Virus record (IMG/VR): IMGVR_UViG_3300032287_001642
Span: 1-25,515 of that record
From: a virus
Direction: 5' to 3' (one strand)
DNA length: 25,515 nucleotides
Shown: piece by piece, positions 1-25,515 of the stretch
Layout: each line of letters starts with the position of its first letter
How positions within the stretch are numbered: the first letter of the stretch is position 1
Made by a program: the position numbers and the translations under genes
The notes under the pieces: generated by a model
The model's input: only the letters and a program-made list of their open reading frames with translations
Databases searched by the model: none
Told to the model about the DNA's origin: nothing

Positions 1-465
1 AAATGGTCTGCAGATCACGAAAAGGCAGTTGATAAGGTTGCCGCGTCAGGTCTTTGCGATGAGCTAGGGGTGCTGCTTTGGAAGGTTAAGTATATGTCCG
101 AGTCTTGGGCATACAAAAAAGCCCGTGAGGAATTGATTAAACGGCATCAGGAGCGATTCTTTGGCGAGGTAGATACCCTGAGGTCATCCGTAGTAGATCA
201 ATGCCTCCACGAGTTTCTAAGCGACAAATGCAAGTGGTGTAAAGGCGCTAAAGAAATGATCGTGGGGGAGAGACGGGTGGTTTGTGATGCCTGTCAGGGT
301 TACGGAATCAGGAAATACACCGATTCTGACAGGGCTAAATACATGAAGCAGTCTTTAGGGCGTATTAAGTCTTTACAAAGGCAATTTAACTTTTTACATG
401 ACCTGATTGGAACCCTAGACCGGAAAGTTAATAGCATGATGTGTGAACAGTTGGAGCGTTTTTAA
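1..465 (+). CDS. Q-like late antiterminator with zinc finger (5' end outside window)
   Basis: The reading frame is open from base 1, so the gene probably begins upstream; GTG at 70 and ATG at 94 are only internal alternatives. A DnaJ-like four-cysteine zinc finger is visible: CKWC (Cys codons 229 and 238) and CDACQGYG (Cys codons 283 and 292), followed by a basic helical tail. Paired CxxC...CxxCxGxG fingers near the C-terminus are typical of the phage antitermination Q family, which binds RNA polymerase held at a late promoter and makes it ignore terminators. The context fits: a sigma70-like promoter, a structured leader and an intrinsic terminator follow within 600 bases, then the virion genes. 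The family call rests on the finger and the position, not on an alignment. An unrelated small zinc-finger protein is the main alternative. Confidence 0.6.
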   Translation, partial: KWSADHEKAVDKVAASGLCDELGVLLWKVKYMSESWAYKKAREELIKRHQERFFGEVDTLRSSVVDQCLHEFLSDKCKWCKGAKEMIVGERRVVCDACQGYGIRKYTDSDRAKYMKQSLGRIKSLQRQFNFLHDLIGTLDRKVNSMMCEQLERF

Positions 466-722
466 TGAGAGCCTATCGAAAGATTCAGGATAAAGGCGCG
501 GCGGTGGATTACATCATTGCCAATCGAGCCATTAAAACCCTTAACGAAATGTCCGAGGATTTAAACATTAGCCGAGAGAGGGTTAGGCAACTGGCGAAAA
601 TGGTCGGCGCAGAGAAGCCGAGAAAAACTTTAGACTGGTATCGGCAGGAAGTTAAAAGGCTTCAGGAGGAAATTGCAAAACTTAGGGAAATGCAACCTTT
701 GAACGTTGCGAGCATGAATTAG
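465..722 (+). CDS. small helix-turn-helix DNA-binding protein
   Basis: An 85-residue protein whose ATG shares one base with the stop of the upstream gene (TAATG), so translation is likely coupled. Residues about 25-47 (NEMSEDLNISRERVRQLAKM) look like a helix-turn-helix of the sigma factor region 4 kind; the ISRERVRQL recognition helix is typical. Residues 58-76 form a charged amphipathic helix that could dimerise. It probably binds DNA, perhaps as a small regulator at the early/late boundary. The promoter at 706-734 overlaps its last codons. I cannot assign it to a named phage regulator family. Confidence 0.65.
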   Translation: MRAYRKIQDKGAAVDYIIANRAIKTLNEMSEDLNISRERVRQLAKMVGAEKPRKTLDWYRQEVKRLQEEIAKLREMQPLNVASMN

Positions 723-734
723 CCGCGTTATAAG
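706..734 (+). promoter_or_regulatory. sigma70-like late promoter (pR'-like)
   Basis: TTGCGA at 706-711 and TATAAG at 729-734 are separated by exactly 17 bases. This gives 4 of 6 matches to the -35 consensus and 5 of 6 to the -10 consensus. Transcription would start near 741. It lies just after the Q-like gene and before a structured leader and terminator, the same relative position as lambda pR'. The promoter is predicted from sequence only. Confidence 0.55.
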
Positions 735-740
735 TAGTCT

Positions 741-1003
741 GTAACTTAGGGAATCCCTGAGAGTTCCCTAGACTGCGGTAGATGGGAAGCTGCGCGGAAA
801 CGGCAATCCTTCCTGAAGTTCGCAGAGATCAGGGCGACCATTGATAGATAAACTCGCCCTAAAGATTTAAGAATTGCCCCATGCAGGAGGCAATAACCGA
901 AAGCGGATGCTTGGGCGGTTTAACATGAAGCGCGGTAATCGCCGCCACCACAACAATCCAAGACGCAGCGAGTAGGAACAACAGCCCCTAACGGGGCTTT
1001 TTT
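741..1003 (+). ncRNA. structured late leader RNA ending in a terminator (lambda 6S RNA-like position)
   Basis: No coding sequence is visible in this part of the longest gene-free gap (723-1087). It contains a chain of perfect short stems: 747-753/764-770 (7 bp), 773-777/821-825 enclosing 785-789/809-813, 831-837/854-860 (7 bp), 873-878/889-894 (6 bp), 895-899/916-920 enclosing 901-904/909-912, and 932-935/942-945. It ends in the intrinsic terminator at 983-1003. With the promoter just upstream this predicts a short transcript of about 260 nt. In lambda the equivalent interval is the 6S RNA between pR' and tR', which Q converts into the late leader. No sequence similarity to a named RNA family is claimed. 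Confidence 0.5.
983..1003 (+). terminator. intrinsic terminator before the late genes
   Basis: A six-base-pair stem AGCCCC/GGGGCT with loop TAAC, whose 3' arm runs into six T residues (998-1003). It would stop transcription from the promoter at 706-734 unless an antiterminator acts. Confidence 0.85.
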
Positions 1004-1017
1004 ATTGAGTTATTAAA

Positions 1018-1083
1018 TGAGCGCCCCACAGACACACTCTCAATCTCCCGCCTGTCCTGGCATCGTCTGTTAAAGGGCGTTCA
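1018..1083 (+). promoter_or_regulatory. long hairpin covering the next gene's ribosome binding site
   Basis: TGAGCGCCC at 1018-1026 pairs with GGGCGTTCA at 1075-1083 (nine pairs, one G-U). Just inside it ACAGAC at 1028-1033 pairs with GTCTGT at 1065-1070 (six pairs). The likely Shine-Dalgarno AAAGGG (1072-1077) of the gene starting at 1088 sits partly in the lower stem, so the fold could limit its translation. This is inferred from pairing alone. Confidence 0.45.
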
Positions 1084-1087
1084 CTTA

Positions 1088-1279
1088 ATGACTCCTGAAG
1101 ATTACTTAAAGATTTATTGGGATGCTTACAAAGAATACGGAGTTAAGGAAATCCCAGGAAGAAACAAGATTGTTCAAGAAGATTTAATGAAATACGCAAT
1201 TCAAAAAGTAGTAGACGCCGCTAAACAAGAGCAAGTCAAAGAGATGGCGGATAGATACTTAAACTTTAGTAAACACTAG
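1088..1279 (+). CDS. small hypothetical protein
   Basis: A 63-residue, charged, probably all-helical protein (begins MTPEDYLKIYWDAYKEYG) with no recognisable domain, signal peptide or membrane segment. It is the first gene after the late terminator. Its Shine-Dalgarno AAAGGG ends ten bases before the ATG and lies in the stem described at 1018-1083. A small accessory protein of the late operon is possible, but its function is unknown. Confidence 0.55.
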   Translation: MTPEDYLKIYWDAYKEYGVKEIPGRNKIVQEDLMKYAIQKVVDAAKQEQVKEMADRYLNFSKH

Positions 1280-1287
1280 GACAAATC

Positions 1288-1500
1288 ATGGCCTTTACAC
1301 AAGCACAACTACAGACCGAATTGGATAGCGCGGGGCTTAATTGCATTATTACTAAATTCGACAATACTTCCTCTGCTTCTTTCACTGACGTAGGTGTTCA
1401 GAACATGAATACTTCCGCTAAAAAGACAGGGATTGTCCAAGTCGATCAAAGTAATACCGCTGCTCAAGCTGCTGCGGCGATTCTGACCGCGCTTACGTAA
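1288..1500 (+). CDS. small hypothetical protein
   Basis: A 70-residue protein starting eight bases after the previous stop, with AGGA six bases before the ATG. Its composition is rich in Thr, Ser, Asn and Ala, and the C-terminus (SNTAAQAAAAILTALT) looks helical. No domain is recognised. Its place directly before terminase suggests a packaging-region or virion accessory gene, but nothing in the sequence shows what it does. Confidence 0.55.
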   Translation: MAFTQAQLQTELDSAGLNCIITKFDNTSSASFTDVGVQNMNTSAKKTGIVQVDQSNTAAQAAAAILTALT

Positions 1501-1506
1501 TGATTT

Positions 1507-1749
1507 ATGGCCGCTAGAACTGAAAAGCCTTCTCACGACGAAAAGACTAAGAGGCTGATAAGGGCGAGTCAGTTGCTTAACCGCTTGAATTCATACGCAA
1601 ATGGTGAAGTTGAAATGACCCCCGCCCAAGTGCAGGCGGCAAAGATTGTAATAGGTAAAGAAATCCCTGACTTAAAGGCTATTGAGCATAGCGGCGGGGA
1701 AGAACCAATAAAAGTTAAGTTTGGTTGGATGAATAATGGCGAAGGGTGA
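1507..1749 (+). CDS. terminase small subunit (short type)
   Basis: An 80-residue protein. Residues 36-58 (EMTPAQVQAAKIVIGKEIPD) carry the helix ending in a 'PDL' turn that is characteristic of short phage terminase small subunits, where TPxQVxAAxxxLxKxxPDL is the recurring pattern. The small subunit recognises the packaging site on concatemeric DNA and recruits the large subunit. The N-terminus is basic. It lies immediately before the packaging ATPase gene and overlaps the next start codon (1736) by 14 bases, an overlap probably inherited from an original small/large terminase junction. Confidence 0.7.
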   Translation: MAARTEKPSHDEKTKRLIRASQLLNRLNSYANGEVEMTPAQVQAAKIVIGKEIPDLKAIEHSGGEEPIKVKFGWMNNGEG

Positions 1750-2224
1750 TTTTAGAATTCGTCGTTCATTGTGGGATAGGTTTCACGACAAGGTTTACCC
1801 AGACCCTATGAGTGGGTGCTGGATATGGGGCGGCGCTGTTAAAGAATTGGGTTATGGCGTAATTGGCTTGGGTCATCGTGAGGACGGAACGGACAAAGCC
1901 CATCGCGTTGCTTACCGGCTTTACAAAGGCGATATACCTGATGGCGCGGTAGTAATGCACTCCTGCGACAACCCGTCTTGTGTAAACCCAAATCATTTAA
2001 GTGTTGGCACCCTTGCGGACAACATGAAAGATTGCGTTAAAAAGAAACGCAATTTTGTTCCTGATAATCGCGGTGAAAAAGCAACGTGGTCTAAATTGAC
2101 CCTTAATGCTGTTAAGCATATACGCGAAAGGCTAATGACCGGCGTTGAATACGCAAGGCTTTACGGCGTAAGTAAAAGCACTATTTATCAAATATGGTGC
2201 GGCAAGAATTGGGCTAGTATTTGA
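1736..2224 (+). CDS. HNH homing endonuclease with C-terminal HTH
   Basis: 162 residues. An HNH_3-type domain is clear: SGCWIWGG (26-33), GYG (39-41), AHRVAY (55-60), His75, CDNPSCVNPNHL (77-88) and GTLADNMKDC (91-100). Residues about 118-162 form an HTH tail (YGVSKSTIYQIWCGKNW) typical of phage HNH homing enzymes. Such enzymes nick or cut a recipient phage genome and promote copying of their own gene. It sits between the terminase subunit genes. Its first eight residues, MAKGDFRI, and the 14-base overlap with the small subunit look like the former start of terminase large subunit (see findings). No group I intron core is visible around it, so it appears free-standing. Confidence 0.88.
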   Translation: MAKGDFRIRRSLWDRFHDKVYPDPMSGCWIWGGAVKELGYGVIGLGHREDGTDKAHRVAYRLYKGDIPDGAVVMHSCDNPSCVNPNHLSVGTLADNMKDCVKKKRNFVPDNRGEKATWSKLTLNAVKHIRERLMTGVEYARLYGVSKSTIYQIWCGKNWASI

Positions 2225-3547
2225 TAATCATCCCGTATTGCCCCAGAAAAGCATTTTTACCTTTACATGATTCGAGGCATCGGTGGGCCGTAATCGTCGC
2301 CCACCGGCGAAGGTGCGGGTAAAACAGTTGCTTGCATAAATCATTTAATACGCGCCGCCTTAAGTAGTGATAAGCCAGATTTTAGGGGCGCTTACGTTTC
2401 CCCGTTTTACCGGCAATCTAAAGCAGTAGCTTGGGATTACCTTAAAAGATATTCCTCAGTAGTTCCTAATCACTCTGTTAATGAATCAGAGTTAAGGATT
2501 GACTACCCCAATGGGGCGAGGATTCAGTTATTCGGTGCAGATAACGCCGATGCCTTACGGGGGATGTTCTTTGACCTTGTAGTAGCTGATGAATATGGAG
2601 ACTGGAAGCCTTCTGTGTGGGCTTACGTCATCCGTCCTGCTTTAGCTGATAGGCAGGGTAAGGCGATCATCATCGGAACCCCTAAAGGACGAAATCAGTT
2701 CTTTGAGATATACGACCTAGCCCAAAGGTCTAAAGACTGGTTAGCTTTAATGATTAAGGCTAACGATTCGGGGATTCTCCCTGAGTCTGAGTTAAACGCG
2801 CTTAAATCTGAACTGACCGAGGATGCGTGGCGGCAGGAGATGGAGTGCGACTTTGACGCGGCTTTACCTGGGGCAATTTTCGGTAAAGAGCTATGGGCTT
2901 TAGAGCAAGAGGGCAGGGTTAAGAAAGACCTCTACGACAAGAATCTAAAGACTTACGCAGTCCTAGACCTCGGGTTTAGTGATGACACGGCTATCTGGTG
3001 GTTTCAAGTCAATAAAGAACTAAGGTTAATTGACTGCTACGCCGCGTCAGGGATGCCTATAAGCCATTACCAAGAGGTTCTAAAGGGTAAGCCCTATACC
3101 TACGGGGATTGGCTGTATCTACCCCATGACGCAAGGGCTAAGAGCCTACAGACCGGACGAAGCATAGAACAGCAGTTCTCAGCTTTAGGCTGGAAGCCTC
3201 GGATAGTTCCAGAACTCGGATTGATCGACGGTGTTCAGGCTGCGCGATTAACCCTTTCAGATTGTTACTTCGATGAAAACTGTAGAGAGGGAATTGAGAC
3301 TCTTAAACAGTATCAACGCGAGTATGACGAAGAAAAGCGATGTTTTAGGGATAAGCCTAGACACGACTGGACTTCACATTACGCAGACGCTTTCAGATAC
3401 GCCTGTTTAGTCTGGCGTGAGGAAATGAAGCCTAAAGAGAAAGAGCCGCCTAAGTTTAAGGCTGGTGTGACTATCGACGGAATAAAAGTGGGTGTAACCC
3501 CCTCAGAGTTAATTAAAGAACACAGAAGAAGGAAAGAAAATGAGTAA
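2221..3547 (+). CDS. terminase large subunit, packaging ATPase-nuclease, with +1 frame change at Walker A
   Basis: The packaging motor protein. The N-terminal part is read in one frame from about 2221 (TTG; no ATG) to 2310: IPYCPRKAFLPLHDS then RWAVIVAHRR, the usual start of these ATPases. That frame stops at TAA 2320. The rest continues in the +1 frame from about 2312: GAGKTVACINHLI, then Walker B LVVADEYGDW (near 2576-2605) and motif III IIIGTPKG. The RNase H-like nuclease follows, with its acidic residues in DLGFSDD (about 2966-2989), LPHDA (about 3118-3132) and HYADAFRY (about 3377-3400). Translated from the first in-frame ATG (2564), the protein would lack Walker A. Either a four-base insertion has broken the gene, the sequence is wrong, or ribosomes shift frame. 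The 3' end overlaps the next gene by eight bases. Confidence 0.8.
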
Positions 3548-3821
3548 TCCTGTTAATGAATCTGGCACCCCTACTAATCTGAGTGCGAGTGCTGCTGTAT
3601 TCAGTGGCCCGTGTCGTCTTTTGGGTATTTGGGTATCTTCAGCTTCCTCGACTCCTACGATTAAAGTATGGAATAACACCAGTGCAGCAGGTGGAGTTAT
3701 TGCGAATACGTTTACTCCGCTTCCTGGCACGTTCTATCCACTGCCTTTCGCTTGCTCAACGGGTATCTACGTGACCATTAGTGGCACTGTAGATTGCACT
3801 GTTAGCTTTATTCCTGGTTAA
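3540..3821 (+). CDS. small beta-rich virion-associated protein
   Basis: A 93-residue protein rich in Ser, Thr, Gly and Pro, with alternating hydrophobic strands (RLLGIWVSSASSTPTIKVW, TFTPLPGTFYPLPF, GIYVTISGTVDCTVSF). It looks like a small beta-sandwich. Similar small proteins recur among phage virion genes, but I cannot name a family. Its ATG overlaps the terminase stop by eight bases, and its stop shares one base with the next ATG, so it is coupled to the adhesin that follows. A decoration or fibre-associated role is inferred from fold type and position only. Confidence 0.6.
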   Translation: MSNPVNESGTPTNLSASAAVFSGPCRLLGIWVSSASSTPTIKVWNNTSAAGGVIANTFTPLPGTFYPLPFACSTGIYVTISGTVDCTVSFIPG

Positions 3822-4834
3822 TGCTTTTAACTTGGGGTAGTTCTCAGGGATTAAACGCCCTGATGAATTCTGCGGAGTTTATTGCTGGATTCGCGGATAA
3901 AGGCTCAGGTGAGGTAGACCTGACACTAGCTAAAGGAACGGGTGCGGCTACGTTCACAAGGGCTACGACAGCGACCACGGTTAATTCTGCTGGCTTGATT
4001 GTCTCAGTAGCGAGTGGAGTTCCTCGGAGTTATTACGACCCGACTACGTTAGCTTATAGAGGGTATCTCGCGGAGGGGGCGAGGACGAATCTAGTCCTTA
4101 ACTCTTTAATCGACGGAACGGACTTTTCTACGCAATCGGTAAACGTCACTGCTGTTGCTCACACGTTAAGTTTTTACGGAACTGGAACGATAACGCTTTC
4201 AGGCGCTTCGACCGCTGGCCCGTTGGTTGGAACTGGCGTCTATCCGCAGAGGGTAAGCCTAACATTTACCCCAACAGCGGCGAGCCTGACGCTTACAGTT
4301 ACAGGCTCTTGTAAATTTGTACAGCTTGAGGTCGGAAGTTTTGCGAGTTCGTTTATCCCTACTGCTGGCGCATCGGTTACGAGAAACGCTGATGTTTTGA
4401 CTTATCCGGTAAGTGGGAATGCAAGTGCAAGTGTGGGGAGTGCTTACGCGGAAGTATCTACTTTCTGGACTGGCACAACTACAGCTATTGCGGTTGCGTT
4501 TGATACAGGCAATAACCTTCCTTTATACGTTGGCGGCGCTGCTCCTACAACGATTTACACGGCAGACGGGGTAAACGCGGTAACTAAAACCGGCCTGTCC
4601 AGTATGGCTACCGGATTAAGAAAGCGGGCAAGTTCTTACGGTGGTTCTACTCAATTAATTACTGGCGATGGATTAGACCCTCAATCTGGAACTTTTGACG
4701 GAGCAATGGCTTCGACCGCAATAGCGGTAGGTTGCGGAACCGGTGCTGGTAATCCTTGGTTCGGCACCATCCGCAATGTTCGTATTTATCAAACTCAATT
4801 AAGCGCGGCACAACTTCAGGCGGTGACAGCATGA
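3821..4834 (+). CDS. LamG/concanavalin-like tail fibre or adhesin protein
   Basis: 337 residues, low in charge and rich in Thr, Ser, Gly and Ala. Two signatures of phage adhesins with LamG-type jelly rolls are present: EGARTNLVLNS (85-95) and QLEVGSFASSFIPTAGAS (168-185) followed by VTRNADVL. The C-terminus (PWFGTIRNVRIYQTQLSAAQL) is the usual closing strand and helix of LamG domains. Such proteins bind host surface glycans or serve as fibre modules. The gene lies between terminase and portal, an unusual place for a receptor-binding protein, together with the small beta-protein before it. It overlaps the portal start by four bases (ATGA). Confidence 0.7.
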   Translation: MLLTWGSSQGLNALMNSAEFIAGFADKGSGEVDLTLAKGTGAATFTRATTATTVNSAGLIVSVASGVPRSYYDPTTLAYRGYLAEGARTNLVLNSLIDGTDFSTQSVNVTAVAHTLSFYGTGTITLSGASTAGPLVGTGVYPQRVSLTFTPTAASLTLTVTGSCKFVQLEVGSFASSFIPTAGASVTRNADVLTYPVSGNASASVGSAYAEVSTFWTGTTTAIAVAFDTGNNLPLYVGGAAPTTIYTADGVNAVTKTGLSSMATGLRKRASSYGGSTQLITGDGLDPQSGTFDGAMASTAIAVGCGTGAGNPWFGTIRNVRIYQTQLSAAQLQAVTA

Positions 4835-7122
4835 GCGAACTTGACTCCACCACTGTAGAAAAGCCTTCCGATATTGAGAAAGACCCTAAAGGTATCGTTC
4901 GTCGGTGGGTATTAGAGTGGGGTCTTGCGGATAAACGAGAGAAGGACTGGAAGAAAGACGCTGACAAGATTCTCCGTCGGTATCGTCAACGGGATGCTAA
5001 AAAGCACTCGTTTAATATCCTTTGGTCAAATACCGAGACTTTAGCCCCTGCGGTTTATAACTCTGTTCCGAAGCCTGACGTTCGCCGTAGGTTTAAGGAT
5101 GAAGATCCTGTAGGTAAGGCTGTATCTCAGGTTATGTCTCGTAGCCTTGAATTTGGCCTAGATACCACGGACTTTAATCATCAAATCGAGTCTTGCGTTC
5201 TAGACATGCTTTTGCCTGGCCGCGCTGTTGCTCGCGTTCGTTACGTTCCTTCCTTGACTCAAGTGGGTGTTACTGAAGAAACCCACGAGGAGGGCGCAGA
5301 GCAGCATGAAACAGGTGGTGAAGCTCTTGAGGGTTACGAGGAAGTTGAATGGGAGCAAGCCCCTATTGAGCATGTCCAATGGGATGACTTTAGACACGGA
5401 TTCGGTAAGTGTTGGGATGAAGTTCAATGGGTAGGGTTTAAACACAGACTCACTCGTAAAGAACTAGAGGAAAAGTTTGGTGAGATTGGTTCTTTAGTAA
5501 AGCTCGACTCCACGGATGACGAGGAGATTGAAAAAGAACGCGATGATAAGGTCTCCAATTCTTTCAGGACTGCGGAAGTCTGGGAGATTTGGGATAAAGA
5601 TAAACGCGAAGTCTTGTTTATCGCCAAGAATCACAAGGAAGAACCGTTACAGACTATCACTGACCCCCTGAACCTTCAGGGCTTCTTTCCTATCCCGCGT
5701 CCTTTGTATGCGATAGGCGACCCGTCCAGTCTTATCCCCGTTCCTCTTTTTGAACTCTACAAAGAGCAAGCGGAAGAACTGGACACGATTTCTACCCGTA
5801 TTAACAGACTGATTAAAGGTCTGAAGATGCGCGGTATTTACGACGCGACCTTATCTGAACTCTCAGAATTGATGAGGGGCGAGGATAACGACCTTATACC
5901 GGCTCAGAACGTCACGGCTTTGTTGGAGCGTGGCGGTCTTGAAAAGGCTATTTGGTTTATGCCTATCGAACAGGCCGCGAATGTCCTTAAAGTCTTGTAT
6001 GAGCAGCGGGAACTGACTAAACAAGTCATTTACGAGATTACAGGTATTGCTGATGTAATCCGTGGGTCTAGTAACGCCCAAGAGACCGCGACGGCTCAAC
6101 AGATCAAGGATAAATGGGGTTCCATGCGTCTTAGAAAGATGCAAGGGGAAGTCTCCCGTTTCATCCGTGACCTTATCCGTATTCAGGCTGAAATCATCGG
6201 TGAGAAGTTTTCTTATGAGACTTTAAAGACGATGACAGGGGTTAAATTGCCGACTGAGCAAGAGGCTCAGATGATGGCGATTCAGGCCCAACAGCAAGGA
6301 CAACAGCCGCCTCAAGTCATTACGTGGGAGCAAGTCATCCAAGTTATGCGGGATGACAAGCAAAGAACCTACAAGATTGATATTGAAACCGACTCCACTG
6401 TCGCCGCCTCTGTTGAAGGGGATATGGAGGCTCTTACTCAGCTTCTGGGTGGGATTACTCAGCTTGTGCAAGGTCTTGGCCCTGCCGTTCAGATGGGTGC
6501 AATGCCTGTTGAGAGTCTTAAAGAACTGATCTTGGTGGCTTGTCGTAGGGCGAAGATGGGCAACGCTGTCGAAGATGCCTTTGACAAGATTAAACAGCCT
6601 CCGCCGCCGCCTCAAGAACAACAACCTGAAGATAAGTCCTTGGAAGTCGAGCAACTCCGTCAACAAGGCGAACAGGCTAAGACTCAGTTTGAAGGACAGT
6701 TGGAGCAGATGAGACTTCAGCATGAAGGCCAGAGGGAACAACAAAAGGCCGAAGCTCAAGCCATGATTGAGAAGTATAAATCTGACCGTGATTCAGAGTT
6801 GGAGCAGGCTCGTTTAGCGTTTGATAAATATAAGGCTGATCTTGATTCTCAGACAAAACTGGCTATCGCAGAACTCCAAGCCCAAGCATCTAAGGAAACG
6901 ACTGCGATGGGCATATCCGCTAAAGATGAGGCTAATGAATATTCAGCGGACGGGTCTACCAAGCCAAAGGCGGGAATTGAGAAAATCGTTGCATCATTTA
7001 CTGAGAGCATGGAAAAGCTGGCCCAAGCTCAACAGGAGTCAACTGAGAAACTTGCTGAAGTATTGACTAGACCTAAGAAACTCGTTCGCGGGGCTGATGG
7101 TCGCGCTGTCGGTGTTGAATAA
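4831..7122 (+). CDS. portal protein (P22-like)
   Basis: 763 residues from ATG 4831, which overlaps the preceding stop as ATGA; the in-frame ATG at 4756 lies inside the upstream gene and is unlikely. The body has P22-type portal features, including the stretch around VIYEITGIADVIRGSSN and then QETATAQQIKDKWGSMRLRK. The length is close to P22 gp1 (725 residues). The portal forms the dodecameric ring at one capsid vertex through which terminase pumps DNA and to which the tail attaches. From about residue 600 the C-terminus is a Gln- and Glu-rich coiled coil, the counterpart of the P22 portal barrel. It starts with MSELD, as does the scaffold protein. Confidence 0.9.
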   Translation: MSELDSTTVEKPSDIEKDPKGIVRRWVLEWGLADKREKDWKKDADKILRRYRQRDAKKHSFNILWSNTETLAPAVYNSVPKPDVRRRFKDEDPVGKAVSQVMSRSLEFGLDTTDFNHQIESCVLDMLLPGRAVARVRYVPSLTQVGVTEETHEEGAEQHETGGEALEGYEEVEWEQAPIEHVQWDDFRHGFGKCWDEVQWVGFKHRLTRKELEEKFGEIGSLVKLDSTDDEEIEKERDDKVSNSFRTAEVWEIWDKDKREVLFIAKNHKEEPLQTITDPLNLQGFFPIPRPLYAIGDPSSLIPVPLFELYKEQAEELDTISTRINRLIKGLKMRGIYDATLSELSELMRGEDNDLIPAQNVTALLERGGLEKAIWFMPIEQAANVLKVLYEQRELTKQVIYEITGIADVIRGSSNAQETATAQQIKDKWGSMRLRKMQGEVSRFIRDLIRIQAEIIGEKFSYETLKTMTGVKLPTEQEAQMMAIQAQQQGQQPPQVITWEQVIQVMRDDKQRTYKIDIETDSTVAASVEGDMEALTQLLGGITQLVQGLGPAVQMGAMPVESLKELILVACRRAKMGNAVEDAFDKIKQPPPPPQEQQPEDKSLEVEQLRQQGEQAKTQFEGQLEQMRLQHEGQREQQKAEAQAMIEKYKSDRDSELEQARLAFDKYKADLDSQTKLAIAELQAQASKETTAMGISAKDEANEYSADGSTKPKAGIEKIVASFTESMEKLAQAQQESTEKLAEVLTRPKKLVRGADGRAVGVE

Positions 7123-8792
7123 TGGCGGGGATTCGGCACACTACCCCTGCTGATGGAACTTTCACCACAGAGGGCGCTAGCGCATGGAACGGTGATGAAG
7201 CGCACACCCTTTCGGATGTAGCCTCACAGACTGATCTAAACGCTTTAAGTAACGCTGTATCAGTATTGAGCAATACCAATAGCTCAGAACACGCCGGATT
7301 AAGTAACCGGATTACCTCAGTCGCGGGTCTTGCTGGTGGTGGGTCTGTTACCAGTGCCGAGGTTCAAGCGGTAAGTGTCGCGGCTCAGAGTGCGATTAAT
7401 ACAGTCTCCAATGCTTTAAGTGTTCTAAGTAACACGAATAGCTCGGAACACGCAGCTTTAAGCGCAAGAATCACCTCTGTAGCGGGTTTGGGTGGTGGTT
7501 CCGTGACTTCCGCAGAAGTCCAGGCTGTAAGTGCTGCTGCTCAGAGTGCTGTAAATACCGTTTCTGCTGCGGTTAATGTCGTTTCTAACGCGACCTCGGC
7601 TGAAATCGTTAATCGAGTCAGTGCGGACAATGTTCTAAGCGCCAATATCGCCTCGGTAGACAGTCGGGCGACTTCTATCGCTAACGCTTTGTCTGTTTTA
7701 AGCAACGCTAACAGTGCTTCTCACGTTTCGATAGATGGTCGGGTCACTTCGGTAGCCAATGCTGTCTCGGTGCTGTCTCAGGCTCTTTCCGTCCTTTCTA
7801 ACACTAACTCTGCTGCTCACGTATCTATCGACGGGCGGGTAACTTCGGTTGCTAACGCTGTCTCGGTGGTAAGCAATGCGTTAAGTGCTTTAAGTCAGAC
7901 GAATTCAGTAGATCATGCGGCTTTAAGTGCAAGGATTACCTCTGTAGCAGGGTTGGCCGGTGGTGGCTCTGTAACGAGTAACGAGTTAAGCGCGGCGATT
8001 GCAGGACAGTCATCAAGGACTGATTCTGTCTATAACGCTGTTTCTGCTCTTATAGATCGCGTTTCAGCTAATAGCGGAACTGGTGGCGGTGGAAGCGTCA
8101 CAAGCACAGAATTAAGCGCGGCGGTTCAGGGTCTATCCCTGCGGGTGGATTCTGCGGTTGCGGCTAACGCTAACAATGCCTCTGTAGCGAGTAACGCGGC
8201 TTCTGTAGCTCTTGCGGCGCAGCACGTAGCGTCAAATTACGCCTCGGTAGCGTCGGTCTACGCGAACACGGCTAGTAACTATGCCTCTGTAGCATCAAAC
8301 GCGGCTTCCGTGGCTGTAGCTGCTGCTGCGGGGATATTGGCCCCACAGGTTCGGATTGTCTCTAATACGCAGTCAACCACTGGCTCCGCCTTGGTGGATA
8401 TTTCCGGTCTAGTCCTGACGGTTGCCGCTGACCAGACTTGGGAGATTAACGGGATGCTGCTGGTTTCGGCCAGTGCCGCGACGGTGGGATTCAAAGGCGG
8501 GTGTTCTGTTCCTGTCTTGTCATTGCCTCGATACCTTGAATTTTTGCGGGTCAGTCAGGGCCAGTCAGCCGGTGCGATGGGCGGCGGTGGATTGTTGCAA
8601 GTTTCCGGCGCATCACAGCAATTGTCTTTAGCGGCCCTTGGTGGTGTCCTTGTGGGGATTACGTATCAAGGCGTTTTTAATGTGGCGAGTGCCGGCACAT
8701 TCAGAATGATGTATGCCGGTATCGCGTCCACGGCGGCAAGTCCGGTTCATATCATGCCTGGTTCTTACTTGAAAGCCATTCGACTTAAATGA
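7122..8792 (+). CDS. repeat-rich trimeric fibre/stalk protein with C-terminal knob
   Basis: 556 residues. Residues about 41-400 are low-charge Ser, Val, Ala and Asn repeats. The unit LSNTNSxEHAxLSxRITSVAG followed by a glycine run and SVTS recurs near residues 49-78, 102-130 and 258-286. A variant, SNxNSAxHVSIDGRVTSVANAVS, occurs near 194-216 and 227-249. Such repeats resemble the stalks of trimeric fibres and autotransporter-like adhesins. The last 150 residues (from about 405) are beta-rich and may be a trimeric knob. The first 40 residues could anchor the fibre. The ATG shares one base with the portal stop. Host-binding or capsid-fibre function is inferred from architecture. Confidence 0.65.
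   Translation: MAGIRHTTPADGTFTTEGASAWNGDEAHTLSDVASQTDLNALSNAVSVLSNTNSSEHAGLSNRITSVAGLAGGGSVTSAEVQAVSVAAQSAINTVSNALSVLSNTNSSEHAALSARITSVAGLGGGSVTSAEVQAVSAAAQSAVNTVSAAVNVVSNATSAEIVNRVSADNVLSANIASVDSRATSIANALSVLSNANSASHVSIDGRVTSVANAVSVLSQALSVLSNTNSAAHVSIDGRVTSVANAVSVVSNALSALSQTNSVDHAALSARITSVAGLAGGGSVTSNELSAAIAGQSSRTDSVYNAVSALIDRVSANSGTGGGGSVTSTELSAAVQGLSLRVDSAVAANANNASVASNAASVALAAQHVASNYASVASVYANTASNYASVASNAASVAVAAAAGILAPQVRIVSNTQSTTGSALVDISGLVLTVAADQTWEINGMLLVSASAATVGFKGGCSVPVLSLPRYLEFLRVSQGQSAGAMGGGGLLQVSGASQQLSLAALGGVLVGITYQGVFNVASAGTFRMMYAGIASTAASPVHIMPGSYLKAIRLK
7230..8100 (+). repeat. degenerate intragenic repeats of the fibre stalk
   Basis: At least five related units encode the NTNS/SEHA/RITSVAG or SAxHVSIDGRVTSVANAVS motifs. 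The peptide pattern is conserved while synonymous codons differ widely between units, so the duplications are old and held by selection on the protein. Confidence 0.6.
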
Positions 8793-10207
8793 AGAAAGTT
8801 ACCGGCAGGGTTTCGGCTGGTTCATCAAGTATTCAATTTGATAAGACTTACGGAAGTTCCTATTGCATCCCATTATGGTTGAGGGATGTTCAAGTCAAGA
8901 TGGCGATTAGTAAAGTCTCAGGAAGGGTTCAGAACAAAAGCAAGAAAAACCCTGAGCCTGTAGCGATTGTAGGATATGGCCCAAGCCTTAAAGACACTTG
9001 GGAAAAGTTAAAAGAATTTAAGGTAATCGTTACGACTTCAGGGGCGCATAAATTCCTGATAGACAGGGGGATTATCCCTACCTATCACGTAGACGTAGAC
9101 CCAAGGGCACACAAAGTCCTGATGTTGGGTGAGATTCGCAAGGACGTAACTTACATGCCTTGCTCGACTTGTCACCCTAACTACATTGATACATTGATTG
9201 AAGCTAAAGCCAATATCAAGCTCTGGCATTGTTTTTCTACGGAGTTAGAAGCTCTCAGGATTCTCCCCGCTGGTGAGTCTGCTTTAACAGGTGGTGCAGA
9301 TGCCGGAATGAGGGCAATGGCTGTAGCGAGGTTTATGGGGTATGTAAACCTGCATGTCTTTGGGATGGATGGCTGTTCTTTTGACGAAAAAGGACACGCT
9401 GATGAACATACCAACAAGATGAGGAAGTTCTTTGACCTTGAGTATCCCGAAGGGTCAGGAAAGATTTACAGGACTTCTCCCCATTTGTTAGACGTAGCAA
9501 AGACCGTTCCGCATGAAATCAATATGCTCAAGCTGGACTCGGTTAAGTTCTACGGTGAGGGCTTAGTTAAAGCGATTGTAGAAAACACTAAACAAGAAAA
9601 GCCTAAATTCTCAAATATCGCCTTTATCAAGCCTAAGTTGATAAGCGAGAAATACCGCAAGGAATTAGTAAAAAGACACGATCAATCTTCTGTTTTCGGG
9701 TCTGAAGGTTTCAAATACGCAGAAGTTGTAAGGAAGCTAGTCAAAGCGACTAACTCTGTATCTGTTTTGGATTACGGCTGCGGGAAGGGTGTTCTAGCTG
9801 CAAAACTAGACTTTCCGATTTGGGAATATGACCCCGCGATAAAAGGTAAGGAATTAACCCCTAAACCTGCTGACTTGGTGGTTTGCACCAATGTCCTAGA
9901 GTTAGTTGAGGATGAATTCTTACCTGACGTTTTGGGTGATCTCTCAAGGTGTGTAAAGAAAGTCGGTTACTTCACGATGGGCGTAGGCACTCCTGATTAT
10001 TGGGAGAAGCTACTAATTCAAGTCTTTTACGTGGGTAAAGTCTCACTAGAAAACGGTGAAGTCATCGCGGTGGTCGGCCCGAAAGTCACCAAGATGCAGA
10101 AGAAAGATCGGGTAGTAATGACCGATGAAGTCTCTTACGTTAAACAACCAGCCTACGGTGTAAACACTCCATTCAACGGTGATTTAAAGATAGCCCATGT
10201 CTACTAA
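8789..10207 (+). CDS. DUF115 (MptE/Maf-like) domain fused to SAM methyltransferase
   Basis: 472 residues. Residues about 57-265 form a DUF115-type domain: PVAIVGYGPSLKDTW (57-71), VDVDP (101-105), TGGADAGMRAMAVARFMGY (167-185) and FGMDGCSF (191-198). DUF115 occurs in flagellin-glycosylating Maf proteins, in 6-hydroxymethylpterin pyrophosphokinase MptE and in phages. Residues about 322-470 form a class I SAM-dependent methyltransferase, with motif I VLDYGCGKGVLA (326-337) and CTNVLE at the motif IV position. Together they suggest transfer and methylation of a sugar or nucleotide-linked group. The ATGA overlap ties it to the fibre gene before it. A second DUF115 gene lies at 14295. Substrate and partner are unknown. 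Confidence 0.75.
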   Translation: MKKVTGRVSAGSSSIQFDKTYGSSYCIPLWLRDVQVKMAISKVSGRVQNKSKKNPEPVAIVGYGPSLKDTWEKLKEFKVIVTTSGAHKFLIDRGIIPTYHVDVDPRAHKVLMLGEIRKDVTYMPCSTCHPNYIDTLIEAKANIKLWHCFSTELEALRILPAGESALTGGADAGMRAMAVARFMGYVNLHVFGMDGCSFDEKGHADEHTNKMRKFFDLEYPEGSGKIYRTSPHLLDVAKTVPHEINMLKLDSVKFYGEGLVKAIVENTKQEKPKFSNIAFIKPKLISEKYRKELVKRHDQSSVFGSEGFKYAEVVRKLVKATNSVSVLDYGCGKGVLAAKLDFPIWEYDPAIKGKELTPKPADLVVCTNVLELVEDEFLPDVLGDLSRCVKKVGYFTMGVGTPDYWEKLLIQVFYVGKVSLENGEVIAVVGPKVTKMQKKDRVVMTDEVSYVKQPAYGVNTPFNGDLKIAHVY

Positions 10208-10592
10208 CTTTTTTAATGGGTCATTCTTTAACGGTAACTTTTACGGCTCAAGTCCTGCGCCTGTAGATGTATTTTCATTAGGGCAGGGCGACGATTATCC
10301 AGGTTGGGATAAGAGGGCTTGGAAGAAGCGTAAGACTCAAGAGGATGCTTTAGAGCAGACGATTGAGGAAACGTATAAGAAAGTCATGGGTATTGCTCCT
10401 ACCCAGACCTTCGTAGCTAAAGCCAAGAAAGAGATTAAACAGCAGGTCGTAGAGACTAAGCGAGAGTTTGAAGATTACTCTCAGGTCATTTCTTGGCTAC
10501 AGACTCAACAGATGCTTGTTGATAAATACATCAATGAGCTTTTACTTCAACGCGAAATAGACGATGAGGAAACTTTCCTCTTACTCATGTGA
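10197..10592 (+). CDS. hypothetical protein with Phe/Asn/Gly-rich N-terminus
   Basis: 131 residues, overlapping the previous gene by 11 bases. The start, MSTNFFNGSFFNGNFYGSS, is a Phe-Asn-Gly repeat of the type often found at the start of small phage virion-region proteins. Residues about 45-131 are charged and helical (KKRKTQEDALEQTIEETYKK), ending in a Leu-rich helix. No catalytic motif is visible. The position between fibre, glycan and scaffold genes suggests a head-associated accessory role, but the function is not recognised. Confidence 0.55.
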   Translation: MSTNFFNGSFFNGNFYGSSPAPVDVFSLGQGDDYPGWDKRAWKKRKTQEDALEQTIEETYKKVMGIAPTQTFVAKAKKEIKQQVVETKREFEDYSQVISWLQTQQMLVDKYINELLLQREIDDEETFLLLM

Positions 10593-10966
10593 TTTACGAA
10601 TCCAGATGCAGAATTTGTAATAAGACCCACGAATACATAAAACCGGCGAGCCAGTATCTTGACTCGCCTTTTTGTTGTGGTGAGAGGACAGAGAAGGTCA
10701 TTCTTAATCCTCCGATGGGTCATGTGGTGAATATCCACTATACAAGCCCGATAGACGGTAGACCGATTACCACTAAACAAGCTCGTATTAACGACCTGAG
10801 AGCAAATAACTGTAGACCGTGGGAGGGCTTGGAGCAGGAAAAGAAAGTAGCCCAAGAACGTAAGGCCCACGAAGAAAAGATTGAAGATAAGAAGATAGAG
10901 GCTGCTGCTGTTCAAGCGTGGCAGTCCTTAAAACCTGAACAACGTAAAGTTTTGGAGACTACTTAA
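10589..10966 (+). CDS. small zinc-ribbon protein (FmdB-like N-terminus)
   Basis: 125 residues from GTG 10589, whose last two bases begin the upstream stop (GTGA overlap). The N-terminus MIYESRCRICNKTHEY and then SPFCCGERTEKV has the CxxC and CC pairs of a small zinc ribbon, as in FmdB-like proteins common in phage head operons. The second half is a basic and acidic helix (EQEKKVAQERKAHEEKIEDKK). It may bind nucleic acid or act during head assembly; nothing in the sequence decides between these. Two hairpins follow its stop. Confidence 0.6.
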   Translation: MIYESRCRICNKTHEYIKPASQYLDSPFCCGERTEKVILNPPMGHVVNIHYTSPIDGRPITTKQARINDLRANNCRPWEGLEQEKKVAQERKAHEEKIEDKKIEAAAVQAWQSLKPEQRKVLETT

Positions 10967-11046
10967 CCCTACCGCAAGGGTTCCGCCCTCTGTCGTGAGA
11001 CATGGCTTGCCGGTGACGCGGTTTAACCGGCTTTGACGAGGTTTTT
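10965..11046 (+). promoter_or_regulatory. two-hairpin leader before the scaffold gene
   Basis: This is one of the few gaps in the tightly packed operon. AACCCT 10965-10970 pairs with AGGGTT 10977-10982 and overlaps the upstream stop codon. GCCGGT 11009-11014 pairs with ACCGGC 11026-11031. No T-run follows either stem, so they are not ordinary terminators. They could be RNA processing or stability elements that set high scaffold and capsid expression. GAGG lies five to six bases before the scaffold ATG. Confidence 0.35.
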
Positions 11047-12105
11047 ATGAGCGAACTGGATACCCAGTCGGAAGTTGAAGAAGTCGTAGAACAGGAAGCC
11101 CCCGTAGTTAAGTCAATGGATGACACCATCCGCGAGACTTACGAAGCAATCCAGAATCGGGGAGAGGAAACAGAGGAACAGGCCGAAGCTCGCGAACGGG
11201 ATGAAAAAGGCCGTTTTAAAGCCTCCCAAAAGGCCGAGGAAGCCCCTGTAGAGGTTTCTGATCCGGTGGTAGAGGAAACACCCGTAGAGGTCGCTCCGGT
11301 GGAACCTGTGCCGGTTGTGGTGCCTCCTGAAGTCCAAAGGCTAGGACTTAAAAAAGAAGAAGCCGAGGCTTACGCGCAAGCCCCTGAAGTCCTTAAACAA
11401 GCATTTATCCGTAGATCGGAGGAAATGCACAAAGGACTAGAGCAGTTCAGGACTAAAGCGCAGTTTGGTCATCAAATGGAACAAGTGATTGCTCCGTTTA
11501 CCCAACAAATTCAAGCGATGGGCGCGACCCCAGAAATGGCGGTGTCTCGACTACTCGCAGCAGAATCTCAACTTAGGAACGGAAGCCCTGAACAAAAACA
11601 GGCGATGTTCTTTAAGTTGGCCCAAGACTACGGAGTTCAGCTTAACGGTGAAATGCCGACGGTTGACCCGAACGTATCCGTCCTTCAACAGCAAATACAG
11701 CAGTTGACGGGATGGATTCAGCAAAAGCAGCAGAGGGAAGAACAAGCGCAGCAGGAAACACTGAACAGTGAAATCCAGCGTTTCGCATCCAACCCTGCAA
11801 ATAAGCACTTTGAGGCTGTTCGTAATGACATGGCTGCTCTCTTACAGGGCGGAATCGTTACTACGCTTCAAGAAGCCTACGACCGCGCAGTTTACGCAAA
11901 TCCGAACACTCGAACTCAGTTGCTTGCAGAACAACAAGCGCAGTCTGAAGTTAAACGGAAGGCGGAACTCGCTCAGAAGGCACAGGAAGCCAAGAAAGCC
12001 GCGAGTGTGAATGTTCCTAAAAAGGGAAGTTCTACTCCTAAACGGCCTGTTGGCACTATGGACGAAACAATCCGAGCTACAGCAGAAAGGCTCGGACTAA
12101 TTTAA
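11047..12105 (+). CDS. scaffolding protein
   Basis: 352 residues, highly charged, with a long acidic/Pro/Val N-terminal part (residues 1-95), a helical, Gln-rich middle (about 95-300) and a basic C-terminus (KAQEAKKAASVNVPKKGSS). These are typical of phage scaffolds, which guide coat assembly and then leave the procapsid. It lies directly before the major capsid gene, as in P22-like phages. The motif MDDTIRETYEAI at 24-35 is echoed at the extreme C-terminus as MDETIRATAERL (338-349). In P22 the C-terminal helices bind coat. The assignment rests on composition and position; no catalytic motif is expected. Confidence 0.8.
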   Translation: MSELDTQSEVEEVVEQEAPVVKSMDDTIRETYEAIQNRGEETEEQAEARERDEKGRFKASQKAEEAPVEVSDPVVEETPVEVAPVEPVPVVVPPEVQRLGLKKEEAEAYAQAPEVLKQAFIRRSEEMHKGLEQFRTKAQFGHQMEQVIAPFTQQIQAMGATPEMAVSRLLAAESQLRNGSPEQKQAMFFKLAQDYGVQLNGEMPTVDPNVSVLQQQIQQLTGWIQQKQQREEQAQQETLNSEIQRFASNPANKHFEAVRNDMAALLQGGIVTTLQEAYDRAVYANPNTRTQLLAEQQAQSEVKRKAELAQKAQEAKKAASVNVPKKGSSTPKRPVGTMDETIRATAERLGLI

Positions 12106-12114
12106 GGATAAATC

Positions 12115-12210
12115 ATGGCCACTCCTGGTCAAAGCACACTGTTTACCACCTTTACGGAATTGGTCTCTACGACCTACCGTAACCACAGCAAGGAAATTGC
12201 TGACAACGTT
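12115..12210 (+). CDS. major capsid protein, exon 1 (codons 1-32)
   Basis: The ATG at 12115 follows AAGGA with good spacing and opens a frame of 32 codons ending ...HSKEIADNV before TGA at 12211. The SKxxADNV motif is the conserved N-terminal arm of a widespread phage major capsid family, where it continues NNNALL or similar. The matching continuation STHNALFRRM occurs 715 bases downstream in 12926-13807. The stop lies in a group I intron; splicing after GTT 12208-12210 restores one 325-residue coat protein. The intron falls between codons (phase 0). Confidence 0.85.
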
Positions 12211-12925
12211 TGATTTGAGACGTTACAAAACCCCGTGAATTGCTGGAAACCCCTAACGTAAAGACGAGGGCAATCAGCAGCCAAGCGCCGTAGGAATACG
12301 GTGAAGGTTCAACGACTAACGCATGGAGTCCAGGCCGGACAGTAAAGCGACACGAGCGCGGGGCAACAGTTTTTAACCAGAGAGGGGAATCCCGAATGGC
12401 GATAGTTTACGCAATAGAAAACACCGTAAATGGATGGGCTTATATCGGAGTTACTTCCGCAAAGCTATCTAAAAGGATGCGAGAGCATCGTTGTTTATGC
12501 CGGAATAAAAAGCATCACGCGGTTAAATTAACCGATGACTGGCACATATACGGAGAGGGGGCTTTTGTAATCAAAGCCCTTGAGGAAACCGAATACACGC
12601 ACAGAGGCGCGTTTTGCGAGGCTGAACAAAAGTGGATAGCCCACTATTTAAGCCAAGGCAAACTGTATAACGCGATGGAAAAGTCAGTGGGTCTTACTAA
12701 AGACGCATGGGCTAAAGGTGTAGAGGCTTCCCGTAAGTCAACTGGAAATAGATGGACACCAGAGGCTAACGAAAAGCGTAGATTGGCGCAGCTTGGAAAA
12801 CCGAAAGGACACGGCGCGAAGATAAGCGCCACCAAGCAAGCTAAAAAATTGTTGATGATATAGTCTGACCACCAGTCGAAAGCTGGTGAAGCTAGGGATA
12901 AAGAGCCTTAGCGATAACATGGGTG
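12211..12925 (+). ncRNA. self-splicing group I intron in the major capsid gene
   Basis: The intron is 715 bases. P1: exon AACGTT (12205-12210) pairs with the internal guide GACGTT (12219-12224), leaving the canonical U-G pair at the 5' splice site. P10: the first exon 2 bases TCAA (12926-12929) pair with TTGA (12215-12218). The intron ends in G 12925. Conserved core strings are present in order: P (AATTGCTGG, near 12238), Q (CAATCAGCAG, near 12270), R (GTTCAACGACTA, 12307-12318) and S (GATATAGTCT, 12857-12866). R and S form P7. P9 is 12870-12875/12883-12888, and a further stem is 12891-12897/12906-12912. A GIY-YIG endonuclease gene lies between R and S. Splicing needs only guanosine and the RNA fold. 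Confidence 0.93.
12396..12863 (+). CDS. intron-encoded GIY-YIG homing endonuclease
   Basis: 155 residues. The GIY-YIG module is a variant, VYAIENTVNGWAYIGVTS (4-21), with Arg27 and His31 in the next helix, the metal-binding Glu in CEAEQKWI (around 74-81) and LYN at 90-92. Residues about 120-150 (RRLAQLGKPKGHGAKISATK) resemble a NUMOD DNA-binding element typical of these enzymes. It would cut intron-less capsid genes near the exon junction, so that repair copies the intron. The ATG is preceded by GAGAGGGG. Its stop TAG (12861-12863) falls inside the intron's S element. It has its own reading frame and is not fused to exon 1. Confidence 0.9.
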   Translation: MAIVYAIENTVNGWAYIGVTSAKLSKRMREHRCLCRNKKHHAVKLTDDWHIYGEGAFVIKALEETEYTHRGAFCEAEQKWIAHYLSQGKLYNAMEKSVGLTKDAWAKGVEASRKSTGNRWTPEANEKRRLAQLGKPKGHGAKISATKQAKKLLMI

Positions 12926-13807
12926 TCAACCCACAACGCACTGTTCCGCCGGATGACCGAAAAAGGTCGTATTCGTCTGGAAGATGGCGGTCTGTCGATT
13001 GTTCAACCCCTCGACTACGCTGAAAACACGACTTACCAGCGTTACTCTGGTTATGACGTTCTTAACGTCGCCGCGAGTGATGTGATTTCGGCTGCTGAGT
13101 TTCCGTGGCGTCAAGTCTCGGTCAACGTCGCTGCTTCCGGTCTTGAGATTCGCACGAACTCTGGTGCTAACCGCATCATCAATTTCGTTAAAGCGAAAAT
13201 CAAGAACGCGCAACGCACGATGGCTAACGGTCTTTCTGATGACCTTTATTCGGATGGCACCGCGTCTAACCAGATGAACGGCCTTCAGGCGATTATCGCT
13301 GATGCTGGCACTGGCACCGTTGGCGGTATCAATAGCTCGACGTTTAGCTTCTGGCAAAACCAAGTCCGTGACGCTTCGGATAACTCGGTCACTGTCTCGG
13401 CGGCGACTATCGAAGCTGGAATGATGCTCCCGCTGTGGCTGGCTACGACTCGCGGTAACGATACGCCGGACCTGATTGTTATGGACCCTGTGTATTTCGC
13501 GTTCTACGAAGCCTCTCAATCGAGCCTCAAGCGTTACGCCCCGTCTGACGATGGTAAGGGCGGCATGATCTCGATGAAATACAAGACCGCTGATGTGTTC
13601 TTTGATTCGACCGCATCGGGTATTCCGGCCTCGCATATGTATTTCATCAATACGGACTTCCTTGAACTCGTCGCGCATCAAGACGCGAACATGGAAATCA
13701 TGCCGGAACTGCGCTCGGTCAATCAGGACGCGATTGTTATTCCGATTCTGTTCCAAGGCAACTTGGTTGTTTCTAATCGCGCTCGTCAGGGCGTAGGCAA
13801 GGCTTAA
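12926..13807 (+). CDS. major capsid protein, exon 2
   Basis: 293 codons plus stop. The sequence runs STHNALFRRMTEKGRIR, then GGLSIVQPLDYAENTTYQRYSGYD, then AAEFPWRQVSVNVAASGLEI: the usual order for a large family of HK97-fold major capsid proteins found with P22-like portals. Joined to exon 1 it gives 325 residues, a normal length for this family. It forms the icosahedral shell. Codon choice (CGC, CTG, TCG, GGC) is visibly more GC-rich and uniform than in the genes around it, as expected for the most abundant protein. A GTG at 12923 could be taken as a start, but its last base is the intron's terminal G. Confidence 0.92.
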   Translation, partial: STHNALFRRMTEKGRIRLEDGGLSIVQPLDYAENTTYQRYSGYDVLNVAASDVISAAEFPWRQVSVNVAASGLEIRTNSGANRIINFVKAKIKNAQRTMANGLSDDLYSDGTASNQMNGLQAIIADAGTGTVGGINSSTFSFWQNQVRDASDNSVTVSAATIEAGMMLPLWLATTRGNDTPDLIVMDPVYFAFYEASQSSLKRYAPSDDGKGGMISMKYKTADVFFDSTASGIPASHMYFINTDFLELVAHQDANMEIMPELRSVNQDAIVIPILFQGNLVVSNRARQGVGKA

Positions 13808-13818
13808 GGAGAACTAAT

Positions 13819-14295
13819 ATGCCTATTATCATTTCTAGTATCACGACTCCGGCGCTGGATGACACTTCTCCTACCGCCAAGATTGCCAAAGGCACTAAGG
13901 TTGATCTTAACGACGGTGGCGAAGCTATTTACGTTCAAGCCCTGTCCGAGATTTCGACCTTTGCGGCTGTGGCGATTTTCGCTGACCAGACTGCTCAGAT
14001 GTTGACCACGACTAACTCGGCTACGACCAAGCGGGTTGGTTTTGCTCAAACGTCGATTGCTTCGGGTTATTACGGTTGGGTGCAGACCTCCGGTGTTGTC
14101 AAAGTGAACCTCGCGGCGAACTGTGACGACAACGTGCCCCTTTACACCACGGCCACCGCTGGTGTTCTGGATGACGCGGTTGTTTCGACGGGTCTTATCC
14201 TTGGCGTGACTTCAACGGTCACTATCTCTAACGCTACCGCTGTTACCTGTATCGCTGCTCAAGGTGCAATGGTCGGCTCTGGCGATATGGACTAA
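13819..14295 (+). CDS. capsid decoration/head stabilisation protein
   Basis: 158 residues with a strong Shine-Dalgarno (AAGGAGA) before the ATG, placed directly after the coat gene. The protein is low in charge, Thr- and Ala-rich and beta-predicted. Stretches such as KVNLAANCDDNVPLYTTATAG and VGFAQTSIASGYYGWVQTSG resemble DUF2190-like decoration proteins that sit on the outside of HK97-fold capsids. Its codon use is like that of the coat gene, which suggests high expression. The exact family is not certain. Confidence 0.7.
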   Translation: MPIIISSITTPALDDTSPTAKIAKGTKVDLNDGGEAIYVQALSEISTFAAVAIFADQTAQMLTTTNSATTKRVGFAQTSIASGYYGWVQTSGVVKVNLAANCDDNVPLYTTATAGVLDDAVVSTGLILGVTSTVTISNATAVTCIAAQGAMVGSGDMD

Positions 14296-15074
14296 TGAAG
14301 CAAACTAACTACGTAGAAACGGAAAAGTCTTTAACTGTATCCGGTGGGCTTGATGTTAAGCCCAACGTAGTTAGTAATCTAAAAAGAAACTTAGTAGAAC
14401 CTTCACCCTCTCTCGTAGCCCACGATGGTCATTTCGTGGTCTGCGGGAGTGGGCCTTCTCTGCCGGATTTCCTAGATGAGATTCGGAAGGAAAGGCGCTT
14501 AGGTCGTCCGATTTGTAGTGTTAAAGGCTCCCATGACTTCCTTTGTGAGAATGGAATAGAGCCGGATTTGTTTCTCTCTGTCGAACCGAAAGACCGGAGG
14601 GAGCATCTTAAATATAAGAACGACCACACTGTTTATTTAATTGCTTCTCGGTGTGACCCCGTGATGTTTGACCATCTATCAGACAAAAAGCTGATGATTT
14701 TTCACTCTTGGTCGAATAACGAGAATTGGCCAGAACTGAAGGGAAAACTATTAATCGGTGGTGGCACGACTTCAGGACTTCGGGCGGTGACTTTTGGATA
14801 CGTCCATGGGTTCAGAAACTTCATTCTTTACGGGATGGATTCTTGTCTCGCGGGTGACGGAAAGACTAAACGATTTACCGGAGAAAAAGCCGGAATGGTT
14901 GTTGATCGGATAGTCGGAGATAAAACTTTTTACTGTAACGGTGCAATGGCTCTACAGGCTGACGAGTTTCAAGAGTATTACAAAGTCATGCCCGATGTTC
15001 ACTTTGAAATAAAGGGTGACGGGCTTTTGGCTGCGATAGTCAACGAACGAAAGAAAAGAGGGTTCCGATATTAA
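14295..15074 (+). CDS. DUF115 (MptE/Maf-like) protein
   Basis: 259 residues; the ATG shares one base with the preceding stop. The DUF115 landmarks are the same as in the fusion protein at 8789: VVCGSGPSLPDFL (48-60), LSVEPKDRREH (94-104), GGGTTSGLRAVTFGYVHGF (155-173) and LYGMDS (178-183). This copy has no methyltransferase domain. DUF115 proteins are linked to sugar or nucleotide-sugar transfer (Maf, flagellin glycosylation). It is followed, with overlapping genes, by a glycosyltransferase and a methyltransferase, so the three probably act on one glycan. Base composition is more AT-rich than in the capsid genes before it. Confidence 0.72.
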   Translation: MKQTNYVETEKSLTVSGGLDVKPNVVSNLKRNLVEPSPSLVAHDGHFVVCGSGPSLPDFLDEIRKERRLGRPICSVKGSHDFLCENGIEPDLFLSVEPKDRREHLKYKNDHTVYLIASRCDPVMFDHLSDKKLMIFHSWSNNENWPELKGKLLIGGGTTSGLRAVTFGYVHGFRNFILYGMDSCLAGDGKTKRFTGEKAGMVVDRIVGDKTFYCNGAMALQADEFQEYYKVMPDVHFEIKGDGLLAAIVNERKKRGFRY

Positions 15075-15891
15075 AGTAACTTTTATCCATCGTGGCGGAC
15101 CACAGATGGCGAGTTATAGATACAGGTCTTTAATCCCTTGTCAGGAATTGATTAAACAGGGTATAGAAGCAAAGATAAACGAAGGTGAGGCCGATACCGT
15201 CGTTTTCTCTAAACCTCTTGATGTAGACGTTCCTATAGCGAAACAGGCTAGAGAACAGGGGTGTCGGGTTATTGTCGATTTTTGTGATGACCACTTTAAC
15301 CACTCTCAATTAGGTCAGGTTTATTTAGAGATTGCTAAATACGCGAATGTAATCACTTGTCCGACAAGTGAAATGCAAAAACGGATTTTAAATAACCTTA
15401 AAAAAGGCTCTGTTGTTATCCCGGACCCTTACGAGTGTGATGAATATAAACCCCATGCCGAGGGTGAGAAAAAACTGTGGTTTGGGCATCAACGGAACTT
15501 AAGTGAGATTCTTCCTTTTATTAATAAATACCCGATTACGGTTTGCACTGGTGAGAATGAGCATTTAACCGATTATATAAAGTGGTCTGTTGAGAGTCAG
15601 GAAATCTGTCTAAGGAAGGCGAATTTAGTCTTAATTCCTTCCGCTGGAAATTACAAAAGCCCTAATAGGTTGATTAACTCCCTTCGGATGGGCTGTTTTC
15701 CGATTGTAGGTAATAACCCCTCTCATAAAGAGTTCAGAAGGTTCTGTTGGGTTGGAAGTATTCACACTGGTATGAATTGGGCTAAAGCCTTCCAGAGTGA
15801 TTTAAACGGTCTTGTAAAAGAAGGTCAGGAGTATGTCTCCCGTAACTACTCCCCTGAGAAAGTCGGTATTTACTGGAAGGACATAATTTGA
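15070..15891 (+). CDS. GT-B (GT4-like) glycosyltransferase, probable AUU start
   Basis: The frame is open upstream of the first ATG (15106), and the 12 extra codons read IKVTFIHRGGPQ. This is the expected first beta-strand and loop of a GT-B enzyme, continuing MASYRYRSLIP. The only start-like codon placed right is ATT 15070, seven to eight bases after AGAGGG and overlapping the upstream stop by five bases. From there the protein has 273 residues. The C-terminal half has the nucleotide-sugar binding pattern KSPNRLINSLRMGCFPIVGN, and VDFCDDHF lies in the N-terminal domain. It transfers a sugar from an activated donor. Neighbouring DUF115 and methyltransferase genes point to synthesis of a methylated sugar structure. 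Confidence 0.75.
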   Translation: MKVTFIHRGGPQMASYRYRSLIPCQELIKQGIEAKINEGEADTVVFSKPLDVDVPIAKQAREQGCRVIVDFCDDHFNHSQLGQVYLEIAKYANVITCPTSEMQKRILNNLKKGSVVIPDPYECDEYKPHAEGEKKLWFGHQRNLSEILPFINKYPITVCTGENEHLTDYIKWSVESQEICLRKANLVLIPSAGNYKSPNRLINSLRMGCFPIVGNNPSHKEFRRFCWVGSIHTGMNWAKAFQSDLNGLVKEGQEYVSRNYSPEKVGIYWKDII

Positions 15892-16370
15892 GAGTCCATC
15901 TGGGGTGCGGAGATAAGTATTGGCCTGGATTCGTCAATGTAGACGGGTTCACAGACTGCGACATTCAATCAGATATTAAGAAACTCCCCTTTAAAGACGG
16001 GGAAGTTTCAGAGATTCATCTAATCCACGTTTTTGAGCATATTCACCGGATGGAATGTGAAGGAGCTTTAAAAGACTGGAATCGGTGTCTTAAAGACGGT
16101 GGAAAATTAGTTATAGAGGTTCCCTGTTTAGACAAGATCGCAAAGATGATCGTAGACGGGGAAAAGAACCTGGCTTTTACCTTGTTTGGGCTTTTCGGTG
16201 ACGTTCGATTAAATCGACCGGAAATGCTGCATCAATGGTGTTGGTCTAAGAAAGAATTAAAGGAAGTTTTAGAGGCTAACGGCTTTAAGAATATCGAAGT
16301 CGTGGATGCTCTTTTTCATTATCCCAATCGGGATATTCGCGTAGTTGCATACAAACAGGAGACAAAATGA
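15888..16370 (+). CDS. class I SAM-dependent methyltransferase
   Basis: 160 residues from TTG 15888, overlapping the glycosyltransferase stop (TTGA). Motif I is VHLGCGDKYW (3-12), followed by GFVNVDGF, LPFKDGEVSEIHLIHVFEHI (the usual acidic loop and 'xxFEHI' helix) and LKDGGKLVIEVPCL. This is the common small Rossmann methyltransferase found next to glycosyltransferases. The target is probably a sugar or lipid-linked sugar, inferred from the cassette. The two preceding genes and this one share overlapping starts and stops, so they are co-translated. Confidence 0.82.
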   Translation: MRVHLGCGDKYWPGFVNVDGFTDCDIQSDIKKLPFKDGEVSEIHLIHVFEHIHRMECEGALKDWNRCLKDGGKLVIEVPCLDKIAKMIVDGEKNLAFTLFGLFGDVRLNRPEMLHQWCWSKKELKEVLEANGFKNIEVVDALFHYPNRDIRVVAYKQETK

Positions 16371-16969
16371 GCGTAGCTCTGGCCCCTCAACGGCCCCCTT
16401 ACATTGAGTTTAAGGTGATTGCAAAGGATGACCCGAAGAAAAGCGTTGAGCTTGGTTATCGGGTAACTAAAGACGTTGAAATGGCTTACATCATGCAGCC
16501 TGGGTCTAAAGATCAGGTTGAGATGGTGGCTAGTGATTGGCTGGCTTCTATTAAAAGAAAGTCACTAGAGAACAGGGCAGACGCTTACCCGCCTGATTGG
16601 GTAGACGCTTTCCATAAAAAGTATGAAGCGTGGAAAGCAGGAATGGAGCCGCCTCTTAACGGAACCTCAGTCAAACAGTGGGCTTTGCTGTCTCCTGCAC
16701 AGGCTGAGAACTTTATTGCCCTGCGTATTCTCACTATTGAGGACGTAGCGGCGATGACTGAGGAGGCGATGGCTCGTTTAGGTATGGGCGGTCGGAATCT
16801 CCGCGAACAGGCTAGAGAGTGGCTTAAAGGTAAAGAAATTGCCGACGCAGCCATGACTGAGAATTTAGAACTTAAAAAGCGAGTCCAAGAGCTAGAGGAC
16901 TTGATGAAACAAATGCTTGAGGCTAAACCCAAAAAGGGGCGGCCTCCTAAACTGGTAGAGGCTGCCTGA
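16367..16969 (+). CDS. hypothetical head-region protein with basic GRP tail
   Basis: 200 residues; the ATG overlaps the methyltransferase stop (ATGA). The N-terminal part (residues 10-60) looks beta-rich, the middle is helical, and residues about 115-150 (NFIALRILTIEDVAAMTEEAMARLGM) resemble a helix-hairpin-helix-like pair. The C-terminus has a coiled coil (NLELKKRVQELEDLMKQM) and ends KPKKGRPPKLVEAA, an AT-hook-like basic GRP motif. It may contact DNA inside the head. Proteins of this kind are often found before gp4-like adaptors, but I do not recognise a named function. Confidence 0.6.
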   Translation: MSVALAPQRPPYIEFKVIAKDDPKKSVELGYRVTKDVEMAYIMQPGSKDQVEMVASDWLASIKRKSLENRADAYPPDWVDAFHKKYEAWKAGMEPPLNGTSVKQWALLSPAQAENFIALRILTIEDVAAMTEEAMARLGMGGRNLREQAREWLKGKEIADAAMTENLELKKRVQELEDLMKQMLEAKPKKGRPPKLVEAA

Positions 16970-17670
16970 TGACTTGTCTTTCGATAGTTCAAAAAGTTTG
17001 CTTGAGGGTAGGTCTAGATTCTCCCTCGTCCGCTGTTGGTTCTACAGAACGGCAGATTTTGCAAATCCTTGAACTATCGAACGAGGCAGGACAGGAATTG
17101 TCTCGTCGGTATCCGTGGCAAGCTCTTTTAGGGGTTGCGAACTTCACCACTGTAGCGACTGAGATTCAAGACACCCTCACGGATATTGTTCCGAGCATTG
17201 ATTACATCATCAATGACACGATTTGGAACAGAACTCTCCGTAGACCTGTATTCGGGCCTAAGACTCCGCAGAATTGGGAGCAACAGAAAGCCTTTGCGAT
17301 TAACGGCCCTTGGTCTGGTTACAGAATCATCGGCGGTGAATTGGCGATGTATCCAATCCCTACCGCTGGACAAGACTGTTACTTTGAATACATTTCTAAG
17401 AATTGGGTAACGACTTCTGTATCTACTTCTCCGTATTGGACGCAAGACACAGACACGGCGAAGCTAGATGAAAACCTGATTATCCTTGACACGATTTGGC
17501 GCTGGAAACAACAGAGAGGACTTGATTACGCAGAGGACTTTGCTAAATCTGAACGACTGTATCAAGACCTAGCGAATAGGGATGGCGGTAAGGATTGGCT
17601 TAATCTATCCAATACGAAATACGACATTTTCCCTGGTGTCATTGTTCCTGCGGGTAGTTGGAACCTGTGA
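16969..17670 (+). CDS. head-tail adaptor, P22 gp4-like
   Basis: 233 residues. The N-terminal helix MTCLSIVQKVCLRVGL and the pattern ILQILELSNEAGQELSRRYPWQAL are characteristic of gp4-like tail accessory factors, which bind the portal ring and start tail assembly. Further family features are WNRTLRRPVFGPKTPQNW and the GGELAMYPIP strand. It lies before a gp10-like gene, matching the P22 gp4-gp10 order. The start shares one base with the upstream stop. No muramidase motif is obvious, although P22 gp4 has weak lytic activity. Confidence 0.78.
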   Translation: MTCLSIVQKVCLRVGLDSPSSAVGSTERQILQILELSNEAGQELSRRYPWQALLGVANFTTVATEIQDTLTDIVPSIDYIINDTIWNRTLRRPVFGPKTPQNWEQQKAFAINGPWSGYRIIGGELAMYPIPTAGQDCYFEYISKNWVTTSVSTSPYWTQDTDTAKLDENLIILDTIWRWKQQRGLDYAEDFAKSERLYQDLANRDGGKDWLNLSNTKYDIFPGVIVPAGSWNL

Positions 17671-19202
17671 GAACCGCCCTTCGACCGATTAACAGGGCTT
17701 TTAAAGCTGCCCTCTCGTCTATCTCTGCTCCGACGGGGGGGTGGAACGCCCGTGACGCTTTGGGAGCGATGGAACTCACAGACGCGGTATCTATTGAGAA
17801 TTGGTATCCCTCTACCTCAGATTTACAGTTGAGGATGGGGTATAGCAATTTCGCCACTGGTCTACCTGCTCAAGTTGAGTCTTTAATGGCCTATAACGGA
17901 CTGACTGCTAACAAGCTCTTGGCGGGTTCTGGAACGGCTTTATATAACGTGACTTCCGGCGGTGCGGTGGGTGCTGCTGTTAAGTCAGCTTTAACTAACG
18001 TCCGGTTTCAGTATCAGAACTACGCTAACACTTCAGGCAATTACCTTTATATGGTGAACGGTGCCGATTCTCCGATGTATTGGGATGGCACTACCTTTAC
18101 TGACGCAGCTATTACTGGTGTGACTAAGGCTAATCTTATTCACATTAATCAGCATAAAAACCGCCTTTGGTTTGTAGAGAAAAACACTTTAAAGGCGTGG
18201 TATCTATCGACTTCTGCTATCGCTGGCGCTGCCACAGCTTTTGACCTCTCTGGGGTTGCTCAGATGGGCGGTTATTTAATGGCAATGGCGACTTGGACTG
18301 TAGACGGTGGACAAGGTGTTGATGATTTAGCTGTTTTTATTACCTCATGGGGTGAGGTGATTGTATATAAAGGAACAGACCCATCAAGTGCTAACACTTG
18401 GGCTTTAGTGGGTATCTGGCAGATCGGCGCTCCTGTAGGACGTAGGTGCTTTATAAAGTATTCCGGCGACCTTCTTATTATCTGTCAGGACGGTGTTTAC
18501 CCTATGTCGGGTGCCCTTCAATCATCAAGGGTTAATCCGAAAGTCGCTCTAACAAACAAGATTCAATTCGCTGTCAGTGATGCCGTTACAAATTACGGTT
18601 CTAACTTCGGCTGGCAGTTGATTCAATTCCCGAAACAGAATCAGCTTTATCTAAATGTTCCGGTGGCCGAGGGTTCCTCACAAGAGCAATATGTGATGAA
18701 CACCATCACGAAATCTTGGACTAAGTTTACTGGTTGGGCTGCGAATTGTTGGGAAATCTTCAACGACCATATCTATTTTGGTGGAGATACGATTGTAGGG
18801 AAGGCTTGGGATACTTTTGCGGATAACGGCTCAAACATTACAGCCGATTGTTTACAGGCGTTTAGCCCGATGGGTTCACCTGGACGGATTAAACGCTTCA
18901 ACATGATTAAGCCTTATTTCCGCTCTAACGGAAGCCCAAACATCGCGGCTAACTTGAATATTGATTTCAATACCGATGACACAACCGCTCCTATACCTTT
19001 TTCTCCGACTACTTATGCAGTATGGGATACGGCTGTTTGGGATACTTCATTGTGGGGCGGCGATCTGCAAACGGTCCAGAAGTGGCAGGGTGTTTCCGGT
19101 GTAGGTGTTTGGGCCGCGCCTAGAATTAAAGTGGCATCAAATGTAATTGATGTTAGGTGGGTTTCTACTACTGTAGAAATGGAGAACGGCGGGGTTCTGT
19201 GA
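17667..19202 (+). CDS. tail accessory/DNA stabilisation protein, P22 gp10-like
   Basis: 511 residues from GTG 17667 (GTGA overlap with the preceding stop); TTG at 17658 is an in-frame alternative three codons earlier. The start APTGGWNARDALGAM followed by DAVSIENWYPSTSDLQLRMGY is diagnostic of the family that closes the portal channel after packaging. The body consists of short beta-repeats (HKNRLWFVEKNTLKAWYL, EVIVYKGTDP, DGVYPMSGAL), consistent with a beta-propeller. In the virion it would sit below the gp4-like ring. Confidence 0.8.
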   Translation: MRTALRPINRAFKAALSSISAPTGGWNARDALGAMELTDAVSIENWYPSTSDLQLRMGYSNFATGLPAQVESLMAYNGLTANKLLAGSGTALYNVTSGGAVGAAVKSALTNVRFQYQNYANTSGNYLYMVNGADSPMYWDGTTFTDAAITGVTKANLIHINQHKNRLWFVEKNTLKAWYLSTSAIAGAATAFDLSGVAQMGGYLMAMATWTVDGGQGVDDLAVFITSWGEVIVYKGTDPSSANTWALVGIWQIGAPVGRRCFIKYSGDLLIICQDGVYPMSGALQSSRVNPKVALTNKIQFAVSDAVTNYGSNFGWQLIQFPKQNQLYLNVPVAEGSSQEQYVMNTITKSWTKFTGWAANCWEIFNDHIYFGGDTIVGKAWDTFADNGSNITADCLQAFSPMGSPGRIKRFNMIKPYFRSNGSPNIAANLNIDFNTDDTTAPIPFSPTTYAVWDTAVWDTSLWGGDLQTVQKWQGVSGVGVWAAPRIKVASNVIDVRWVSTTVEMENGGVL

Positions 19203-19630
19203 TTGTTTCTAATCCGTATGTCGGAGATTGGGTTGCTTCAAGAATAAACGGACAGTTTGATAAGTTTTCCTCTAATGCTTTGGGTTTACTTATCAACGGG
19301 AATATTAAAGCAGGGGTTATCTACGAGGACTTTAATAAAGCCTCAGTAGTGTGTCACATAGCTTGTGAGTTTCTTTCTGGCGAGTTTTTAGCGGCTATTT
19401 TTGATTATCCGTTTAACTCAATGAACGTCAACAAGATTATCTGTCCTGTTGCATCTGATAATCAAAAGTCTATCAATTTAGTTGAAAAAATGGGTTTCTC
19501 TATTGAGGGAGTCTTAACAGACTGTCACCCCAATGGGGATATTTTGCTTTACACAATGAAGAAGCAAGACTGTAAATATTTAGGGAAAAAATATGGGCAA
19601 AAGATCCTCACCGCCTCCTCCGGCTCCTGA
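19199..19630 (+). CDS. GNAT-family acetyltransferase
   Basis: 143 residues from GTG 19199, which overlaps the preceding stop as GTGA; a frame extends upstream to 19157 but only inside the gp10-like gene. The GNAT fold is suggested by the central strand GNIKAGVIYEDF, the helix VNKIICPVASDNQKSINLVEKMGFSIEG (acetyl-CoA side and 'xxlxEkxGF' element) and the final strand DILLYTMKK. Its substrate is unknown; phage GNATs may modify host or virion proteins. It is the only clear enzyme between tail and internal proteins. Its last 38 bases overlap the next gene. Confidence 0.72.
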   Translation: MIVSNPYVGDWVASRINGQFDKFSSNALGLLINGNIKAGVIYEDFNKASVVCHIACEFLSGEFLAAIFDYPFNSMNVNKIICPVASDNQKSINLVEKMGFSIEGVLTDCHPNGDILLYTMKKQDCKYLGKKYGQKILTASSGS

Positions 19631-20402
19631 TTATGCTGGCGCCGCTACTGCGACCGCACAAGGTAATTTAGAAGCGACTCGCGCTGCTACTGAAGCGAAC
19701 CGGATTAACCAATATACCCCTTATGGGTCTTTGACTTACTCAAGAGACCCGAACGCGGCGACCCCTGACAGTGGTTGGAGTCAGACGATTAATCTTTCTC
19801 CCGTTGGTCAAAAACTTTTAGATTATTCAAATAACGCTTCTTTGGGTTTGGGTGAGCAGACTGGCCTTGCGCTTGATCGAGTGGGGCAGGGGCTTTCGCA
19901 GCCGTTTGATTTCGGTTCCGTGGGTGATGTTCAGAACGCCGCAGAAGGGGCGATTACTTCTCGACTAGACCCGATGTGGGATAGGAAACAACAACAGACC
20001 GAGACTCAGTTGGTTAATCAAGGGCTTCGACCTGGAACTGAAGCCTACGACAACGCGATGAAAGACTTTAACTTCGGTCGGAATGACGCTTATCAACAAG
20101 CGATTTTGTCCGGTATTAACACGATGCCGCAGACCTACCAGTTAGCTAATTCTCTCCGTAATCAACCGCTGAATGAATTGAACGCTCTGAGGACTGGCTC
20201 GCAGGTCACTAACCCCACGTTTAACCAAGTTCCCCAACAGCAAACGACTACGGGCGCGAATATGTTGGGTGCTGCTCAAGCTCAAGGGCAGTATGACATG
20301 GGTCTTTATAACGCCAATGTCGCGCAAGACAACGCAATGATGAATGGCTTGTTTAGTCTTGGTGGCGCTGCGCTGGGCGCACCTAAAGGCACCTTCCGAT
20401 AA
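19593..20402 (+). CDS. internal virion/ejection protein 1
   Basis: 269 residues; the ATG lies 38 bases inside the GNAT gene, with AGGGA seven bases upstream. It is rich in Gln, Asn, Ala and Gly. The motif YTPYGSLTYSRDP (41-53) followed by WSQTINLSPVGQKLLDYSNNAS is a common signature of podovirus proteins that are packaged in the head and ejected with DNA. A Gly- and Ala-rich tail (LFSLGGAALGAPKG) ends it. It is the first of three consecutive genes of this class, as in the P22 gp7/gp20/gp16 group, although direct homology to any one is not claimed. Confidence 0.68.
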   Translation: MGKRSSPPPPAPDYAGAATATAQGNLEATRAATEANRINQYTPYGSLTYSRDPNAATPDSGWSQTINLSPVGQKLLDYSNNASLGLGEQTGLALDRVGQGLSQPFDFGSVGDVQNAAEGAITSRLDPMWDRKQQQTETQLVNQGLRPGTEAYDNAMKDFNFGRNDAYQQAILSGINTMPQTYQLANSLRNQPLNELNALRTGSQVTNPTFNQVPQQQTTTGANMLGAAQAQGQYDMGLYNANVAQDNAMMNGLFSLGGAALGAPKGTFR

Positions 20403-20413
20403 GGGGAATAGTT

Positions 20414-21727
20414 ATGCAAAACGGATTTAGCCCTTACGAAGCAGAAACCCAAGACATTGACCAGCGTAGAAAATACGCCGAGCTTTTGAGACAACAAGGG
20501 ATGGCTCCCCTTCAAGCTCAGTCTGTAGGTGGAATGACCGCAAGGATTAACCCCCTTGAAGGTTTGGCTAAGATGCTTAACGCTTATTCAGGGAGCAAAG
20601 GCGTTGAAATGGCCTCCCAAGAGCGTAAAGACTTGATGGGCCGGATGGACACAGAACGCTCTACGGACATGGCCGCACTTGCTAACGCACTCCGTGGAAC
20701 CCCCCAGACTCCGCAACAGTTCGACCCGCAAGAGGCTCAACAGTCAGCAGACCAAGGCACTCCGATGCCGTTTAATCCTGCCGTCCCTGGCGACCCGAAC
20801 CAAGCCGCGATGATTGCTCTACAAAGCCGATTGCCCGATGTAAGACAGATGGCCCCTGGATTGATGCAGATTGGCGAGACTCGCGCTAACCGTCAGGAAG
20901 ATAGGTCTTTCCGTGGCGAACAGGCTCAAGCTCAACGAGACTTCCAGATGGAACAACTGAGAATGAGGGCGGAAGATCAAAGGGCTTCGGCTCAAGAACG
21001 CGCAGCCGCACAGAAACAGCTTGTGCAGATGCAGATTGATGCTAAACGGGATATGGCGGCGATGGTTGCGGCTAATCGTCAGCAACCGCAAGATCAAATT
21101 ATACAAACGGACGGCGCTATTTTTGCCAGAGGGCGCGACGGATCCGTTGCTCCGGTGATTGACCCCACCACAGGGCAGCCTTTACGCCCCAAGGGGGAGA
21201 ATAAACCTCTGACTGAGGGGCAGGGTAAGGCGGTGATGTTTGGACAGCGTGCGGCGCAATCTGACAAGGTTTTGAGGGGGTTAGAGGACACGATTAACCT
21301 TGAGGGGCTTTCGACTAAACGCGCAGCAGAAAACATGCCTCTTATTGGTGGGATTGCGGGTTATGTGGGTAACTCCATGCTTTCCGGCGACCAGCAACGA
21401 GTAGAACAGGCTCAACGAGACTTTGTTAATGCCGTTCTCCGTCAAGAGTCGGGCGCGGTTATCGCCCCATCTGAGTTTGATAACGCCATTAAGCAGTATT
21501 TCCCCCGTCCTGGCGACTCCAAAGAAGTTAGAGACCAAAAGCGGCTGAACCGTGAAATTGCCATTAAGGGCTTTACTCGGATGGCTGGCCCTGGCGGTTC
21601 TGATATTGCCGAACTTCAGGCGGAAAAACTCTTGCCCTCTGCTGGTAATCGGGCAGATGCGTATTCCGGCCCAGACCGTAGGAATCAAAGCGCCCCGCCC
21701 CCTGGTGCGGTTAGGGAGAAAAAATGA
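20414..21727 (+). CDS. internal virion/ejection protein 2
   Basis: 437 residues with AGGGGA-like sequence before the ATG. The N-terminal half is disordered and Gln/Arg-rich, with a long helix around residues 168-225 (EDRSFRGEQAQAQRDFQMEQ and onward). The C-terminal half holds a recurrent phage motif, FVNAVLRQESGAVIAPSEF followed by YFP(R)PGDS, found in internal proteins of many podoviruses. The tail is Pro-rich. It probably helps DNA cross the periplasm after tail attachment. It overlaps the next gene by four bases (ATGA). Confidence 0.7.
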   Translation: MQNGFSPYEAETQDIDQRRKYAELLRQQGMAPLQAQSVGGMTARINPLEGLAKMLNAYSGSKGVEMASQERKDLMGRMDTERSTDMAALANALRGTPQTPQQFDPQEAQQSADQGTPMPFNPAVPGDPNQAAMIALQSRLPDVRQMAPGLMQIGETRANRQEDRSFRGEQAQAQRDFQMEQLRMRAEDQRASAQERAAAQKQLVQMQIDAKRDMAAMVAANRQQPQDQIIQTDGAIFARGRDGSVAPVIDPTTGQPLRPKGENKPLTEGQGKAVMFGQRAAQSDKVLRGLEDTINLEGLSTKRAAENMPLIGGIAGYVGNSMLSGDQQRVEQAQRDFVNAVLRQESGAVIAPSEFDNAIKQYFPRPGDSKEVRDQKRLNREIAIKGFTRMAGPGGSDIAELQAEKLLPSAGNRADAYSGPDRRNQSAPPPGAVREKK

Positions 21728-23151
21728 AAACCTTTGAAGTCGATGTAGGCGGTAAGACTTACGAGGTAGACGCTCCTGACGCTAACACGGCTTGGACTTG
21801 GGCTAACCAGACTCACAAGCAGTCCGTTAAACCGTTGACTCAAGTAGATCAAAACGGCCCCCAAGATATGCCGATGTTCTCCGCTGAAGGCACGTTAGAC
21901 CAAGTTAAGAATATGGGAATGGGCGCTCTTAAAGGTGCTTCTCGTATCGGTAACACTATCGTTGGCTCAGTTATGGGCGACCGTAAAGAGCGAGAGAAAA
22001 CAATAGACCAGTTTTTCGGGGAAAACTCAGACCCTAATTCTCTAGCGTTTAAAACTGGCGATATTGGAACGCAGATTGCCGGAACCGCTGGCGCTCCTAG
22101 TCTATTAGCTAAAGGCGCTGCGGCTATCCCTGCATTGGCTAAGTTTGCCCCTGCTATTCAATCCGGTGGTTTTAATCTTGGTGGCGCTGCAACCAACAGC
22201 ACTTTAGTAAACGCCCTGACTCGCGGCGGTGCTGGTGCCGTGGGTGGTGGAGTTCAGGCCGGTCTAATTAATCCCGATGACGCTAAGGCGGGGGCTTTGA
22301 TCGGCGGCGCGACTCCTGGTGCTGTTTATGGCGCTGGAATGGCGGGCGATTTGATTTCACGCGGCGCTAACAGTGCAGCTAAAAGCCTGATGCAAAGTGC
22401 CTTAAAGCCTGGTGTTAAAGCCGTTCAATCCGGTAAATCAGATGAAGCCGTTGAGACTCTTTTAAGGGAAGGCATTAGCCCGACTAAATCCGGCGTGGAT
22501 AAGCTGGAAATGATGGTTGACGCTTTGAACAATCAAGTTAAAAGCCAGATTGCAAACTCAGGGCAGACCGTAAGCAAGAAAACGGTTCTACAAGGACTTA
22601 ACGAAACCGGAGAGAGATTTGCCAAACAAGCCTCTCCCGCTTCGGATTTGGCTGCTATTGCCGGTGTTGGTGATGGGCTCTTGTCTCACCCTCTTTTGCC
22701 TAACGGTGATGCTATTCCGGTTCAACTTGCACAAGACCTTAAAACCGGCACTTACAAAGCCCTGAAGGACAAAGCCTATGGAGAGGTAAAGGGGGCTGAT
22801 ACAGAGGCGCAGAAGGCCATTGCAAGGGCTTTAAAAGAGGAAATTGAAAGGGTGGTTCCATCTGTCGCGCCTCTTAACAAGCAGCAGTCAGATTTGGTTA
22901 ATGCTTTGAAACTGGCGCAGCGTAGGGCGGGGGTAGATGCTAATAAAAACCCCGTTGGGTTGTCTTGGTTGGCTAGTAACCCCTCGGCTGCTTTGGCGTT
23001 TATGGCAGATCGAAGCGCGGCGGTTAAGGGTATGTCTGCTAGGGCTGTAAATCAGGCCGCTAAAGCCGCTGCGACTGCTAAAGCCTTAGAGAATTTCGCC
23101 CCGCAATACGGTCTTTTGGGCGCTCCTGCTGTGCTGGCTACTTCGCCCTGA
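21724..23151 (+). CDS. internal virion/ejection protein 3, Gly/Ala-rich
   Basis: 475 residues, ATGA-coupled to the preceding gene. The N-terminus (MKTFEVDVGGKTYEVDAPDA) is a short beta module common to podovirus ejection proteins. Residues about 115-215 are a long Gly- and Ala-rich, weakly hydrophobic stretch (GGAGAVGGGVQAGLI, ALIGGATPGAVYGAGMAG) suited to membrane insertion. The C-terminal half is helical, with an EEIERVVPSVAPLNKQQSDL segment. It is likely the largest ejected protein and may form part of the channel through the host envelope. A terminator follows about 100 bases later. Confidence 0.7.
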   Translation: MKTFEVDVGGKTYEVDAPDANTAWTWANQTHKQSVKPLTQVDQNGPQDMPMFSAEGTLDQVKNMGMGALKGASRIGNTIVGSVMGDRKEREKTIDQFFGENSDPNSLAFKTGDIGTQIAGTAGAPSLLAKGAAAIPALAKFAPAIQSGGFNLGGAATNSTLVNALTRGGAGAVGGGVQAGLINPDDAKAGALIGGATPGAVYGAGMAGDLISRGANSAAKSLMQSALKPGVKAVQSGKSDEAVETLLREGISPTKSGVDKLEMMVDALNNQVKSQIANSGQTVSKKTVLQGLNETGERFAKQASPASDLAAIAGVGDGLLSHPLLPNGDAIPVQLAQDLKTGTYKALKDKAYGEVKGADTEAQKAIARALKEEIERVVPSVAPLNKQQSDLVNALKLAQRRAGVDANKNPVGLSWLASNPSAALAFMADRSAAVKGMSARAVNQAAKAAATAKALENFAPQYGLLGAPAVLATSP

Positions 23152-23230
23152 AAAAGCCCAGAAGCCCCAAGACAAAAGCTATCGCCATTAGGACGAGAAG
23201 TTTAGAAAACTTATACCAAAGATAAGTCAT
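23138..23230 (-). CDS. possible antisense membrane micropeptide (30 aa)
   Basis: On the minus strand an ATG at 23230 opens 30 codons: MTYLWYKFSKLLVLMAIAF and then VLGLLGFFRAK, stop at 23138. The peptide has a basic, aromatic N-terminus, one strongly hydrophobic segment and a basic C-terminus, a typical single-pass membrane peptide. It fills most of the gap between the last ejection gene and the terminator. The AGGGG before the ATG is too close to act as a normal Shine-Dalgarno, and no good promoter is visible, so it may be chance. Confidence 0.22.
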   Translation of the reverse strand: MTYLWYKFSKLLVLMAIAFVLGLLGFFRAK

Positions 23231-23246
23231 CCCCTAAGTTTACCAC

Positions 23247-23268
23247 AAGCCCCGAAAGGGGCTTTTTT
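23247..23268 (+). terminator. intrinsic terminator after the ejection protein genes
   Basis: GCCCC/GGGGC stem with GAAA loop, extended by AA/TT pairs and followed by six T residues in total. The core is identical to the terminator at 24858-24877. Confidence 0.9.
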
Positions 23269-23285
23269 CATTTGTAGGAGCATAA

Positions 23286-24329
23286 ATGTCAAGAAACGGC
23301 TCGGGCACTTACACCCTCCCAGCGGGGAACCCTGTAACCACGGGAACCACAATTAGCTCTACCGTCCACAACAACACTTTAAGCGATATAGAAACGGCTT
23401 TAACTCAGTCTCTTGCTAAAGACGGACAAACTACCCCTACGGCTAATCTTCCAATGGGAGGCTTTAAGCATACAGGACTTGCAGCGGGCTCTACCGCAGG
23501 AGACTCGTTGAGGTATGAGCAGCTTTTTACAACCGGAACTCTTGGATTGCTTGGGCCGGTTACTGTTACTGCTGATGCTTTTGGTGCGCTTCAGCTTGTG
23601 CCTTTGCGAGACATTGCCGGATATTTAAATGGATACACCTTATCTAATAACGTAACCGACGCAACGAACGATATTGATATTGCTACAGGTGTTGCGGTTA
23701 GTTCTGATTCTGTTTATCTAATAAGGCTTGCGTCTGCTTTAACTAAACGACTTGATGCAAACTGGACCGTTGGAACTAATCAAGGAATGTTAGATACGGG
23801 TTCAATCGCTAATACCACGTATCATATTTTTGCTATTGCTCGCTCTGATACGGGCGTTGTCGATGTTCTAGCTTCTACCTCTCCAACCGCGCCGACGATG
23901 CCGGCTAATTATGACTATAAGCGGCGCATTGGTTCGATTGTTAGGACGGGCGCGGCTATCAAGCCATTTTTGCAGACCGGAAATCAGTTTGATTGGAAAA
24001 CACCTGTTCTTGATGTAAACGCTGCGGCGAATACAGCGGCTACTAATCGCACATTGACGGTGCCTACTGGAATTAAAGTAAAGGCTTGTATTACAGCTAC
24101 CGCAGCCTCTGCGGGAACGGCTGGTAATACTATTGTTAATGACCCCGATGTAGGAGCTCTTACTGGCAGCAGCACTAATCGCAGCATACTTAATGCAGAT
24201 GGTGTTTCTGTTTCTGCATCTCTTGATGTAATGACGAATACCTCTGCTCAAGTAAATACGGATGGCGACGGAACAAGCGCAACTATAACTATTTCGACGT
24301 TTGGCTACATTGATGATCGGAGAATTTAA
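23286..24329 (+). CDS. tail fibre protein
   Basis: 347 residues. The N-terminal 85 residues (SRNGSGTYTLPAGNPVTTGTT, then LSDIETALTQSLAKDGQT and NLPMGGFKHTGLA) are the well-known virion-attachment part of many podovirus tail fibres. The rest is low in charge, Thr-, Ser-, Asn- and Ala-rich and beta-predicted, ending TISTFGYIDDRRI; it would be the host-contacting part. The gene starts after a terminator, with GGAG about seven bases before the ATG, and is followed by a small companion gene. No chaperone or depolymerase motif is seen. Confidence 0.8.
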   Translation: MSRNGSGTYTLPAGNPVTTGTTISSTVHNNTLSDIETALTQSLAKDGQTTPTANLPMGGFKHTGLAAGSTAGDSLRYEQLFTTGTLGLLGPVTVTADAFGALQLVPLRDIAGYLNGYTLSNNVTDATNDIDIATGVAVSSDSVYLIRLASALTKRLDANWTVGTNQGMLDTGSIANTTYHIFAIARSDTGVVDVLASTSPTAPTMPANYDYKRRIGSIVRTGAAIKPFLQTGNQFDWKTPVLDVNAAANTAATNRTLTVPTGIKVKACITATAASAGTAGNTIVNDPDVGALTGSSTNRSILNADGVSVSASLDVMTNTSAQVNTDGDGTSATITISTFGYIDDRRI

Positions 24330-24331
24330 AA

Positions 24332-24838
24332 ATGGTCATCAAAACAATGCAGTTTATACATAGCAAGTTAGTCCAGCCCAATTTTATACAGACATTAAGC
24401 GGCACCAATGGATTTACTTGGTGTTCCGGCGTATTTCCCTACACAGTTCCTTCTGGTTTCTGGTTGGGCATTACCGATATGCAGTTGGGAAGTAAATTTA
24501 CCGACGGTGGAGCTGGCGCCAGGGCTTCGATGCTGGTTTTAAATAATGTGGTTTCAGTTCCAGACAACGCCGGCCCGATGCATTTTCGCGTTCCTTTGGT
24601 GATTCCTTCTGGAACCGTTCTTACCGCTGACATTATTAATAATGACGTTGAACAACAGTGGATGAACTCTGTAATAACTGGACTTTTAGTAGAGCAAGTA
24701 GCGGGGCAGACTTGGCAAGATGCTTTTTCTTTCCTGTTTCAGCCTTCTGGAAGCGTAACCATTCCCCCAATTCAAATACCTCCGGTGTCTGTAAATATAC
24801 CGTCGCTAACTGGAACTATTAATCTTTCTGCCGCTTAA
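24332..24838 (+). CDS. small beta-rich tail fibre companion protein
   Basis: 168 residues, starting three bases after the fibre stop. It is beta-predicted, with few charges; the sequence FPYTVPSGFWLGITDMQLGSK and LVIPSGTVLTADIINNDVE looks like strands of a sandwich domain, and the C-terminus is Pro/Ile-rich (PPIQIPPVSVNIPSLTG). It probably belongs to the tail fibre or a surface structure because of its position between fibre and terminator. No named family is recognised. Confidence 0.55.
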   Translation: MVIKTMQFIHSKLVQPNFIQTLSGTNGFTWCSGVFPYTVPSGFWLGITDMQLGSKFTDGGAGARASMLVLNNVVSVPDNAGPMHFRVPLVIPSGTVLTADIINNDVEQQWMNSVITGLLVEQVAGQTWQDAFSFLFQPSGSVTIPPIQIPPVSVNIPSLTGTINLSAA

Positions 24839-24857
24839 TTTTTAAATTTTGATAACC

Positions 24858-24877
24858 GCCCCGAAAGGGGCTTTTTT
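24858..24877 (+). terminator. intrinsic terminator after the tail fibre module
   Basis: GCCCC/GGGGC stem with GAAA loop followed by six T residues. It repeats the 20-base core of the terminator at 23249-23268 exactly. The pair frames the fibre module. Confidence 0.9.
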
Positions 24878-24893
24878 ACGTACGGAGGAAAGT

Positions 24894-25202
24894 TTGGAAG
24901 CCCTTTTTTTAAAAATAAAAATCCTATTTCCTGGCCTCATCGGGGCTGCCCTTGCCGCAATCACCGGACCGGCTAGGGATATTAAAGAAAGATTTATAGG
25001 TTTCACGTTTGGGTTTTGCGTTGCCTCGTTTGGTGCGGACCCGATGCTTAATTTTTTCAGTTTATCGCATGACACCTACCAATCTGGGGTTGGTTTCATT
25101 CTTGGTTACTTTGGTCTTTCTGTTTCGGATGCCTTAATGAAATTTATTAGAGAAACAGACTTCGCAGGGATTGTTAAAAGCAAATTCGGGGGCGGTCAAT
25201 GA
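24894..25202 (+). CDS. holin-like membrane protein
   Basis: 102 residues from TTG 24894, which follows GGAGG with normal spacing. The frame also runs upstream to 24849, but that start would place the terminator inside the gene. Three hydrophobic segments are visible: about residues 9-24 (ILFPGLIGAALAAITG), 34-52 (FIGFTFGFCVASFGADPML) and 62-80 (SGVGFILGYFGLSVSDALM), with a basic, Gly-rich tail (KSKFGGGQ). Size, topology and late position fit a holin that permeabilises the inner membrane at lysis. It overlaps the next membrane gene by four bases. Confidence 0.7.
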   Translation: MEALFLKIKILFPGLIGAALAAITGPARDIKERFIGFTFGFCVASFGADPMLNFFSLSHDTYQSGVGFILGYFGLSVSDALMKFIRETDFAGIVKSKFGGGQ

Positions 25203-25515
25203 GCCTCTATGTCATTTGTTGCTTAATCGTTGCATTGATTTCTGCCTATCTCATTGTTCATCCGCGCTACGAAGATGGTCTAGCAGGTAGGTTAAGTCTT
25301 GTATTTATGTTGATTGGAAGTCTTGTTGTCGTGGGTGAGTTTGTTGATGGTGTTGAGTATGACGTTAATCCTACGACTCTTACGGTTCAGTTGGGTATTG
25401 CGATATTTCTATTGAGGCATGTTTACAGATTCAGCAAGTGGGTAAAACTCGGTTACTACGATTGGAGAAAAGATGAAAAAGCTGCTCCTGATACTGATGT
25501 TGTCTGCCCCTTGTT
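25199..25515 (+). CDS. small membrane protein, likely lysis accessory (3' end outside window)
   Basis: The ATG overlaps the holin-like stop (ATGA) and the frame stays open to the window edge, giving at least 105 residues. Hydrophobic segments lie at about 3-20 (LYVICCLIVALISAYLIV), 34-48 (LSLVFMLIGSLVVVG) and 67-79, followed by a basic tail (RHVYRFSKWVK). It may be a second holin, an antiholin or another envelope protein of the lysis cassette; nothing decides between these. A further start codon with a good ribosome binding site lies inside its 3' part at 25473. Confidence 0.6.
   Translation, partial: MSLYVICCLIVALISAYLIVHPRYEDGLAGRLSLVFMLIGSLVVVGEFVDGVEYDVNPTTLTVQLGIAIFLLRHVYRFSKWVKLGYYDWRKDEKAAPDTDVVCPL
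25473..25515 (+). CDS. start of a secreted protein or lipoprotein (partial)
   Basis: ATG 25473 follows GGAGAAAAG and begins MKKLLLILMLSAPC in a different frame from the membrane gene it overlaps. This is a short, classic signal sequence with a Cys at residue 14, though the residues before the Cys (SAP) are not a textbook lipobox. In a lysis region this could be a spanin, a secreted endolysin or another exported protein. Only 14 codons are in view. Confidence 0.35.
   Translation, partial: MKKLLLILMLSAPC

Follow-up and report, generated by a model that had tools for sequence, protein, structure and literature searches.

The major capsid gene of an uncultured tailed phage is almost certainly interrupted, directly after codon 32, by a mobile group I intron that would splice itself out of the transcript and would spread by homing with a GIY-YIG enzyme encoded in its P8 loop, an element that appears tied to this one site and yet recently mobile. 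The DNA analysed here, referred to as the window, is a virus record of 25,515 bases in which the head genes follow the order seen in tailed phages: HNH, terL, portal, a scaffold-like gene and capsid. The interrupted gene is composed of the following parts.

12115–12210, + strand: exon 1 of the major capsid gene (codons 1–32, MATPGQ...ADNV), which in L003 and 70 other loci runs on into exon 2
12211–12925, + strand: group I intron of 715 nt, with an in-frame TGA as its first codon and G as its final base, identified by RF00028 and by 36 distinct introns at the same site
12926–13807, + strand: exon 2 of the major capsid gene (STHNALF...), matching PHROG 9953, major head protein (E 2.7e-70)

Translation of 12115–12210 yields MATPGQSTLFTTFTELVSTTYRNHSKEIADNV, and TGA at 12211 comes next; the coordinates given in a preliminary description of this DNA, with exon 1 ending in ADNV at an in-frame stop and STHNALF resuming at 12926, were borne out. 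In a mechanically compiled list of open reading frames, the capsid frame starts at GTG 12923, which is the last codon of the intron. A gene caller would therefore drop the first 32 residues of the coat protein, as had been anticipated. These residues are conserved in intron-less relatives, with M1, P4, E15, L16, T19, T20, R22, H24, K26, D30 and V32 being invariant in a 20-sequence alignment. An AlphaFold2 model of the capsid protein, obtained with a 20-sequence alignment, had a mean pLDDT of 30.7 and was too poor to place residue 32 in the fold.

A search of IMG/VR with exon 2 alone as the query gave 80 related capsid loci. The site is spanned by 77 of them, of which 71 have no interruption and six carry an insertion. 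The closest uninterrupted locus that covers the full gene, L003, has 98.8% identity to the joined protein; relative to exon 1 of the window it differs at 5 of 96 bases. In this locus ADNV runs straight into STHN, and the same direct continuation, on which the preliminary description had made its proposal depend, was found in the 70 other loci. Both splice sites are thus established by the empty-site join in L003 and not by P10. Judged from these comparisons, the interruption is far beyond chance, given that most relatives are uninterrupted and that the intron carriers share both the site and compensatory pairing.

The covariance-model check that had been suggested with the Rfam group I model produced a match to RF00028 at 12201–12888, scoring 63.7 bits where the gathering score is 50 (E 3.1e-14), with the full model (1–253) aligned. 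It was the sole Rfam match in the window at E values up to 1. Several of the introns of relatives score below the Rfam gathering score, and the 5' halves differ among subfamilies; given that this score misses related introns, lack of an Rfam match was not read as absence of an intron. The RNA elements that we located are listed below.

12205–12210, + strand: 5' strand of P1 on the exon side, AACGTT; 6/6 pairs in 36/36 introns, with compensatory CAGGTT/GACCTG in L039 and L128
12215–12218, + strand: intron strand of P10, TTGA; partner 12926–12929, 4/4 pairs in the window, not conserved in relatives
12219–12224, + strand: 3' strand of P1, the internal guide sequence GACGTT; pairs with 12205–12210
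12231–12237, + strand: 5' strand of P3, CCCCGTG; partner 12357–12363, 216/217 cells paired, changes on both sides at 4/7 pairs
12241–12246, + strand: 5' strand of P4, TGCTGG; partner 12274–12279, 6/6 pairs in 36/36 introns with four pair sets, for example TCGGTG/CACCGA
12274–12279, + strand: 3' strand of P4, TCAGCA; partner 12241–12246
12314–12318, + strand: 5' strand of P7, GACTA, the R element; partner 12861–12865, 154/155 cells paired, one double change
12357–12363, + strand: 3' strand of P3, CGCGGGG; partner 12231–12237
12365–12374, + strand: 5' strand of P8, AACAGTTTTT; partner 12844–12853, from the Rfam alignment, with the endonuclease gene in the P8 loop
12861–12865, + strand: 3' strand of P7, TAGTC, the S element; includes the endonuclease stop codon TAG at 12861–12863
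12870–12888, + strand: P9 hairpin, CACCAG/CTGGTG; 81% of cells paired, changes on both sides at 5/6 pairs
12891–12912, + strand: P9.1-like hairpin, GCTAGGG/CCTTAGC; 200/201 cells paired, four pairs with changes on both sides

Pairing cells were scored on 31 distinct intron sequences, and the 6/6 counts for P1 and P4 refer to 36 distinct introns. The proposed P1 is present in full, with six of six pairs and a U.G pair at the 5' splice site. In the family all of its cells were paired (186/186), and two pairs were changed on both sides (AACGTT/GACGTT versus CAGGTT/GACCTG). Compensatory changes were found in P1, P3, P4, P9 and P9.1, and most helix pairing was lost when the partners were slid by one or two columns as a control. 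P4 was scored after re-anchoring, given that the MAFFT alignment, in which the P5/P6 region was misaligned between subfamilies, gave only 42% paired. The match to RF00028, the empty-site relatives and these compensatory base changes together support the group I intron and the splice sites originally proposed for it.

The role assigned to P10 in the preliminary description, that of fixing the 3' splice site, was not borne out for the family. All four pairs can form in the window, but across the 31 sequences P10 paired in 35% of cells versus 33–46% in the slid controls, and a contiguous P10 was found in only 3 of 36 introns (those of the window, L002 and L019). P10 may help in the window but is not a feature of the family, in which it does not fix the 3' site. 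A possible stem in the stretch inserted after the 5' strand of P7 was 86% paired in a test limited to 3 bp; this stretch bears on assignment to subgroup IA, in which the extra helices P7.1 and P7.2 lie between P7 and P3.

With the endonuclease protein alone as the query, 45 loci with 42–99% identity were retrieved from IMG/VR, every one of them at a capsid gene of the same family; in one, L168, the contig stops just inside exon 2. The loci of all searches together yielded 36 distinct introns, inserted at exactly the same position in phase 0. Each begins with an in-frame stop codon (TGA or TAA), ends with G and forms P1 with six of six pairs. The introns of L160–L162 apparently lie one codon downstream of the shared site. 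Short introns of 295 and 288 nt, both without an endonuclease gene, occupy the site in L019 and L077, respectively, and the same arrangement of capsid intron and endonuclease was found in a GTDB MAG contig, L362.

Capsid genes of this family also contain group I introns or other insertions at further sites, at about codons 69, 75, 87 and 112 (L162, L166, L167, L171, L175, L156, L170, L073, L079 and L372). Extra group I introns are present in intron-bearing relatives near codon 75 (L166 and L171) and codon 87 (L175), and a group I intron is present near codon 69 in L073 and L079, all of these codon numbers being approximate. The capsid gene of L162 (3523–5300) has two additional intron sites and thus three introns in total.

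The start of the open reading frame at GTG 12923 would also be expected if the element were a degenerate, non-splicing intron or a homing-endonuclease insertion, with a shortened capsid protein made from this codon within it. We regard such an origin as highly improbable, given that all core helices are intact and covarying, that the 32 N-terminal residues are conserved across the intron-less relatives in the 20-sequence alignment, and that the reading frame and splice sites are kept in 36 introns. For the splicing intron that we favour, the late transcript would fold into a group I core and guanosine would attack after U12210. The free end of exon 1 would then attack after G12925, and the joined mRNA, as predicted from the RNA structure and the empty-site alleles, would encode a capsid protein of 325 residues. 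The spliced junction would read ...GACAACGTT followed directly by TCAACCCAC.... Given that the first codon of the intron is TGA, unspliced mRNA would stop at codon 33, with loss of the capsid product from that message.

The endonuclease gene, on which the preliminary description was silent, is the most informative part of the intron. It and the element preceding it are as follows.

12384–12393, + strand: small hairpin GGGGAATCCC just before the endonuclease start, covering the likely ribosome-binding site; equivalents are present in relatives
12396–12863, + strand: GIY-YIG homing endonuclease ORF of 155 amino acids in the P8 loop; PF01541 (E 3.3e-9) and PHROG homing endonuclease (E 1.9e-15)

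The protein aligns with the catalytic domain of I-TevI, the only match with a solved structure, for which sequence similarity amounts to no more than E 0.002. The residues at the positions of R27 and E75 are kept, and the domain is intact. The stop codon of the gene doubles as part of the 3' strand of P7. The hairpin ahead of the start codon takes the forms GGAGAATTCC, GGGCGAACCC, GGGGCATCCC and GGAGTATTCC in relatives, always able to pair, and may restrain translation of the endonuclease.

Comparison of the window with L141, which is on the same contig as L002, revealed 98.5% identity for the intron (11 of 715 positions differ) but 78% for exon 1 and 94.4% for exon 2. The discrepancy between intron and exon 1 indicates that the intron has also moved recently between close relatives. 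Intron-plus and intron-minus alleles exist at one site, with introns more alike than their flanks. The contig L127 differs from the window at two positions in 2220–12120 (9.9 kb) and at 31 positions in 12121–12392 (272 bases), where it switches to an exon 1 like that of L002. This switch looks like allele replacement around the intron, although L127 ends there and could have a chimeric end; chimeras are a risk with metagenomic contigs, and the case for recombination between the window and L127 is weaker for that reason. The window itself is a metagenomic virus contig, and this origin, together with the abrupt change of allele beside exon 1 in L127, might raise the possibility that an assembly error or a mixture of strains, and not a real insertion, accounts for the stretch separating the exons. 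The insertion recurs at the same base, however, in independent metagenomes and in the GTDB MAG contig L362. An identical insertion in independent contigs leaves this explanation with next to no probability, and we rejected it.

The family also bears signs of long residence at the capsid site. Among 27 intron-bearing phages, endonuclease distances and capsid distances were correlated (Mantel r 0.82, p 0.0005). Identities to the window for endonuclease and capsid, respectively, were 0.67 and 0.70 in L039 and 0.46 and 0.40 in L163. Such correlated divergence indicates that the lineage kept to one site while the capsid proteins diverged to about 39% identity. With regard to mobility, the GIY-YIG enzyme would cut intron-less capsid alleles of co-infecting relatives at the same site, and repair would copy the intron in. 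We infer such homing from the intron-plus and intron-minus alleles, the mismatch between intron and exon identities, and the conserved catalytic residues.

Why the intron persists is a separate matter. The preliminary description had suggested that splicing could limit the supply of capsid protein, and an intron retained because regulated splicing tunes capsid output, and not because it is selfish or competitive, would be consistent with long persistence at one site and with the conserved hairpin ahead of the endonuclease start. We consider this unlikely, given that 71 of 77 relatives do without the intron and that the capsid intron of mycobacteriophage LittleE is reported to be efficiently spliced (PMC3706429). 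A somewhat better, though still speculative, proposal is that the lineage is a long-term specialist of the capsid site that persists as a weapon: when relatives without the intron co-infect the cell, the endonuclease would cut their capsid gene at a stretch so conserved that it cannot readily mutate, and the hairpin over the ribosome-binding site would time the attack.

The T4 td intron, like the element in the window, belongs to group I, resides in a phage and carries the gene of a GIY-YIG enzyme, I-TevI, in one of its peripheral loops, but its host gene is td and not a capsid gene. The endonuclease is encoded in the P6a loop of the td intron and in the P8 loop here. For LittleE, RT-PCR and protein sequencing have demonstrated an intron, accompanied by a homing endonuclease, in the major capsid gene (Pope et al. 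2013, PMC3706429), and the same paper cites a capsid gene intron in lactococcal phage Tuc2009. Like the intron in the window, that of LittleE is located in a major capsid gene, has U before the 5' splice site and G at its 3' end, is accompanied by a homing endonuclease, and is lacking in close relatives. It differs in the capsid gene and position, in its LAGLIDADG-like frame on the opposite strand, and in its class, which was described only as "most likely group I"; its splicing was shown experimentally, whereas that of the intron in the window is predicted.

Group I introns in large number, part of them confirmed by metatranscriptome reads, split essential genes including terL in Jug phages; these are huge gut phages, unlike the present one, and the capsid gene is not named as a target in the consulted part of that report (PMC12363816). 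In PhiPA3, experiments have shown that an intron-encoded endonuclease interferes with a phage infecting the same cell and contributes to competition (PMC11620839). This is similar to the role proposed here in concerning competition between co-infecting phages, although the target gene and the endonuclease differ. The suggestion that insertion at this capsid position may not have been described therefore stands only for the position, a capsid-gene intron being already known from LittleE (PMC3706429). In a literature search of incomplete coverage, capsid-gene introns were found only in LittleE and Tuc2009, with none in this capsid family or at this site, nor was any account found of a single intron and endonuclease lineage that has long been bound to a capsid site.

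We also noted several features elsewhere in the window. The HNH gene (1736–2224) lies directly upstream of terL (2227–3547), the frame of which is broken in Walker A by an AGGT (2311–2314) inserted directly after the HRR codons and before those for AGKT; loci L279–L297 and L373–L408 belong to the same set. A search of IMG/VR for the pattern CAYCGNCGNAGGTGCNGGNAARAC gave 39 stretches, among which 27 different downstream sequences were distinguished. The AGKT frame is open for 388–435 codons where the contig end does not cut it, and the upstream frame usually stops within six codons. A terL with an insertion follows each of the 20 closest HNH homologues (AGGT in 19 and TAATGT in one), and none of the 78 loci that had a full-length terL start but no HNH match carried an insertion; some AGGT forms of terL may have no HNH gene nearby, as judged by a crude motif test only. 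At the same terL codon boundary, TAATGT with an in-frame stop is present beside an HNH gene in L202 and L278 (L202 2746–2751), and TAGC is present in L249 (897–900), where the HNH gene is not visible. Conservation of a frame break in the essential gene terL suggests programmed +1 frameshifting or bypass. The break is comparable to that of T4 gene 60, which adjoins a homing endonuclease, and to the Hau3 terminase, for which bypass has been proposed (PMC5009743). A non-coding region at 723–1010, before the terS region, ends in a terminator-like hairpin and a T-run and had no Rfam match up to E 1. A long fibre-like gene at 7122–8792 is rich in repeats of the VSN/SVLS type, and its internal DNA repeats appear as multiple blastn matches.

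The intron is a clear case of a known type of element, and its family has stayed at a single capsid site across dozens of uncultured phages that have diverged from one another. Wherever it is present in this phage group, capsid genes would be annotated without their first 32 residues. The 36 introns at one site, the intron-minus sister alleles and the forms lacking an endonuclease constitute an unusually complete natural series, one suited to testing by what means a homing intron endures in a gene that is usually expressed more strongly than any other of the virus, and whether it serves in competition between phages.
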